The position numbers and the translations under genes are program-made. The notes under the pieces are model-generated. The model saw only the letters and a list, made by a program, of their open reading frames with translations. It was not told the DNA's origin and searched no databases. From Thioalkalivibrio sp. ALE14 (lineage in GTDB: Bacteria > Pseudomonadota > Gammaproteobacteria > Ectothiorhodospirales > Ectothiorhodospiraceae), in NCBI RefSeq assembly GCF_000376845.1, contig NZ_AQXY01000025.1, positions 62,001 to 126,000 on the forward strand: a stretch of DNA of 64,000 nucleotides, written 5' to 3'. Positions 1 through 64,000 of this stretch are shown one piece after another (position 1 is the first letter of the stretch; each line of letters begins with the position of its first letter).

Positions 1-1
1 C

Positions 2-1750
2 ACGCAAGGCCTTCTGCTGGGCCCTCAGGCGCAGCATCTGGAGATACCGCAGCGCCGCGTGGTAGTCGCGGGCGTCGGTGCCGCGCATCACGTCCGCGGT
101 GACCGCCTGGTCCAGGCGGTCGTGGGTGCGCGTCGCCGGCAGTTCGGCGGCCAGCGCGATGATCCGCGCCCCGTCGACAAACGGGGTCAGCCCCTGCTTC
201 TTGATGTCGATGCCCTCGGCGCCGCTCTTGATCTCGCCGAACAGGCCGAGCGGCGGGCGGAACATCTGCTGGTTGGCCGCCATCTGGCGGCGGAAACGAC
301 TGTTGAACGCGGTCTGCTGCAACAGGCGGGTGCGCAGGGCCTCGACCGGGCCGGCCTCGCCGTCCACCGCGCGCAGGTCGAAGAAGATGGCGCTCTTGAG
401 CAGGTGCTCGGGCGTGCCCTGCTCGATCCAGCGGGTGAAGCGCTGATCCCACTCCGGACCGCTCAGGCAGCACTCCGGGTTGCCGGCCATGATGTTGCCG
501 GGGCACAGCATGAAGCCGCATTCGGCCAGGGCCTGGTTCACGGCCTTTGCGTAGGGCAGCAGGCGTTCGCGGATCGCGTCCGTGTCGCCGGCCTCGGCAT
601 CGAACAGGATGCCGTTGTCCTGGTCGGTCACCAGCGCCTGCTCTTCGCGGGCCTGCGAGCCGAACGCGAGCCAGGTGAAGTCGATGCCCTCGATGGCCGG
701 GTGTTCGCTGCGCAGCAGGGCCAGCACACGGCGCGTGGCGTGTTCGTTGAGGCGGGTGATCAGGCGCAGGACCTGATCGGCCTCCGCTCCCTGGCCGACC
801 ACGGCCTCGATCAGCTGCGGTACCTGGCGCAGGCGCTCGGCGATGGCTGCAACCGAGTCCGCGCGGCGGATCTCGCGCACCAGGCCATCCAGGGTCAGCG
901 GCTGGCTGGTCAGCAGATCACGCTCGCCCAGCACGCCGACCAGCCGCCCGTCGCGCACCACGCACAGGTGGGTCATGCCGTGCTCGGTCATGGCCTCGAT
1001 CCCCTCGAAGCCCGGGGCGCTTTCCGCCAGCGCGACCGGATCACGGGTCATTACGGCCTCGACCGGCGTGTCCAGGTCCACATCCGCCAGCGCCACGCGC
1101 GCGAGCAGGTCATGCAGGGTGAAGATCCCCACCGGCCGCTGGTCGCCGTCGATGGCCACGACGGAGCCCACGCGTTCGTCCCGCATGGAGGTCAGGACAT
1201 CGCGCAGGTGCGAGTCAGGCCGGCAGGTGACCGGCTCGCGGGCGATACGCAGGGCCAGCGGCGTGTTCAGCTGACCCGCGGATCCGCCGTCACGGGCGGA
1301 CAGGGTATCCAGGCCCTGTTGCAGGCGGTCCAGCAGATTGGCCAGTCGGCGGGTGCAGAAGTCGTTGAACACCTTCGAGCGCGCCCGCAGTCGGTCGAAG
1401 TCCTCCAGGCTCAGTTCGAGGCAGACGGTGTCCTCGGCCGCGCGATGCACGGTGTGTACGGCACGGCGGCCGAGCAGAGCGCCGATAGGGAAGCATTCGC
1501 CGGGGATCAGCTCCCAGGCCTTGCCGGAGAGCTGCTCGTCCTCGCTGGGCGTCTCGCCCCGGATGCGGCCCTGGCGAATGATGTGGAAGCGCTGCGCCGG
1601 CCCGCCCTCGGGATCGGTGATGCGTGCACCGCGGGCGTAGAACCGACTCTCCAGACGCGGCAGCAGGAACTCCAGCGCATCCGCCTCGAGCTGGTCGAAC
1701 GGCGCGTGGGCGCCGAGGAACTCCCGGGTGCTGTCGAGCGCGTCGGACAT
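2..1750 (-). CDS. DUF294 nucleotidyltransferase with cNMP-binding and CBS domains (3' end outside window)
   Basis: The gene starts at the ATG at 1748-1750 and runs off the left edge, so about 583 residues are visible and the last part is missing. The first ~120 residues look like a cyclic-nucleotide-binding fold, followed by a CBS pair. Around bases 600-680 the translation reads GSQAREEQALVTDQDNG, the characteristic motif of the DUF294 putative nucleotidyltransferase family. Proteins of this architecture are usually about 600-650 residues and are thought to sense nucleotides and transfer nucleotidyl groups in signalling. The substrate is unknown. The order cNMP-CBS-NTase is seen; the function is inferred from the family. 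Confidence 0.85.
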   Translation of the reverse strand, partial: MSDALDSTREFLGAHAPFDQLEADALEFLLPRLESRFYARGARITDPEGGPAQRFHIIRQGRIRGETPSEDEQLSGKAWELIPGECFPIGALLGRRAVHTVHRAAEDTVCLELSLEDFDRLRARSKVFNDFCTRRLANLLDRLQQGLDTLSARDGGSAGQLNTPLALRIAREPVTCRPDSHLRDVLTSMRDERVGSVVAIDGDQRPVGIFTLHDLLARVALADVDLDTPVEAVMTRDPVALAESAPGFEGIEAMTEHGMTHLCVVRDGRLVGVLGERDLLTSQPLTLDGLVREIRRADSVAAIAERLRQVPQLIEAVVGQGAEADQVLRLITRLNEHATRRVLALLRSEHPAIEGIDFTWLAFGSQAREEQALVTDQDNGILFDAEAGDTDAIRERLLPYAKAVNQALAECGFMLCPGNIMAGNPECCLSGPEWDQRFTRWIEQGTPEHLLKSAIFFDLRAVDGEAGPVEALRTRLLQQTAFNSRFRRQMAANQQMFRPPLGLFGEIKSGAEGIDIKKQGLTPFVDGARIIALAAELPATRTHDRLDQAVTADVMRGTDARDYHAALRYLQMLRLRAQQKALR

Positions 1751-1867
1751 GGCGGTGGCGGTGCCCCCAGAGTGATGGTGTTCACGATTTCGGGGGTTAA
1801 TGCAAATTGCGCGCCAAACACCTGTCCTACGCGAAACAGGGGGTTGCGGCCGTGGCGAGGGTTTGGG

Positions 1868-1884
1868 TGTTACGTTGCGTAACA
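1868..1884. promoter_or_regulatory. Palindrome TGTTACG-N3-CGTAACA
   Basis: This is a perfect 7-bp inverted repeat with a 3-base spacer, 118 bases upstream of the DUF294 gene start. Its size and symmetry suit a dimeric regulator. No regulator can be named. Confidence 0.35.
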
Positions 1885-1916
1885 AGCGTGTTTCTAGGCG
1901 TTACATCCCTCCACAG

Positions 1917-1937
1917 CCCCGCCTCGCCCAGGCGGGG
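1917..1937. terminator. GC-rich hairpin without a T-tract
   Basis: CCCCGCCT and AGGCGGGG form an 8-bp stem with a 5-base loop. It lies between the DUF1328 gene and the DUF294 gene, both on the minus strand. There is no clear U-run on either side, so it is only a possible terminator or processing site. Confidence 0.3.
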
Positions 1938-2017
1938 CCTGTATTACGCCAAGCGCCGGGGGACGTGGATTCAGCCGCGTGAGTGAGATTCAACCCGCGT
2001 TTGTGCGCAACACCTGC

Positions 2018-2182
2018 CTACAACGGGGGACGCCGACCCGTAACGAAAAAGACCACCGCCAGGATGAGCCCGACGACAAACAGGATCCATGCGATTTGCG
2101 TGGCTGCGCCAGCGACCCCGCTCAGACCGAGGGCGCCCGCGACGATCGCGACGATCAGAAATAACAATGCCCATCCCAGCAT
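2018..2182 (-). CDS. DUF1328 small membrane protein (54 aa)
   Basis: This 54-residue gene begins [19 protein letters not shown] and ends TGRRPPL. It has two hydrophobic segments (about residues 3-19 and 30-47) and the LGW start and GxxGxxG-like core of the DUF1328/YtjA family of small inner-membrane proteins. The spacing to the AAGGAGAG ribosome binding site just upstream supports the start. Such proteins are widespread and often stress-induced in gammaproteobacteria, but the molecular role is unknown. Confidence 0.85.
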
Positions 2183-2467
2183 GGATTCTCTCCTTGCGAA
2201 TAGTTTGAAATCCCAAGTGTAGGCCAGATTTCGTCGGTCGGTTCCTCACTTTGCTTCCGTGTGTCGTGCTCGTTGTCGATTTTGAGTTCTGGTTCGCGGC
2301 TATACTGCCTGGGGCAGTACACACTGTTTGTGCTGCTCGAGGAAATGTGAATCCGTTCGGGTTTCGGCTGGGCGGTCCGTAGCGATGTATTTCGCTCGTG
2401 GCGGATTTTCTTCCGGCCCTGGTAGCGCGAAATTCGTCGATTCGAAAGAATTGCTGGAGGAGCTCAC

Positions 2468-2743
2468 ATGAATGGCACATCACGAAAGACTCGGAACGCC
2501 CTGAACCGTTTCGCGGGGTTTCCGTTGCACTCGGCGGCCTTGTTGCTCGCAGGCGCCGGACTTCTGGCGGGCTGCTCCGACCCGGGGCCGGCGGAGGAGG
2601 CGGCCGAGTCCACGGACGAGGCCGTAGAGGAGGTTGAGGAGGTTGAGGAGGATCTTCGGGGCTGGGTCGAGGACCTGCGCGAAGAACCGGGGGTTGCGGA
2701 CGAGATGTCGCCGGAAGAGGACCCGGAACGCAACATGGATTGA
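2468..2743 (+). CDS. Small acidic lipoprotein
   Basis: The 91-residue product has an N-terminal basic stretch, a hydrophobic core and the lipobox LLAGC, with the lipidated cysteine near residue 36. The mature part is very acidic, with an E/V/D-rich run (residues ~44-62), suggesting an exposed, possibly helical periplasmic tail. GGAGGAG lies immediately upstream. The long n-region before the hydrophobic core is slightly unusual. No family recognised. Confidence 0.7.
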   Translation: MNGTSRKTRNALNRFAGFPLHSAALLLAGAGLLAGCSDPGPAEEAAESTDEAVEEVEEVEEDLRGWVEDLREEPGVADEMSPEEDPERNMD

Positions 2744-3050
2744 GCCGTGGCGTTGGCGTATTCGGTCGGTGTGAACCGGAGCCGGGTTGTGGGTGATGTC
2801 GATCGAAGAATAAAAGACTGGTGGGTCGGTCGCCATGAGCGGATGGTGTACTGGCTCATCAGTCTTTTTCTTTTTTTGCGTGTGCGCGGCGCCACGAATT
2901 GAGTTTCGAACTCGGGGTGCTTCGCGAATTTATTGGCAAGGATCACGCATCGGGCGTTTTATGGTCGCGGGAGTTTGATGAAAATCGTCGGCGTCTTTGG
3001 CTGGACCGGACAGTGATTGTTTCGACCACTATCTGCAAGGAGACGTAACG
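2744..3050. other. Intergenic region with one candidate terminator
   Basis: No coding region is convincing here. AAAAGACTG (2813-2821) pairs with CAGTCTTTT (2860-2868), followed by a run of T; an inner ATGAGC/GCTCAT pair extends the fold. This could end transcription of the upstream lipoprotein gene. The last ~40 bases carry the AAGGAG ribosome binding site of the beta-barrel gene. Confidence 0.5.
2813..2876 (+). terminator. Candidate terminator after the lipoprotein gene
   Basis: A 9-bp outer stem and a 6-bp inner stem are followed by TTTTTCTTTTTTT. The loop is longer than ideal, so this is a moderate call. Confidence 0.45.
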
Positions 3051-3929
3051 ATGAAGAAGATCTTGATGGCAACCGCGGTGATCGCCGCGGCCGGAATGCT
3101 GATGCCCCAGACGGTGCTGGCGGATTCTCGGGATCGCGGGGAAGGGGTGTACATGGGGCTGGGCACGGGCTTCAGTTCCCTGAAGAACGACCGGGACGAG
3201 GTCGCGGACTTTATCGGTTCCGGGGCCTCGGATTACCGACTGGATGACGACGACAATGTCTGGCGCGGGTTTGTCGGGTACAACTTCAACCCGTATGTAG
3301 GGGTCGAGGGGTTCTACTCGGATCTCGGAAAGGTGAAGCTGCGCGGAGACGAGTCCGGTGCGCATACCGACATCAAGTCTCGAGCCTATGGCGCGAGCGT
3401 CCTCGGCAAACTGCCGATCGGGCAGCATTTCGAGTTTTTTGCCGAGGGAAACACTGGGTAATGTACACGCTCGCGTTGGTACCCCAGGTTTTCCGAGACA
3501 AGGCGCGGCGCGCAGCGGGTAGTGGTTCTACCCGCAAGCGGCGCAACGCAGAATCGGGGGACCTGGGGTACCAACCCCGAGGGGGCTCGGCCGCTTTTGC
3601 GCGCGCACGGCGTTGCGGCTCCCTTGTGCAGAATGACTGCACGGCGGTCACCGCGCCTTGTTCGCACGCAAAAGCGACTCGAGCGCGAGCGTGTACATTA
3701 TCCAGTGTTTCCCTTGGCGGGCCTCGCCAAGTGGGATGCCGACGTGCGCGGCAACCTGGGCGACGAGAGCGTGGTCCTGCGCGACAACGATGGCGTGGAT
3801 CCGGTCTACGGACTCGGTGCGCAGGTGAATCTGGACAGCTTCCTGATTCGCGCCGAGTACGAACGCTATGACTTCGACAACGACTACAAGCTCGACGCCT
3901 TCACGGCCTCGGTGGGCTGGCGCTTCTAG
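3051..3929 (+). pseudogene. Outer-membrane beta-barrel protein, disrupted by a MITE-like insertion
   Basis: The 5' part (3051-3461) encodes a signal peptide (MKKILMATAVIAAAGMLMPQ, cleavage after VLA) and the start of an OmpA-type small beta-barrel with GVEGFYSDLG strands. It stops at TAA 3459-3461, inside a repeat element. The 3' part resumes after the element as LAGLAKWDADV and ends with LDAFTASVGWRF, a typical C-terminal outer-membrane strand with terminal F. Both parts are in the same frame. If the element (3447-3713, a multiple of three) were removed, a protein of about 200 residues would be restored. A product of this allele would be truncated to 136 residues and probably could not form a barrel. 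Confidence 0.8.
3445..3714. mobile_element. MITE-like element, copy 1
   Basis: The 270-bp element is bounded by near-perfect 31-bp terminal inverted repeats that begin AGGGAAACACTG and continue through TAATGTACACGCTCGCG, with a single mismatch between ends. Inside lie a second inverted pair (TTGGTACCCCAGG near 3476 against CCTGGGGTACCAA near 3561) and a small hairpin GCGGGTAG/CTACCCGC. It encodes no transposase. A related copy lies at 46897-47210. It interrupts an outer-membrane protein gene, which shows that it inserted there. No clean target-site duplication is visible. Confidence 0.8.
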
Positions 3930-3979
3930 CCCCGAGTATGAATGCGGGCATGGACCGTCCGCGAAAGCAGGTTCGGAAG

Positions 3980-4010
3980 CCGCCCCGGCTCAACGAGTCG
4001 GGGCGGTTTT
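3980..4010 (+). terminator. Rho-independent terminator after the beta-barrel gene
   Basis: CCGCCCCGGCT pairs with AGTCGGGGCGG (one G-T wobble) around a five-base loop, followed by TTTTCTGTTT. It lies between the disrupted beta-barrel gene and the convergent glutathione reductase gene. Confidence 0.85.
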
Positions 4011-4038
4011 CTGTTTACTGCGGCGGGCAGGGGAGCCC

Positions 4039-5433
4039 TCAGGCGGCCTGGGCCAAGCCCTCCTGGCGGCCCGGGCGACCTTCCTTGAGGGTGACCAGCT
4101 CCTCGGCGCTGGTCGGGTGCAGCGGAATGGTCAGGTCCAGGTCGCGCTTGGTCGCGCCCATGCGGACCGCCACGGCAAAGCCCTGCAGCATCTCGTCGAC
4201 GTTCGCGCCGATCATGTGGATGCCGACGACCTTTTCGTCGTCCCCGGCGCAGACCAGCTTCATCGCCACCGGCGGCACCTCGCCCTCGGCGAAGGCGCGG
4301 TTCAGGCCACCGAACTGGGTCTCGTAGATGCGCACCGTGTCCCCGTACTTCTCCACCGCCTGCGGCTCGGTCAGGCCGACCATGCCGGCGGTCGGGTGGG
4401 TAAAGGTGACCGTGGGGATCTGGTCGTAGTCCACCGGGACGGGATTTGTCTCCGGGGCATACCAGTGGGCGGCCAGGCGGCGACCGGCGGCGATGGCCAC
4501 CGGGGTCAGCGGGCCCTTGCCGATGATATCGCCCAGGGCGTAGATGCCCTCCACATTGGTCGCCTGCCATTCGTCTACCGGGATGGTGCCGCCACGGGCG
4601 ATCTCGACACCGGCCTCTTCCAGGCCCATGTCGCTGGTGGCCGGCTTGCGGCCCACAGCCCACAACACCTTTTCATAGGGCCCCAGCTCCTTGCCGCCTT
4701 CCAGTTTGACGGTGACCGCGCCGGGCTTGCCGCCCAGGCCCGCGACCTTCACGCCCAGGTGGCGGTCGATGCCCTGGTACTCCATGTGCTGATCCAGCGC
4801 CTGCGAGATCATCGGGTCGAACATCTCCAGCACGCGGTCCTCCATCGCGACCACGTCGGTCTTCACGCCCATGGAGCGCAGCATGCCGGCCATCTCCAGG
4901 CCGATGTAGCCGGCGCCGATCACGGCGATGGATTCCGGCAGCTCGGTCCATTCGAAGAAGTCGTCGGAGGTCGCGCCCAGCTCGGCGCCCTCCAGCGGCG
5001 GCACGATGGGGGCGCCGCCCATCGCCAGCACGATGCGCTCGGCGGTGTACTCGGTGCCGCTGTCACTGACTACCTTGTTCTTCTCGGCCAGGCGGGCACG
5101 TTCCGGGATGTGGGTCACGCCCAGCTTCTCCAGGTACCCGGACCAGAACTGGTTGAGGTCCTTCAGCATCGCCTGGCGCTTGTGCGCCAGGTCGGCGTAG
5201 CGGATGCCCTGGATCTCGACATCCACGCCGAACTCGCCGGCCTCGCGGGCATGCGACATATGCTCGGCGGCGTACCAGGTCAGCTTCTTGGGTACGCAGC
5301 CCTCGTTCACGCAGGTGCCGCCCAGCGGCTTGGGGTCGAACACGGCGACGCGGGCGCCGTGCGGGGCGGTGCGTTCCGCCACGGCCAGGCCGCCGCTGCC
5401 GCCGCCGATCACGATGATGTCGTAGTGTTCCAT
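4039..5433 (-). CDS. gor: Glutathione reductase
   Basis: This 464-residue flavoprotein disulfide reductase starts with the FAD-binding VIGGGSGGLA motif (residues 8-17) and has the redox-active GGTCVNEGCVPKK motif (C41 and C46). The NAD(P)H-binding GAGYIGLEMAG follows in the middle. Near the C-terminus HPTSAEE (H439) supplies the catalytic base of the dimer partner. It reduces oxidised glutathione in the cytoplasm. Upstream on the same strand is the peroxiredoxin-glutaredoxin fusion, whose glutaredoxin half uses glutathione, so the two likely form one peroxide-defence pathway. Confidence 0.92.
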   Translation of the reverse strand: MEHYDIIVIGGGSGGLAVAERTAPHGARVAVFDPKPLGGTCVNEGCVPKKLTWYAAEHMSHAREAGEFGVDVEIQGIRYADLAHKRQAMLKDLNQFWSGYLEKLGVTHIPERARLAEKNKVVSDSGTEYTAERIVLAMGGAPIVPPLEGAELGATSDDFFEWTELPESIAVIGAGYIGLEMAGMLRSMGVKTDVVAMEDRVLEMFDPMISQALDQHMEYQGIDRHLGVKVAGLGGKPGAVTVKLEGGKELGPYEKVLWAVGRKPATSDMGLEEAGVEIARGGTIPVDEWQATNVEGIYALGDIIGKGPLTPVAIAAGRRLAAHWYAPETNPVPVDYDQIPTVTFTHPTAGMVGLTEPQAVEKYGDTVRIYETQFGGLNRAFAEGEVPPVAMKLVCAGDDEKVVGIHMIGANVDEMLQGFAVAVRMGATKRDLDLTIPLHPTSAEELVTLKEGRPGRQEGLAQAA

Positions 5434-5501
5434 GTCGATTCCTCGAAGGGTTCGGTGAAAGTGTTACATAGCGACTGCGTTCCGCGCTGTCGCCAGGGTC
5501 T

Positions 5502-5552
5502 GCCATTCGTGTCCGGACGTCCGGACACGGGCGGGGTCCGGACACGAATGGC
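5502..5552. promoter_or_regulatory. Overlapping palindromes with three GTCCGGACACG-type half-sites
   Basis: CGTGTCCGGAC (5508-5518) is followed directly by its exact reverse complement (5519-5529), and a third half-site lies at 5536-5546. The outer arms GCCATTCGTG and CACGAATGGC also pair. The array lies in the 178-bp gap between the peroxiredoxin fusion and gor, so it may be a gor operator or a strong hairpin in the message between them. Confidence 0.45.
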
Positions 5553-5574
5553 CACCCGGTCGGGATGACCACCG

Positions 5575-5599
5575 GGGACGGGTCGCGAGGACCCGTCCC
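5575..5599. terminator. Hairpin after the peroxiredoxin gene
   Basis: GGGACGGGTC and GACCCGTCCC form a perfect 10-bp stem with a 5-base loop, 12 bases past the stop codon of the upstream minus-strand gene. No U-run follows on the minus strand, so it may act as a pause or stability element. Confidence 0.35.
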
Positions 5600-5611
5600 G
5601 GCAGGCAGGGT

Positions 5612-6361
5612 TTACGCCGCCTTTTTCTCGCGGGAGATCCACTCCTGCAGATCTTCCGAGCCGCCGATGCGGTGGCCGCCCACGAACACCTGAGGGACGG
5701 TCATCGCGCCGGTGGCGGCGCGCAGGCTGCGCAGGCTGGCGTCGCGGCCCAGGATGATCTCTTCGTAATCCAGGCCGGCGCTCTCCAGCATCTCCTTGGC
5801 GCTGGCGCAGTACGGGCAGCCCGGCTTGGTGAAGACGACCACGTCTTCGGGGCAGGCCGCATCCGGGGCGACGTGGGCGAGCATGGTGTCGGCGTCGGAG
5901 ACCACGAAGGGGTCGCCCGGCTCGTCCGGCTCGATGAACTGCTTCTCGATCACGCCGTCGCGCACCAGCATGGAGTAGCGCCAGGAGCGGTGGCCGAAGC
6001 CGAGGTCGCTCTTGTCGACCAGCATGCCCATCTGCTCGGTGAACTCGCCGTTGCCGTCGGCGATGAAGGTCACGCGGTCGGCCTGCTGGTCAGCCTGCCA
6101 GGCCTCCATCACGAAGCCGTCGTTGACCGAGATGCAGACGATCTCGTCGATGCCGTGTTTCTTGAACACCGGCGCCAGCTCGTTGTAACGCGGCACGTGG
6201 GCGGAGGAGCAGGTCGGGGTGAACGCGCCCGGCAGGGCGAAGACGATCACGTTGCGACCCTTGAACAGGTCTTCCGAGCGCACGTCGTTCCAGTCGTTGT
6301 CCTTGCGGCAGCGGAAGGTGACTTCCGGTACGCGCTGACCTTCGCGATTTTCGAGTTCCAT
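5612..6361 (-). CDS. Peroxiredoxin-glutaredoxin fusion (hybrid Prx5)
   Basis: The 249-residue protein has an N-terminal Prx5-type domain (peroxidatic cysteine in [10 protein letters not shown]51) and a C-terminal glutaredoxin domain with the CPYC motif (C182, C185) and a TVPQVFVGG glutathione-binding loop. This hybrid family reduces peroxides using glutathione directly. The start at 6361 was chosen because it follows GAAGGAG at good spacing; an upstream in-frame ATG would add 28 unlikely residues. Glutathione reductase is encoded next downstream. A weak OxyR-like sequence lies upstream. Confidence 0.93.
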
Positions 6362-6494
6362 GAGTTGTACTCCTTCAGTTGAGTGTTGATTGCCAGAGAG
6401 AAGATTTTGATTTCGGCCGGGCCGATGCCCGACTACGGGACTCAAGATAAGGCCTGGCTAATGATTGATCCAGTGTTTCTTTTCTATTTGATCG

Positions 6495-6509
6495 TTAGTT
6501 TTAGGCTAT
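6495..6509. promoter_or_regulatory. Possible OxyR half-site upstream of the peroxiredoxin fusion
   Basis: TTAGTTTTAGGCTAT resembles the 15-base OxyR half-site ATAG-N-T-N3-A-N-CTAT with two mismatches. It lies about 135 bases before the start codon. A separate 8-bp inverted repeat, ATCGGTGT/ACACCGAT, follows at 6508-6539. OxyR control of hybrid Prx5 genes is known in some gammaproteobacteria; here it is only suggested by this match. Confidence 0.3.
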
Positions 6510-6630
6510 CGGTGTGCCGGTCGCGGTGGTTACACCGATTCCATAGCATGGCCCCAAGGTTGACGCGTTCGCCGGAAATGCGGAAGCTTGCCGCCCCGAT
6601 TCGGAAACGCCGAATCGCGGACCGCGTTAT

Positions 6631-6746
<116 letters not shown>

Positions 6747-6821
6747 TATTTCCCTGCGGCCCGGATCCCTGCGGTGATGCCCGCACCCGGGCGCGCGCAT
6801 GACTCGATCGACGGGGGAGGC

Positions 6822-8654
6822 ATGAGTCACCAGGTTCTGGCCCGCAAGTGGCGTCCCTCGCGCTTCGAGGACCTGGTCGGGCAGCCGCATGTGGTGCGCG
6901 CCCTGGCCAATGCCCTCAGCGGCGATCGGCTGCATCATGCCTACCTGTTTGCCGGGACCCGCGGGGTGGGCAAGACCACCATCGCCCGCATCCTCGCGCG
7001 CTGCCTGAATTGCGAGACCGGCGTGACCGCCACGCCCTGCGGCGAGTGCCGCTCCTGCGTCGAGATTGCCGAGGGTCGCCATCTGGACCTGATCGAGGTG
7101 GATGCCGCGTCGCGCACCCGGGTGGACGACACCCGCGAGCTGCTGGACAACGTCTCCTATGCGCCGACCACCGGGCGTTTCAAGGTGTACCTGATCGACG
7201 AGGTACACATGCTCTCCGAGAAGAGCTTCAACGCCCTGTTGAAGACGCTGGAAGAGCCGCCGGACCATGTGAAGTTCCTGCTGGCGACGACCGATCCGCA
7301 GAAGCTTCCGGTCACCGTGCTGTCGCGCTGCCTGCAGTTCAATCTGAAGCCGATGCCGCCGGCGATGATCGCCGAGCACCTGACGCGCATCCTCGCCGCC
7401 GAGGGCGTGGAGGCGGAGCCGGGCGCGCTGCTGCGCCTGGGCGAGGCGGCCGAGGGCTCGATGCGCGATGCCCTGAGCCTGACCGACCAGGCGATTGCCT
7501 ATGGCGGTGAACGCCTGAGCGAATCCGATGCCTGCGACATGCTGGGGCTGTTGCCGCGCACGCGTCTGGCCGGGTTGCTGGATGCGGTGTTTGCCGGGGA
7601 TGGCCCGGGCCTGCTGGCGGGGCTGACGGAGCTGGAGGCACTGGGACCTGACTGGTCGCGCCTGCTCGACGAGCTGGCGGCACTGGTGCATCAGGTGGCG
7701 GTGCAGCAAGTGGCGGGAAGCGCACCGGAAAGCGGGGAGGAGGCCCTGGTCTGGGCCCACGAGGCCGCTGGCCGGGTTGATCCGGAAACCATTCAGCTGG
7801 CCTATCAGATCCTGGTGCACGGGGTACGCGATCTGCCCTATGCACCGGATGCGCGCATGGGTGTGGAGATGACCCTGCTGCGTCTGCTGGCGTTTCGTCC
7901 GGAGCCTGCCCCGGGGCGTGCGGGTGGAGCCAGCGGTGGCGATGCCTCGGGGCGTCCGGCTGCGGCTGGTGGCGCCGCGCCATCCGAACCCCCCGCATCC
8001 CGGGCGCCCTCTGCGGCCTCGCCTGCAGGGCGTCCAGAACCGGCCACGGCGGACACCGCTGCCGCAGAGCCAGAGCCGCCGCACCCCCTGGAGCAAGTGC
8101 GCGAGCCGGCTGCTCCGCCTCAGGCACCCGACCCCAATCCGGACGCCGGGCCGTCAGCGCAACACGAAGCGAGTGCGCCGCCTGCGCCGGCGGCGGACGC
8201 CGCCGTGCCGGAACCGGCCGCACTGAGCGTGGCGGCGGACGGCCTGTTCGACTGGCACCGCTTTGCCGAAGGCCTGCCCATGGGGACGGTGCGCGAACTC
8301 GCGCTGCACGCCGAGTTGCGCAAGCATGACGACGAGCGCGTGGTCATTGCGGTGGCCCCGGGCGCGCTGTGCACCGATCGCGCGAAGGCGCGCTTGAAGG
8401 ATGCGCTGGAGAAGGCGCTGGGCCACGCCCTGCGCCTGGAGATCGTCAATCAGTCCGAACCATCCGAGGCGACGCCCGCGGCGCGGCTTGCGGCCGAATC
8501 GGCGGAACGTCAGGCTAGCGCCGAGACGACCATGCGCGAGGATCCCGTGGTGCAGGCCCTGGGCCAGGAATTCGGCGCCGAACTGGGCGCCGTGCGGATT
8601 CGTGAAACAAACAACGACGCTCCCGCGGGCGACGCACCGTCGTCTCCGCGCTAG
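6822..8654 (+). CDS. dnaX: DNA polymerase III subunit tau/gamma
   Basis: The 610-residue clamp-loader ATPase has a Walker A GTRGVGKT (residues 45-52) and the four zinc-binding cysteines C64, C73, C76 and C79 in the spacing known for the family. Walker B and sensor regions follow (LIDEVHML, LLATTDPQKLP). A long Ala/Pro-rich linker (~370-490) leads to a C-terminal domain that binds the polymerase and helicase. The start at 6822 follows GGGGGAGG. I saw no obvious A-rich slippery site for making a shorter gamma form. Confidence 0.95.
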   Translation: MSHQVLARKWRPSRFEDLVGQPHVVRALANALSGDRLHHAYLFAGTRGVGKTTIARILARCLNCETGVTATPCGECRSCVEIAEGRHLDLIEVDAASRTRVDDTRELLDNVSYAPTTGRFKVYLIDEVHMLSEKSFNALLKTLEEPPDHVKFLLATTDPQKLPVTVLSRCLQFNLKPMPPAMIAEHLTRILAAEGVEAEPGALLRLGEAAEGSMRDALSLTDQAIAYGGERLSESDACDMLGLLPRTRLAGLLDAVFAGDGPGLLAGLTELEALGPDWSRLLDELAALVHQVAVQQVAGSAPESGEEALVWAHEAAGRVDPETIQLAYQILVHGVRDLPYAPDARMGVEMTLLRLLAFRPEPAPGRAGGASGGDASGRPAAAGGAAPSEPPASRAPSAASPAGRPEPATADTAAAEPEPPHPLEQVREPAAPPQAPDPNPDAGPSAQHEASAPPAPAADAAVPEPAALSVAADGLFDWHRFAEGLPMGTVRELALHAELRKHDDERVVIAVAPGALCTDRAKARLKDALEKALGHALRLEIVNQSEPSEATPAARLAAESAERQASAETTMREDPVVQALGQEFGAELGAVRIRETNNDAPAGDAPSSPR

Positions 8655-8721
8655 TGATTAATGTTTCCCTAATGAATTGCACATGCAGAACCGCCACGAT
8701 GCGGGTCAGGAGATCGAAGCG

Positions 8722-9048
8722 ATGATGAAAGGTGGCATGGGCGGCCTGATGAAGCAGGCCCAGAAGATGCAGGAAGACATGCAGAAGGTGCAGGCCGAGC
8801 TCGCCGAGATGGAGATCGAGGGCCAGGCCGGCGGCGGGCTGGTCAGCGTGGTGCTGACCGGGAAGTACGCGGCACGTCGGGTGAAGATCGATCCCAGCCT
8901 GTTCGAGGACGACCGCGACATGATCGAGGATCTGGTCGCCGCCGCGATCAACGACGCGGTGCAAAAGGTCGAGTCCACGACGCAGGAGCGCATGGGCAGC
9001 CTGACCGAAGGCATGGGCCTGCCGGCCGGCATGAAGCTGCCGTTCTGA
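8722..9048 (+). CDS. ybaB: YbaB/EbfC nucleoid-associated protein
   Basis: This 108-residue protein has the family pattern: a Met/Gly-rich start ([16 protein letters not shown]), a helical dimerisation region, then [18 protein letters not shown] and a Gly/Met-rich tail. YbaB proteins form tweezer-shaped dimers that bind DNA. The ATG at 8722 is preferred because AGGAG lies nine bases upstream; upstream in-frame starts lack a good site. It lies between dnaX and recR, the conserved recombination/replication operon order. Confidence 0.9.
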
Positions 9049-9070
9049 CGCGCCGGACCGGACGCGTCTG

Positions 9071-9661
9071 ATGGAGGCGGAACTGGACGAGCTGGTCCAG
9101 GCGCTGCGTTGCCTTCCCGGAGTCGGGGCGAAATCGGCGCGGCGTATGGCGCTGCACCTGCTGGAGCGTGACCGCGAGGGTGCGCGGCGTCTGTCGCGCG
9201 CGGTCGACGAAGCGGTGACTCGCATCGGGCATTGCTCGGTGTGCCGCACGCTGACCTCGTCCGAGACCTGCAGCCGCTGTGCGGACCCGGAGCGCGATTC
9301 TCGGGTGGTCTGCGTGGTGGAGAGCCCGGGCGACGTACTGGCGATCGAATCGGCCACCGATTTCGGCGGGCGCTTCCACGTGCTGCTGGGCCGGTTGTCG
9401 CCGCTGGACGGCATTGGCCCGGAGGAACTCGGGCTGAATCGACTGGAGGCGCGCCTCCAGGCCGAGGGGGTGGAAGAGCTGATCCTGGCCACCAACACGT
9501 CGGTGGAGGGCGAAGTCACGGCCCATTACCTGGCGGAGATGGCGGCACGCCACGGCGTGCGCACGACCCGGATTGCCCAGGGCATCCCCAGTGGGGGCGA
9601 ACTGGAGTACATCGACGCCGGCACCCTGGCGCATGCCCTGTCGGGTCGGCGAGAATATTGA
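9071..9661 (+). CDS. recR: Recombination protein RecR
   Basis: This 196-residue protein starts with a helix-hairpin-helix (LRCLPGVGAKSARRMA, residues 12-27), then a zinc finger with C55, C58, C67 and C70, then a Toprim domain (VVCVVESPGDVLAIE, later TNTSVEGEVTA). It works with RecF and RecO to load RecA at gaps. It is transcribed in line with dnaX and ybaB. The ribosome binding site is weak, but the length matches the family. Confidence 0.95.
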   Translation: MEAELDELVQALRCLPGVGAKSARRMALHLLERDREGARRLSRAVDEAVTRIGHCSVCRTLTSSETCSRCADPERDSRVVCVVESPGDVLAIESATDFGGRFHVLLGRLSPLDGIGPEELGLNRLEARLQAEGVEELILATNTSVEGEVTAHYLAEMAARHGVRTTRIAQGIPSGGELEYIDAGTLAHALSGRREY

Positions 9662-9698
9662 TGCGTGGTAATATTTCGATAGATGCGGGGGTGACGGC

Positions 9699-10043
9699 AT
9701 GACCGATTGCGTGTTCTGCAAGATCGTGGCGGGCGAGATCCCGGCCAAGGTGGTGTTCGAGGACGAAGCCGTGCTGGCCTTTGAAGACCTGAACCCGCAG
9801 GCACCCGAACATGTGCTGATCATCCCGAAAAAGCACATCGCCACGCTGAATGCTCTGGACGATGCGGATGCCCCCGTGATCGGGCAGATGACCCGGGTGG
9901 CGGCGCAGATTGCACGCGATCGCGGATTTGCGGAAAACGGTTATCGAACCGTGATGAATTGCAACGAACACGGTGGGCAGACGGTCTACCATATACACAT
10001 GCACGTCCTCGCCGGGCGTGCGCTGAGCTGGCCCCCAGGCTAG
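9699..10043 (+). CDS. hinT: HIT-family nucleotide-binding protein (HinT-like)
   Basis: The 114-residue protein starts MTDCVFCKIVAGEIPAKVV and carries the histidine triad HIHMH (H98, H100, H102). These proteins hydrolyse purine nucleoside phosphoramidates and adenylated by-products. It follows recR after 37 bases and may share its transcript. A strong GC-rich hairpin at 10105-10138 lies shortly after its stop codon. Confidence 0.92.
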   Translation: MTDCVFCKIVAGEIPAKVVFEDEAVLAFEDLNPQAPEHVLIIPKKHIATLNALDDADAPVIGQMTRVAAQIARDRGFAENGYRTVMNCNEHGGQTVYHIHMHVLAGRALSWPPG

Positions 10044-10071
10044 ACCGATAACAACAATACGGACGACTGGT

Positions 10072-10875
10072 GTGACGCGACACGGTTTCAACGGTGCAGC
10101 CCCGAACCCGCCGCAGGTGCAAGACCTGCGGCGGGTTCGCGCATGCGTGCCGCGGGGATCCCTGTTGGCGGTTGCGCTGCTCGCGGGCGCGTTCGCGTTC
10201 GCCGCTGCGCCGGCGGGTGCGGATGATCGCTACTCGTTGCTGGCGACGCCGCAGGCCGAAGCCCTTGTGGGGCCGGGCCTGGGTGCTTCGGCGCTGCGTG
10301 CGGAACCCGAAGCCGACCGCGACGGTGCATCCCGTTATCGCCTGTCGGTGCGTAACACCGCCGATGCCGCGGCGCTGGACGATGCGGACAATGCCTTCGC
10401 CGGCCCGCGCCTTTTCGAGGCGGTGGGCGGCTATCACCAGGAGCTGGGCGGCGGCTTCGGCTACGGCCTGAATCTCGGCTTCGGCATGGAAACTCGTCCG
10501 GACTGGAACGATCTCGGCCCGGCCAGCGAGTCCACCGCGTATTTCACCGACTTCAGCTTTGGGCCGACCTTTGCCTCCGGCCGCTTTGACAGCCAGTTCC
10601 GAGTGGGGGTGCGTCAGCCCCTGTCCAGCGACGACCGGGACCAGGGCTTTGGCTATGGCACGCGCTATCGCGAGACGGGCCGTACCGCGGGCTACCTGAG
10701 CCTGGACGGTCGGCTGCGTCTGCAGAACCAGTCCGAGCTCTCCCTGAGCCTGTACTACGATGACTATTCGCTGAACTCCGCGGATGACTGGCTGGCCGAT
10801 CGCCTCGAATTCGAGGGCGTTACTCGCGAACCGACCTCCTCGGTCATCGGCGTCGAGATGGGTCTGACCTTCTGA
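10072..10875 (+). CDS. Secreted beta-barrel-like protein, probably outer membrane
   Basis: The protein has a hydrophobic signal segment (LLAVALLAGAFAFAAAPAGA, cleavage before DDRYS) followed by alternating aromatic and polar strands (GYGLNLGFGMET, LSLSLYYDDYSL) and ends EMGLTF, a terminal aromatic strand typical of outer-membrane barrels. The open frame begins at GTG 10072 but a strong hairpin covers its first codons. GTG 10147 is in frame and puts the signal peptide at the N-terminus, so it is the more likely start. No family recognised. Confidence 0.7.
   Translation: MTRHGFNGAAPNPPQVQDLRRVRACVPRGSLLAVALLAGAFAFAAAPAGADDRYSLLATPQAEALVGPGLGASALRAEPEADRDGASRYRLSVRNTADAAALDDADNAFAGPRLFEAVGGYHQELGGGFGYGLNLGFGMETRPDWNDLGPASESTAYFTDFSFGPTFASGRFDSQFRVGVRQPLSSDDRDQGFGYGTRYRETGRTAGYLSLDGRLRLQNQSELSLSLYYDDYSLNSADDWLADRLEFEGVTREPTSSVIGVEMGLTF
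10105..10138 (+). terminator. Strong hairpin after hinT
   Basis: AACCCGCCGCAGGT pairs perfectly with ACCTGCGGCGGGTT around a short GCAAG loop. No U-run follows. It probably ends or attenuates the dnaX-hinT transcript. It overlaps the first codons of the next reading frame if that gene starts at 10072, which argues for a later start there. Confidence 0.6.
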
Positions 10876-11106
10876 TCCCGGCCCCCGCCGCGACACCTCC
10901 CACCGCTAGTTCGAAAAAACACTTCAAGAGCGTTAACAGGAAGTTGGGGAGGCTGGAAGAAATGCCCGTTTTAATGCGCTGAGCGGCGCCGGGGTCGTTC
11001 GCAGGGCTTAATCGAACAAGCGGTTTTCAATCCCTTTCCCTTCCAGTCTTCCCTTCTTCCTGTAAACCGATTTCTAGGTTTTCTTGTGCGCTCCGTGGTG
11101 GAACCG

Positions 11107-12003
11107 TTACCCGCGGGCGCGGGTTTGGGCGGGGATCTCGCTGGCCAGTTCGTGCCAGGCCTGCAGGCGAGCGGCGGGGAGTTCGCCGGCCTCGATGGCG
11201 GCGCGAACTGCACAGCCCGGCTCGGTCTGGTGGCGGCAGTCGCGGAAGCGGCATTGATCGCCGCGCTTGGCGATGTCCGGGAAGCCGCGCTCCAGGGTGT
11301 CCAGCGACGGGATCTCGGGCGTGAAGTCGCGCACACCGGGCGAGTCGATCCAGGCACCCCCGTTGGCCAGTGGATACCACTGCGCGGTGACCGTGGTGTG
11401 GCGGCCCTCGCCCGAGGCGGCCAGGTCGCCGGTGGCTGGTGCGATCGCGTCGGCGATCCCGTATTGATCGAGCAGGGCCGCCACCAGCGAGGACTTTCCG
11501 ACGCCGGACTGACCGACCAGGACATTGGTTTGCCCGGCCGCGGCTGCCGCAAGGTCATCCAGACCGTAGCCGGTTTTCGCGCTGACGAATAGTGGGTCCA
11601 GATCCAGCCCCCGGTAGGCGGCCAACCAGGCGGGCGGTTCCGCGGGGCCGGTATCCTGCTTGTTGATTAGTAGCCGGGGACGGGCGGGCAGGTTCAGGAT
11701 GGCGACCAGAAAGCGGTCGATCAGGTTGCGCGAGGGGGCCGGCTCCGGCGCGATCACGATCCACACGCAGTCGATGTTGGCCGCGATCACCTTGCGTCGC
11801 CCGAACCCGTCGCGCCGCACCAGAACGTTGTCGCGGTCGAGCTGGCGTGCGATTTGTTCCCCCGAGGCGTCCAGCTCCACGCGGTCACCACAGGCAATCT
11901 CCCGGAACCGGCGGTGCAGGCGCAGACGTCGCGGAGGGTGATGATCCACCGCGACGTCGGCCATCTGGTTGTGACGGGCGAAGACCCGGGCGATCTGGCT
12001 CAA
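11107..12003 (-). CDS. rsgA: Ribosome small-subunit GTPase RsgA
   Basis: The 298-residue protein shows the circularly permuted GTPase order: NKQD (residues 114-117) comes before the P-loop GQSGVGKS (164-171) and DSPG (220-223). A C-terminal zinc site is formed by C251, C256, H258 and C264. RsgA helps late maturation of the 30S subunit. It is the last of three minus-strand genes after the cytochrome c and pterin dehydratase genes, and 21 bases separate it from the latter. Confidence 0.95.
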   Translation of the reverse strand: MSQIARVFARHNQMADVAVDHHPPRRLRLHRRFREIACGDRVELDASGEQIARQLDRDNVLVRRDGFGRRKVIAANIDCVWIVIAPEPAPSRNLIDRFLVAILNLPARPRLLINKQDTGPAEPPAWLAAYRGLDLDPLFVSAKTGYGLDDLAAAAAGQTNVLVGQSGVGKSSLVAALLDQYGIADAIAPATGDLAASGEGRHTTVTAQWYPLANGGAWIDSPGVRDFTPEIPSLDTLERGFPDIAKRGDQCRFRDCRHQTEPGCAVRAAIEAGELPAARLQAWHELASEIPAQTRARG

Positions 12004-12024
12004 GCCGGGGCTCCGGGGCGAGGG

Positions 12025-12360
12025 TTACTCGAACAGCGCATCGATGCGCGCGGCGCAGATGAAGTCGTTCTCGCTCAGGCCGCCGATGGCGTGGGTCGAG
12101 AACTCCACGGCACAGCGATTGAAGCCGACGGCCATGTCGGGGTGGTGATCCTCGACATGGGCGATCCAGGCCACGGCGTTCACGAACGCCATGGTTTCGT
12201 GGAAGTTCTTGAACTTGAAACTGCGCTGGATGCTCTTGCCGGCTTCGTCGATACCCCAGGAATCGTGTACCTGTTCCAGGGCGCGTTCCGCGTCTGCGCG
12301 AGGCATCGGGGCGGTCATGCCCTCGCAGGACTGGCAGTGTCGGGTCTTGAGATCACTCAT
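12025..12360 (-). CDS. phhB: Pterin-4a-carbinolamine dehydratase
   Basis: The 111-residue protein has the family catalytic pattern: AHVEDHHPDMAVGFNRCAVEFSTH in the middle and GGLSENDFICAARID near the end, with the HH pair needed for dehydratase chemistry. It recycles the pterin cofactor of aromatic hydroxylases and also has a regulatory role in some bacteria. The start MSDLKTRH at 12360 overlaps the 3' end of the cytochrome c gene by 8 bases. The same window has a degenerate member of this fold, acRAF (42329-42610), which lacks the HH pair. Confidence 0.93.
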   Translation of the reverse strand: MSDLKTRHCQSCEGMTAPMPRADAERALEQVHDSWGIDEAGKSIQRSFKFKNFHETMAFVNAVAWIAHVEDHHPDMAVGFNRCAVEFSTHAIGGLSENDFICAARIDALFE

Positions 12361-12673
12361 CGAACTGGTAGTACTCCGCATTGAGGTAGGCAACCACGGC
12401 GTTCACCTCGTCGTCGAACCAGTTGGTCCCGAGGTTCACGTTGCAGTTGTTGACCTGGGCGACCAGTTCGTCGTGCGAGCCGACCATACGGTTGTCACGG
12501 GTGTAGAGTCCGGAGCCGTCGCCTCCGACCATGTCGGCATGGCAGCTGATGCAGTTGTCGCTGTGCAGTTCCTGTCCCACGCGGATGTCGTCGGCCAGCG
12601 CGGTGCTTGCGCCGCCAAGGGTCAAGGCCAGCACGGCCGTGCCGGCGGCGAGATGTGCATTGGTATGTCGCAT
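12353..12673 (-). CDS. Periplasmic monohaem cytochrome c
   Basis: This 106-residue protein has a signal peptide (cleavage after STALA, residue 27) and one haem-attachment motif CISCH (C41, C44, H45). Candidate axial methionines are M48 and M63. The size fits a small class I electron carrier, plausible in sulfur oxidation or respiration. GGAGGGAACC precedes the start at 12673. It is the first gene of the minus-strand operon with phhB and rsgA, and is divergent from orn. Confidence 0.88.
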   Translation of the reverse strand: MRHTNAHLAAGTAVLALTLGGASTALADDIRVGQELHSDNCISCHADMVGGDGSGLYTRDNRMVGSHDELVAQVNNCNVNLGTNWFDDEVNAVVAYLNAEYYQFDE

Positions 12674-12799
12674 GGTTCCCTCCTCGTTACGGGGGTTTGC
12701 GCCCGTGTCACGGGCGTTGCAACCATGATGATAGACTCCCGCGACATATGAAAGGGCAGCCGTCATGAAGGCGTGGCCTGTCCGCCAAGGAGGCACCCC

Positions 12800-13363
12800 A
12801 TGGCCATCAACGCCGAAAACCTGATCTGGATCGATCTCGAGATGACCGGTCTGGAGCCGCAGACCGACCGGATCCTGGAGGTGGCGACCATCGTCACCGA
12901 CAAGGAGCTGAACACCCTGGCCGAGGGGCCGGTCATTGCCATCTACCAGCCGGCCGAGGTGCTGGAGGCGATGGATGAATGGAACCAGCGCACCCACGGC
13001 ACCTCGGGTCTGATCGAGCGGGTGCGTAACAGCTCGTCGGAGACCCGCGACGCCGAGCAGGCGACGCTGGAATTCCTGGCGCAGTACGTGCCGAAAGGCG
13101 CCTCGCCGATGTGCGGAAATTCCATTTGCCAGGATCGGCGGTTCATGGCGCGGCTGATGCCGGAGCTCGAGCAGTACTTCCACTACCGCAACCTGGATGT
13201 TTCGACGCTGAAGGAGCTGGCGCGACGCTGGGCGCCGGACGTGATCGCGCAGTTGCGCAAGAATGCATCGCATCAGGCGTTGCAGGATATCCGCGATTCC
13301 ATCGACGAACTGCGCCTGTATCGCGAGCGGTTTATCCGGATGCCGCCGGCCTCGCAGCACTGA
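12800..13363 (+). CDS. orn: Oligoribonuclease
   Basis: The 187-residue DEDD-type exonuclease starts [20 protein letters not shown] with catalytic D12 and E14; later motifs include [12 protein letters not shown] and [11 protein letters not shown] with the catalytic His/Asp. It degrades 2-5-nucleotide RNAs, including the pGpG product of cyclic-di-GMP breakdown. AAGGAGG lies upstream. It is divergent from the cytochrome c gene, and its 3' end faces the large palindrome at 13379-14172. Confidence 0.96.
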
Positions 13364-13378
13364 TCTGCGACGTTGACA

Positions 13379-14172
13379 GGGGCTTCGTTCGGCCGCCTGC
13401 CTTGTAGTGGCTGGTCCTGGTTCGGCATCGGGTGTTTACGGTGGCTTCGGTCCGCCGCCTGCCCGGCGCTGACTCGCCAGCGCGCCCCGAGTTACTTCTT
13501 TGCTCGTGCAAAGAAGTAACCAAGAAACACGCCCGACTGCCGCGACCCCGGCCCGCTGTGCGGGCCGGGGTTTCCCTCGCTCCGAGGCTTTTCGCGGGCG
13601 GCGCTGAACTCGCTACGCCTGCGGCTCCGCTCAGACATCCAGCGCCTCTGATCCCGCGAAAACCCTCTCCACTCGGCGCGACGACAACGGGGGGATCAAG
13701 GTCAAGACAACGGCCGTCCCGATGGTCTTGCCAGTGGATGAAGGCTGGGTCTTCCGACATCCTGGGCACGCTCGGCCTTTGGCCGTTGCGTGCCGCGCCC
13801 GCGAGCGGGCGCCGGGGGGCTGTCGGACGGCAAGGCCGTTGTTGTGTCGTGGGGTCGGAGTGCCTTCTGTCTTGACCTTACTCCCCCGTATGGAGCCCCT
13901 CGCGGAGGGCGTGGTGGGCCGGGAGAAGGCGCTGGATGTCTGAGCGGAGCCGCAGGCGCAGCGAGTTCAGCGCCGCCGGCCCAGCACGTCCGGAGCGAGG
14001 TTCCCGGGCGGAATCCGGGTGCCCTTCTTTGGGTCCTTTCTTGGGCAAGCAAGAAAGGACCTCGCGGCGCGCTGGCGAGTCAGCGCACGGCAGTATGTGG
14101 ACCGAAGGCACGTAAACACCGGAGGACGAACGAGGCCCAGCCAACACTAGGCAGGTGGCCGAACGAAGCCCC
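13379..14172. repeat. Large imperfect palindrome (~0.8 kb), non-coding
   Basis: The outer arms start with GGGGCTTCGTTCGGCC and end with its near complement; matching continues through GGTGTTTACG and GCTGACTCGCCAGCGCGCC on both sides. An inner pair (13599-13647 against 13927-13977) matches over about 50 bases. Each arm also holds its own hairpin: GTTACTTCTTTGC/GCAAAGAAGTAAC at 13491-13520 and GGTCCTTTCTTG/CAAGAAAGGACC at 14032-14061. The stems differ in sequence but keep the fold. Short open frames inside have no ribosome binding site and were not called. The block lies between the convergent ends of orn and the HNH gene. Confidence 0.75.
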
Positions 14173-14229
14173 CGTTACCAACGAACGACGAACCAGGCCC
14201 GGATCTCCGTGGGCCCCGCGCTTGGCGGA

Positions 14230-14556
14230 TTAGCCGCGCGGCTTGAAGCCGGGCGGGTGGCGCGCGATCCAGGCGACGAAGTCGCGGATCACCGGCTCGG
14301 CCAGCAGCGCCTCGCGCGTGTTCAGGCGCTCGGCCAGGGTCTGCTCGTCGAAGTGCTTGTGGATGTGATTGTGGCAGGGACGGCAGACCCAGAGAATGCG
14401 ACGCTCGCGCTCGGCGCGGCTGAAGCGCCGCCGGATACGCTTGCGCCGATGCTGCTTGCGCGGGATCAGGTGGTGCCGGGTCAGGTCCTCCATCGCACGT
14501 CCGCACAGTTCGCAGGCCGCCCCGGGTTTTGATTCTGAAGGGCCGGCTGGGATCAC
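14230..14556 (-). CDS. HNH-type zinc-binding endonuclease-like protein
   Basis: The 108-residue protein has two cysteine pairs, CELCG (C15, C18) and CRPCH (C58, C61), with HH at 28-29 and the HNHIHKH run at 62-68. This is the layout of a compact HNH nuclease fold. The very basic middle (RKQHRRKRIRRR) probably contacts nucleic acid. The GTG start overlaps the stop of the upstream gene by four bases (GTGA), so it is translationally coupled to the YdjM-like gene. The physiological role is unknown. Confidence 0.75.
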   Translation of the reverse strand: MIPAGPSESKPGAACELCGRAMEDLTRHHLIPRKQHRRKRIRRRFSRAERERRILWVCRPCHNHIHKHFDEQTLAERLNTREALLAEPVIRDFVAWIARHPPGFKPRG

Positions 14557-15632
14557 GGCATCCTCATGCGGCAGCGCGGTGGCGGCCGGGTGACGGCGTA
14601 GTCGGGTTCGGCCAGGTCCATCAGGCAGGGCGCGCCCTCCGGATCGATGATGCGCGTGGCGATGGCACGGATCGCGTCTCCACGCGGACCCGTCTCGCGG
14701 ACCTGGCGGCTGGTGATCGGCTCCCAGTCGCCGTCGCGTTCCTCGGCGATCTCGAAGCCAAAGGGAAAGTAGCCAGGAGCACCCAGCCGCAGGTCGGTGA
14801 CGACCAGACGATCGGGCCTGTCCTCGTGCTCGGCGCGATGGAAGCGGAGGAAGTCGCCGGCGAACCATTGCAGGCGCTGCCCGTCTTCCAGAGCGAGTGC
14901 GGCGTCCGCCAGGTGTGCGCCGCGCACGAAGGCCTCGAAGTCCGGGCGGATGGGCTGGTCGAGGATGCCGACCCAAGCCTCGAGGAAGCGGTCGTCATCC
15001 ATTACGGTGACGCGCCACAGGAGCAGGTTGAACGGGGTGGGCTGGATCATGCGCGGCTGGTCCTGCAGGTCCATCGCGATCAGCGCGGGCTGGATGCGAT
15101 GGTCGAGCCAGGCTTTTAATGCGAGGCCGGATCCGGCGTAGGCGGTGGACAGCACCAGTCCGGCAACCAGCAGGCGTGGCGCGAAGCGATAGAACAGGGC
15201 GCCGATGGCGGCCACCAGCAGGGGCAGGGTGTAGAGCGGGTCGATCACGAAGATCGAGGCGGTCCCGACCGGCCCCATGAAGGGCCACAGGATCTGGGTG
15301 CCGTAGGTGGTCAGGGCATCCAGCAGGACATGGGTGGACAGCACCAGGAACAGGAACCACCACCAGCGCCCGAAGCCGATGTCGCGCGTAGCCGGCACGC
15401 GCGCGAGCAGGCCGGCCATGCCGGTTGCGATCAGCAGGTGCAGCAACAGGGAGTGGCTGAAGCCGCGGTGATGGATGAAATCGGAGACGTCATCGCCGTA
15501 GGCTATGAGCGTGTCGAGGTCCGGGACGATGGCGACGGCGGCCCCCAGCAGGACGGCCTTGCGGCCCAGGCGTGATCCGAGGGTCAGGCCGCCGACGACG
15601 GCGCCCAGACTGGCTTGAGTGACGGGATCCAT
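14553..15632 (-). CDS. YdjM-family membrane-bound metal-dependent hydrolase
   Basis: This 359-residue protein starts [15 protein letters not shown] and has the family motifs LVPDLD-like (AIVPDLDTL, residues ~34-42), HHRGFSHSL and [13 protein letters not shown], which place conserved His/Asp residues at membrane boundaries. About four or five transmembrane helices lie in the first 180 residues; the C-terminal half is soluble. YdjM homologues are inner-membrane proteins, some under SOS control. The gene is coupled to the HNH gene downstream. Confidence 0.82.
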
Positions 15633-15713
15633 GCGGGACCTTTCCTTTGCGTTGACGCGCTTGCGACGGGTGCGCGGCGCGCGAGTTCACGAGATCAGAC
15701 CAGAGCGGCAGAG

Positions 15714-18700
15714 ATGACTCAAGCCGGAAGCAGACAGCAGTGGCAGTTCTGGGTGGACCGGGGCGGGACCTTTACCGACCTGGTTGCCCGGGATCCGGAG
15801 GGCGAGCTGCACACGCGCAAGCTGCTGTCCGAGAACCCGCAGGCCTATGCCGATGCCGCGGTACAGGGGGTTCGTGACCTGCTCGGTCTGGCCGGGGACG
15901 ATCCGATTCCGGCCGGGCTGATCCACGAGGTGCGCATGGGTACCACGGTGGCGACCAACGCGCTGCTGGAGCGCAAGGGCGAGCCGACCCTGCTGGTGAT
16001 CACCGAGGGGCTGGAGGACGCCCTGGCGATCGGGCACCAGGCGCGGCCGGAGCTCTTCGCGCGGGCCATTCGGCTGCCGTCGCCGGTGTATGCCCGCGTG
16101 GAACCGGTGCGCGAGCGGGTGAACGCGGCCGGCGAGGTCCTCCAGGCGGTGGATCTCGAGGCCCTGCGGCCGCGCCTGCAGGCGGCCCTGAATGACGGGA
16201 TTCGCGCCGTGGCCGTGGTCTGTGTGCATGGCTATCGCTATCCGGCGCACGAGCAGGCCGTCGCGGCGCTCGCCCGCGAGATGGGCTTTGCCGAGGTGGC
16301 GACCAGCCACGCGACCAGCCCGCTGATCAAGCTGGTGCCGCGCGGCGAGACCACGGTGGTGGATGCCTATCTGTCACCGGTGCTGGGCCGTTACGTGGAG
16401 CAGGTCAGCTCGGAACTGGGCGATGTGCCGCTGCGCTTCATGCAGTCGCATGGCGGGCTGGTGGACGCGGCGCGCTTCCGGGGCCGCGACGCGATCCTGT
16501 CCGGACCGGCCGGCGGTATTGTCGGGGCGCTGAAGACCGCCGCGCCGCTCGGTTTCGAGCGCCTGATTACCTTCGACATGGGTGGGACTTCCACGGACGT
16601 TGCTCACCTGGCCGGCGAACTGGAACGGCGCCAGGAGAGCGAGGTGGCCGGTGCCCGCCTGCGCGTGCCGATGCTGGACATCCACACGGTGGCCGCCGGG
16701 GGCGGATCGGTCTGCCGCTTCGACGGAATCCGCCTGCGGGTGGGACCGGAATCCGCCGGGGCGCAGCCCGGTCCGGCCTGCTACGGCCAGGGCGGGCCGC
16801 TGACGGTGACCGACTGCAACGTGCTGCTGGGGCGACTGCGTCCCGAATATTTCCCGGCGGTATTCGGACCCGGGCGTGACCGCCCGCTGGACCCGGATCC
16901 GGTCCGGCAACAGTTCGAGGTGCTGGCGAGCGAGGTGCGGTCGGCGACGGGTGATGCGGTGACGCCGGTGGGGCTGGCCGAGGGGTTGTTGCAGATCGCG
17001 GTGGAACACATGGCGCAGGCGATCAAGACCATCTCCGTACAGCGCGGCCACGACGTGTCGCGCTATGCGCTGGTCTGCTTTGGCGGGGCGGGGGGGCAGC
17101 ATGCCTGCCGGGTCGCGGAGCAACTGGGCATGCACCATATCCTGTTCCATCCGCTGGGCGGGGTGCTGTCGGCCTATGGCATGGGGCTGGGCGAGCTGCG
17201 CGCCCTGCGCGAGCGCAGCCTGGAATGGCTGCTGGACGCGGCGCATGCCGAGGCGATCGAGTCTGCACTGGAGGATCAGGCCAGGGCCGCGGCCGCGGCC
17301 CTGGCCGAGCAGGGCGTGGCCGAGGAGGCCATGCGTATCGAGCGGCGCCTGCACCTGCGGCTGGCGGGCTCGGATACCGCGCTGGAGGTGCCGCATGGGT
17401 CGGTCGACGCGCTGATGGAGGCCTTCGCCGCGGCCTGGCGCGGGCGTTACGGTTTCGCGCCGCCGGATCGCGAGCTGGTGGTGGCGGTCGCGGTGGCCGA
17501 GGCGATCGCCACTGGAGACGAGGCATCGGACATGTCGGTCCCGACACAGGGGTCGCGCGAGATGCCCGCTCCCGAGGCGGATACGGTTACGATGGTGGTA
17601 GCGGGCGAGCGGCGCGACGTGCCGCTGTACCGGCGCGAGGACTTGCGCCCCGGGATGACCCTGGCGGGGCCGGCGTTGGTGATCGAGGCCACCGCGACAC
17701 TGGTGCTGGAGCCGGGCTGGTCCGGGTGCATCGAGCACGAGGGCACGCTGCGCCTGGAGCGCGAGGCCGACGCTGACCGGCGCGTGCAGCCGGCGGCCAG
17801 CGATCCGGCCTCGATCCCGCGCGATCCGGTCCTGCTGGAGGTCTTCAACAACCGCTTCATGGCGATTGCCGACCAGATGGGCTTTACCCTGCGCAACACT
17901 GCGCACTCGGTGAACATCAAGGAGCGCCTGGACTTCTCCTGCGCGTTGTTCGACGCCCGGGGCCAGCTGGTGGCCAACGCCCCGCACATGCCGGTGCACC
18001 TGGGCTCGATGGGTGCCAGCGTGCGCGCGGTGGTCGCGGCCGCCGGCGCCGACCTGCGCCCGGGGGATGCCTGGGTGCTGAACGATCCCTACAACGGCGG
18101 GACCCATCTGCCGGACATCACGGTGGTCACGCCGGTGTTCGTGGGGCCCGGCGGCGTGGTGACCGAAGACCCGGAGGCCGATGTGGCTGCTCCGGCGTTC
18201 TTCGTGGCCTCGCGCGGGCATCACGCGGACGTCGGCGGCATCACGCCGGGCTCCATGCCGGCCTTCTCCCGCCGGCTGGAGGAGGAGGGGGTGCTAATCG
18301 CCCCGACCCGGCTGGTCCGTGACGGGCGCTTTGCCACGTCGCGCCTGCGGGACCTCCTGGTCTCGGGCGACTGGCCGGCCCGCAACCCCGACCAGAACCT
18401 GGCGGACCTGGAGGCCCAGGTGGCGGCCAATCGCAAGGGGCTGGAGGAGCTGGGCCGGCTGCTGGATGAGTACGGTGCGGCCACCGTCACGGCCTACATG
18501 CGGCACGTCCAGGACAATGCCACCGAGGCGGTCGAACGGCTGATCCCGGGCCTGGAGGGCGGTACGTTCCGCTATGCACTGGACAACGGCGCCGAGATCC
18601 GGGTGGCCGTAACCCCCGATCCGGGCGCGCGCCGCCTGCGGATCGACTTCGCGGGGACCTCGCCGGCCCGCGAGGATAATTTCAATGCCCCGGGTTCCAT

Positions 18701-19382
18701 CGTGCGGGCGGCGGTGCTGTACGTGCTGCGCACGCTGCTGGAGGACGCGATCCCGCTGAACGATGGCTGCCTGAAGCCGGTGGAGCTGGCGATCCCGGAG
18801 GGCTGCCTGCTGAACCCGCTGCCGCCGGCCGCGGTGGTGGCCGGCAACGTCGAGACCTCGCAGGTGGTGACCGATGCGCTGTTCGGTGCGCTCGGGGTGC
18901 AGGCCGCGGCCCAGGGCACGATGAACAACCTGACGTTTGGCGATGCCGGGAGGCAGTACTACGAGACCATCGCCGGCGGCGCCGGGGCCGGGCCCGGTTA
19001 TGACGGGGCCAGCGCCGTGCAGACGCACATGACCAACTCGCGCCTGACCGACCCCGAGGTCCTGGAGAGTCGTTTCCCGGTGCGGGTGGAGCGGTTCGGC
19101 TATCGCCGGGGTTCCGGTGGTGGCGGCGAGTATCGTGGCGGCGACGGCGTGATTCGCCGGCTGGGCTTTGACGCGCCGATGGAGGTGGTGTTGCTGGCCA
19201 ACCGGCGCCGCGTGCCGCCGTTCGGCATGGCCGGGGGCGAGCCCGGGGCTCTCGGCGAGGATGTCATCCTGCGCGCCGATGGCCGCCGTGAACCGATGGC
19301 GGGCTGCGATCGCCGCGCGGTGGGCCCGGGGGATGCGGTGGAGATCCATACGCCCGGCGGGGGCGGCTATGGTCGCGGCTAG
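15714..19382 (+). CDS. Fused hydantoinase/5-oxoprolinase (HyuA-HyuB)
   Basis: The 1222-residue protein joins an ATP-binding HyuA half ([12 protein letters not shown] at the N-terminus, [12 protein letters not shown] and [11 protein letters not shown] inside) to a HyuB half (from about residue 700, [20 protein letters not shown], later [19 protein letters not shown] and a Gly-rich end). The order and size match ATP-dependent 5-oxoprolinase, which opens 5-oxoproline to glutamate, but hydantoin substrates are also possible. ATG 15714 was chosen because homology begins directly after it. It is divergent from the YdjM-like gene. Confidence 0.88.
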
Positions 19383-19475
19383 CCCGGATGTTTCATGACT
19401 TCGCGTGATGATTGCGCAGGCTATTGGCCTGTCGCCGGCCCTGGCGTCCGGTGCTCCCTCCGCCTTCGGCCCCCT

Positions 19476-19564
19476 GGAGATCGCCACGGCGCGGCGCGCC
19501 TCGTGCTGACGGGAAACCGGCCGGTGGGTCATTGCGAGGCGCCGCAGGCGCCGTGGCAATCTCC
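19476..19564. repeat. Dispersed-repeat-like inverted repeat
   Basis: GGAGATCGCCACGGCGC...GCGCCTCG pairs with CGAGGCGCCGCAGGCGCCGT...GGCAATCTCC around a ~25-base loop. The CATTGCGAGG...GGCAATCTC signature is typical of short dispersed extragenic repeats in many bacteria. It lies in the 209-bp gap between the oxoprolinase and lipocalin 3' ends, where a bidirectional terminator is expected. A related CATTGCGAGCGCC segment occurs near 48285. Confidence 0.6.
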
Positions 19565-19591
19565 CGTTTCTTGCGCGGCGTCAGCGCAGGG

Positions 19592-20122
19592 TCAGTCCCA
19601 GCGCTGAGGGACGCGCTGGATCTCCTCGGTGTCGTAGCCGAGTTCGTCGAGGCGGGAGAGGATGGCCTGATAGTCGTCCTCGGACATCTGTGGCTCGCGC
19701 GCCATGATCCAGACGTAGTCTCGCTTGCTGCGGCCGATGACCGTCTGGCTGTAATCCTCGTCGAGGTAGACGATCAGGAACTCGGCCTTGAACGGCCACA
19801 GGAAGCGCATGCCCCATTCCGCGTTGTCCTCGCTTTTCACGAAACCGGTGGGGTTGTATTCGCGGCGCGGGCCGTCGAATCCGCCCTTGTTGAACGAGAA
19901 GGTGGTGGCAATGGTGCCGTCCTCGTTCAGGGCGTACTGCTCCAGGGCGTTGTAGGCATCGCGTTCGAGGAAGGTGGGGATGTTGGCGATTACGTACCAG
20001 TCACCCATGTAGCGGTCGAGGTCCACGTGATCCACGGTGGGCATCTTCTGCGGGGTGCTGCATCCGGTCATCAGGATCCCCAGTATCAGGCCCGCGCAAA
20101 GGGCTGCCAGTGAGCGTGTCAT
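19592..20122 (-). CDS. blc: Outer-membrane lipocalin (Blc-like)
   Basis: This 176-residue lipoprotein has a signal with lipobox LMTGC (lipidated C21), followed by VDLDRYMGDWYVIANIPTFLE, the first conserved lipocalin region, and later YVWIMAREPQMSE, the RDYxWIMxR region. Bacterial lipocalins bind fatty acids or lysophospholipids in the outer membrane, usually in stationary phase or stress. It follows the DUF1631 gene (same strand) after 90 bases. Confidence 0.93.
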   Translation of the reverse strand: MTRSLAALCAGLILGILMTGCSTPQKMPTVDHVDLDRYMGDWYVIANIPTFLERDAYNALEQYALNEDGTIATTFSFNKGGFDGPRREYNPTGFVKSEDNAEWGMRFLWPFKAEFLIVYLDEDYSQTVIGRSKRDYVWIMAREPQMSEDDYQAILSRLDELGYDTEEIQRVPQRWD

Positions 20123-20212
20123 CGGTTGTTTTCCCGGGTGGTGTCGGGAGATGGACCGCGGGCGGGGGGAAAAGGTCCGGGCCGGTGTTCGAATTCCCCG
20201 GTGGACCGGGCC

Positions 20213-22366
20213 TCAGGTGGTCTGGCCGAGGCGCTGGTCCATCAGGTGGTCGAACAGCGAGTCCTCGGGGATGATCTGCGCGCGCCCGCTGCGGAATTCG
20301 TGGGCCAGGCCCTGGATGCTGTGCTGGCGCTTGGACCGCCCGGCGGCATCGGTGAACAGCAACCGCCCGGCATGCATGCCGCGCCAGACCAGCTTCATCC
20401 GGGTGACCCTGGTTCCGGCAGGGGAGGTGAACTGGATCCAGGTGCCGGAGATGAGGTTGTCGGCCTGCTCGACATGCTCGTCGTCGTGGTCGCGCATCAG
20501 TGACGGATCGTCGTCGGGATGGCGCGGCGAGGTGCCGAACATGGAACTCGAACGGCTGCCGGCTCGCTTTCGGGCCTTGTCCGTGCGCTCTTCTGCGGAA
20601 CCCGCCTCGTCGCTAGACGCCGCGGCGGGACCGGTATCGGACGAGGGGCTTTCGGCCGGTGCAGAGCGGCGCTTCCCGGCGGCGACCAGGTGGGCGCTGA
20701 CCAGGTCTTGCTTGATGCGGGCGCGTTCCTCCTTGGACAGAGGGGCCCGATCGAGAAAGCCACGGATGCGCGCCAGCAACGGGGCCGAGGCCTGAAAGTC
20801 CGGTTCCGCCTGCATCAGTGCCAGGAGTTCGTGCAGCAGAGCCATACCGTCGTTGTCGCTGGTGCTCTCGGTCCCGGGGGCGGCCTCTGCCGCTTCGGTC
20901 TCTTTTTCGGGGTCACCGCTTTGTGCCTCGGCGGTCTTCTGGGCGGTCATCAGGGGCACCCAGGCATCCATCAGCTGCTCGCGGGCCTCGTCCGGGATGT
21001 CCTGGCCCATGGAGATCACGGTTCGCTCCACCGTGGATTCCACGTTGTAGGTGATCTCGAGCGTGCGTTCTTCCTGCTGTGCCTCGGCCTGTTCGCTGGC
21101 CGCCTGATGGGCGATCTGCTCCTCGACTTCGGCAAGGTCGTCCTGCAGTCGGCTCAGTGCCTGGTCGAAGGCGTCGCTGTCGCTGAGGCCTTCGTTGCGC
21201 ACCCGTTCCACGTTCTCGAAGACCAGACGGCTGAGCGGCAGCTGACGGGCGTCCTCCAGTGGCAGATCGGGATCAATGCGCAGCGCGATATTCAGCAGCA
21301 GACCGGTCATTTGCCGGGCCGGGTGGCTGCGGTCGCGGAAGAAATGTGTCTCGCGCATGGCGATGCGCACCAGGGGGAGCTGCAGGTCGGACAGGGGTTC
21401 GCGCAACGCGGGGTTGAGGTCGTCGCGCTTCAGGATCATGTCGAACAGACCCTGCAGCAGATCCATGACGAAGGGCTCCAGTGTGCTGGGCGAGGCACTG
21501 TTGAGCACGGTCGTGACCGCCTCGGCCGCCGAGCCGTATCCGGCGGCACCGGCCGCGCCCGGAGCGGTGCCGGCGTTCGCGATAACCTGACCAGCGACGG
21601 GGACCTGATAGCCAAACTGCCCCCAGTTGCCCGTGGCGCCGGCCGGACCGGCACCGCCGGCGGGAGGTGGTCCACCGCTTCCGGCCGGGCCTTGCGGTGC
21701 CGCACTGGCCACGGCGGCGGCACCCCGCTGGGCGCGAGCGCCCGGACCGGCCTCGGGCACCGTGAACCCCGCATCCCGGAAGGCCTGCAGCAGGGCCTGC
21801 ATCTCCGGCTGCAGTTCGCGGATCACGTCGCGATCGAACCAGTGCAACAGCATCAGGCAGTCTTCCGGCGGCAGGGGCACGGCCTCCAGTGCCTCGAGGA
21901 AGGCCTCGCCCAGTGCATGCGGGTGCCAGGGGGCGTCTTCGGGTGTGGAGGCCAGCTTGTAGTCGCGAGTGACCGTCTCCAGGGCATCGATCTCGGCCGA
22001 CATGACCGAGCGAGCACCGGTGACCAGCTTGCGCAGGGCTACCTCGCGCTCGGTGTCCGCCGCGTCCATCAGGCTCAGTTCGTGTTCGATCTCGCCAGCG
22101 GCTTCGCCGGGCGCCTCTTCAGGTGTGACGGCATTGTGAAGTCGGTCACGAAAATGCTGGAGGATGGCGGCGCTGGCCATCCGGATCTGACGTGAAAGGG
22201 CGAGATTCTGGGCCGCCCGCTGGGAGTCGATCGCGCGCTCGGAGGCATCCATCAGGCGGTCGTCGAGTTCGCCCAGGAAGGTTTCAAGACGCGTCTGGAC
22301 GCCCTTGGAGAAGGGCGCCCAGACGCGATGCAGGGTTCGGGCCGGAATTCGGTGACGTTGCGCCAT
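20213..22366 (-). CDS. DUF1631 family protein
   Basis: The 717-residue protein begins MAQRHRIPARTLHRVW. It is largely helical, with a Gly/Pro/Ala-rich linker (~215-265) and a C-terminal part with GTWIQFTSPAGTRVTRMKLVW...GRLLFTDAAGRSKRQHS, a PilZ-like or related beta region typical of DUF1631 proteins. The function of the family is unknown; a nucleotide-signalling role has been suggested because of the C-terminal resemblance. It may be co-transcribed with the lipocalin gene. Confidence 0.75.
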   Translation of the reverse strand: MAQRHRIPARTLHRVWAPFSKGVQTRLETFLGELDDRLMDASERAIDSQRAAQNLALSRQIRMASAAILQHFRDRLHNAVTPEEAPGEAAGEIEHELSLMDAADTEREVALRKLVTGARSVMSAEIDALETVTRDYKLASTPEDAPWHPHALGEAFLEALEAVPLPPEDCLMLLHWFDRDVIRELQPEMQALLQAFRDAGFTVPEAGPGARAQRGAAAVASAAPQGPAGSGGPPPAGGAGPAGATGNWGQFGYQVPVAGQVIANAGTAPGAAGAAGYGSAAEAVTTVLNSASPSTLEPFVMDLLQGLFDMILKRDDLNPALREPLSDLQLPLVRIAMRETHFFRDRSHPARQMTGLLLNIALRIDPDLPLEDARQLPLSRLVFENVERVRNEGLSDSDAFDQALSRLQDDLAEVEEQIAHQAASEQAEAQQEERTLEITYNVESTVERTVISMGQDIPDEAREQLMDAWVPLMTAQKTAEAQSGDPEKETEAAEAAPGTESTSDNDGMALLHELLALMQAEPDFQASAPLLARIRGFLDRAPLSKEERARIKQDLVSAHLVAAGKRRSAPAESPSSDTGPAAASSDEAGSAEERTDKARKRAGSRSSSMFGTSPRHPDDDPSLMRDHDDEHVEQADNLISGTWIQFTSPAGTRVTRMKLVWRGMHAGRLLFTDAAGRSKRQHSIQGLAHEFRSGRAQIIPEDSLFDHLMDQRLGQTT

Positions 22367-22513
22367 GATGGGTCAAAAGCGGGTCCAGCCCACAATCTAG
22401 CACCTCCGGGAGCCGGCGTGTCACCGGATCCTGGAGGGGCGTGACCGCGGCGAGCGTGGAACCGCTCGTGTATCCCCGGGTCAACGAAGCATCTAGAGCG
22501 AGGGACGCACGGC

Positions 22514-23551
22514 ATGCAGCGGATGATCGAGTGGGCGGAACAGGGGCACATGCCGGATGCACTCGTCCGGGCGGGTATCCGGCGGCTGCTGGCGGAGCGG
22601 CTGCGCGAAAGCGGCGCCCCGGCCGAGGAGGCAATGGAGCGGCGCTATGCGTTGATCGAGGCGATGCGGTCCGCGCCCGTGGCGCTGTCCACCGAGGTGG
22701 CGAACGAGCAGCACTACGAAGTGCCCACCGCGTATTTCGAACGCTGCCTGGGCCCGTGGCTGAAATATTCCTGTGCCTGGTGGCCGGAGGGGGTGGACGA
22801 TCTGCGCGGTGCCGAGGCCGCGATGCTGGAGTTGACCTGCCAGCGCGCGGGGCTCGAGAACGGGCAGCAGGTGCTGGAGCTGGGATGCGGCTGGGGGTCG
22901 CTGTCGCTGTGGATGGCGGAGCAGTATCCGCAGTCGCGCATCGTCTCGGTATCGAATTCCGCGACCCAGCGAGCGTCGATCGAGGCCCGCCGGGATGCGC
23001 GCGGCCTGGATAACCTGACGATCGTCACGGCGGACATGAACAGCTTCGCGCCGGAAGAGACCGGGTTCGACCGGGTGGTGTCGGTGGAAATGTTCGAGCA
23101 CATGCGCAACTGGCCCGAGCTGCTGCGCCGCATTTCGACCTGGCTGCGACCGGGCGGGCAGTTCTTCATGCATGTCTTCGCCCATCGCGAGTTCGCCTAC
23201 TTCTTCGAGAGCGAGGGCGCCCACGACTGGATGGGACAGTATTTCTTCCGTGACGGCCTGATGCCGGCGGACGACCTGGCGCGGCACTTCCAGGAGGATC
23301 TGCGGGTGGTGCGCCAGTGGCGGGTCAATGGCCAGCACTACGCGCGCACCCTGAATGCCTGGCTGGAACGCCAGGACCGTGCGCGGGACGAGTTGATGCC
23401 GCTGTTCGAACAGACCTACGGCGAGCAGGCCGCCGCACTGTGGTTCCAGCGCTGGCGCATGTTCTACATGGCCTGTGCCGAGTTGTTCGACTATCGCGGC
23501 GGCAACGAATGGTTTGTGTCGCACATCCTGTTCCGTCGACCGGAGGCCTGA
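22514..23551 (+). CDS. Cyclopropane-fatty-acid-synthase-like SAM methyltransferase
   Basis: The 345-residue protein has the SAM-binding motif VLELGCGWGSLS (from residue 120), the pre-motif NEQHYEVPTAYFERCLGPWLKYSCAWW, and VVSVEMFEHMRNW, all as in the CFA synthase superfamily. It lacks the N-terminal domain of true CFA synthase and more closely resembles the N-methyltransferase-like branch. The substrate is unknown. It is three bases upstream of the DUF1295 gene, so the two are an operon, possibly modifying membrane lipids. Confidence 0.85.
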   Translation: MQRMIEWAEQGHMPDALVRAGIRRLLAERLRESGAPAEEAMERRYALIEAMRSAPVALSTEVANEQHYEVPTAYFERCLGPWLKYSCAWWPEGVDDLRGAEAAMLELTCQRAGLENGQQVLELGCGWGSLSLWMAEQYPQSRIVSVSNSATQRASIEARRDARGLDNLTIVTADMNSFAPEETGFDRVVSVEMFEHMRNWPELLRRISTWLRPGGQFFMHVFAHREFAYFFESEGAHDWMGQYFFRDGLMPADDLARHFQEDLRVVRQWRVNGQHYARTLNAWLERQDRARDELMPLFEQTYGEQAAALWFQRWRMFYMACAELFDYRGGNEWFVSHILFRRPEA

Positions 23552-23554
23552 CGC

Positions 23555-24328
23555 GTGGGCGGCGGATTCCTGTTTCTTGCCGGACTGGGCGCGGCCCTGG
23601 CCCTGATGACGGCGGTCTGGGCGGCCAGTGTCGTGCGCCGCGACGCGAGCCTGGTGGACCGCTTCTGGGGTGTTGGCTTCGTGCTCGTCACGCTGGTGTG
23701 GTGGGGGTTGTCCGGCGGGCCCCTGCAGGCGCTGTGGATCGTGATCCCGGTACTGCTGTGGGGCCTGCGCCTTTCGGCCTTCATCACCTGGCGCAACTGG
23801 GGCCACGGCGAGGACGGGCGCTATACCGACATGCGCGCCGGACGCAGCGACGGCGCCTTCGCTGCGCGCAGTCTGGTGACGATCTTCTGGCTGCAGGGCG
23901 CGCTGGTGGCCGTGATCGGCCTGCCCATGCTGGCCGTGATTCAGGCCGACGGCCTGTGGTGGCCACTGGCCGCCGTTGGGCTGCTGGCCTGGGCGACCGG
24001 GCTGTTCTTCGAGGCGGTGGCCGATGCACAGATGGCGCGCTTTCGCGCCGACCCCGCGAGCCGCGGGCAGGTGATGGACCGCGGCCTGTGGCGCTACAGC
24101 CGTCACCCGAACTACTTCGGCGAGATCGTCGTCTGGATCGGGTTCGGGCTGCTGGCCCTGGCCGCGGGCGGCTGGTGGGCCGTCCCCTCGGCGGTGCTGA
24201 TGATCCTGCTGATCCTGCGTGTGTCCGGCGTCACGTTGCTGGAACGCCGTCTGCACGAATCGCGTCCGGGCTATGCCGACTACGTGCGCCGCACCAACAC
24301 GCTGATTCCGGGCCCGCCGCGCGGCTGA
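23555..24328 (+). CDS. DUF1295 membrane protein (steroid-reductase-like)
   Basis: The 257-residue protein has about six or seven transmembrane helices and the signature RYSRHPNYFGE (residues 180-190), plus LLERRLHESRPGYADYVRRTN at the end. These match DUF1295, related to isoprenylcysteine methyltransferases and 5-alpha-reductases. It starts with GTG. Pairing with the CFA-like methyltransferase is common in bacteria and suggests fatty-acid or lipid modification; the reaction is not known. Confidence 0.85.
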   Translation: MGGGFLFLAGLGAALALMTAVWAASVVRRDASLVDRFWGVGFVLVTLVWWGLSGGPLQALWIVIPVLLWGLRLSAFITWRNWGHGEDGRYTDMRAGRSDGAFAARSLVTIFWLQGALVAVIGLPMLAVIQADGLWWPLAAVGLLAWATGLFFEAVADAQMARFRADPASRGQVMDRGLWRYSRHPNYFGEIVVWIGFGLLALAAGGWWAVPSAVLMILLILRVSGVTLLERRLHESRPGYADYVRRTNTLIPGPPRG

Positions 24329-24464
24329 TCAAGGGGCGGCTGGCGCCGCGTTTCCCTTGCTGCGCTTTCCCCGTCCGCGCTATAAAGCGCACGTCCCGCC
24401 CGGCCGCTCAATGGCCGGACCTTTCCACCGTCGAGCTGTAACCGCGAGCGAGTCGATTGATCCG

Positions 24465-25235
24465 ATGAGTGCGACCCCGAGTTCCGTCCAGGCCATTGAA
24501 CTGAAAGGGCGCATGATGCTGGTCTCGGTGCTGCGCGTGTACCGGACCGACCCCGAGGTCCTCGGCGGCGAGCTGGCAGCTCGCCGCGAGGCGGCCCCGG
24601 ATCTGATGCGCGACATGCCCATCGTGCTCGATCTGGAGGCGGTGGCCGAGAGCCCGGAGTCGGACTTGCAGGCGACGATCGAGCGCGTGCGCGCCGAGGG
24701 TTTCAAGCTGATCGGGCTGCAGGCGGGCGAGGCCGCCGAGCGGCTGCAGAGCTATGCCGAACTGTTCGATGTCCTGCCGGTGCTGCAACTGGGCGGGCGC
24801 GGCGGCGCGCCCACCGGCGAGGTGCCGCTGGAGGACGAGTCCCCGGCGTCCGACCGGGCGGCCGATGCGCAGGAGAAGAGTGCGCCGGCCGAGGTGGCGG
24901 CCGTTCACAGCGCGACCCGCATCGTCGACCAGCCGGTGCGCTCCGGGCAGCAGATCTATGCCCGTGGTGGCGATCTGATCGTGACCGGCGCGGTCTCGCC
25001 CGGAGCCGAACTGCTGGCCGACGGGCATATCCACGTGCTGGGGCCGTTAAGAGGGCGTGCGCTGGCCGGGGTGCGCGGCCTGGTGACGGCGCGTATCTTC
25101 TGTCGTCGGCTGGACGCCGAGCTGCTGTCCATCGCCGGGCACTACCGGATCGCCGAGGACATCACGGAAGCCGAACGCGGCGAAAATCGGCTGGTGACAC
25201 TGGACGGCGAAAGCCTCAAGATCGCGGAGATCTGA
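24465..25235 (+). CDS. minC: Septum site-determining protein MinC
   Basis: This 256-residue protein has an N-terminal FtsZ-inhibiting domain (MLVSVLRVYRTDPEVLGGEL) and a C-terminal beta-helix (SGQQIYARGGDLIVTGAVSPGAELLADGHIHVLGPLRGRALAG) that binds MinD. The linker (~120-160) is longer and more acidic than usual. MinC inhibits Z-ring assembly away from midcell. It is followed by minD and minE. The start at 24465 was chosen because FtsZ-inhibitor homology begins directly after it. Confidence 0.95.
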   Translation: MSATPSSVQAIELKGRMMLVSVLRVYRTDPEVLGGELAARREAAPDLMRDMPIVLDLEAVAESPESDLQATIERVRAEGFKLIGLQAGEAAERLQSYAELFDVLPVLQLGGRGGAPTGEVPLEDESPASDRAADAQEKSAPAEVAAVHSATRIVDQPVRSGQQIYARGGDLIVTGAVSPGAELLADGHIHVLGPLRGRALAGVRGLVTARIFCRRLDAELLSIAGHYRIAEDITEAERGENRLVTLDGESLKIAEI

Positions 25236-25336
25236 CCGGCGGCCCGCGGGGCGGCCGATCACGACATGACAGGAACCCGTCCGTCTGTCCCCGGCGCCGC
25301 CGGGTACCGGCAAGACGACAAGGAGCTGCAGCCAAC

Positions 25337-26146
25337 ATGGCACGTATCGTAGTGATTACCTCGGGCAAGGGCGGGGTGGGCAAGACCACCACCTCGGCCG
25401 CGATTGCCACCGGCCTGGCCCTGCGCGGTCACAAGACCGCCGTGATCGACTTTGACGTGGGCCTGCGTAATCTCGACCTGATCATGGGTTGCGAGCGGCG
25501 CGTGGTGTACGACTTCGTCAACGTGATCAATGGCGACGCGAATCTGAAGCAGGCGCTGATCCGCGACAAGCGGGTGGACAACCTGTACATCCTTCCGGCC
25601 TCCCAGACCCGCGACAAGGACGCCCTGACCCAGGATGGCGTGGAGCGCGTGCTGAACGAATTGTCCGAGGACTTCGAGTACATCGTCTGCGACAGCCCGG
25701 CCGGCATCGAGCGTGGCGCGCTGATGGCCGCGTACTTCGCCGACGAGGCGATCGTGGTGACCAACCCCGAGGTCTCCTCGGTGCGGGACTCCGACCGGAT
25801 CCTCGGCATCCTGGCGAGCAAGACGCGCAAGGTGGAGCAGGGCGGCGAGCCGATCGAGGGCAAGCTCCTGCTGACGCGTTACTCCGCCGAACGCGCCGAA
25901 CGCGGAGAGATGCTGAGCATCGAGGATGTGGGCGAGATTCTCGCGATCGAGCTGCTCGGCGTAATCCCCGAATCGCAGGCGGTGCTGAATGCCTCCAACG
26001 CCGGCCAGCCGGTGGTGCTGGACGAGGAATCCGACGCCGGGCAGGCCTACCAGGATGCCGTGGATCGGTTCCTGGGCGAGGAACGCCCGCTGCGCTTTGT
26101 CGATGTACCGAAGAAGGGCTTCTTCGGGCGCCTGTTCAAGGGGTGA
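25337..26146 (+). CDS. minD: Septum site-determining ATPase MinD
   Basis: The 269-residue protein has the deviant Walker [10 protein letters not shown] (residues 10-18) with the signature lysine K11, and [18 protein letters not shown]. The C-terminal amphipathic helix [11 protein letters not shown] anchors it to the membrane. MinD recruits MinC and is released by MinE. MinE follows after two bases. Confidence 0.97.
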
Positions 26147-26148
26147 TC

Positions 26149-26406
26149 ATGGGGATCTTCGATTACTTTCGCCAGCCGCGGCAGAAGAGCGCCAGTGTCG
26201 CCAAGGAGCGCCTGCAGATCATTGTCGCGCGCGAACGCGCGGCGCGTTCCGGGCCCGACTACCTCCCGGCGATGCAGCAGGAGCTGCTGCAGGTGATTCG
26301 CAAGTATGTGCAGGTGGACGACGACGCGGTGCAGATGAATGTGGATCGCGAGGGGGACTGCGAGGTCCTCGAACTGAACATTACCCTGCCGGACGACAAG
26401 GAATAG
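26149..26406 (+). CDS. minE: Cell-division topological specificity factor MinE
   Basis: The 85-residue protein starts [31 protein letters not shown], with the membrane-binding and MinD-activating N-terminal region, and ends with VLELNITLP, the dimerisation strand. It stimulates MinD ATPase and drives the oscillation. Start ATG 26149 is two bases after the minD stop. Confidence 0.96.
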
Positions 26407-26410
26407 TGCG

Positions 26411-27418
26411 ATGAAAGTGCTCATCACCGGCTCGGCCGGCTTTATCGGCAGCGCGCTCAGCCTGCGCCTGCTGGAGCGGGGCGACGAGGTGATCGGCGTC
26501 GACAACCTGAACGATTACTACGACGTGTCGCTCAAGGAGGCGCGCCTGGCGCGCACCCAGGACCACCCGAACTTCACCGAGGTGCGCGAGGACATCGCCG
26601 ACCGCGCCGCCATGGAGCGGGTGTTCCGCGAGCACCGTCCGCAGCGGGTGGTGAACCTGGCGGCCCAGGCCGGGGTGCGCTATTCGCTGGAGAACCCGGC
26701 GGCCTATGTCGACACCAACCTGGTCGGCTTCGGCAACATCCTCGAGGGCTGTCGCCATAACGGCGTCGAGCACCTGGTCTATGCCAGCTCGAGCTCGGTC
26801 TACGGCGCGAACACCACCATGCCGTTCTCGGTGCACGACAACGTCGACCACCCGCTCAGCCTCTACGCCGCCAGCAAGAAGGCCAACGAGCTGATGGCGC
26901 ATACCTACAGCCATCTCTACGACCTGCCGGTCACGGGGCTGCGCTTCTTCACTGTCTATGGCCCCTGGGGCCGCCCGGACATGGCGCTGTTCCTGTTCAC
27001 CAAGAAGATCCTGGCGGGCGAGCCGATCGACGTCTTCAACTACGGTCACCACCGGCGCGACTTCACCTACATCGACGACATCGTCGAGGGCGTGATCCGC
27101 ACCCTGGATCACGTGGCCCCGCGCAACCCCGACTGGAGCGGGGCCGAGCCCGACTCGGCCACCAGTGCGGCCCCCTACCGGCTGTACAACATCGGCAACC
27201 ACGAGCCGGTGGAGCTGATGCACTACATCGAGGTGCTGGAGGACTGCCTGGGCCGGAAGGCCGAGAAGAACCTGCTGCCGCTGCAGCCGGGCGATGTGCC
27301 GGACACCTACGCCGACGTCGAGGCCCTGCGCGAGGATGTCGGCTATGCCCCGGCCACGCGGGTGGAAGACGGCATCGCCCGCTTCGTGGAGTGGTATCGC
27401 GAGTACTACCGGGTCTGA
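26411..27418 (+). CDS. NAD-dependent nucleotide-sugar epimerase (UDP-glucuronate 4-epimerase-like)
   Basis: This 335-residue short-chain dehydrogenase-type protein starts [14 protein letters not shown] (NAD-binding 7-13) and has the catalytic S126-S129 stretch and Y152-x3-K156 in [29 protein letters not shown] and [15 protein letters not shown] are typical of UDP-glucuronate 4-epimerases. It likely supplies UDP-galacturonate for surface polysaccharide. It begins four bases after minE, an unusual neighbour for the min operon, but co-transcription is likely. Confidence 0.88.
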
Positions 27419-27579
27419 CTGGCCGAGTCGCGCGGCCGCCGCAAGGGTGCGCGGCTTGTCGCAGCTCTTGTCATCGAATCCCTTCCTGACCTTCATCCGC
27501 CCGCGCAGATGGTGGGTGACAGGAACCTGTAGCCGGCGGGCGAGTCCACCGGAGACATGGATGCAAAGGAGGTATCGGG

Positions 27580-28254
27580 ATGAGCCAGACCATTTTGATG
27601 GTGGTGACCAGTCACGGCGAGATCGGCCCCGGTCAGGCCACCGGCGTGTGGTTCGACGAGTTCGCCGAGCCGTATGATCGCTTCCGCAAGGCCGGTTTCG
27701 AGGTCAAGGTGGCGAGCCCGAAGGGCGGCCCGGTGCCGCTGGATCCGAAGAGCCTGGAGGCCAGTCATCCGGGCCCGGCGGCGGTGGCCGCGCAGGAGGC
27801 TCTGGACGATACCATTCCCCTGGGTGCGGACATGAACCACGGGGCCTATGCCGCGATCTTCTTCCCTGGCGGTCACGGGACCATGTTCGACCTGCCGGAA
27901 AACCCGCACGTTCAGCGCCTGGTCGCGGAGTTCATGGAAAACGAGAAGGTCATGGGGGCGGTCTGCCACGGGCCCGCCTGTCTGGTGGGCGCGATGCTGG
28001 CGGACGGCAGTTCCGCGGTGAAGGGGCGCAAGGTCGCGGCCTTCACCAACAGCGAGGAAAAGGCCGTGCAGCTCGACAGTGCGATGCCGTTCCTGTTGCA
28101 GGACAAGCTGCAGGAGCTGGGCGGCGAGGTCGATACCGCGGATGACTGGGCCGACCACGTAGTGGTCGACGGCAAGCTGGTGACCGGCCAGAACCCGCAG
28201 TCCAGCAAGAGTGTCGCCGACGCCATCGTGCGATTGCTGCGCGAGACGGGCTGA
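27580..28254 (+). CDS. DJ-1/PfpI family protein (Hsp31-like class)
   Basis: The 224-residue protein has the nucleophile elbow GAVCHGP (C129, H130) and an acidic partner near E27 in TGVWFDEFAEPY. PGGHGTMFDLP precedes the elbow. This is the type 1 glutamine amidotransferase-like fold of the Hsp31/YhbO group, which includes glyoxalase III-type and protein-repair enzymes. AAGGAGG precedes the start. It is followed by a strong terminator at 28262-28290, so it is a single-gene or final transcript unit. Confidence 0.88.
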   Translation: MSQTILMVVTSHGEIGPGQATGVWFDEFAEPYDRFRKAGFEVKVASPKGGPVPLDPKSLEASHPGPAAVAAQEALDDTIPLGADMNHGAYAAIFFPGGHGTMFDLPENPHVQRLVAEFMENEKVMGAVCHGPACLVGAMLADGSSAVKGRKVAAFTNSEEKAVQLDSAMPFLLQDKLQELGGEVDTADDWADHVVVDGKLVTGQNPQSSKSVADAIVRLLRETG

Positions 28255-28261
28255 GCCGACC

Positions 28262-28290
28262 GGGCCGGGGCCGAGTCCCCGGCCCTTTTT
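28262..28290 (+). terminator. Rho-independent terminator after the DJ-1 gene
   Basis: GGGCCGGGG pairs with CCCCGGCCC around a six-base loop and is followed by TTTTT. Confidence 0.92.
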
Positions 28291-28300
28291 GGTTGTGGGC

Positions 28301-28315
28301 TTGAATCGGGTTCAA
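28301..28315. promoter_or_regulatory. Inverted repeat TTGAA-N5-TTCAA before the TetR gene
   Basis: The perfect short palindrome lies 20 bases before the first possible start codon of the TetR regulator gene. An autoregulatory operator is a reasonable reading. Confidence 0.4.
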
Positions 28316-28334
28316 AAAGCGGAACGGGTTCGCT

Positions 28335-29108
28335 ATGCTGCCGGTCATGAGTACCGAGGATCGCAAGAGGCGCGAGCGCGAGGCGCGCGAGGCGCTTTTT
28401 ATCGAGCGGGCGCACGAGCGCATCCGCGAGGACGGGCTGCTGGGCCTGCAGATGTCGAAGCTGGCGGCGGACTGCGAGTACGCGACGGGGACCCTGTACC
28501 AGCACTTCGAGTCGCGCGAGGACCTGCTCGCGGCCGTGGCGGCGCGCACGACGCGCGAGCGGGCGGGGCGTTTTCGGGCCATCCCGGGGCTCGCCCTGGG
28601 CACGCGCTCGCGGATGCTGGCGATCGTGCTGACCGACATCGACTTTGCCGCCAACAACCCGGACTACTATCGCCTCACCCAGTATCTGGTAACCGAGGTG
28701 GTCTGGGCGAATGTGTCGGCGCCGCGTCGCGCGGACCTGCTGGAGGCCGGGCGGCCGATCAGCGAGGCGGTGCATGCGGTGGTGGCCGAGGCTCGCGATC
28801 AGGGCGATCTGCCCCCGGCGCGCGAGATATCCGAGGAGGAGATGGGGCTGGGGCCTTGGGCCCTGAACGTGGGGATGCAGAGCCTGGCCAATGCGCAGGG
28901 CCTGCTGGATGCCTATGACATCCACCGTCCCTATGACCACCTGATCCGGCACTTTCATGCGCTGATGACCGGCTGGCGCTGGGAGCCGCGTCTGGACCCG
29001 GACGATCCTTCGGTGGTGCGCGGGGAGACCGAACGCGTGCGCGCCGTGCTGCGCTCGGCGGGGATCGGTGTTGAACCGCCCGAGCGTGGCAGGACCACGG
29101 CGGAGTAG
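28335..29108 (+). CDS. TetR/AcrR-family regulator
   Basis: The 257-residue protein has an N-terminal helix-turn-helix (LLGLQMSKLAADCEYATGTLYQHFESREDLLAAV, residues ~36-70) and a variable ligand-binding C-terminus. ATG 28347 (MSTEDRKR) is an equally likely start; neither has a strong ribosome binding site. It lies directly upstream of an RND efflux pair on the same strand, and probably represses it, as AcrR-type regulators do. A hairpin separates them. Confidence 0.88.
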   Translation: MLPVMSTEDRKRREREAREALFIERAHERIREDGLLGLQMSKLAADCEYATGTLYQHFESREDLLAAVAARTTRERAGRFRAIPGLALGTRSRMLAIVLTDIDFAANNPDYYRLTQYLVTEVVWANVSAPRRADLLEAGRPISEAVHAVVAEARDQGDLPPAREISEEEMGLGPWALNVGMQSLANAQGLLDAYDIHRPYDHLIRHFHALMTGWRWEPRLDPDDPSVVRGETERVRAVLRSAGIGVEPPERGRTTAE

Positions 29109-29140
29109 CCCGCCGATTTCGATGCAATTCGTCGGCGGGC
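29108..29140 (+). terminator. Hairpin between the TetR and efflux genes
   Basis: GCCCGCCGA and TCGGCGGGC form a perfect 9-bp stem with a 15-base loop. No T-run follows, so the effect may be partial. Confidence 0.5.
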
Positions 29141-29168
29141 ATGGCCCTGTCGACCCCGGGAGACTTTG

Positions 29169-30278
29169 ATGAAGCGCTTCATCCTGATGCTGGTGGCGGT
29201 CGCCGTCGTACTCGGCGGTATCTTCGGCTTCAAGGCCTTCGTCGATCAGCAGATCGCGGAGTACTTCGAGGACATGCCGGAGCCGGTGGTGACCATCAAT
29301 GCGGCCGAGGTCGCGACCGATACCTGGACCCCGCGGGTGCGCGCGATCGGCAGCCTGGAGGCGGTGCAGGGCGCGACCCTGAGCTTCGAGGCGCAGGGCA
29401 TCGTGCAGGCCATCCATTTCGAGAATGGTGCCCGGGTCGAGGCGGGCGAGCGCCTGGTGGACCTGGACACCACCCTGGACGAGGCCGAGCTGGAGAACCT
29501 GCGCGCGGCCGAGCGCCTGGCGCAGCGCGAGCTGCAGCGGGCGCGCGGGCTGATCGAGCGCAACGATATCTCGGACTCGGAGTTCCAGCGTCGGATGGCG
29601 GAGGCCGAGCAGGCGGCGGCCTCGGTGAAGGCCCAGGAGGCCCGTGTTCGCCAGAAGAGCCTGCGGGCGCCGTTTGCCGGGGAGCTGGGTATCCGCGAGG
29701 TAAACGTCGGGCAGTTCGTCGGTCCGGGCGAGCCGATCGTGGTGCTGGAGGCGCTGCAGCCGCTGTACGTGAATTTCACCCTGCCGGAGCGCCGGCTGGG
29801 CGAGATCGCCCTCGGCCAGGAGGTCAGCGTGGAAGTGGATGCCTTCGGCGAGGCGTTCAGCGGCGAGGTGACCGCCATCGAGCCGCGGGTCCGCGCGGCC
29901 TCGCGCATGTTCCGGGTGCAGGCCGTGCTCGCCAACGAGCAGGGCCGACTGCGCCCCGGTCAGTTTGCCCGTGTGACCCTGGATCGCGGGGATGCGGAGG
30001 AGGCCGTGGTGGCGCCGCAGACCGCGATCCGCTTTGCCCCCTGGGGGCAGTCGGTATTCGTGATCGAGGCGGACGAGGAGGGCCAGCTGCGGGTGGAACA
30101 GCGTCTGATCGAGACCGGCGAGCGCCGCGGTGACCTGGTCCGCGTCCTCGACGGGCTGGAGCCGGGTGAGCGCATAGCCGCCAGCGGGCTGCTGAAGCTG
30201 CAGAACGACACGCCGGTGGAGATTACCGAGGACGCTCAGCCCGACGCCGAGCGCGATCCGCGCCCGGCCAACCGCTGA
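29169..30278 (+). CDS. RND efflux periplasmic adaptor (membrane fusion protein)
   Basis: This 369-residue protein has one N-terminal membrane anchor (residues 3-22), a lipoyl-type region (RVRAIGSLEAVQGATLSFEAQGIVQAIHFENGARVEAGERLV), a coiled-coil hairpin of only about 60 residues, then beta-barrel and proximal domains. It links the inner-membrane pump to an outer-membrane channel. The pump gene follows after 12 bases. No TolC-type gene is present nearby. Confidence 0.92.
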   Translation: MKRFILMLVAVAVVLGGIFGFKAFVDQQIAEYFEDMPEPVVTINAAEVATDTWTPRVRAIGSLEAVQGATLSFEAQGIVQAIHFENGARVEAGERLVDLDTTLDEAELENLRAAERLAQRELQRARGLIERNDISDSEFQRRMAEAEQAAASVKAQEARVRQKSLRAPFAGELGIREVNVGQFVGPGEPIVVLEALQPLYVNFTLPERRLGEIALGQEVSVEVDAFGEAFSGEVTAIEPRVRAASRMFRVQAVLANEQGRLRPGQFARVTLDRGDAEEAVVAPQTAIRFAPWGQSVFVIEADEEGQLRVEQRLIETGERRGDLVRVLDGLEPGERIAASGLLKLQNDTPVEITEDAQPDAERDPRPANR

Positions 30279-30290
30279 GCGGGCCTGGAT

Positions 30291-33200
30291 ATGCGCTTTA
30301 CCGATATCTTTATCCAGAAGCCGGTGCTCGCCACCGTGGTCAGCCTGTTCATCCTGCTGTTCGGGGTGCGCGCGGTGTTCGATCTGAACGTGCGCCAGTT
30401 CCCCGAGGTGCAGAACGCCGTGGTGACCATCAGCACCGCGTACATCGGGGCCGATGCGGACCTGGTGCAGGGGTTTATTACCACGCCGATGGAGCGCGAG
30501 GTGGCCGAGGCCGAGGGGATCGACTACCTGGTCTCCACCAGCCGCGCGGGGATCAGCATCGTCGAGGCCCACCTGGAACTGGACTATGCCCCCAACGAGG
30601 CGCTGACCCAGATCTCGGCGCAGGTCGACAAGATCCGCAGCGACCTGCCGGCCGAGGCCGAGGATCCCGTCGTGGACCTGTCGGTGGGGCAGGACGTGGC
30701 GGCGATGTACATGTCGTTCTACTCCGCACGGCTGTCCAACAACCAGACCACCGACTACCTGATCCGCGAGGTCCAGCCGGAGTTGGCCACGGTCAACGGC
30801 GTGCAGCGCGCCGAGATCCTGGGCGCCCAGAGCTTTGCCATGCGTGCCTGGCTGGATGCCGACCGCATGGCCTCGTTCGGGGTGACCGGGCGCGATGTGC
30901 GCGCGGCGCTGGAGCGCAACAACGTGCTCTCGGCCGTGGGCCAGACGCGCGGTTCCATGGTCGGGCTGGACCTCACCGCCGACACCGATCTCAACCGGCC
31001 GGAGGCGTTCGAGCAGCTGATTCTGTTCGAGGCCGACGGTGACCTGGTCCGCCTCGGCGATGTCGCCGAGATCGAGCTGGGCTCGGAAAGCTACGACACC
31101 TCGGTGCGTTTCAATGGTCAGGCCGCGACGTTTGTCGGTATCGAACTGGCGCCGGATGCCAACGCCCTGGATGTGATCGCGGAGGTACGTGACGTATTCG
31201 ACGAGCGCATCCTGCCGCGGCTGCCGTCGGGGCTGGAGGGCGAGATCGTCTACGACTCCACCGACTACATCCAGAGCGCGATCGACGAGGTCTTGCTCAC
31301 GATCGGGCTCGCCCTGGCCATCGTGCTGGTGGTGATCTACCTGTTCCTCGGCTCGCTGCGCAGTGTGCTGATCCCGGCGGTGGCAGTGCCGCTGTCGCTG
31401 GTGGGGACCTTCATGCTGATGCTGCTGATGGGGTTCTCGCTGAACCTGCTGACGCTGCTGGCGATGGTGCTGGCGATCGGGATCGTGGTGGATGACGCGA
31501 TCATCATGCTGGAGAACATCTCGCGGCATATCGAGGAGGGGATGTCGCGCATGGATGCGGCGATCCAGGGCGCGCGCGAACTGGCCTGGCCGATCGTCGC
31601 GATGTCGACCACGCTGGTGGCCGTGTTCCTGCCGCTGGGCTTTATCGGCGGGCTGACCGGGACCCTGTTCATCGAGTTCGCCTTCACCCTGGCGGCGACC
31701 GTCGTGATCTCGGGCATTGTCGCGATCACGCTGTCGCCGATGATGTGTTCGAAGATCCTGCGCGATGGCGCTAACGAGAAGCGCGGACGGATCGAAGGCT
31801 GGCTGGATGCACGCTTCGAGGGGCTTCAGCAGCGTTACCGGCGGCGGCTTCACGGCGCCTTGAACGACCGTTTCACTATCGCCGTATTCGGCGCGATCGT
31901 GCTGATGTCCTGCTACTTCCTGTTCGTCACCTCGCAGAGCGAGCTCGAGCCGCCGGAGGACCAGGGCTTTGCGTTTTCCATCATGGAGGGTGACGCCTAC
32001 ATGGGCCTGGACTGGCTGGAGCGCAACACCGCGCTGACGGATCGCTTCTTTGACGAGATCCCGGAGCTGGAGAATATCTTCATCGTGAACGGCTTCGGTG
32101 GCGGTCCGGGCATCGCCGGTGCCAGCAACCAGGCCCTGGGCGGCTTCGTGCTCGCGCCCTGGGATCAGCGCGAGCGGGATACCGAGACCATCCTGCAGGA
32201 GGACCTGCAGCCGCGTCTGGACCGGATCCCGGCGCTGGAGGTGTTCGCCATCCAGCCGCCGCAGTTGCCCACCCCGGGCGATGGCGCGCCGGTGAGCGTG
32301 GTCCTCGGGTCCACCGGTTCGTTCGAGGAGCTGGAGCAGTTTGCCGACGAGATCGTTGGTCGGGCGATGGAGACCGGGCGCTTCATCTTCATGGATACCG
32401 ATCTCGACTTCGACCAGCCCCAGGTGGACCTGAAGATCGACCGCGAGCGGGCGGCGCAGCTCGGCATCGACATGGCCACGCTCAACGCCGACCTGGCGAC
32501 CATGCTGTCCGGCGGCTTTGCCGGGCGCTTCGCCATGGAGAACCGCAGCTACCGCGTGATCCCGCAGGTGCAGCGCAGCGAGCGCCTGAATCCGGAGCAG
32601 CTGGAGGAACTGTTCACCCGTACCCGCGACGGCGAGCCGATCCCACTGTCCAGCATCGTCACCCTGGAGGAGACGGTCACGCCGCGCTCGCTGAAGCGCT
32701 TCCAGCAACTCAACGCCGTTACCCTGTCCGGCGTGCCGCGCCCGGGCGTAACCCTGGGCGAGGCGCTGGACATCATCGACCGGATCGCCGCGGAGGTCCT
32801 GCCGCCGGACGTCAATGTCGACTACGCCGGCCAGTCGCGCCAACTGAAGGCGGAGGGGGGCGCGCTGGTGGTCACCTTCTTCTTTGCACTGCTGGTGATC
32901 TTCCTGGTGCTGGCGGCGCAGTTCGAGTCGTTGCGCGACCCGCTGATCATCCTGACCACGGTGCCGATGTCGATCGCCGGGGCGCTGATCTTCATTAGCC
33001 TCGGGGTGACCTCGCTGAACATCTATACCCAGGTCGGCCTGCTGACGCTCATTGGCCTGATCGCCAAGCACGGCATTCTGATCGTGGAGTTCGCCAATCA
33101 GCTCCAGCGCCAGGGGCGTACGCTGCGCGAGGCGATCGAGGAGGCCGCGTCCCTGCGTCTGCGCCCGATCCTGATGACCACCACCGCGACGGTGGTGGCG

Positions 33201-33389
33201 ATGGTGCCGCTGCTGGTGGCGTCCGGGGCGGGCGCCGGCTCGCGCTTTGCAATGGGTCTGGTGATCGCCAGCGGCATGGCCATCGGCACCCTGTTCACGC
33301 TGTTCGTGGTGCCGGCCATCTACCTCTACCTAGCGCGTGATCACCAGGCGGCCGGCCGCGCCGAGCCCGCCACGGACGCCGCTTCCTGA
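30291..33389 (+). CDS. RND multidrug-type efflux transporter
   Basis: The 1032-residue inner-membrane pump has the expected layout: one helix at 12-30, a periplasmic domain, six helices around 335-530 with GIVVDDAIIMLENI (proton-relay aspartates), a second periplasmic domain and a second helix group with GLIAKHGILIVEFANQL. It belongs to the hydrophobic/amphiphile efflux family, with proton-driven export of drugs or other compounds. The substrate is unknown. It is the last gene before the carboxysome region. Confidence 0.94.
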   Translation: MRFTDIFIQKPVLATVVSLFILLFGVRAVFDLNVRQFPEVQNAVVTISTAYIGADADLVQGFITTPMEREVAEAEGIDYLVSTSRAGISIVEAHLELDYAPNEALTQISAQVDKIRSDLPAEAEDPVVDLSVGQDVAAMYMSFYSARLSNNQTTDYLIREVQPELATVNGVQRAEILGAQSFAMRAWLDADRMASFGVTGRDVRAALERNNVLSAVGQTRGSMVGLDLTADTDLNRPEAFEQLILFEADGDLVRLGDVAEIELGSESYDTSVRFNGQAATFVGIELAPDANALDVIAEVRDVFDERILPRLPSGLEGEIVYDSTDYIQSAIDEVLLTIGLALAIVLVVIYLFLGSLRSVLIPAVAVPLSLVGTFMLMLLMGFSLNLLTLLAMVLAIGIVVDDAIIMLENISRHIEEGMSRMDAAIQGARELAWPIVAMSTTLVAVFLPLGFIGGLTGTLFIEFAFTLAATVVISGIVAITLSPMMCSKILRDGANEKRGRIEGWLDARFEGLQQRYRRRLHGALNDRFTIAVFGAIVLMSCYFLFVTSQSELEPPEDQGFAFSIMEGDAYMGLDWLERNTALTDRFFDEIPELENIFIVNGFGGGPGIAGASNQALGGFVLAPWDQRERDTETILQEDLQPRLDRIPALEVFAIQPPQLPTPGDGAPVSVVLGSTGSFEELEQFADEIVGRAMETGRFIFMDTDLDFDQPQVDLKIDRERAAQLGIDMATLNADLATMLSGGFAGRFAMENRSYRVIPQVQRSERLNPEQLEELFTRTRDGEPIPLSSIVTLEETVTPRSLKRFQQLNAVTLSGVPRPGVTLGEALDIIDRIAAEVLPPDVNVDYAGQSRQLKAEGGALVVTFFFALLVIFLVLAAQFESLRDPLIILTTVPMSIAGALIFISLGVTSLNIYTQVGLLTLIGLIAKHGILIVEFANQLQRQGRTLREAIEEAASLRLRPILMTTTATVVAMVPLLVASGAGAGSRFAMGLVIASGMAIGTLFTLFVVPAIYLYLARDHQAAGRAEPATDAAS

Positions 33390-33703
33390 AACCGCCCGTC
33401 CCGACCCGCGCGCCGGGGGCGGGGCGATCGGTGAAGCTGTCTGCGCAATCCGTCGCGACAAAGGCATGCACGGACTACGGTCTTGGACTACAATCGCAAT
33501 CCGCATTTCGGCGCGAGCGACGGATTCAGGCCTGGCCGCGCCACTGCGAACCGAACCCCTGCCGGTCAGCGGCCCTCCCGCTGCCCGGCTTTTATATAAA
33601 CGATAGTCTATTGGTCGTATCTAGATTATTTATTTGTTATTAGTGATTGCCCTCCCTAATCTAGGCGACCGTCACGATTAACCAACGCGTAGGAGAAAGC
33701 CAC
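33390..33703. promoter_or_regulatory. AT-rich leader upstream of the carboxysome operon
   Basis: The last ~110 bases are strikingly AT-rich compared with the genome (for example TTTATATAAACGATAG and TTATTTATTTGTTATTAG near 33590-33645). ATTAG (33639-33643) and CTAAT (33656-33660) form an inverted pair of the spacing seen in LysR-type (T-N11-A) sites, where CbbR would be expected to bind. AGGAG lies before the cbbL start. A promoter is very likely here; the exact -10/-35 boxes could not be fixed by eye. I see no gene. Confidence 0.5.
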
Positions 33704-35125
33704 ATGGCCGCCAAGAAGTACTCCGCGGGTGTCAAGGATTACCGCGAAACATACTGGATGCCGGAATACATGCCGCTGGATACCGATCTGCTGGCATGTT
33801 TCAAGATCACCCCGCAGCCGGGCATCGACCGCGAAGAAGCGGCAGCCGCTGTGGCGGCCGAGTCGTCCACCGGTACCTGGACCACGGTGTGGACCGACCT
33901 CCTGACCGACATGGATTACTACAAGGGTCGGGCGTACATGATCGAGGACGTCCCGGGTGACGACGAGTCCTTCTACGCGTTCATCGCCTACCCGATCGAC
34001 CTGTTCGAAGAAGGCTCGATGGTGAACGTGTTCACCTCGCTGGTCGGCAACGTGTTCGGCTTCAAGGCCATCCGTGCCCTGCGTCTGGAAGACGTGCGCT
34101 TCCCGATTGCCTACGTGAAGACCTGCGGTGGTCCGCCCTCCGGTATCCAGGTCGAGCGCGACAAGCTGAACAAGTATGGCCGCCCGATGCTGGGTTGCAC
34201 CATCAAGCCGAAGCTGGGTCTGTCCGCGAAGAACTACGGCCGTGCCGTGTACGAGTGCCTGCGTGGCGGTCTCGACTTCACCAAGGACGACGAGAACATC
34301 AACTCGCAGCCGTTCATGCGCTGGCGTGACCGCTTCGAGTTCGTGCAGGAAGCGACCGAAAAGGCCGAAGCCGAAACCGGCGAGCGCAAGGGTCACTACC
34401 TGAACGTCACCGCGCCGACCCCGGAAGAGATGTACAAGCGTGCCGAGTTCGCCAAGGAGATTGGCGCGCCGATCATCATGCACGACTACATCACCGGCGG
34501 TTTCTGCGCCAACACGGGTCTGGCCAACTGGTGCCGTGACAACGGCGTGCTGCTGCACATCCACCGTGCCATGCACGCGGTGCTCGACCGCCATCCGAAG
34601 CACGGGATCCACTTCCGCGTGCTGGCCAAGATCCTGCGTCTGTCCGGTGGTGACCACCTCCACACCGGTACCGTGGTCGGCAAGCTGGAAGGCGACCGCG
34701 CCGCGACCCTGGGCTGGATCGACCTGCTGCGCGAATCCTTCGTGCCGGAAGACCGCTCGCGCGGCATCTTCTTCGATCAGGACTGGGGCTCCATGCCGGG
34801 CGTGTTCGCCGTGGCCTCCGGTGGTATCCACGTCTGGCACATGCCGGCCCTGGTTTCCATCTTCGGCGACGACTCCGTGCTGCAGTTCGGCGGCGGTACG
34901 CTGGGCCACCCGTGGGGCAACGCCCCGGGCGCGGCGGCCAACCGTGTCGCGCTGGAAGCCTGTGTGCAGGCGCGCAACGAAGGTCGCGAGATCGAAAAGG
35001 AAGGCAAGGAGATCCTCACCCAGGCCGCCCAGCACAGCCCCGAGCTGAAGGTGGCGATGGAGACCTGGAAGGAGATCAAGTTCGAGTTCGATACCGTCGA
35101 CAAGCTGGACACCCAGCACAAGTGA
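33704..35125 (+). CDS. cbbL: RubisCO large subunit, form IA, carboxysomal type
   Basis: The 473-residue protein has all active-site landmarks: GCTIKPKLG (K168, K170), the carbamylated lysine region [11 protein letters not shown] (K194, D196, E197), [16 protein letters not shown] and the loop-6 region. It fixes CO2 on ribulose bisphosphate. Sequence and neighbouring cso genes identify it as the carboxysome-packaged form IA enzyme. It is the first gene of the locus, followed by cbbS. Confidence 0.98.
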
Positions 35126-35193
35126 TCGCCCGAGCGCGGGCGGCCTGAACGGTCGCTCGCGCCCTGACAGAACAAGAGCACAGGATTACCGAC

Positions 35194-35526
35194 ATGACTG
35201 ATATCCAGAACTTCAAGCAGTCGCAGAAGTACGAGACCTTCTCCTACCTCCCGGAGATGAACGCCGACCAGGTGCGCAAGCAGATCGAATACTGCCTCGC
35301 CCAGGGCTGGAACCCGGCGATCGAGTACAGCGAGAAGGAAAACGCCATGGCCCACTACTGGTACATGTGGAAGCTGCCGTTCTTCGGCGAGCAGTCCGTG
35401 GAAGCCGTCCTTCAGGAAGTCGAAGAATGCCGCCGTGCCAATCCGGGCATGATGGTGCGCTTCATTGCCTACGATAACTACGCCCAGAGCCAGGGCATGG
35501 CCTTCGTGGTCGACCGCGGTCGCTAA
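35194..35526 (+). CDS. cbbS: RubisCO small subunit, carboxysomal type
   Basis: The 110-residue protein starts [22 protein letters not shown] and contains [29 protein letters not shown]. It caps the L8S8 enzyme and helps form the surface that CsoS2 binds. A strong hairpin at 35540-35567 lies 13 bases after its stop codon. Confidence 0.97.
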
Positions 35527-35539
35527 AAGGCCCCGGTAC

Positions 35540-35567
35540 CTGCCGGGCCCGGTTGTGGGCCCGGCAG
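35540..35567 (+). terminator. Strong hairpin between cbbS and csoS2
   Basis: CTGCCGGGCCC pairs perfectly with GGGCCCGGCAG around a 6-base loop, with no U-run behind it. It likely stabilises the 3' end of the cbbLS message or reduces read-through to csoS2, which would explain how RubisCO is made in excess over the scaffold and shell. Confidence 0.7.
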
Positions 35568-35617
35568 TTCAGTACAGCGTTATTTACCGTTGCTGCCGCC
35601 AACTGTAAGGAAGTGCC

Positions 35618-38600
35618 ATGAGTAATCCGACATCTGCGTCTGAAGGTCTCTCGGGGCGTGAACGTGCCCTGGAACGGCGCAAGGCCATGTCTCGCAATGG
35701 CAAGGCTGCCGTGAAGTCGACCGGCCAAAACAAGGGGAACAGCCGTTCCGCCGCGGCCGCGCAACAGGCGCGCCAGGCGAAAGCGGAACCCGCCCCGGCA
35801 ACCCAGGCGCGGGAGCCGGAGACGCACTCCAGTGAATCGACGTCGCCGGTCTCTGTCGAGACCCGCGACACCACCCCCGAGCGGCGTCCGGAACCGGGCG
35901 CGCACGCGGGTGCTTCCAATGGCCGCCAGGCGGCCCTCGAGCGCCGCCAGCAGATGGCGCGCCAGGGCAAGAAGGCGGTGGGCCGTACCAATACACGAGC
36001 GCAGGTCTCCGGCGGCATGGCCCGCGCCGGCGCCGATCGCTCGCGCCAGCTCGACGCGCTGGCCCAGTCGCAGAACGTCGAGGTCGACTGCTCGAACATG
36101 AGCGGTCGCGAGATCTGCCGCCTGCGGCGTCAGGCCCTGTCCACCGACGGGAAGAAGGCCATGGCGCCCGAGCCCCGTCGCGAAGATCGCCTCAAGGGGA
36201 CCGAGCCGGTCGCGGCCGGCCGCGAGGAAGCGAAGAAGGATTGTGGCTGTGGCTGCAAGGGCGACAAGTCCGGGCGTGACGATGCCGTCGATACGGCCCC
36301 GACCCAGGGGGATCCGGTGGTCGAGAGCGGCCTGGACCAGCTGTGTGACAAGGTCGAGTCCGGGGGCGAGGCCGCCGGTCCGCACCCGATGATCTCCGAG
36401 GTTCGGGCGATCTGCATGGCCCGCCGCGATGCGATGGCGCAGAACGGCAAGCAGGCCCTGCGCCGCCGCTTCAAGAGCGGGCAGGCCCGCGGCACGCTGC
36501 CGCAGGAAGGCGCCTGGAAGGCCGCCAAGCGCAAGGGCATGTCCACGCGCGAAGTGGCCCGCCAGCGGCGCGAAGAGCTTTGCAAGCTGGGCCGTGGCTC
36601 CTCCGAGCCGGGCCGTCCCTGCGGTCGTCCGCGTCCGGCCGAGGGCGATGCACCGCCCAAGGTCGAGGAAGGCACCACGCTGGCGGGCAGCCATGTCAGT
36701 GGCACGCAGGTAGAACGCACCTCCAGCGTGACCGGCACCGAGGCGGGCAGCTGCTCGTCCATTACCGGAACCGAATATCTGGGCGCCGAGCATTACGATC
36801 GGTACTGCGGCGTTCGCCCCGCGGGCAACCCGCCCAAGGTGGGTGCCTCGCACACTGCGCACGGCCAGTCCGTCAGCGGAACCGAAGTGGGCCGTTCGTC
36901 CCGCGTGACCGGTGACGAACGCGGGTCCTGCGAGACGATCACTGGCACGGAATACCTGAGTACCGAACAGTACGAAGGCTTCTGCGGCACCCGTCCGCAG
37001 GCGGGTCCGGCACGCACCAGCGTCATGGTGACGCGGCAGGGCGAAGGGGTCTCGGGCACCTCGGTCGGGCGCAGCCCGAAGGTGACCGGCGACGAATCGG
37101 GCTCCTGCCGTGACGTGACGGGTACCGAGTACCTGAACACGGCCACCAGCGAGGTCCCCTGCAACTCGGGAAAGTCCAACGGAGCGCCGATGAAGGTCGG
37201 CGTGATGCACACGCTTCGCGGTCGTGAACTGACCGGTACCGAAGTCGGGCGCTCCGTCCATGTCACCGGTGACGAGTACGGCAGCTGCAAGCCGGTCACC
37301 GGGACCGAATATCTCGGCACGGAACAGTTCCAGGGCTTTTGCGGTACCCGCCCGGAGCCGACGCCGGCCAAGGTCCAGGAATCCCATACGATGGAAGACC
37401 AGACCATTACGGGCGTGGCCGTGGGCCGCAGCTCGAAGGTGACCGGCAACGAGAGCGGTTCCTGCAAGTCGCTGACCGGGACCCCGTACTACAACAAGTC
37501 GGACTTCGGCGATCTGTGTGAGCAGCCCGCCGCCGGCGGCGTGCCCAAGGTCGGGGTGATGCACACCCTGCGTGGCCGGGAAGTTTCGGGGACCCAGGTG
37601 GATCATTCCATCCACGTCACCGGCGACGAGTACGGCGGCTGCAAGCCGATTACCGGAACCGAATACGCCGGTTCCGAGCACTACGACGCGTTCTGCGGTG
37701 GCCAGCGCCCGGAAGCGGCGCCCGAGAAGGTCACCGTGGGCCGCACCTGGAACCACCAGTCCGTCTCCGGTACGGCAGTCGGCCGGTCGACCCGGGTGAC
37801 GGGTGACGAGTACGGCGCCTGCAAACCGGTTAGCGGCACCGCCTACATCGGCCCGGATCAGTACGATCAGTTCTGCGAAACGCAGGATTCCCGGGTGGCG
37901 GAGACCCGCGTGGCCGAGCGCCATTCGACACCGGGCCATGCGATCTCCGGTAGCCAGCCGGGCTACGACGAGCGTGTGACTGGTACCGAACGAGGTGCCT
38001 GTCAGGACGTCTCCGGTGCCCCGTATGTCGGCGCGAACGAGTTCGCCCAGTCCTGCGCCAGTGCCGCCAGTAACCTTCATCCGCGTCTGCGGCCGGAAGG
38101 GATGCAGGCCGCCCCGGCTCAGGTGGCGCCGCCGGCCCCGGAGCGCCCGATGCCGAACGCTGGATTCAGCGTGGCGACGCCGGCGCGGTCGGCGGCTGAA
38201 CGCCGCGAACGCGTCACCGGGACCGCCTATGGCACGAGTGGCCGGCTGACGGGTTCGATCAACAAGGCGATGGGCCTGGTCTCCGGTACCGAGGAGTTCC
38301 GCTACAACGGCGGTCAGCAGCAGGTCGCTGCCGCTCCGGTCGACGAAAGCCAGAAGGTCGGCGCGGACCGCGTGACGGTCAATGGCAGCAGCAATGGCAT
38401 TTCCATTACCGGCGACGACTGGGGACGTGGGGACCGGGTGACCGGTACCGAAGGGATGTCCACCCGGCGCAATGCGACGCAGAAGGGGAATCCGCGTGGC
38501 GAAGGCCGTAGCGCCTATGTGAACCGCGAACTCGAGCGCAAGGATGTGCCCCCGAGCCGAATCACGGGTTCCTCCGGGAACAGCGACGCCGGTTCTCTGG

Positions 38601-38629
38601 TTACGCTGTCCGGCGGGGCGCGCGGCTAA
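35618..38629 (+). CDS. csoS2: Carboxysome assembly scaffold CsoS2
   Basis: The 1003-residue, largely disordered protein has three parts. The N-terminal part has RubisCO-binding repeats at about residues 19-31, 108-120, 169-181 and 268-280 (for example ERRKAMSRNGKAAV). The middle has about seven M repeats of the type VSGTEVGRSSRVTGDE...TGTEYL between residues ~358 and 750. The C-terminal part has further VTGT/ITG repeats and the shell-anchoring end ITGSSGNSDAGSLVTLSGG. It links RubisCO to the shell. Halothiobacillus CsoS2 has six M repeats, so seven is slightly more. A candidate frameshift site lies at 37168-37203. Confidence 0.96.
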   Translation: MSNPTSASEGLSGRERALERRKAMSRNGKAAVKSTGQNKGNSRSAAAAQQARQAKAEPAPATQAREPETHSSESTSPVSVETRDTTPERRPEPGAHAGASNGRQAALERRQQMARQGKKAVGRTNTRAQVSGGMARAGADRSRQLDALAQSQNVEVDCSNMSGREICRLRRQALSTDGKKAMAPEPRREDRLKGTEPVAAGREEAKKDCGCGCKGDKSGRDDAVDTAPTQGDPVVESGLDQLCDKVESGGEAAGPHPMISEVRAICMARRDAMAQNGKQALRRRFKSGQARGTLPQEGAWKAAKRKGMSTREVARQRREELCKLGRGSSEPGRPCGRPRPAEGDAPPKVEEGTTLAGSHVSGTQVERTSSVTGTEAGSCSSITGTEYLGAEHYDRYCGVRPAGNPPKVGASHTAHGQSVSGTEVGRSSRVTGDERGSCETITGTEYLSTEQYEGFCGTRPQAGPARTSVMVTRQGEGVSGTSVGRSPKVTGDESGSCRDVTGTEYLNTATSEVPCNSGKSNGAPMKVGVMHTLRGRELTGTEVGRSVHVTGDEYGSCKPVTGTEYLGTEQFQGFCGTRPEPTPAKVQESHTMEDQTITGVAVGRSSKVTGNESGSCKSLTGTPYYNKSDFGDLCEQPAAGGVPKVGVMHTLRGREVSGTQVDHSIHVTGDEYGGCKPITGTEYAGSEHYDAFCGGQRPEAAPEKVTVGRTWNHQSVSGTAVGRSTRVTGDEYGACKPVSGTAYIGPDQYDQFCETQDSRVAETRVAERHSTPGHAISGSQPGYDERVTGTERGACQDVSGAPYVGANEFAQSCASAASNLHPRLRPEGMQAAPAQVAPPAPERPMPNAGFSVATPARSAAERRERVTGTAYGTSGRLTGSINKAMGLVSGTEEFRYNGGQQQVAAAPVDESQKVGADRVTVNGSSNGISITGDDWGRGDRVTGTEGMSTRRNATQKGNPRGEGRSAYVNRELERKDVPPSRITGSSGNSDAGSLVTLSGGARG
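37168..37203 (+). promoter_or_regulatory. Candidate programmed -1 frameshift element in csoS2
   Basis: G GGA AAG (37168-37174) is a heptamer of X-XXY-YYZ form in the correct frame. A nine-base spacer is followed by a stem GCGCCGA/TCGGCGT (37184-37190 with 37197-37203). A -1 slip adds 17 codons and reaches TGA at 37225-37227, giving a product of about 536 residues ending after the third M repeat. Frameshifting of csoS2 is known in Halothiobacillus; whether this is the homologous site was not checked. Confidence 0.55.
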
Positions 38630-38653
38630 GGCCGGGAGAGGACACTGGACGCC

Positions 38654-40207
38654 ATGGTGCGAGGTCGCCGCAAGAACAGTCCCCTGGGCTCGCGTTTCGC
38701 GAAGTCCCGGGCCGTGGCTGCGCGCGCGGCGAGCCCGGCGCCGTCGGCGCCCGTGTCCGCGGTCCCGCCGGCCAAGAGTGGCGCTTCCGATTCGGACCTG
38801 ACGCGGGAGCTGCAACCCGGGCATCCGCTGGCCGATGTCGCGATGAACGAGCGCCTGCATGCCTTCGAACGCGGGTTCCGGGAGCGTTTCGCGCAGCTGG
38901 TGCCGGTGTTGAAGGAAGTGCACGCGCTGCAGCACGAACGCGACTTCGAGGAGCGGGCGCAGGCGATCGTCCAGGAGCAACTGGGGTACCGGCTGCCGGA
39001 GAAGGCCCTCGAGGACGCCTGGATCAATGATCTGGACACGCGCGAGCTGTACCTGCACGGGACGTTCGAGCTGTTCGATCAGGTGGTCAACGAGTACTGG
39101 GCGGGGCGTGATGACCTGGTGGCGGAAGCGGAAAGCGCGATCGCGTATTTCCTCGACTGTGACTTCCACGAGGTGGACATCTCGCCCTGCTCGGACGGGC
39201 GGCTGCTTGGGTTGCGACGTTTCATCCTGCGGCTGCCGGACCTCGCGGTCCGGGTGAAGAGCTACGCGGGTGCGCAGTTCGACATCGAGGAGGACGTGCG
39301 CCACTGGACCAAGCGGGAGCTGCTGCGGTTCCGCGAGGGTCGGCCGACGACGGCCGATGTCCCGAGCCGCTATCTGAAGATCGCGGCGTACCACTACAGC
39401 GGCGCGGATCCGCTGCACCAGGGCTGCGCGGCACACGGCAACAACGAACGCGACGCGGCGGACGGTGCCTTGCACCAGTTGCGCGCGTTCCGGCAGGCGA
39501 TCGAGAACACCTACTGCTGTGGGGCCTCGGTCGACACGCTGCTGATCGGCGTGGATACGGACACGGATGCGGTGAAGATCCACATCCCGGACGCCGATAC
39601 GCGGATGAGCCTGTACCGCTTCGTGGACAGCGCGGAGTTGTATCGCGCGACGCAGGGCCTGGACGAACAGGCCGCGTCGTTGCGGGTATACCAGGCGATC
39701 CAGGACGCCATCCACCAGCAGGGCTGGGGACGCGGCAACGGGGCGCCGCACGAAGGGATGCTGCGACTGATCTCGCGGCTGCTGCTGAACAATATTTCGC
39801 AGCTGGATTACGTGGCGCGCTACCACGGGGGGCATTACGCCGATGTGGGCCACCGGGAGCGCGTGATTATCGTGGGTCAGGAGATCGAGGAGATGCAGGT
39901 GCGCAACTTCGCGTACTTCGCGCACCTCGAGACGATGGAAGAGGGCTCCGAAGGGACGGACGTCGGGGTCAACAAGATTTTTCGGAAGTTGAATGTCGAG
40001 CGCGGCCTGCCGGTGCCGGTGGTGATCCATTACCGCTATGACCGCAAGGTGCCGGGATCGCGGGAACGGGTGGAGGCGCGTTGCCGCCGCATCCGCGACC
40101 AGATCATGGATCGCTATCGCGACCTGGCAGAGAAGGGCCTGATCGGTTGCCACATGGTGATCCGCGACAAGCGTAGCGGAAGCCGTCTGGAACCGCTGGC
40201 CGCCTGA
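38654..40207 (+). CDS. csoS3: Carboxysomal carbonic anhydrase CsoSCA (CsoS3)
   Basis: The 517-residue protein shows the zinc ligands and active-site residues of the epsilon/beta-like carbonic anhydrase: C179-S-D181-G-R183 and H247...C258 in YHYSGADPLHQGC, with spacing close to that of the Halothiobacillus enzyme (C173, H242, C253). The N-terminal ~45 residues are basic and Ala/Ser/Pro-rich, as expected for the disordered tail that binds RubisCO. It converts bicarbonate to CO2 inside the shell. Confidence 0.97.
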   Translation: MVRGRRKNSPLGSRFAKSRAVAARAASPAPSAPVSAVPPAKSGASDSDLTRELQPGHPLADVAMNERLHAFERGFRERFAQLVPVLKEVHALQHERDFEERAQAIVQEQLGYRLPEKALEDAWINDLDTRELYLHGTFELFDQVVNEYWAGRDDLVAEAESAIAYFLDCDFHEVDISPCSDGRLLGLRRFILRLPDLAVRVKSYAGAQFDIEEDVRHWTKRELLRFREGRPTTADVPSRYLKIAAYHYSGADPLHQGCAAHGNNERDAADGALHQLRAFRQAIENTYCCGASVDTLLIGVDTDTDAVKIHIPDADTRMSLYRFVDSAELYRATQGLDEQAASLRVYQAIQDAIHQQGWGRGNGAPHEGMLRLISRLLLNNISQLDYVARYHGGHYADVGHRERVIIVGQEIEEMQVRNFAYFAHLETMEEGSEGTDVGVNKIFRKLNVERGLPVPVVIHYRYDRKVPGSRERVEARCRRIRDQIMDRYRDLAEKGLIGCHMVIRDKRSGSRLEPLAA

Positions 40208-40224
40208 CGCACACGGGAACGGGA

Positions 40225-40476
40225 ATGAAGATCTGCAAGGTTGAGAAGACGCTGGTTTCGACCAACCGCATCCGCGATCTGGGGCATCGGCCGTTGCTGG
40301 TGGTCCAGGAGAAGGCGGGTGGCCCGCGGACCGTCGCGGTGGACGCGGTTGGCTGCGTGCCCGGGGACTGGGTGATCGTGGTGGGCAGTTCGGCGGCGCG
40401 CGAAGCGGCCGGGGACAAGTCCTACCCCAGTGACGCGACGATCGTGGGGATCATCGATTACTGGGAGGAGCAGTAG
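40225..40476 (+). CDS. csoS4A: Carboxysome shell vertex protein CsoS4A
   Basis: This 83-residue protein starts MKICKVEKTLVSTNRI and ends GIIDYWEEQ, the small pentameric BMV (EutN/CcmL) fold. Pentamers close the vertices of the shell. It begins 17 bases after csoS3. The csoS4B start codon lies four bases after its stop. Confidence 0.96.
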   Translation: MKICKVEKTLVSTNRIRDLGHRPLLVVQEKAGGPRTVAVDAVGCVPGDWVIVVGSSAAREAAGDKSYPSDATIVGIIDYWEEQ

Positions 40477-40480
40477 CTCC

Positions 40481-40813
40481 ATGGAAATCATGCAGGTGCA
40501 GGACGAACTGGTGGTGACCCGTCGCGTCGACGGGCTGAAGACCATGTCGCTGCGCGTGCTGGTGGACCAGAAGGGGGCGCTGAACGTCGCCGTCGATACG
40601 GTCGGGGCCCATCCGGGTAACTGGGTGTTCACGATCAGTGGCTCGGCGGCACGGTACGCGCTCGACGACAACAGCATTCAGACCGATCTTACGATCGGCG
40701 GCATCATCGACCACTGGGACGATGGTGGAAAGAAGACGGAAGGGTCGAAGGACGAAGCAGGACGAGACCAGACCGATGCACAGCGCTCTGCTGGTTCCCG
40801 CAAGGCGGCGTGA
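40481..40813 (+). CDS. csoS4B: Carboxysome shell vertex protein CsoS4B with C-terminal extension
   Basis: The first ~81 residues (MEIMQVQDELVVTRRVDG to GGIIDHWDD) form a complete BMV pentamer domain. About 29 further residues follow (GGKKTEGSKDEAGRDQTDAQ and a basic end RSAGSRKAA). They are charged and probably disordered. CsoS4B is usually about 80 residues, so this tail is unusual. The start was placed at the ATG at 40481, just after the csoS4A stop. Confidence 0.94.
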   Translation: MEIMQVQDELVVTRRVDGLKTMSLRVLVDQKGALNVAVDTVGAHPGNWVFTISGSAARYALDDNSIQTDLTIGGIIDHWDDGGKKTEGSKDEAGRDQTDAQRSAGSRKAA

Positions 40814-40854
40814 GCGTCATTTTTTGAAAAACTGTAAATCCAGGAGAGAAGACA

Positions 40855-41154
40855 ATGGCAACTGAACGTTTTGGTGTGGCGCTGGGCATGATCGAGACCC
40901 GTGGTCTGGTGCCGGCGATTGAAGCGGCCGACGCGATGACCAAGGCCTCCGAAGTGCGCCTGATCGGTCGTCAGTTCGTCGGTGGCGGCTACGTGACCGT
41001 GCTGGTCCGTGGCGAAACCGGTGCCGTGAACGCCGCTGTGCGTGCCGGTGCGGATTCCTGCGAGCGCGTGGGTGACGGCCTGGTGGCCGCGCACATCATC
41101 GCCCGCGTGCATTCCGAAGTGGAAAGCATCCTGCCCGAGCAGGTTGAAAAGTAA
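40855..41154 (+). CDS. csoS1C: Carboxysome shell hexamer protein CsoS1C
   Basis: The 99-residue BMC-domain protein shares residues 7-88 (FGVALGMIETRGLVPAIEAA, and so on) with the next two genes almost without change. Hexamers tile the shell facets, and charged pores admit bicarbonate. It ends ESILPEQVEK. Gene letter assigned by order only. Confidence 0.95.
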   Translation: MATERFGVALGMIETRGLVPAIEAADAMTKASEVRLIGRQFVGGGYVTVLVRGETGAVNAAVRAGADSCERVGDGLVAAHIIARVHSEVESILPEQVEK

Positions 41155-41185
41155 TTCATCTGTAACGCTTGATAGGAGTTGAGTA

Positions 41186-41479
41186 ATGGCTAGCGAAAAC
41201 TTTGGTGTGGCCCTCGGCATGATCGAGACCCGTGGTCTGGTGCCGGCGATCGAAGCCGCCGATGCGATGACCAAGGCCTCCGAGGTGCGCCTGATTGGTC
41301 GTCAGTTCGTGGGTGGCGGCTACGTGACCGTGCTGGTCCGTGGCGAAACCGGTGCCGTGAACGCCGCCGTGCGTGCCGGTGCGGATTCCTGCGAACGGGT
41401 GGGTGACGGCCTGGTGGCCGCGCACATCATTGCTCGCGTCCATTCCGAGGTGGAAAACATCCTCCCGGAAAAGCCGTAA
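41186..41479 (+). CDS. csoS1A: Carboxysome shell hexamer protein CsoS1A
   Basis: The 97-residue BMC protein is nearly identical to its two neighbours; it differs mainly at residues 4-6 (ENF) and the C-terminus ENILPEKP. It is followed by a hairpin with a T-tract at 41496-41529, which separates it from csoS1B. Confidence 0.95.
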   Translation: MASENFGVALGMIETRGLVPAIEAADAMTKASEVRLIGRQFVGGGYVTVLVRGETGAVNAAVRAGADSCERVGDGLVAAHIIARVHSEVENILPEKP

Positions 41480-41495
41480 CTCGCGGTAGTCGAAC

Positions 41496-41529
41496 GCCGT
41501 CGGGTCCCAACGGGCCCGGCGGCTTTTTT
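41496..41529 (+). terminator. Intrinsic terminator inside the carboxysome operon
   Basis: GCCGTCGGGTCCC and GGGCCCGGCGGC form a 12-bp stem (two wobble pairs) with a three-base loop, followed by TTTTTT. It lies between csoS1A and csoS1B, so it should reduce transcription of csoS1B and everything beyond it. Confidence 0.85.
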
Positions 41530-41545
41530 CAAGAAGAGGTAGATG

Positions 41546-41860
41546 ATGGCTAGCGAAATTTCTGGTGTGGCCCTCGGCATGATCGAGACCCGCGGTCTGG
41601 TCCCGGCGATCGAAGCCGCGGATGCGATGACCAAGGCCTCCGAAGTGCGCCTGATCGGTCGTCAGTTCGTGGGTGGCGGCTACGTGACCGTGCTGGTCCG
41701 TGGCGAAACCGGTGCCGTGAACGCCGCCGTGCGTGCCGGTGCGGATTCCTGCGAGCGTGTGGGTGACGGCCTGGTGGCCGCGCACATCATTGCGCGTGTG
41801 CATTCCGAAGTGGAAGGCATCCTGCCGACGGCCCCGACCGCCAGCGGTTCGGCCAGCTGA
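41546..41860 (+). CDS. csoS1B: Carboxysome shell hexamer protein CsoS1B
   Basis: The 104-residue BMC protein has the shared core and a longer C-terminus, EGILPTAPTASGSAS, like CsoS1B of other alpha-carboxysomes. The ATG at 41546 is preferred over the one at 41543 because of the distance to AAGAGG. It lies downstream of an intrinsic terminator, so it may be made at a lower level. Confidence 0.94.
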   Translation: MASEISGVALGMIETRGLVPAIEAADAMTKASEVRLIGRQFVGGGYVTVLVRGETGAVNAAVRAGADSCERVGDGLVAAHIIARVHSEVEGILPTAPTASGSAS

Positions 41861-41870
41861 GGCGACATCC

Positions 41871-42293
41871 ATGTCCGATCCACGGATCGTGGGCTACCTG
41901 AACCGCGCGGTGGCGCACGAGCTTTCGGCGGTTCAGCAGTACCTGGCCCAGGCGCGGTTGACCGCGATGTGGGGCATGAATGACGTGAGCGACTGCCTGC
42001 GTCGCGATGCCCAGGAAGAACTGGACCATGCGGACCGGTTCATGACCCGCATGTTCCACTATGGGGTGGCTCCGAACGGGAGCCAGCTGGCCCCGGTCCG
42101 GCTCGGGCGCTCCATGGCCGAGCTCCTGGCGCGCAATCGCGAGCTGGAGATGGAGGCGGTTCGCCTGTATGACGAGGCGGCCGTCTACTGCCGGCGTGTG
42201 GGTGCGGTGGACGACGCAGCGCTGTTCGAGAGCATTCTCGAGGACGAGCTGGAACACGTGCGCGAGATCGATGCCCAGGGCAATCCCGCGTGA
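41871..42293 (+). CDS. Ferritin-like (bacterioferritin-type) protein of the carboxysome locus
   Basis: The 140-residue four-helix protein has ferritin-type acidic clusters: AHELSAVQQYLAQA (E17), EELDHADRF, ELEMEAVRLYDEA and EDELEHVREI. Genes of this kind are often found in alpha-carboxysome operons. The protein might bind or store iron; its role in the carboxysome is not established. It begins 10 bases after csoS1B and is followed by acRAF. Confidence 0.88.
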   Translation: MSDPRIVGYLNRAVAHELSAVQQYLAQARLTAMWGMNDVSDCLRRDAQEELDHADRFMTRMFHYGVAPNGSQLAPVRLGRSMAELLARNRELEMEAVRLYDEAAVYCRRVGAVDDAALFESILEDELEHVREIDAQGNPA

Positions 42294-42328
42294 CGAACGC
42301 GGATGCGGCAATACGAGCGGAGTAGGCA

Positions 42329-42610
42329 ATGGCGGATACCGATCTGGTGGTGCCGGCCGGCTGGGAACCCGGGAAGGGGTCCTCGGCGTCCATGAGCAAG
42401 CAGTTCACGTTTGACCGCTACGGGATCACGCGGGAGTTTCTAGACCGGGTGGCCGAGCTGTCGGAGCAGGACGGGTATCACCCGAACATCAGCTTCGGGA
42501 CGACATACGTGAACATCACGATCGACGCCCGTGACGGCGAGCAGCTCGGGGAGGGCGACAAGGCCTTTGCCCTGGAGGTCGACCGCCTGGCCGATGCCAC
42601 AACCGGCTGA
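42329..42610 (+). CDS. Alpha-carboxysome RubisCO assembly factor acRAF
   Basis: The 93-residue protein has the pterin-dehydratase-like fold but a degenerate active site: the usual HH pair is replaced in GYHPNISFGTTYVNITI. Proteins of this kind act as RubisCO assembly chaperones in alpha-carboxysome systems. It has a 20-residue N-terminal extension, MADTDLVVPAGWEPGKGSSA. The true pterin dehydratase (12025-12360) keeps its HHPDM motif. Confidence 0.9.
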   Translation: MADTDLVVPAGWEPGKGSSASMSKQFTFDRYGITREFLDRVAELSEQDGYHPNISFGTTYVNITIDARDGEQLGEGDKAFALEVDRLADATTG

Positions 42611-42628
42611 GCCGGAGGCATACTTGAC

Positions 42629-42649
42629 GGGCCGGGGCGACCCCGGCCC
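42629..42649 (+). terminator. Hairpin after acRAF
   Basis: GGGCCGGGG and CCCCGGCCC form a perfect 9-bp stem with a CGA loop. There is no T-run. It separates the assembly module from mcdAB. Confidence 0.6.
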
Positions 42650-42670
42650 CATTCCGCAGGAGGCTGTTGC

Positions 42671-43306
42671 GTGGGTTCGAGGGTAATCGCGGTAGTCAAT
42701 CAGAAGGGCGGTACCGGCAAGACCACCCTGACCATGAATCTCGCGGCGGGGCTCGCGCGGCGCGGGCGGACCCTGGTGGTGGACGCCGATCCGCAGGGCT
42801 CGGCGGCCCAGTGGGCCCGTATGGCCTCCGAGGATCGTCCCTTCCCGGCCTCGGTGTTCGCAGTGGCGGGGCCGCTGGATCGCGAGCTCAAGGCGCTGCG
42901 CAAGGACTACGAGCACATCGTGGTCGACTGCCCGCCCACCCTGGAGGGCGGAGCAGTCAACGGCGCGCTGGCCGCGTCCGACGAGGTCCTGATCCCCGTG
43001 TTGCCGTCCCCCGTCGATCTCTGGGGCAGTGTCCGCATGGGGCGCGGGCTGGAAGAGGCCCGGCTCAAGAATCCCAGCCTGCGTCCGTTCATCGTCGTCA
43101 ATCAGCTCGAGGTCCGCAGTGCGCTGTCGCGCGCGATGAAGCACGCACTGATGGAGATCGACATCCCCGCCCTGGAGCAGACACTGCGCCGGCGGGCTAT
43201 CTATCGGCGCTCGGCGCTCGAGGGCTGTTCCGTCTTTGATCTCGGCAAGCCCGGGGAGGCCGCGGCGGCGGAGATCGAAGCCATCATCGAGGAGGTGTCG
43301 CAATGA
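42671..43306 (+). CDS. mcdA: ParA-type positioning ATPase McdA
   Basis: The 211-residue protein has the deviant Walker A KGGTGKTT (K12, K17) and VVDADPQGSAAQW, the ParA/MinD signature. Its place next to a small, basic, disordered protein ending in tryptophan-containing IWPD (McdB) identifies it as alpha-type McdA. It spaces carboxysomes on the nucleoid for inheritance. It starts with GTG; AGGAGG precedes it. It overlaps mcdB by four bases. Confidence 0.92.
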   Translation: MGSRVIAVVNQKGGTGKTTLTMNLAAGLARRGRTLVVDADPQGSAAQWARMASEDRPFPASVFAVAGPLDRELKALRKDYEHIVVDCPPTLEGGAVNGALAASDEVLIPVLPSPVDLWGSVRMGRGLEEARLKNPSLRPFIVVNQLEVRSALSRAMKHALMEIDIPALEQTLRRRAIYRRSALEGCSVFDLGKPGEAAAAEIEAIIEEVSQ

Positions 43307-43695
43307 GCAATCTGCAAGACAAGCTGGCAGCCGGCGTGCGCAGCGCGCGCGAGGACCAGGACAAGGACCAGAGCCAGGACACGGCGGCCAAGCCCGACGC
43401 GCAGGCCGAGGCTCAGAAGGACACGAGCCAGGAGCCGGCGAGCAGTCAACCGCGGGCCGCGGCAAGCACCAAGGCCGCCGCGACCAAGAAGGCTGCGACG
43501 ACGACCCGCAAGGCGCCGGCGCGCAAGCGCACGACCACACGCAAGAAGCCGGCCGCCAGCCAAAAGGCCAGCACGACCGCGGCGTCCTCCCAGGCAAAGA
43601 AGACCTCGTCTGCGAAGAAGCCGGCGGCGAAGAAGTCGTCCAAGGCGGACAATACCGGGAACGAGCTGCATCCGGAACGGATCTGGCCCGACTGA
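43303..43695 (+). CDS. mcdB: Carboxysome distribution protein McdB (alpha type)
   Basis: The 130-residue protein is disordered: a Gln/Asp-rich N-terminal half, then a Lys/Ala/Thr-rich repeat-like region (TKAAATKKAATTTRKAPARK) and a C-terminal ELHPERIWPD. Alpha-McdB proteins are known to be disordered and to end in an invariant tryptophan region, as seen here. It links carboxysomes to McdA. Its start codon overlaps the mcdA stop (ATGA). Confidence 0.9.
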   Translation: MSNLQDKLAAGVRSAREDQDKDQSQDTAAKPDAQAEAQKDTSQEPASSQPRAAASTKAAATKKAATTTRKAPARKRTTTRKKPAASQKASTTAASSQAKKTSSAKKPAAKKSSKADNTGNELHPERIWPD

Positions 43696-43710
43696 GGGCA
43701 GCGCGCCGGT

Positions 43711-43733
43711 GGCCGGGGCTTGCCCCGGCCTTT
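43711..43733 (+). terminator. Hairpin between mcdB and cbbQ
   Basis: GGCCGGGGC and GCCCCGGCC form a perfect 9-bp stem with a TT loop followed by TTT. The fourth hairpin in this locus lies at a module border. Confidence 0.65.
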
Positions 43734-43753
43734 CTGATTGAGGAGTCGAAAAG

Positions 43754-44557
43754 ATGCAGGACGAACTACGCGATCACCTGATCACCGAAGAGCCCTACTA
43801 CCAGCCGACCGCCGACGAGGTGGAGCTGTACGAGGCGGCCTACTCGGTACGTATGCCGATGATGCTCAAGGGGCCGACCGGGTGCGGGAAGACGCGCTTT
43901 GTCGAGCACATGGCCTGGAAGCTGGGCAAGCCCCTGATCACCGTGGCCTGCAACGAGGACATGACCGCCTCGGATCTGGTCGGGCGCTACCTGCTGGATG
44001 CCAACGGGACCCGCTGGCAGGACGGTCCGCTGACCCAGGCGGCCCGCCACGGGGCCATCTGCTATCTCGACGAGATCGTCGAGGCGCGCCAGGACACGAC
44101 GGTGGTGATCCACCCGCTGACGGACAACCGTCGCGTGCTGCCGCTGGAGAAAAAGGGCGAGATGGTCGAGGCGCACCCGGATTTCCAGGTGGTGATCTCC
44201 TACAACCCCGGCTACCAGAGCCTGATGAAGGACCTCAAGGAATCCACCAAGCAGCGCTTCGGCGCGCTGGACTTCAACTACCCGGACCACGAGACGGAGG
44301 CCCGGATCGTCGCCCACGAGGGCGGGGTCAACGAGGACATGGCCGGCAAGCTGGTCAGCGTGGCGGAGCGCGCGCGCAACCTGAAGGGCCATGGCCTCGA
44401 CGAGGGGATCTCGACCCGCATGCTGGTGTACGCCGCCTCGCTGATTGCCAAGGGTGTGGCACCCCTGGCGGCCTGCCGCATGACCCTGGTTCGTCCGATC
44501 ACGGACGATCCGGATATGCGTGACGCCCTCGACTCCGCCGTGACCACGTTCTTCTAG
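43754..44557 (+). CDS. cbbQ: RubisCO activase AAA+ protein CbbQ
   Basis: The 267-residue MoxR-type AAA+ ATPase has Walker A GPTGCGKT (residues 40-47) and Walker [11 protein letters not shown], with [12 protein letters not shown]. CbbQ forms hexamers that, with CbbO, remove inhibitory sugar phosphates from RubisCO. It is followed by cbbO after 19 bases. AGGAG precedes its start. Confidence 0.96.
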
Positions 44558-44576
44558 GCGTCTGCGCCGGATCACG

Positions 44577-46898
44577 ATGAGCATCCATCTGGAGGACTAT
44601 CAGGACCTCCTCGAGGACCTCGGGGGGCAGGCCGCAGGGGTCCTCGAGGCCTCGTGGCAGGAGGCGTCGCGGGCGTTCAGTGCGGCGGGCCTGAAGCGTT
44701 ACTACCTGGAAGGGGCGCGCAGCCTGCATTCCCTGGGGCGCGGGTCGGAGATGGTCATCGCCTTCGTCCAGGAGACGCCGGACGTGGCCCAGGAACTGGG
44801 CGAGGACGCGGTCGGCGAGCTGGTCAGCTCGGCGATCAAGATGTACTCCAAGACCAGCGCCGCGGTCATCACGCTGTTGATCTCCACCAGCCCCATCGCG
44901 GCCCGCCGGCTCGGCGACCAGGGACTGTTCTCGGGGTATCTGCGCCTGGTGGATAACCTGCTGGGCCAGGCGCCCCGCGGCGTGCGCCCGATGCTGGAAC
45001 ACCTCGACGAACTGCTTGCCCATCTGACCCTGGGCGGCCTGCGCCGCTGGGCCAGCTGGGGGGCACAGGCGCACCGGACGGATCTCGAGGCGCAGATCGC
45101 GTATTTCGGACTGGAATCGCCCGAGTCGCGCTCGGTCTTCCAGAAGGAACGCCGGGGCACGCTGTTCGTGGACGTCCAGCGCCGGATAAATCTCTACCTG
45201 CGTTCCCTATGGGCGCGCGACTTCTTCATGAGGCCCACCAGCGGCGACTTCGAGTCCCGCGAGGGCTACAAGCCCTACATCGAGGGCTTCACGATCTTCC
45301 TGCCGGATGCCTTCGATGACTGGGAGGGCCTGACCGGTCTGGATCTCTACCGGGCCGCGGCGGCCCATGCGGCCGCCCATGTGGTCTATACCCGCGAGAT
45401 GCAGCCGGAGGAGGCGCCGCGCGGCGTGACCGGTGTGCTGACCGAGTTGTTCGAGGACGCCCGCGTGGAGGCCCTGGCCAGCCGGGGTTTCCCGGGGTTG
45501 CGCAACCTCTGGACACCCCTGCATACCGCGACCCCGGACGAAGGCGACGCGCCGCAGGCCCTGCTGGCCCGCACCGCACGGGCTCTGCTGGACCCGGACT
45601 ACCGCGACGACCATCCCTTCGTGACCAGGGCCCGTGCGGCGCTGGGCGAACGGATGGAAGATCTCGAGGCTCCCGGCCTGGCGCGCGACCTCGCCGAGGC
45701 ACTGGCGCCGGAGTTTCCGGAACAGGGCTACATGAACCCGCGGCAGGTGGCGCCGGACGTGCTCTACCGCGACGACAATCGCTACATGTGGGCGTTCGGG
45801 CGTGAGGAAGACGACTTCGAGACGCTGATGGCCAGCGGTTCGAATCAGGAGCGCGTCTACGTAACGCCGATGGAGATGATCAATACCCTGGATGTCCCCG
45901 GGGCCGGGGATGACGCCCAGATGATCATGGTGCTGGCGACCGAGTGGTTCCGCGACGGCGAAGACGAAAGCATCAACCAGCAGGAGGGCAAGGAGCCGCT
46001 GTCCTTGCCGTACCATTACCACGAGTGGGACTACCAGATGCAGCTGGAGCGTCCGCACTGGGTCACCCTGCTGGAGCGGCGCCCGAAGAAGGGCGACATG
46101 GAAGAGATTGACGCGATCAACGAAAAGCACAAGCCGCTGATCTCGCGCCTGAAGTTCCTGATCGAGGCGATGCAGCCGCAGGGCGTGCAGCGGATGCGCA
46201 AGCAGGCGGAAGGCGACGAACTGGACGTGAACGCGCTGGTCGAGGCGCAGATCGACCTGCGCATGCGGCGCCAGCCGGACGAGCGCATCTACGTGCGCAA
46301 TATCCGCCAGGTGCGCGACCTCTCGGTGCTGGTGCTGCTGGACCTGTCGGAGTCGACCAACGAGACCCTGGCCGACGGCGAGACGACCGTGGTGCAGCTG
46401 GCGCGTGAGGCGACCGCTCTGCTGGGCGGGGCGATCTCGAAGATCGGCGACCCCTTCGCCATCCATGGCTTCGCCTCGGACGGCCGCCACGACGTCGAGT
46501 ACTACCGCTTCAAGGACTTCGATGCTCCGTATGACGATCACGCCCGGGCGCGCCTGGCGGGGATGAAAGGGCAGCTGTCCACCCGCATGGGGGCGGCCAT
46601 CCGGCATGCCGGCCACCTGCTGCACCAGCAGGGCACGCAGAAGAAGCTGCTGCTGATCGTGACCGACGGCGAGCCGGCCGACACCGATGTGCGGGACCCG
46701 CAGTACCTGCGCCAGGATGCCAAGCGGGCGGTGGAAGAGGTTGGCAAGAACGGCGTCTACAGTTTCTGCATCAGCCTGGACCCGCAGGCCGACGAGTACG
46801 TGGAACGCATCTTCGGCGCGCAGCACTATATGGTGCTGGACCACATCGAGCGGCTGCCGGAAAAGCTGCCCATGCTGTACGCCGGCCTGACGCGTTAG
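44577..46898 (+). CDS. cbbO: RubisCO activase adaptor CbbO (VWA domain)
   Basis: The 773-residue protein has a long alpha-helical N-terminal region and a C-terminal von Willebrand A domain with the MIDAS motif DLSES (from D589). The VWA domain binds RubisCO, and the CbbQ ring provides the motor. The stop codon TAG at 46896-46898 directly joins a MITE-like element. It is the last gene of the carboxysome operon. Confidence 0.95.
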   Translation: MSIHLEDYQDLLEDLGGQAAGVLEASWQEASRAFSAAGLKRYYLEGARSLHSLGRGSEMVIAFVQETPDVAQELGEDAVGELVSSAIKMYSKTSAAVITLLISTSPIAARRLGDQGLFSGYLRLVDNLLGQAPRGVRPMLEHLDELLAHLTLGGLRRWASWGAQAHRTDLEAQIAYFGLESPESRSVFQKERRGTLFVDVQRRINLYLRSLWARDFFMRPTSGDFESREGYKPYIEGFTIFLPDAFDDWEGLTGLDLYRAAAAHAAAHVVYTREMQPEEAPRGVTGVLTELFEDARVEALASRGFPGLRNLWTPLHTATPDEGDAPQALLARTARALLDPDYRDDHPFVTRARAALGERMEDLEAPGLARDLAEALAPEFPEQGYMNPRQVAPDVLYRDDNRYMWAFGREEDDFETLMASGSNQERVYVTPMEMINTLDVPGAGDDAQMIMVLATEWFRDGEDESINQQEGKEPLSLPYHYHEWDYQMQLERPHWVTLLERRPKKGDMEEIDAINEKHKPLISRLKFLIEAMQPQGVQRMRKQAEGDELDVNALVEAQIDLRMRRQPDERIYVRNIRQVRDLSVLVLLDLSESTNETLADGETTVVQLAREATALLGGAISKIGDPFAIHGFASDGRHDVEYYRFKDFDAPYDDHARARLAGMKGQLSTRMGAAIRHAGHLLHQQGTQKKLLLIVTDGEPADTDVRDPQYLRQDAKRAVEEVGKNGVYSFCISLDPQADEYVERIFGAQHYMVLDHIERLPEKLPMLYAGLTR

Positions 46899-47210
46899 GG
46901 AAACACTGATTAATGTACACACTCGCGTTGGCACCCCAGGTTTTCCGAGACAAGGCGCGTCGTGCAGCGGGTAGTGGATCTACCCGCCCGTTTTTGATGA
47001 CTTCGGGGCGCAACGCAGGATCGGGGAACCTGGGGTGCCAACCCCGCAAACGATTGAAAGCATGGGCTCGGCCGCCCGTTGTTATCAAAAACGGGCGCGC
47101 GCACGGCGTTGCGGCTCCCTTGTGCCGAATGACTGCACGGCAGTCACCGCGCCTTGTTCGCACGCAAAAGCGACTCGAGCGCGAGCGTGTACATTAATCA
47201 GCGTTTCCCT
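46897..47210. mobile_element. MITE-like element, copy 2
   Basis: The 314-bp element has the same 31-bp terminal inverted repeats as copy 1 (AGGGAAACACTGATTAATG; two mismatches between ends) and the same inner hairpins. It carries about 45 extra bases, including a perfect 14-bp inverted pair CGCCCGTTTTTGAT (46985-46998) and ATCAAAAACGGGCG (47084-47097). It fills nearly the whole gap between cbbO and cbbR. Its left end overlaps the cbbO stop codon. It carries no gene of its own; it may act as terminator or promoter. Confidence 0.82.
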
Positions 47211-47228
47211 GGGGAGCACGGTACTCGC

Positions 47229-48263
47229 ATGGCCAAGACGGGAGGCAGCTCGACACCACCGAAGGAGTCCAGCCTTCCACACGTGATGCTGAAATCCGAG
47301 CTGCCGGCGCATCTGATCCGGCACGCGACCCTGCGTCAGTTGCAGGTCTTCGAGGCGATCGTTCGCCTGGGCAGCTTCACCCGCGCGGCGGAGGAGCTCT
47401 ACCTCACCCAGCCGACCGTCTCCATCCAGATCAAGAAGCTCTCCGGCGCCCTCGGCCTCCCGCTGTTCGAGTACGTCGGGCGCAAGGCCTTCCCCACCGA
47501 GGTCGGGTTGCTGCTGTACGACACCTGCCGCGAGATGCTGGGGGCGCTGACCAACCTGGAGATGAAGCTGGCGGAGATGCACGGGCTGAAGCGCGGGCGC
47601 CTGCGCCTGGCGGTGATCACCACGGCGCAGTACTTCGCGCCGACCATCCTCGGGCAGTTCGCCAAGCGCTATCCGGATATCGAGCTGTCGCTGGAGGTCA
47701 GCAACTTCGACCGTGTGCTGCATCGCCTGGCCAACAACGACGATGACCTGTACATCATCGGGCACGTGCCGGAGCGGCTGACCGACATCGCGGTGTACCC
47801 GTTCGCGCCGAACCCGCTGGTAGTAATGGCCAGCCGGGATCACCCGCTGGCGGGGCAGCGCAACATTCCGATCGAGCGCCTGGAGCAGGAGACCTTCCTG
47901 ATGCGCGAGCCGGGCTCGGGCATCCGCGAGGCGACCCTGAAGCTGTTCCAGGAACACGGCATCAACCCGACCGTGCGCATGGAGCTCGGCTCGAACGAGG
48001 CGATCAAGCAGGCGGTCATCGGGGGGCTCGGGATCGCGGTGCTGTCGCTGCATACCCTCAGCGCCGAAGGCGCGGGTGGCCCGGTGGCCCTGCTGGACGT
48101 GGAGCACTTCCCGATCCACCGCCAGTGGCACATCGTCCATCCCAAACAGAAGGTGTTGTCGGTGGTCGCCCAGACCTTCCTCGACTTTGCCATCCAGGAC
48201 GAGGCGCGGGTGCGCGGGCAGGTCGAGGATCTGCTGGCGGCGTTCAAGGCGCAGGCGACGTGA
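47229..48263 (+). CDS. cbbR: LysR-type regulator, probably CbbR
   Basis: The 344-residue protein has a LysR helix-turn-helix (SFTRAAEELYLTQPTVSIQIKKL, residues ~49-71) and an effector-binding domain. Its place directly after the carboxysome operon and the typical CbbR start (HATLRQLQVFEAIVRLGSF) point to CbbR, the activator of Calvin cycle genes, though usually it is divergent from its targets. ATG 47286 is an alternative start. A MITE-like element precedes it, so its promoter may lie inside that element. Confidence 0.85.
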   Translation: MAKTGGSSTPPKESSLPHVMLKSELPAHLIRHATLRQLQVFEAIVRLGSFTRAAEELYLTQPTVSIQIKKLSGALGLPLFEYVGRKAFPTEVGLLLYDTCREMLGALTNLEMKLAEMHGLKRGRLRLAVITTAQYFAPTILGQFAKRYPDIELSLEVSNFDRVLHRLANNDDDLYIIGHVPERLTDIAVYPFAPNPLVVMASRDHPLAGQRNIPIERLEQETFLMREPGSGIREATLKLFQEHGINPTVRMELGSNEAIKQAVIGGLGIAVLSLHTLSAEGAGGPVALLDVEHFPIHRQWHIVHPKQKVLSVVAQTFLDFAIQDEARVRGQVEDLLAAFKAQAT

Positions 48264-48591
48264 GCCTGGGCCGGATGTGCCGTCATTGCGAGCGCCGCGA
48301 AGCGATCTCCGGGATGGATTGAAAGGATCGGGATCGCGATCCAACCCGGCATGACAGGCCGGAGGGGGTCCCTTACAATTCAGGTCGTAATCGGTACTGA
48401 AGCGCCGCGGAGGGCCTTTCGCCTGCAAGCAGGCTCCTACAGGTCTTTGTCCTTGTAGGAGCCTGCTTGCAGGCGAACTCCGATGGCTTCCTTCGATACG
48501 CCCGGCGGGTTTTTCCTGCCCGAGGAGGATTTGTGCGAACCAGGATTCATAATTTCGAGGGCCGGCGACGGCCGAACGCGGAGATCAGTCA
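48264..48591. other. Intergenic region with dispersed repeats
   Basis: The first part has a segment TCATTGCGAGCGCCGCGAAG (48285-48304) of a common dispersed repeat type. A palindrome follows at 48419-48476. The last ~100 bases hold no recognisable motif apart from GGAG before the next gene. No gene is supported. Confidence 0.55.
48419..48476. repeat. REP-like palindrome
   Basis: A perfect 23-bp inverted repeat starts TCGCCTGCAAGCAGG and ends with its complement, around a 12-base loop. The CTGCAAGCAGGCTCCTAC motif is the well-known form of REP sequences in several gammaproteobacteria. It may end the cbbR transcript. Confidence 0.85.
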
Positions 48592-49158
48592 GTGACCACG
48601 AGCAGCCGGCCGCGCATCAGCGGCACCCAGTTCATCAATGCCGACGAGTCGCCGCGCTCGCGCCTGAGCCTGAGCGCCTCGCATCGCGACCAGCATCACC
48701 CGGTGACCGGGACGGGCGGCGACCCGGCGTTCGGCGCCATCGATACCCCGCCGAACGAGAGCTGCGTGGTCTGCGCCCCGGCGACCCGCCGCCTGGCCGA
48801 GGAACTGTTCGAGGGCTGGAACGATGCCCTGCAGACCGGAGACGCGCGCAAGGTCGCCGAACGCTATGCCGAGGACGCCGTGCTGCTGCCGACCGTCTCC
48901 AACGTCCCGCGGACCACGCATGCCGAGATCCAGGACTACTTCGAGCACTTCCTCGAGAAGAAGCCCTTCGGGACGATCAACACTCGCAACGTGAAGCTCG
49001 GTTGCAACAAGCTGACCGACGCCGGCACCTACACCTTCCGCGTCACCGACGGTGGCGAGACGAAGGACGTCCCGGCGCGCTACACCTTCGTGTACGAAAA
49101 CCGCGACGGGGAGTGGAAGATCGTCCACCATCACTCGTCGATGATGCCGACCGACTGA
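48592..49158 (+). CDS. NTF2-like (SgcJ/EcaC or CaMKII-association-like) protein with a CsoS2-like N-terminal tail
   Basis: The 188-residue protein has a C-terminal NTF2-like domain (residues ~65-188; RRLAEELFEGWNDALQTGDA, RYAEDAVLLPT, ENRDGEWKIVHHHSS) of the SgcJ/EcaC type, which is often oligomeric. The first ~60 residues are polar and disordered-looking. They contain ISGTQ (9-13) and VTGTGG (38-43), both fitting the [IV][TS]G motif by which CsoS2 grips shell proteins, and a CVVC pair (58-61). The start is GTG 48592. The gene lies just downstream of cbbR. A carboxysome role is inferred, not known. Confidence 0.75.
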   Translation: MTTSSRPRISGTQFINADESPRSRLSLSASHRDQHHPVTGTGGDPAFGAIDTPPNESCVVCAPATRRLAEELFEGWNDALQTGDARKVAERYAEDAVLLPTVSNVPRTTHAEIQDYFEHFLEKKPFGTINTRNVKLGCNKLTDAGTYTFRVTDGGETKDVPARYTFVYENRDGEWKIVHHHSSMMPTD

Positions 49159-49219
49159 ACACGCCGAAAGCGACGGTTCGAACCTCCTTCGGATCGGGGG
49201 CTCCCGCGGGGGGCGGCCC

Positions 49220-51043
49220 TCAGCCCTCCTTGTCTCGCTTCAGCGCCCGACCCAACTTGATGCCCGAGGCGATCAGCCCCACGTGGCTGAACGCCTGCGG
49301 GAAGTTGCCGAGGAATGCCCCGTTGGCCGGATCGATCTGTTCCGGCAGCAGGCCGAGGGGGTTGGTGCGTGCGCACAGGGACTCATACAGGGCCTCGGCC
49401 TCGTCCAGGCGGCCCTGCCCGACCAGATTGTCGACCAGCCAGAAGCTGCACAGTACAAACGCACCCTCGTGCCCGGGCAGTCCGTCCGGGGATTCTTCTG
49501 GAAGATAGCGGTAGAGCAGGCCGTTGCCGGCACCCAGGCGGCGGACGACGGCCTCGGTGGTGGCGACCATCTTCGGGTGATCCGCGGGGATGACGCCGCG
49601 TCCGGGCAGGGCCAGCAGGCTCGCGTCGATGCCGCCGCCGCCCAGGTGTTCGGTCAGGCTCTGGAGCTCGGGGTCCCAGGCCTGTTCCAGGATCGCCTCG
49701 TGGATCTGCCGCGCCTCGGCGCGCCAGAGGGCACTGTCCCCTTCCATGCCATTGTGCTCGGCCAGCGCGGCACCGCGCTCCAGCGCCACCGCGCAGAGCG
49801 CGGCGGAGTAGGTAAAGGGCCGTCCGGCGGTGCGCACTTCCCAGATCCCGTGGTCGGGGTTTTTCCACTCCGTGTTGGCGGATTCCACCAGGCGCCGCAG
49901 GCGCCCCCACAGGTGATCGTCCAGCGTGCCGCCCCAGCGGACCCAGCGCCAGGCGCAGTCGAGGATCTCCCCGAACACGTCGTGCTGACGCTGCTCGACC
50001 GCGCCGTTGCCCCAGCGCACGGGACCCGAGCCGCGGTAGCCCTCCAGGTCCGGGTCGCTGCGTTCCGGTTGCGGCAGGTGGCCGTCCACGTCGTACAGCA
50101 CCCGGGGCCAGCCCGCGCGGTCGACGGCGTCCAGGGCCCAGCCAATGAATCCGGCGGCCTCGTGGGTCATCCCGATATCGCTCATCGCGTACACGGAAAA
50201 GGCCGCATCGCGGATCCAGGCGTAGCGATAATCCCAGTTGCGCGGGCCACCGATCGCCTCGGGCAGGGAGGATGTCGGCGCGGCGATCATCGCCCCGGTC
50301 GCGGTGTAGTCCATCAGCTTGAGGGTGACGGCCGAGCGGCGGACGAGGTCTTCCTGCGGCCCGGCATAGTCGAAATGCCGCATCCACCGTCTCCAGACCA
50401 AAAGCGTGGCCTCGAGCAGTTCGTCGGGGGTGCGGGCCTGGAACCGGTGCGTATGCGGGCCCCAGCCGAGGACGAGGTGATGCTGTGCACCCGCCTCGAG
50501 CTCGTGCAGGCTGTCCGCCGCCTCCAGTGGCAGGGACGAGCTCAGGGCGAGTTCCAGTTCCGGCTGGCGGTGCAGTGCCAGTCCCAGTCCCGCCCCGTGC
50601 GGATATACGTTCGCGCCACCCCGGGGGTCGACGCGGACCCGCAGGTGGACCCGGCCCTCCAGCACCTCGATCCGGCGCAGCAATTCGTTGCGTCCGGCGG
50701 GCGCGTCCTCGGAGAGGTCTGCCCCTGCACGCAGGGGCAGACAATCGGTGATGCGGACGCGTCCTTCCGGGCCGGTCATCTCGGTAATCAGCACGGCGGT
50801 ATCCGGGATGTAGCGCTGGTGCGAGGCGACCAGGGGCTCCGGGGCCACGGTGAAGGCCCCGCCGCGCTGGTGATCCAGAAGGGCGCAGAACAAGGGCTCG
50901 GAGTCGAAGCGGGGAACGCACATCCAGGGGATGGCGCCGTCGCGACCGACCAGGGCGGCGGTTGTGCAATTCCCGATCAGGCCGTGCTCCTCGATCGGCA
51001 GGTAGCCCTCGATACGGTGTACGGGGCGGTCGGATACGGTCAC
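49220..51043 (-). CDS. Glycoside hydrolase family 15 (glucoamylase/trehalase-like)
   Basis: The 607-residue protein has an N-terminal beta domain (EGYLPIEEHGLIGNCTTAALVGRDGAIPWMCVPRFDSEPLFCALL) and a C-terminal (alpha/alpha)6 barrel with RNWDYRYAWIRDAAF, PDHGIWEVR and PEQIDPANGAFLGNFPQAFSHVGLI, where the catalytic glutamates lie. Members hydrolyse alpha-glucosidic links; some act on trehalose. It starts four bases after treZ, so it is the last gene of the treY-treZ operon. It could recycle glucose from maltooligosaccharides or trehalose. Confidence 0.92.
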   Translation of the reverse strand: MTVSDRPVHRIEGYLPIEEHGLIGNCTTAALVGRDGAIPWMCVPRFDSEPLFCALLDHQRGGAFTVAPEPLVASHQRYIPDTAVLITEMTGPEGRVRITDCLPLRAGADLSEDAPAGRNELLRRIEVLEGRVHLRVRVDPRGGANVYPHGAGLGLALHRQPELELALSSSLPLEAADSLHELEAGAQHHLVLGWGPHTHRFQARTPDELLEATLLVWRRWMRHFDYAGPQEDLVRRSAVTLKLMDYTATGAMIAAPTSSLPEAIGGPRNWDYRYAWIRDAAFSVYAMSDIGMTHEAAGFIGWALDAVDRAGWPRVLYDVDGHLPQPERSDPDLEGYRGSGPVRWGNGAVEQRQHDVFGEILDCAWRWVRWGGTLDDHLWGRLRRLVESANTEWKNPDHGIWEVRTAGRPFTYSAALCAVALERGAALAEHNGMEGDSALWRAEARQIHEAILEQAWDPELQSLTEHLGGGGIDASLLALPGRGVIPADHPKMVATTEAVVRRLGAGNGLLYRYLPEESPDGLPGHEGAFVLCSFWLVDNLVGQGRLDEAEALYESLCARTNPLGLLPEQIDPANGAFLGNFPQAFSHVGLIASGIKLGRALKRDKEG

Positions 51044-51047
51044 TGGA

Positions 51048-52832
51048 TCACTCCCTCGACATGGACGGTTGGCCGGGCAGGCAGGAGAGGGCAGGCGCGT
51101 CCAGGATCACGACGGACTCGCCGGGCATCTCCAGGCTGTCCGGACCCACCACGATACCTGCATCGGACTGGAGCAGGAGGCGACCGGCCGCAGCACCCGG
51201 GCACGCCAGCCGTTGCGGGGCAGGGTGCAGGTTGCATGCCACCCGCAGTCCCGGCCGGTGCACGATCAACCAGCGAGCCGCCTCGTCGAAACGCGCCTCG
51301 ATCCCCTCCAGACGGTCATCGGCGAACGCCGGGTGGGCGTGCCTCAGGGCGATCAGGGCCCGGTACCACTCCAGGATTCCGGCATGCGGTTCGTGTGCGA
51401 CTTCGTCCCAGTCCAGCCGGGATCGTTCAAAGGTCTCGCGGGATTGTGGGTCCGGGATGCTGCCGGCATCGGTGTCCCGCCGGAAGGCGGCGAACTCGCG
51501 CTGGCGGCCTTCGGTTACCGCATGCCCCAGGTCGGCGTCGCTGTGATCGGTAAAATACAAAAACGGCGTCGCGGCCGCCCATTCCTCCCCCTGGAACAGC
51601 ATGGGCACGAAGGGACTGGTCATCACCAGGGCCGCCCCGATCTTCAGCAGGCCCGGCGAGACGCCCTCGCTGATTCGGTCCCCCAGAGCCCGATTGCCGA
51701 CCTGGTCGTGGTTCTGCAGGCAGCCGATGAAACGCCGGCCGGGCAGGTCGGAGGCCGGTCGCCCGTGGGTACGCCGACGGTAACGGGAGTAGCGCCCGTC
51801 ATAGACGAGGCCTCGCGTCAGCGCCCGGGCGACATCCGCGAGGCGACCGAAGTCCGCGTAGTACCCGTCGGCTTCCCCGGTCAGCAGGGCATGCAGTGCG
51901 TGATGGAAGTCCTCGTTCCACTGCGCGTCCAGCCCGTAGCCGCCGGCCTCGACCGGCCGTGCCACGCGCGGGTCGTTGCGGTCGTTCTCCGCGATCACCA
52001 CCAGGTGCCGCCCGAGCTCACGTCCGAGGCGCTGCACCTCGGCGGCGAGCTGTTCGAGGAAATGGGTGGCCGAGGTATCGACGATCGCGTGCACCGCGTC
52101 GAGGCGCAGGCCGTCGATGTGATAGTCGCGCAGCCACATCAGGGCGTTGTCGACGAAGAAGCGGCGCACAGGGTCACTGTCCGGGCCGTCGAGGTTCACC
52201 GCGTCGCCCCAGGGGGTTTGGTAGTGGTCAGTGAAATAGGGGCCGAACTGCGCCAGGTAGTTGCCGTCCGGCCCGAGGTGGTTGTAGACCACGTCCAGCA
52301 CCACCGCGATGCCGCGGCGGTGGCAGGCATCCACCAGCCGTTTTAGGCCATCGGGGCCCCCGTAGGCGTGGTGCGGTGCGTACAGGTCGACCCCGTCGTA
52401 GCCCCAGCCGCGCTCGCCGGGGAATGCCGCCACCGGCATCAGCTCCAGGTGGGTGATGCCGAGGTCGACCAGGTGATCGAGGTGATCGATCACGCCGTCG
52501 AAGCTACCTTCCGGGGAAAAAGTGCCGACATGGATCTCCTGGATCACCGCCGCGGCCAGCGGCGGCGCCTGCCAGCCGGCGTCGTTCCAGACGAAGCGGG
52601 AATGCTCCAGCCAGCGCGACGGGCCGTGCACGCCCTGCGGCTGCCAGGCGGAGCGCGGATCGGGGTACGGGCCGTGGCCGTCGACGCGGAAGGCATAGTC
52701 GCTTCCGTGCACTAGCTGTTCCGTCTCCAGCGCCCACCAGCCGTCCGCGCGGCGGTCCATTGGCATGCGCGGGCCACCGCACTCCAGTTCGACCTGATTG
52801 GCCCTGGGGGCCCACACGCGCACGGTCGTCAT
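51048..52832 (-). CDS. treZ: Maltooligosyltrehalose trehalohydrolase
   Basis: The 594-residue GH13 protein has an N-terminal beta-sandwich (MTTVRVWAPRANQVELE) and a catalytic barrel with DGLRLDAVHAI (nucleophile Asp), VVIAENDRND (acid Glu) and LQNHDQVGNR (third Asp). It releases trehalose from maltooligosyltrehalose. The start at 52832 overlaps the treY stop by four bases (ATGA). Confidence 0.96.
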   Translation of the reverse strand: MTTVRVWAPRANQVELECGGPRMPMDRRADGWWALETEQLVHGSDYAFRVDGHGPYPDPRSAWQPQGVHGPSRWLEHSRFVWNDAGWQAPPLAAAVIQEIHVGTFSPEGSFDGVIDHLDHLVDLGITHLELMPVAAFPGERGWGYDGVDLYAPHHAYGGPDGLKRLVDACHRRGIAVVLDVVYNHLGPDGNYLAQFGPYFTDHYQTPWGDAVNLDGPDSDPVRRFFVDNALMWLRDYHIDGLRLDAVHAIVDTSATHFLEQLAAEVQRLGRELGRHLVVIAENDRNDPRVARPVEAGGYGLDAQWNEDFHHALHALLTGEADGYYADFGRLADVARALTRGLVYDGRYSRYRRRTHGRPASDLPGRRFIGCLQNHDQVGNRALGDRISEGVSPGLLKIGAALVMTSPFVPMLFQGEEWAAATPFLYFTDHSDADLGHAVTEGRQREFAAFRRDTDAGSIPDPQSRETFERSRLDWDEVAHEPHAGILEWYRALIALRHAHPAFADDRLEGIEARFDEAARWLIVHRPGLRVACNLHPAPQRLACPGAAAGRLLLQSDAGIVVGPDSLEMPGESVVILDAPALSCLPGQPSMSRE

Positions 52833-55552
52833 GGGGTCGTCTCTTCGCGTTCGAGCAGGGCTACCGGGAACGCATCGAGGATCTCGGCGACCGGGCAGTT
52901 GCCGCCTTGCAGCGTCTCGCCGGACAGGCGGTTGTGCCAGGTGCCGGGTGGCAGGTGGAGTCGCGTGTCGCGCCAGTCGCCCGCCAGGCCGAGCGTCAGG
53001 CGCGGCACCAGCACCAGCGCCCCTTCGCCGCGTAGGTAGGCGACCGCGTGCCCGGCGCGTTCGCCACTGGCGCGCAGCGGGGTGTAGGCCGCATCCGGGC
53101 GAAACCACTCCGGGTGGCGGCGGCGCAGGGCCAGGGCCTGGTACACCACCCACTGCTTGGGCAGGCCCTCGTCGGCGCGGGTGCGGATCTGTGCCGGCGA
53201 GAGGTGCGCGAGTTCTTCGAGCAGCCGGGCGCGCGTGTCGAAGTCCACCGGGCGGCGGTTGTCTGGATCGACCAGGCTCAGGTCCCACAGCTCGCTGCCC
53301 TGGTAGATGTCGGGGACTCCTGGCGCGGTGAGCTTGATCAGGGTCTGCGCCAGGCTGTTGGTGCGGCCGGGAGCGACCAGCGGCTGCAGGAATGACTCCA
53401 GCGATTCGCGAAACCCCGGGTCGTCCAGGGTGCCGGCCACGAAATCGCGCAGGGCCTGCTCGTAGCCTTCCTGCGGATGGGTCCAGCTGGTGTGCTGCTT
53501 GGCCTCGCGGGCGGCCTTTTCCATGTAGGCCATGATGCGCTCGGCGTCGATCGGCCAGGCACCGACCAGCGTCTGGTAGTACAGGTACTCGGTGGCCGGA
53601 TCCGGCCATCCGCCCGATCGGTGACGGGTGTTGTGGCGCATCCAGCGACGCACGTTTTGCCCCCACGCCCCCGGAATCTCGGAGAGCAGCAGCAGGCGGG
53701 CGCGCACGTCCCCGCTGCGCTTGGTGTCATGGGTCGAGGTGGCCAGCATCGCCTCGGGGTGGCGGGCGTGGGCCCGGGCACTGGCCGCGTGGAATTCGTC
53801 CACTGATATCCCGAAGCGCTCGGGGTCGCCGCCGACCTCGTTGAGGGCCGTCAGGCGGTGGAAGCGGTACAGCGCGGTATCCTCCACGCCCTTGGCCATC
53901 GCCGGGCCTGTCAGCTGCTGGAAGCGCAGGGCGAGCTCGGCCTCGCGCTCGCCGGGGATGCGCAGCAGGAGCAGGTTGCGCAGGAACTGCAGCAGCTCGC
54001 TGTCCAGCTCCGGGCGGCGCTCGGCGGCCCGTTTGATGGCGGTCTCCACGCAGCCGACGTCGGCCGCCGTCACGCCGCCTTCGCGGGGGGTCAAGTAGGT
54101 TCGGTAGACCGGGAAGCAGGCGGCTGCCTCCAGCAAGACGAGGTGCAGTTCGTGGCGGGTGTAGTCGCGGTGACGGCGGTGGCGTTCGCAGATATCCACG
54201 AACAGCGAGCTCAGGCGGTTGAGCTCGCTGCCGAGCAGGTCGCTGAGTACCTGTCGCTTGGATTCGTAGACCAGTCCCGGGTAGTCGGCCAACTCGCCGG
54301 TGAGCTCCTCGAAGAGCCGCGTCAGCGGGGCCTCGCCTGCCGGATCCGCGAACAGCCCCTGCACGCGGTTGAGGAAATCGTAGCCGGTGGTGCCGGCGAT
54401 CGGCCAGTCGTCCGGCAGCTGTTCCCCGGGTTCGAGGATCTTCTCGGCGACGATCCAGGTGTCGGGGCAGGCGTGGCTCAGCTCGCTAAAGTACTGGCCG
54501 GGGTCGCGCAGGCCGTCCGGATGGTCGACCCGCAGGCCGTGCACCGAGCCTTCCGCCACCCAGCGCACCGGCAACGCATGCACGGCCTGGAATACCTCCT
54601 CCTTCTCCTGACGCAGCCCGGCCAGGTCGTTGATGTCGAAAAACCGCCGGTAGCCAAGGTCGCGTCCGGCGGTGCGCCACCAGGCCAGCCGGTAGTTCTG
54701 CTTCTCGATCAGCGCGTCCAGGGTATCGGGGTCGGCGTTGATCCGTTCGACCTCGGCCGCGATTGCCTCGGCGGCTGCCGGGTCCTGGCGGGTCGTGTCG
54801 TCCAGAAGCTGGCGGATCACGTCCTGGTCGCGGTGGCGCCGTGCCACCGAATGGTGGGCGGTCAGATGCGGCTGTGGCAGGCGGGCACAGGATTCCGCGA
54901 GAAAGCCCAGCAGCTCGATACCGGTGGCGCGACAGGCGCGGTCGAGCAGCTCGTTGAGCGAAGAGGGGTCCAGCGGGAAGCGGTGTTCGTAATGGGCGAG
55001 GTCGAACAGCCCGGCGCCATATTGCAGCCGGATCTCGCCGGCCTCGAGGACACGGCCGTAATGATCGCCCAGCACCGGGAGCAGGACCTTGTTCGGCCAG
55101 CGCTCCTCCGAGGACTCCCAGTCCACGTCGAAGTACATCGCGAATCGGCTGGACGGGCCGTTCTCCAGGACATCCCACCACCATGGGTTCTGGTCTCCGG
55201 CCACGGCCATGTGGTTGGGGACGATGTCCAGCACCAGCCCCATCCCGGCGGCCTCCAGCGCCGCGCACAGGCGCTGGCGTGCCGGTTCGCCGCCAAGCTC
55301 TTCGTTGACGCGCGAGGGGTCGACCACGTCGTAGCCGTGGCTGCTGCCGCGCACCGCCTGCAGGATTGGCGAAAGATAGACATGCGAAACGCCCAGCCGC
55401 GCGAGATAGGGAACAACCGCGGCGGCGGCGTCGAGAGTGAATCCCGGGTGCAACTGCAGGCGACACGTCGCGATGCGCTCGGGTTGGGTCTGTTGCGCCT
55501 CGCCGCCGTCCCCGGAACCCGCGCGTCCTGTACTGTCGAAGGATCCCTGCAT
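52829..55552 (-). CDS. treY: Maltooligosyltrehalose synthase
   Basis: The 907-residue GH13 protein begins its catalytic region at TCRLQLHPGFTLDAAAAVVPYLARLGVSHVYLSP and contains GSVHGLRVDHPDGLRDP (nucleophile Asp), TWIVAEKILEPGE (acid Glu) and STHDTKRSGDVRAR. It turns the reducing end of maltooligosaccharides into a trehalose bond. It is the first gene of the operon. The usual partner treX was not found in the window. Trehalose is a compatible solute, fitting a salt-adapted host. Confidence 0.95.
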   Translation of the reverse strand: MQGSFDSTGRAGSGDGGEAQQTQPERIATCRLQLHPGFTLDAAAAVVPYLARLGVSHVYLSPILQAVRGSSHGYDVVDPSRVNEELGGEPARQRLCAALEAAGMGLVLDIVPNHMAVAGDQNPWWWDVLENGPSSRFAMYFDVDWESSEERWPNKVLLPVLGDHYGRVLEAGEIRLQYGAGLFDLAHYEHRFPLDPSSLNELLDRACRATGIELLGFLAESCARLPQPHLTAHHSVARRHRDQDVIRQLLDDTTRQDPAAAEAIAAEVERINADPDTLDALIEKQNYRLAWWRTAGRDLGYRRFFDINDLAGLRQEKEEVFQAVHALPVRWVAEGSVHGLRVDHPDGLRDPGQYFSELSHACPDTWIVAEKILEPGEQLPDDWPIAGTTGYDFLNRVQGLFADPAGEAPLTRLFEELTGELADYPGLVYESKRQVLSDLLGSELNRLSSLFVDICERHRRHRDYTRHELHLVLLEAAACFPVYRTYLTPREGGVTAADVGCVETAIKRAAERRPELDSELLQFLRNLLLLRIPGEREAELALRFQQLTGPAMAKGVEDTALYRFHRLTALNEVGGDPERFGISVDEFHAASARAHARHPEAMLATSTHDTKRSGDVRARLLLLSEIPGAWGQNVRRWMRHNTRHRSGGWPDPATEYLYYQTLVGAWPIDAERIMAYMEKAAREAKQHTSWTHPQEGYEQALRDFVAGTLDDPGFRESLESFLQPLVAPGRTNSLAQTLIKLTAPGVPDIYQGSELWDLSLVDPDNRRPVDFDTRARLLEELAHLSPAQIRTRADEGLPKQWVVYQALALRRRHPEWFRPDAAYTPLRASGERAGHAVAYLRGEGALVLVPRLTLGLAGDWRDTRLHLPPGTWHNRLSGETLQGGNCPVAEILDAFPVALLEREETTP

Positions 55553-55991
55553 GGACCTCCGTCCCGAAGGCAGCCCGGCCGGGCAATCCGGCCGCTAACC
55601 CGAATATGGACCACTTCCCGAACGAAGGGAATCCGCATCGTCGGCTCGTGTCCAGAACCCGGGGCACCGCCGTCGGGACGGACCGCATGGCAGGAGGCAG
55701 GAGCCTCGCGGGGTAACGGGTAACCTCCGGCATGCTCACCCATGCGAAGGAGCTCCCGTATGCGTCGAGCGGGGGTCCTGCTCGCCTGTCTGGTCTCGTT
55801 GATTTTCCGTTGCGCCGGTTTCCGGGAATGCACGCGCAGCCGGAGCCGCGACCCGGTCTCCGGACGACTGACGGCGACCTGCGAGCGTCGACAAGGTTGG
55901 CTGGACAATCGCTTCCGCTGCATCATTTTCGGCCTGTTGAGCCCACACCCGCTTGACCACCTTGGGTGTCGAATTTCAGGAGGCCGTTGGA
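55553..55991. other. Intergenic region before the small gene at 55992
   Basis: This should hold the treY promoter on the minus strand. On the plus strand AAGGAG lies before ATG 55760, which opens a frame with a hydrophobic start (MRRAGVLLACLVSLIF). The frame then turns Arg/Cys-rich and runs 239 bases into the next gene, so it was not called. Nothing else is recognised. Confidence 0.5.
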
Positions 55992-56306
55992 ATGATCAAG
56001 GAATCGGACTGGAAACGGTTCAGCCGGCTGAAGGAGACCGCGCTGGAACGTTACTGCGAGCGAGCCCTGGCCAATTGCCAGGCGACGATGGAACAGGAAG
56101 ACCGGTCGCATCACGAACGCTTTCTGGATCTCTATCAGCAGTTGAACGAAGCGAACGAGCGGCTTGCGTTCATCTTCGATGGCCATGCCCGCTCGAAGGC
56201 CCTGTATCAGTTCACGTGCATGCGGCGTGAAGGGCTGATCGAAGATGCGGAGCTGGAAGCGTTTACCACGGAATTCGTGGAGCAGACCCGCCCGCAGGGC
56301 CCGTAG
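55992..56306 (+). CDS. Conserved-looking small helical protein
   Basis: The 104-residue protein begins MIKESDWKRFSRLKETALERYCERALA. It is highly charged, probably all-helical, without signal or membrane segment. AGGAGG lies at good spacing upstream. It is convergent with ettA and the shared hairpin at 56384-56410. I do not recognise a family. Confidence 0.7.
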   Translation: MIKESDWKRFSRLKETALERYCERALANCQATMEQEDRSHHERFLDLYQQLNEANERLAFIFDGHARSKALYQFTCMRREGLIEDAELEAFTTEFVEQTRPQGP

Positions 56307-56383
56307 TCTCGAGTCCAGCCGCGCGCCAATGAAATGGGTCCTGCCTGTGCACGGATAGAGGTCTTCCGGGACGCGGAAAGGCG

Positions 56384-56410
56384 AAGGCCCGGCGGGTGCC
56401 GGGCCTTCGG
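56384..56410. terminator. Bidirectional terminator hairpin
   Basis: GAAGGCCCGGC pairs with GCCGGGCCTTC around a five-base loop between the convergent small gene and ettA. The T-run is weak on both sides. Confidence 0.6.
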
Positions 56411-56418
56411 GGGGTAGG

Positions 56419-58086
<1,668 letters not shown>

Positions 58087-58306
58087 GATGCTCCTGCGAC
58101 CAATGCGGTTTGAATGAGGGAAGGCCCTTTACGGCCCTTGCTGGGCTCGCACTTTACCACCCCGGCAATCCGGAGGCGCATGTCCCCGGTGATCCCGGAC
58201 CTTGTGAAGGCCTCCGGCGCGTCAGGTTGCCGGGGTTGCATCGATGAACACGGAACAGGGCGGGCGCCGCGATGGCCGCCCGCCCCGATAGCTCATGGCT
58301 CATGGC

Positions 58307-58933
58307 TCACGCGTTGCGCGCGAAGTAGCTGGTCATCAGGTTGCGGTAGTTGGGGATGTGCTCGGAGAGCAGCGATCCCAGGCCTTCGACATCATTGCGC
58401 CAGTCGCGGTGCAGTTCGCAGGCCATCGCAAACCAGCCCATCAGCTGCACGCCGGCGGCCTCCATGCGGGACCAGGCGGAATCGCGGGTGGTCTTGTTGA
58501 AGGTGCCCGAGGCGTCGGTCACGACGAATACGTCGTAGCCCTCCTCGATGGCGGACAGCGCCGGGAAGGCCACGCAGACCTCCGTGACGACCCCGGCGAT
58601 GATCAGCTGCTTCTTGCCGGTGGCCTTCACTGCAGCCAGGAATTCCTCGTTGTCCCAGGCGTTGATGTTGCCCGGGCGCGCGATATAGGGGGCGTCGGGG
58701 AACATCTCCTGCAGTTCCGGCACCAGAGGTCCATTGGGGCCGGCCTCGAAGCTGGTGGTCAGGATGGTGGGCAACCCGAAGTACCGGCCGCAGGCAGCCG
58801 TGGCCAGCACGTTGTTCTTGAATTCGCTGGGTTCGAAGTCCTGGACCAGCGAGATCAGACCGGACTGGTGATCGACCAGCAGCAGCGCGGCATCGTCCTT
58901 GTCGAGGCGGCGGTAGGTGTAGTCGTGATTCAT
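58307..58933 (-). CDS. Isochorismatase-family hydrolase (YcaC-like)
   Basis: The 208-residue protein has the family catalytic set: D21 in LLLVDHQSGL, a lysine near K107-K108, and C120 in GVVTEVCVAFPALSA. The length and the DHQSGLISLVQDFEP start resemble YcaC, an octameric hydrolase of unknown substrate. AAGGAG precedes it. Downstream of the pirin gene (same strand, 70 bases apart), so it may share that transcript. Confidence 0.88.
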   Translation of the reverse strand: MNHDYTYRRLDKDDAALLLVDHQSGLISLVQDFEPSEFKNNVLATAACGRYFGLPTILTTSFEAGPNGPLVPELQEMFPDAPYIARPGNINAWDNEEFLAAVKATGKKQLIIAGVVTEVCVAFPALSAIEEGYDVFVVTDASGTFNKTTRDSAWSRMEAAGVQLMGWFAMACELHRDWRNDVEGLGSLLSEHIPNYRNLMTSYFARNA

Positions 58934-59003
58934 GTCGTTCTCCTTGTGAAGGCCTGCCGGGCAGGCATGAAATGCCGCGACGCGGGTGCGCCGCGGGGTT
59001 GGG

Positions 59004-59876
59004 TCAAGTGGATGGGGCGGAATGCTGCAGGCGGCCCTCGCGATAGTCGCGGATGGCCTGGCGGATCTCGTCCGGCGTGTTCATGACGAAGGGCCCCTGG
59101 CCGACGATGGGCTCGTCGATGGGTTCGCCGGACAGGACCAGCACGGTGGCCTCGTTATTGGATTCGACGATCACGCCCTCGTGCTCCGCACTCAGCATCA
59201 CGAGCTGGCCGCCGCGCGCGATCTCGCTGCCGTTCACCTGAACGGTGCCGTGCAGTACCACCAGCATGGAGTTCCAGCCGTGCGGCAGGTCCAGACGGAC
59301 CTCGCCATCGCGCTCCAGGCGCAGGTCCCACACCTGCATGGGGCTGAAGGTGCGGGCCGGCCCTGGCTGCCCGGCATACTCGCCGGCAATGACTCTTAGC
59401 CGCCCCGCGGTGTCCGGCAGTGCGATCTCCGGGATGTGGGTGACGCCCAGGTGCTGATAGCCCGGTGCGGTCATCTTGTATCGGGACGGCAGGTTGACCC
59501 AGAGCTGCACCATCTCCAGCCGCCCGCCGGTGCGGGTGAAGCGCCGGGAATGGAACTCCTCGTGCAGGATGCCGGCACCGGCGGTCATCCACTGCACATC
59601 GCCCGGTCCGATAACGCCGCCGGCCCCGGTGGAGTCGGCATGTTCCACCTCGCCATCCAGCACGATGGTGACGGTCTCGAACCCCCGGTGCGGATGTTCT
59701 CCCACTCCGCGCGGCCGGGCCGCGGGTTCGAAATCCATGGGTCCGGCATGGTCGAGCAGCAGGAACGGGCTCACGTGGCGGCCGTGAGTCTGGTAGGAAA
59801 ACAGCGAACGCACGGGAAAGCCGTTGCCGACCCAGTGGCGGGGCGGAGCGCTGTAGATACCCAGGATGGTCTTCAT
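59004..59876 (-). CDS. Pirin-family cupin protein
   Basis: The 290-residue bicupin has the metal-binding set H61, H63 (EHPHRGFETVT), H105 and E107 (GILHEEFHS). Bacterial pirins can be quercetin dioxygenases or redox-linked regulators. It is divergent from a LysR-type regulator (59986-60897), which is a likely controller. A short palindrome lies between them. Confidence 0.92.
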   Translation of the reverse strand: MKTILGIYSAPPRHWVGNGFPVRSLFSYQTHGRHVSPFLLLDHAGPMDFEPAARPRGVGEHPHRGFETVTIVLDGEVEHADSTGAGGVIGPGDVQWMTAGAGILHEEFHSRRFTRTGGRLEMVQLWVNLPSRYKMTAPGYQHLGVTHIPEIALPDTAGRLRVIAGEYAGQPGPARTFSPMQVWDLRLERDGEVRLDLPHGWNSMLVVLHGTVQVNGSEIARGGQLVMLSAEHEGVIVESNNEATVLVLSGEPIDEPIVGQGPFVMNTPDEIRQAIRDYREGRLQHSAPST

Positions 59877-59967
59877 GTCGTCCTCCTCGAAAGGCCGTGG
59901 GTTGTGACCTGACGAGAATCCTGACAGCGGGACGATGGCGCGGGTAGTACATAGAAATTACACTCAC

Positions 59968-59985
59968 CGTTCCATAATCGGAACG
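59968..59985. promoter_or_regulatory. Palindrome CGTTCC-N6-GGAACG
   Basis: The perfect 6-bp inverted repeat with 6-base spacer directly precedes the LysR gene's start codon in the divergent promoter region. It may be the operator for autoregulation or pirin control. Confidence 0.45.
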
Positions 59986-60897
59986 ATGAAGATGCAGGAC
60001 CTCAACGATCTCTACTATTTCGCCCGCGTGGTCGAGCACGGCGGGTTTGCCCCGGCTGCACGGGCACTGGGCGAGCCCAAGTCCAAGCTCAGCCGCCGGA
60101 TCGCCGCGCTGGAAGAACGTCTGGGGGTGCGCCTGTTGCAGCGCTCCACCCGGCATGTCGGCGTCACCGAGATCGGGCGCATCTACCATGGTTTCTGCAA
60201 GGCCATGCTGGTGCAGGCGGAGGCCGCGCAGGACGCCATCGACGGCCTGCGCGACGAGCCCTGTGGCACGGTCAAGCTGAGCTGTCCGGTCGCGCTGCTG
60301 GATGCCCGGGTGGCGACCATGCTGGCGGAATACCAGCGCCGTTACCCGCGGGTGCAGCTGCACCTGGACGCGACCAACCGCCGCGTGGATGTCATCGAGG
60401 AAGGCTTCGATATCGCCATCCGCGTGGAGCCGCCGCCGCTGGAGGACAGCGACCTTGTCCTGCGCGTCCTGGCCGACCGGGCCCAGCGGCTGGTGGCGAG
60501 CCCCGACCTGCTTCAGCGCGAGGGCTCGCCGCAGGTGCCGGCGGATCTCGCAGACCTCCCCAGCCTCGCACTGAGCCGGCCGCAGGCACGCTATCAGTGG
60601 CACCTTGTCGGGCCCGACGGTGGCGAGGCCTGGATTGCCCACCAGCCGCGGCTGGTCACGCGCAGCATGACGGCCCTGCGGATTGCCGCCTGCCACGGGG
60701 TCGGCATCGTGCAGTTGCCGACCATGATGATGACCACCGAGCTGGCGGAGGGCCGTCTGCTTCCGGTGCTGGAGGACTGGGCCCCGCCGCGCGAGATCGT
60801 GCATGCGGTGTTCCCGTCGCGGCGCGGTCAGCTGCCGGCCGTGCGCGGCCTGATCGATCATCTGGCCGAAGGCTTTGCCGCTCTCGATGAGGATTGA
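59986..60897 (+). CDS. LysR-family transcriptional regulator
   Basis: The 303-residue protein starts MKMQDLNDLYYFARVVEHGGFAPAARALGEPKSKLSRRIAALEERLGVRLLQRSTRHV with a typical LysR helix-turn-helix, and the substrate-binding domain follows. The subgroup (PKSKLSRR) is commonly found beside pirin or quinone-related genes. It is divergent from the pirin gene. The upstream in-frame start at 59935 would extend over the palindrome and is less likely. Confidence 0.92.
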   Translation: MKMQDLNDLYYFARVVEHGGFAPAARALGEPKSKLSRRIAALEERLGVRLLQRSTRHVGVTEIGRIYHGFCKAMLVQAEAAQDAIDGLRDEPCGTVKLSCPVALLDARVATMLAEYQRRYPRVQLHLDATNRRVDVIEEGFDIAIRVEPPPLEDSDLVLRVLADRAQRLVASPDLLQREGSPQVPADLADLPSLALSRPQARYQWHLVGPDGGEAWIAHQPRLVTRSMTALRIAACHGVGIVQLPTMMMTTELAEGRLLPVLEDWAPPREIVHAVFPSRRGQLPAVRGLIDHLAEGFAALDED

Positions 60898-61123
60898 TTT
60901 CTGCGGCGCGTGTGTCTGGACGTGCGCTCAGTCGCTATCGCGCCTCAGTCGACGGGGTATTGCTTCGGATGGCGGTTCTGGACCCGCAGCGACCGCGACG
61001 GGTGGCCCCCAGGCGTCTGCGCTGTAACGTTGTCGCGCGAATGGTAAGCGGGCGGGTTCATGAGTCAGTGTTGCCCTGACCCCGATGCTCGACAGCTTGG
61101 GCGGTGCCGCTGACAATGGCGCC

Positions 61124-61522
61124 ATGATCGCGTGGTGGGAGGGCCTGTTGCTGGTGGGAGCCGGGGGTGCGCTGGGGGGGCTGGCGCGCTTCTGGCTGTC
61201 GCAGTGGATCGACAACCGCACCGGGGGCGGCCGCTTCCCGTGGGGGACGCTGGCGGTGAATGCCTCCGGTGCGCTGCTGATCGGGCTGGCACTGGGCTGG
61301 GCCTCGGGGCCAGCGTGGACCTCCTGGCTCTGGCTGTTGCTGGTGGTGGGTGTGCTCGGCAGCTTCACCACGGTCTCTTCGTTCAGCCTGCAGGTGGTCG
61401 GGGTCGCGGAACAGGACGGGCTGCGCCCGGCGCTCGTCTACGTCCTGCTGACCCTGGGCGGGGGGCTGGCGCTGGTGTCCATCGGGCACGCGCTGGGCCG
61501 CCTGGCAGGGGGCGCGGCGTGA
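61124..61522 (+). CDS. crcB: Fluoride channel subunit CrcB (first copy)
   Basis: The 132-residue membrane protein has four helices and the signatures GALGGLARFWLS (19-30ish), GTLAVNASGALLIGLALG and LGSFTTVSSFS. These match Fluc/CrcB fluoride exporters. The next gene, encoding a second subunit, overlaps by four bases (GTGA), so the channel is probably a heterodimer. I saw no fluoride riboswitch consensus upstream by eye. Confidence 0.93.
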   Translation: MIAWWEGLLLVGAGGALGGLARFWLSQWIDNRTGGGRFPWGTLAVNASGALLIGLALGWASGPAWTSWLWLLLVVGVLGSFTTVSSFSLQVVGVAEQDGLRPALVYVLLTLGGGLALVSIGHALGRLAGGAA

Positions 61523-61935
61523 CCGGGTATTCGCTGCGTCTCTCGCTGTTCGTGGCGCTGGGGGCGGCCCTTGGCAGCATGGCGCGCTACGGCGTCTCCT
61601 GGACCGGGTTGCACCTGGCCGGCACCGGCTTCCCCTGGGACACGCTGGCCGTGAACGTGGCCGGATCGTGGCTGATCGGGCTGTATGCGGTGATCAGTGC
61701 CGCCGAGGGCTGCCGCCCGGCCGACCCGGTGTTTCGTCATTTCATGCTGGCCGGGGTTTGCGGCGGCTTTACGACCTTCTCGGTGTTCAGTCTCGAGAGC
61801 CTGTGGCTGATGCAGTCGGGTGCTGCAGGCCGCGCCGGGCTTTATGTGGGCGTGTCCCTGGTGCTGTGGATCGCCGGGGTGTGGCTGGGTAGCCGCATGG
61901 GGCGGCGCTGGAACGCCGCCGCGGCACGAGACTGA
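61519..61935 (+). CDS. crcB: Fluoride channel subunit CrcB (second copy)
   Basis: The 138-residue protein has GAALGSMARYGVSW, DTLAVNVAGSWLIGLY and GVCGGFTTFSVFSLE, the conserved Asn and Phe box motifs of CrcB. It starts with GTG overlapping the first copy. The sequence is divergent from its partner, as in heterodimeric channels. Confidence 0.93.
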   Translation: MTGYSLRLSLFVALGAALGSMARYGVSWTGLHLAGTGFPWDTLAVNVAGSWLIGLYAVISAAEGCRPADPVFRHFMLAGVCGGFTTFSVFSLESLWLMQSGAAGRAGLYVGVSLVLWIAGVWLGSRMGRRWNAAAARD

Positions 61936-61948
61936 CCGTCAAGCGGCG

Positions 61949-64000
61949 CTACTGGTGGGGGTTGAAACCACGCCGGCGCAGCAGCGTCTTTTCGAGTTCG
62001 ACCAGGGTGAACAGGATCAGGCCGAAGGCGAGGATGCGGGCCCATTCCTCGAGGCCGATGGCGGTGGTGCCGAACAGCAGCTGCAGTGGCGGGGCGTAGG
62101 TAAAGAGGCTCTGCAGTACGATCAGGATCCCGATTGCGACCAGGGCCGGTCGGCTGGCGACGAGGCTTGCATGGCTGAGAGCAGGCGCCAGAAGAGAACG
62201 GCTGGTAAGCATGAAGAACAGCTGCCCCATCACCAGGGTGTTGATGGCCACCGTGCGGGCGAACTCGTGTTCCGCCCCCTGCTGCTCCAGCCACAGGAAG
62301 TGGCCAAAGGCGCCGGCGACCAGCAGGGTGGACACGAAACTGACGCGCCAGAGCAGGAAGCCGGACAAGATAGGCGAATTGGGCGGGCGAGGAGGGCGTT
62401 GCATGACGCCCGGCTCGGTAGGTTCGAAGGCCAGCGCCAAGCCGAGGGTAACTGCGCTGACCATGTTGACCCATAGCACCTGCACCGGAGTTAGCGGCAG
62501 GGTCAGACCCAGCAAAATGGCAGCGACGATCGTGAAGGCCAGCCCCCCGTTGCTGGGCAGCAGGAACATGATCGCCTTTTTCAGGTTGTCGTAGACAGTT
62601 CGGCCTTCTTCGACCGCATTGGCGATGGAGACGAAGTTGTCGTCGGCCAGTACCATTGCGGAGGCCTCGCGTGCGGCCTCGGTGCCCTTCAGCCCCATGG
62701 CCACACCAACATCGGCGCGTTTGAGTGCAGGGGAGTCGTTTACGCCGTCACCGGTCATGGCCACCACGTCGCCGTGGCTCTGAATCGCGCGCACGAGGCG
62801 TAGTTTGTGCTCCGGTGTGGTACGGGCGAATACGTCGACGCGCTGGACTATCGCCTTGAGGTCATCGTCCGAGGTGTTGTCCAGTTCGTGGCCGACCACC
62901 ACACCGCCTTTGGTGTTGATGCCCAGTTCGTCGGCGATCGCCCGTGCGGTGACGCCGTGATCGCCGGTGATCATCTTCACGCGGATCCCGGCTCCCTGAC
63001 AGTGAGCCACCGCTTCGATCGCCTCTTCACGCGGCGGGTCGATGATTCCGCAGACAGCGACCAGGGTGAGCCCCCCGTTCTCGATGTCGCCAAACTCGAG
63101 CTCTCGACGGTGCCCTTCCATGCGCCGGGTAGCGAGAGCGAGCAGGCGCTGACCACGGGCGGCGACATCATCCATCCACTGTTGCCAGTGTTCGGAGTCC
63201 AGCGGTTCATCCTCATCTTTAGTGCGCTGGTGGCTGCACAGGGACAGCACGCGTTCTGGCGCGCCCTTGAGGAAGAGGAAGGCGTGACCCTCATGATCGT
63301 GGTGCAGGGTGGCCATGAACTTGTAGGACGATTCGAACGGGATCACGTCGTCGCGCACAAATTCCTTGTTCACGAGCTTCGGGTCCAGCCCGCCCTTCAT
63401 CGCCGCGGTGATCAGGGCCCCCTCGGTGGGGTCACCCTCCATGGTCCAGGCGTCGTCCTTCGGGTAGACCTCGGCATCGTTGCACAGGAGGATGCCGCGC
63501 AGGACCTCCGCGAGCAGCGGGTCGGATTCCGGATCGGCCTCCTGGCCGTCGCGGGTAATCCCGCCGTGCGGCTCGTAGCCCACCCCGGTCAGCTCGTACT
63601 CCGCCGCGGTGGTGACGATGCTCTTCACCGTCATCTCGTTGCGGGTCAGGGTGCCGGTCTTGTCCGAGCAGATGGTGGTGACCGAGCCGAGGGTCTCCAC
63701 CGCGGGCAGGCGGCGGATAATCGCGTGGCGCGCGGCCATGCGCTGTACCCCGATCGCCAGGGTGATGGTCATGATCGCCGGCAGGCCCTCGGGGATCGCC
63801 GCGACTGCGAGGCTGACCGCCGCGAGGAAGGTCTCCACCAGGTCGTAGTCGCGCACCCAGAAGCCAAAGGCGAAGGTGGCCGCGGCCAGTATGCCGATCG
63901 CCACCGACAGCCAGCGGCCGAACTGCGCGATCTGGCGCAGCAGCGGCGTCGTCAGGGTCTCCACCTCGCCGATCATGGTGGAGATGCGGCCGATCTCGGT
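61949..64000 (-). CDS. P-type cation-transporting ATPase (N-terminus outside window)
   Basis: About 683 residues are visible. The frame stays open to the right edge, so the start lies beyond it. It has the phosphorylation motif [12 protein letters not shown] (Asp near base 63663), IPEGLPA in helix 4, [21 protein letters not shown] and six C-terminal helices. IPEGLPA and the C-terminal ATPase domain place it among P-type IIA/IIB-like (calcium or related) pumps. The ion cannot be fixed. It is convergent with crcB. Confidence 0.93.

Follow-up and report, generated by a model that had tools for sequence, protein, structure and literature searches.

The question raised by this locus is whether a small protein encoded next to cbbR, whose N-terminal tail carries two triplets resembling those of the carboxysome scaffold CsoS2, is taken into the alpha-carboxysome by means of this tail and, if so, as which enzyme. 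The gene was studied within a stretch of 64,000 nucleotides from Thioalkalivibrio sp. ALE14 (source genome of 3.02 Mb in 31 contigs), hereafter referred to as the window, and all coordinates refer to it (Table 1). An earlier note on this DNA had described, in an open reading frame beside cbbR, the tail segments ISGTQ (residues 9-13), VTGTGG (38-43) and CVVC (58-61) followed by an NTF2-like domain, and the position of the frame, the three segments and the domain were all found as described, with the cbbR frame (47154-48263) lying just upstream and holding its LysR domains within the part given in Table 1.

Gene, enzyme family and surroundings

The alpha-carboxysome locus of the window is complete, and the gene studied here forms its end, after cbbR. 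Next to the genes listed in Table 1, the locus holds genes for a ferritin-like protein, a pterin-dehydratase-like protein, a ParA-type ATPase, cbbQ and a VWA protein, the latter standing where cbbO is expected. The ParA-type ATPase gene (42671-43306) is followed by a frame (43303-43695) for a Lys/Ala/Thr-rich protein of 130 residues, which has no Pfam match and a tryptophan near its end; we take the two (42671-43695) to resemble the McdA/McdB carboxysome-positioning pair. Between cbbR and the gene studied here a perfect inverted repeat was identified (24 nt with a 12-nt loop, 48418-48477), of whose 22-nt core the window was found to contain no other copy when as many as 3 mismatches were allowed. 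The same intergenic region holds a promoter-like site (48351-48379) that matches 10/12 consensus bases, with 0.1 such sites expected in shuffles, and the gene may hence possess a promoter of its own.

Table 1. Window coordinates of the tailed gene, of the parts of its product and of the neighbouring locus genes
Feature	Position	Strand	Evidence
Tailed iota-carbonic anhydrase gene (assigned by family)	48592..49158	+	ORF, GTG start, 188 aa; CaMKII_AD; fold match 3h51
N-terminal tail, residues 1-60, predicted disordered	48592..48771	+	block mean pLDDT 42-58, no helix/strand
Motif 1, ISGT, residues 9-12	48616..48627	+	lowest-entropy tail triplet over 27 representatives
Motif 2, VTGT, residues 38-41	48703..48714	+	[IV][ST]G in 39/45 tailed proteins
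Iota-carbonic anhydrase domain, residues 61-188	48772..49155	+	block mean pLDDT 83-98; Z 22.4 to 3h51 over 125 residues
HHHSS motif, residues 179-183	49126..49140	+	invariant in 45/45 tailed proteins
cbbL and cbbS, form I Rubisco	33704..35526	+	Pfam
csoS2, scaffold with triplets that the tail resembles	35618..38629	+	CsoS2_M
csoSCA, usual alpha-carboxysome carbonic anhydrase, full domain set	38654..40207	+	CsoSCA_N, _cat, _C
csoS4 (pentamer) genes, n=2	40225..40813	+	EutN_CcmL in both
csoS1 (hexamer) genes, n=3, proposed docking partners	40855..41860	+	BMC domain in 3/3
cbbR, LysR-type regulator	47226..48263	+	HTH_1, LysR_substrate; position beside Rubisco locus

The Pfam family CaMKII_AD (PF08332) was matched by residues 71-186 of the product (E 1.2e-21), and none of the CsoSCA families was among the Pfam matches of this frame. 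Among the matches listed, the closest named relative of the protein is that of Thioalkalivibrio sp. ALE31 (98% identity). The best solved relative is 3h51 from Xanthomonas, onto which the predicted model was aligned with an rmsd of 1.1 (Table 1), and which is presumably identical to the X. campestris protein described by Hirakawa et al. as an apparent iota-carbonic anhydrase (iota-CA). In the passages available, these authors give the activity of the X. campestris protein as unconfirmed (PMC8132391). The iota-CA chain 7c5x was matched by sequence (E 6e-7 to 4e-14), and the true iota-CA chain 7c5v gave a Z of 16.3, level with many other NTF2 folds, so that the family assignment is drawn from sequence and not from the fold alone. 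The catalytic-type residues T101, Y116, H181 and S183 are conserved: T101 and Y116 are present in 82/82 homologues, and HHSS in 81/82, including 36/37 tailless ones with the remaining one being gapped there. A C-terminal His-His-Ser-Ser motif and the residues necessary in iota-CA are described in passages of PMC8132391, and by position and motif the four residues presumably correspond to T106, Y124, H197 and S199 of the all2909 protein. Judged by this family membership, the product is an iota-class carbonic anhydrase with putative CO2 hydration activity; the earlier note, having thought of a small enzyme or binding protein, was right about the domain and missed the enzyme class.

Two cysteines, C61 (48772-48774) and C138 (49003-49005), were found to occur together: of 82 homologues 63 have both, 0 have one and 19 have neither, counts which ignore kinship, and all 45 tailed proteins have both as compared to 18 of 37 tailless ones, the other 19 having neither. 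A C61-C138 disulfide is likely from this pattern. According to passages of PMC11365436, carboxysome assembly is redox-sensitive. A periplasmic-type ancestry is proposed because a crude measure detected a hydrophobic, export-like stretch in 29/37 tailless relatives, and a periplasmic-type enzyme may thus have kept its disulfide inside the carboxysome.

The N-terminal tail and its likeness to CsoS2

Conservation of the tail was scored over 27 tailed representatives of less than 85% identity, with overlapping windows being merged, and the best-kept contiguous triplets were identified to be, in this order, ISG (residues 9-11), IDT (50-52) and VTG (38-40). The six motif columns showed a mean entropy of 0.56 bits as compared to 2.11 bits for the remaining tail columns, and 41 of 100,000 random six-column sets were as low. 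Motif 1, which occurs as ISGT, ITGT, VTGT or ISGS, was identified in 45/45 tailed proteins, a count which holds partly by construction because the assignment of a row as tailed was itself based on the motif pattern together with the alignment; the part of the result which is independent of this construction is that 44/44 of the best loci passed and 0/36 of the others. For L063, L065 and L066 the GTG of VTGT was taken as start, and their sequences therefore read MTGT. Motif 2 is degenerate in the 6/45 tailed proteins without the triplet counted in Table 1, which counts against docking. In proteins down to 51% identity the triplets are kept while their flanks vary, which is the outcome that the earlier note had named as a check on functional motifs.

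The worry that triplets as short as these occur by chance was likewise answered. Frames of at least 100 residues from the flanks of 80 loci, not flagged as iota-CA or CsoS2, were scanned for two [IV][ST]G triplets within the first 60 residues, with S or T coming directly after one of the two; of 1,162 such frames, called as longest ORFs in GC-rich DNA and hence partly spurious (49 iota-CA frames were flagged as compared to 82 found by tblastn), 7 matched, all of these were CsoS2 fragments cut at the end of a locus, and the remaining frames gave 0/1,155, which places the pair beyond chance.

Conservation of the tail extends further than the triplets. S26 (27/27; 48667-48669), R32 (26/27; 48685-48687) and I50-D51-T52 (48739-48747), the latter adjoining the domain, are conserved like the triplets themselves, a conservation for which shell triplets would give no account and which counts against the docking proposal.

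Two other functions of the tail were considered and rejected. An export signal was not supported, as the tail lacks a strongly hydrophobic stretch, with the largest 12-residue hydropathy mean in 45 tails being 1.62 versus at least 1.8 in the 29/37 tailless proteins mentioned above, by the same crude measure. CVVC as a metal- or redox-type CxxC was ruled out, since C58 is a cysteine in only 9/27 tailed representatives, with C61 being invariant (27/27), and the functional motif that the earlier note had seen here was hence not borne out. No helix was predicted, at low confidence, within residues 1-60; according to PMC12339742 the classical encapsulation peptide of bacterial microcompartments (BMC) is defined as a short helix on a linker.

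According to passages of the respective reports, the (V/I)(T/S)G triplets of CsoS2 are needed for shell binding and for growth in air (PMC11365436) and bind CsoS1A with a contact at His79 (PMC10484944), and CsoS2-C fused to foreign proteins carries these into shells (PMC10938918, PMC13370225). The tail triplets match this published pattern, and in this respect their description as CsoS2-like in the earlier note holds, but a wider likeness was not recovered: beyond the triplets, 89/200 motif-keeping shuffles scored as high as the tail profile against CsoS2 (6/200 for full shuffles), profiles of the CsoS2 end found no iota-CA tail significantly (best i-E 0.21), and the CsoS2-end block ranked 26 of 343 windows, its score being reached by 10/1,000 shuffles and owing mainly to motif 2. 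The idea of the tail being a piece copied from CsoS2, to which the shuffle, profile and block tests gave no support, was rejected, and the tail rather looks like motif convergence. A visible likeness of ISGT...LSLSASHR in the tail to ITGSSG...VTLSGGAR at the end of CsoS2 was noticed after the fact; a pattern built from both matches 34/45 tails and 26/31 CsoS2 ends, and its matches among 1,217 ORFs are confined to tails of iota-CA and ends of CsoS2, which is a lead only because the pattern was built from those same sets.

Occurrence, linkage and descent

Three surveys were carried out, covering the family (47 genomes), a class sample (369 genomes from the larger group) and a named genome collection, which was scanned by two peptide patterns with the best 80 of 106 relatives being considered; class-sample genomes partly recur in the named collection. 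Within the family, 19/47 genomes gave a match and 18/47 have a tailed copy (71-99% identity), all 18 of them possessing csoS2 and CsoSCA, and the tailless copy of the remaining genome (G011) goes along with neither. The class sample gave matches in 21/369 genomes; outside the family, csoS2 was found in 7/8 and CsoSCA in 5/8 tailed genomes, and none of the 11 others, one of which (G383) was not read at its start, has either. Among the best 80 of 106 relatives in the named collection, loci split cleanly into tailed (L041-L084) and tailless ones (L085-L120). In the genomes of this set, csoS2 was identified in 42/43 tailed ones (11 in the locus itself and 31/32 by genome search) and in 0/36 tailless ones (0/17 and 0/19, where the csoS2 model giving 0/19 matched 31 genomes in the other named-collection run). 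The exception, L068, is a metagenome-assembled genome (MAG) of 1.1 Mb, whose counterpart in the class sample, G104, has a completeness of 84%. CsoSCA was identified in 38/43 tailed genomes of the same best 80 of 106 (24/29 by search, 13 in the locus and L062 via G044), with the others being three Thiomicrospira genomes (L075, L076, L083), the MAG L082 and L068. Confinement of the tail to genomes with cso genes, which the earlier note had asked to be checked, was thus observed with this single exception. Of the csoS2-bearing family genomes, 19/37 have no copy, hence iota-CA is accessory and not essential to carboxysomes. No relative was found in the viral contigs searched.

Linkage alone does not account for the co-occurrence of tail and csoS2, since 22/44 tailed loci have no csoS2, csoSCA, csoS4 or csoS1 match in the flank examined (22/44 have one). 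In twelve of the 22 unlinked loci both flanks reach the full 10 kb, whereas contig ends shorten them in the others, and in the single-contig genomes G313 and G406 the iota-CA gene lies approximately 726 and 536 kb from csoS2; from these flanks and distances it follows that the tail is kept away from the cso locus as well. In the tree, tailed proteins fall into one part (47 rows, support 95/99, two tailless rows inside), whereby the tree is built from few columns with long branches and the placement of the tailless L101, a very long branch among the tailed rows, is unsure. The tail thus probably goes back to one origin followed by long retention. As the tailed proteins are essentially one lineage, genome counts are not independent of each other, and the retention of the triplets amid changing flanks is the stronger evidence. 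Thioalkalivibrio thiocyanoxidans ARh2 (L049, G039) possesses, downstream of its tailed gene, a tandem second iota-CA gene (L020; G039:C61:57816-58205), whose product is tailless, begins instead with a hydrophobic, signal-peptide-like stretch and, on a long branch, clusters with the tailed lineage, hence an export signal may have taken the place of the tail.

An iota-CA was reportedly identified in carboxysome enrichments by Wieschollek et al. 2024, and the corresponding mutant is said to have lost carbonic anhydrase activity and growth at low CO2. Citing this work (AEM 90:e01075-24), passages of PMC12628692, PMC12918739, PMC12646314 and PMC13159521 place an iota-type enzyme in carboxysomes of Thiomicrospira without CsoSCA. 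Since this carboxysomal iota-CA is already published, the cargo is not wholly new, and of the proposal of a new carboxysome cargo in the earlier note it is the tie of the tail to carboxysomes (the counts of 42/43 and 0/36 given above for the best 80 of 106) that stands. We found the gene in 8/9 Thiomicrospira genomes, the ninth being 83% complete, and 11/11 copies read start with an ITGT tail. Three of these genomes hold a pair of tailed iota-CA genes separated by about 1.9 kb (L152/L160, L153/L161, L151/L159) and L075 also has two copies; in the second copies ITGT is kept and a clear second triplet is absent. The passages citing the Thiomicrospira enzyme make no mention of docking by CsoS2-like triplets, and passages of the open-licence literature searched gave neither a docking tail nor the co-occurrence of iota-CA and CsoSCA. 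If the published proteins carry this tail, the location of tailed iota-CA is already known, and what remains is the docking route.

Docking, its alternatives and known systems

The window protein is very probably located in the carboxysome, and we regard it as reasonably probable that this iota-CA docks on the inner shell by its CsoS2-like [IV][TS]G motifs, usually beside CsoSCA. The suggested mechanism assumes an iota-class carbonic anhydrase which would work inside the alpha-carboxysome and whose disordered 60-residue tail would imitate CsoS2 by two short linear [IV][TS]G motifs. These triplets would attach to the inward-facing side of the CsoS1 shell, probably using the strand and the histidine that serve CsoS2; in the CsoS1 proteins of the window, residue 80 of 99 is a histidine (sequence context VAAHII), which we take to be the counterpart of His79 of CsoS1A. 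As the shell grows, docking would pull the enzyme inside, and there it would convert bicarbonate to CO2 for use by Rubisco, with CsoSCA also present in most hosts. Given its fold, the enzyme is likely oligomeric, and with two triplets per tail several weak contacts per particle would result. Encapsulation, shell binding, the binding site and the direction of catalysis are what we infer here; counting against the proposal, one metal-free iota-CA subgroup is described, in passages of PMC8132391, as showing no obvious bicarbonate dehydration, which is the direction a carboxysome needs. The small number and wide spacing of the triplets and the lack of a broader resemblance to CsoS2 in the shuffle test likewise count against it.

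A carboxysomal iota-CA whose tail binds Rubisco or another inner component, with the likeness to CsoS2 triplets being secondary, would accommodate the conservation of S26, R32 and IDT and a triplet spacing unlike that of CsoS2, and it has a precedent in CsoSCA, which according to passages of PMC12918739 and PMC12646314 binds Rubisco by a disordered N-terminal peptide. We consider this unlikely, as few tail columns are kept as well as those of the triplets, which also agree with the motif published for shell binding, and as a crude pattern written for the CsoS2 repeats that bind Rubisco matches 1/45 tails (L078). The location itself would be put in question if the enzyme were soluble in the cytosol outside the shell, with the tail serving another role in autotrophs that happen to own carboxysomes. 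The gene being away from shell genes in half of the loci would fit with this, but the nearly consistent presence of csoS2 in tailed genomes (best 80 of 106), the tail shared by relatives of the published carboxysomal enzyme and the view, given in passages of PMC10880623, that a free cytosolic carbonic anhydrase short-circuits bicarbonate accumulation render it quite improbable. Finally, a chance origin of the triplets, within a tail of low complexity, is disfavoured and was given hardly any credence: three-residue motifs are short and the profile comparison revealed no wider likeness to CsoS2, but the triplets are kept amid varying flanks at low identity and their pair is absent from the background frames.

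Docking of iota-CA on the shell by its triplets is hence the reading retained. A motif like that of the scaffold together with the near-restriction of the tail to carboxysome bacteria suggests a natural address tag for the loading of an enzyme. Only tentatively, and with somewhat more doubt than trust, this may be extended to a natural cargo-loading code, in which an exported periplasmic-type iota-CA would have exchanged its export signal for a CsoS2-mimicking [IV][TS]G tail sharing the CsoS1 sites, two unrelated carbonic anhydrases would be placed along separate routes, CsoSCA through its N-terminus and iota-CA through the triplets, and the exchange would be reversible, as the ARh2 paralogue may illustrate. 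If docking holds true, alpha-carboxysomes would possess a short natural address tag, based on motifs, for a cargo besides the scaffold, the entry of iota-CA into the carboxysome would be explained, and many sulfur oxidisers would have two unrelated carbonic anhydrases per organelle; the CsoS2 triplet code would become testable on a minimal two-triplet substrate, and a natural tag would be at hand for loading enzymes into engineered shells.

Compared with known systems, the window protein shares with tailless bacterial iota-CA relatives, including 3h51, the fold and the catalytic-type residues, whereas these have no tail and mostly possess the export-like stretch instead (29/37, crude measure). 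With CsoSCA it shares the locus and, following passages of PMC12918739 and PMC12646314, a disordered N-terminus reported to place the enzyme, the two belonging to unrelated Pfam families. The carboxysomal iota-CA of Thiomicrospira is of the same family, and the copies read share the tail pattern of the window protein; the hosts are reported, in the passages available, to be without CsoSCA, whereas the window locus has a complete one. CsoS2, as described in passages of PMC11365436 and PMC10484944, has in common with the iota-CA tail (V/I)(T/S)G triplets within a disordered chain, but CsoS2 carries many of these at a spacing of about 8 residues and the tail only two, at residues 9 and 38 and thus 29 apart, and unlike in CsoS2 the triplet-bearing chain of iota-CA ends in an enzyme domain.
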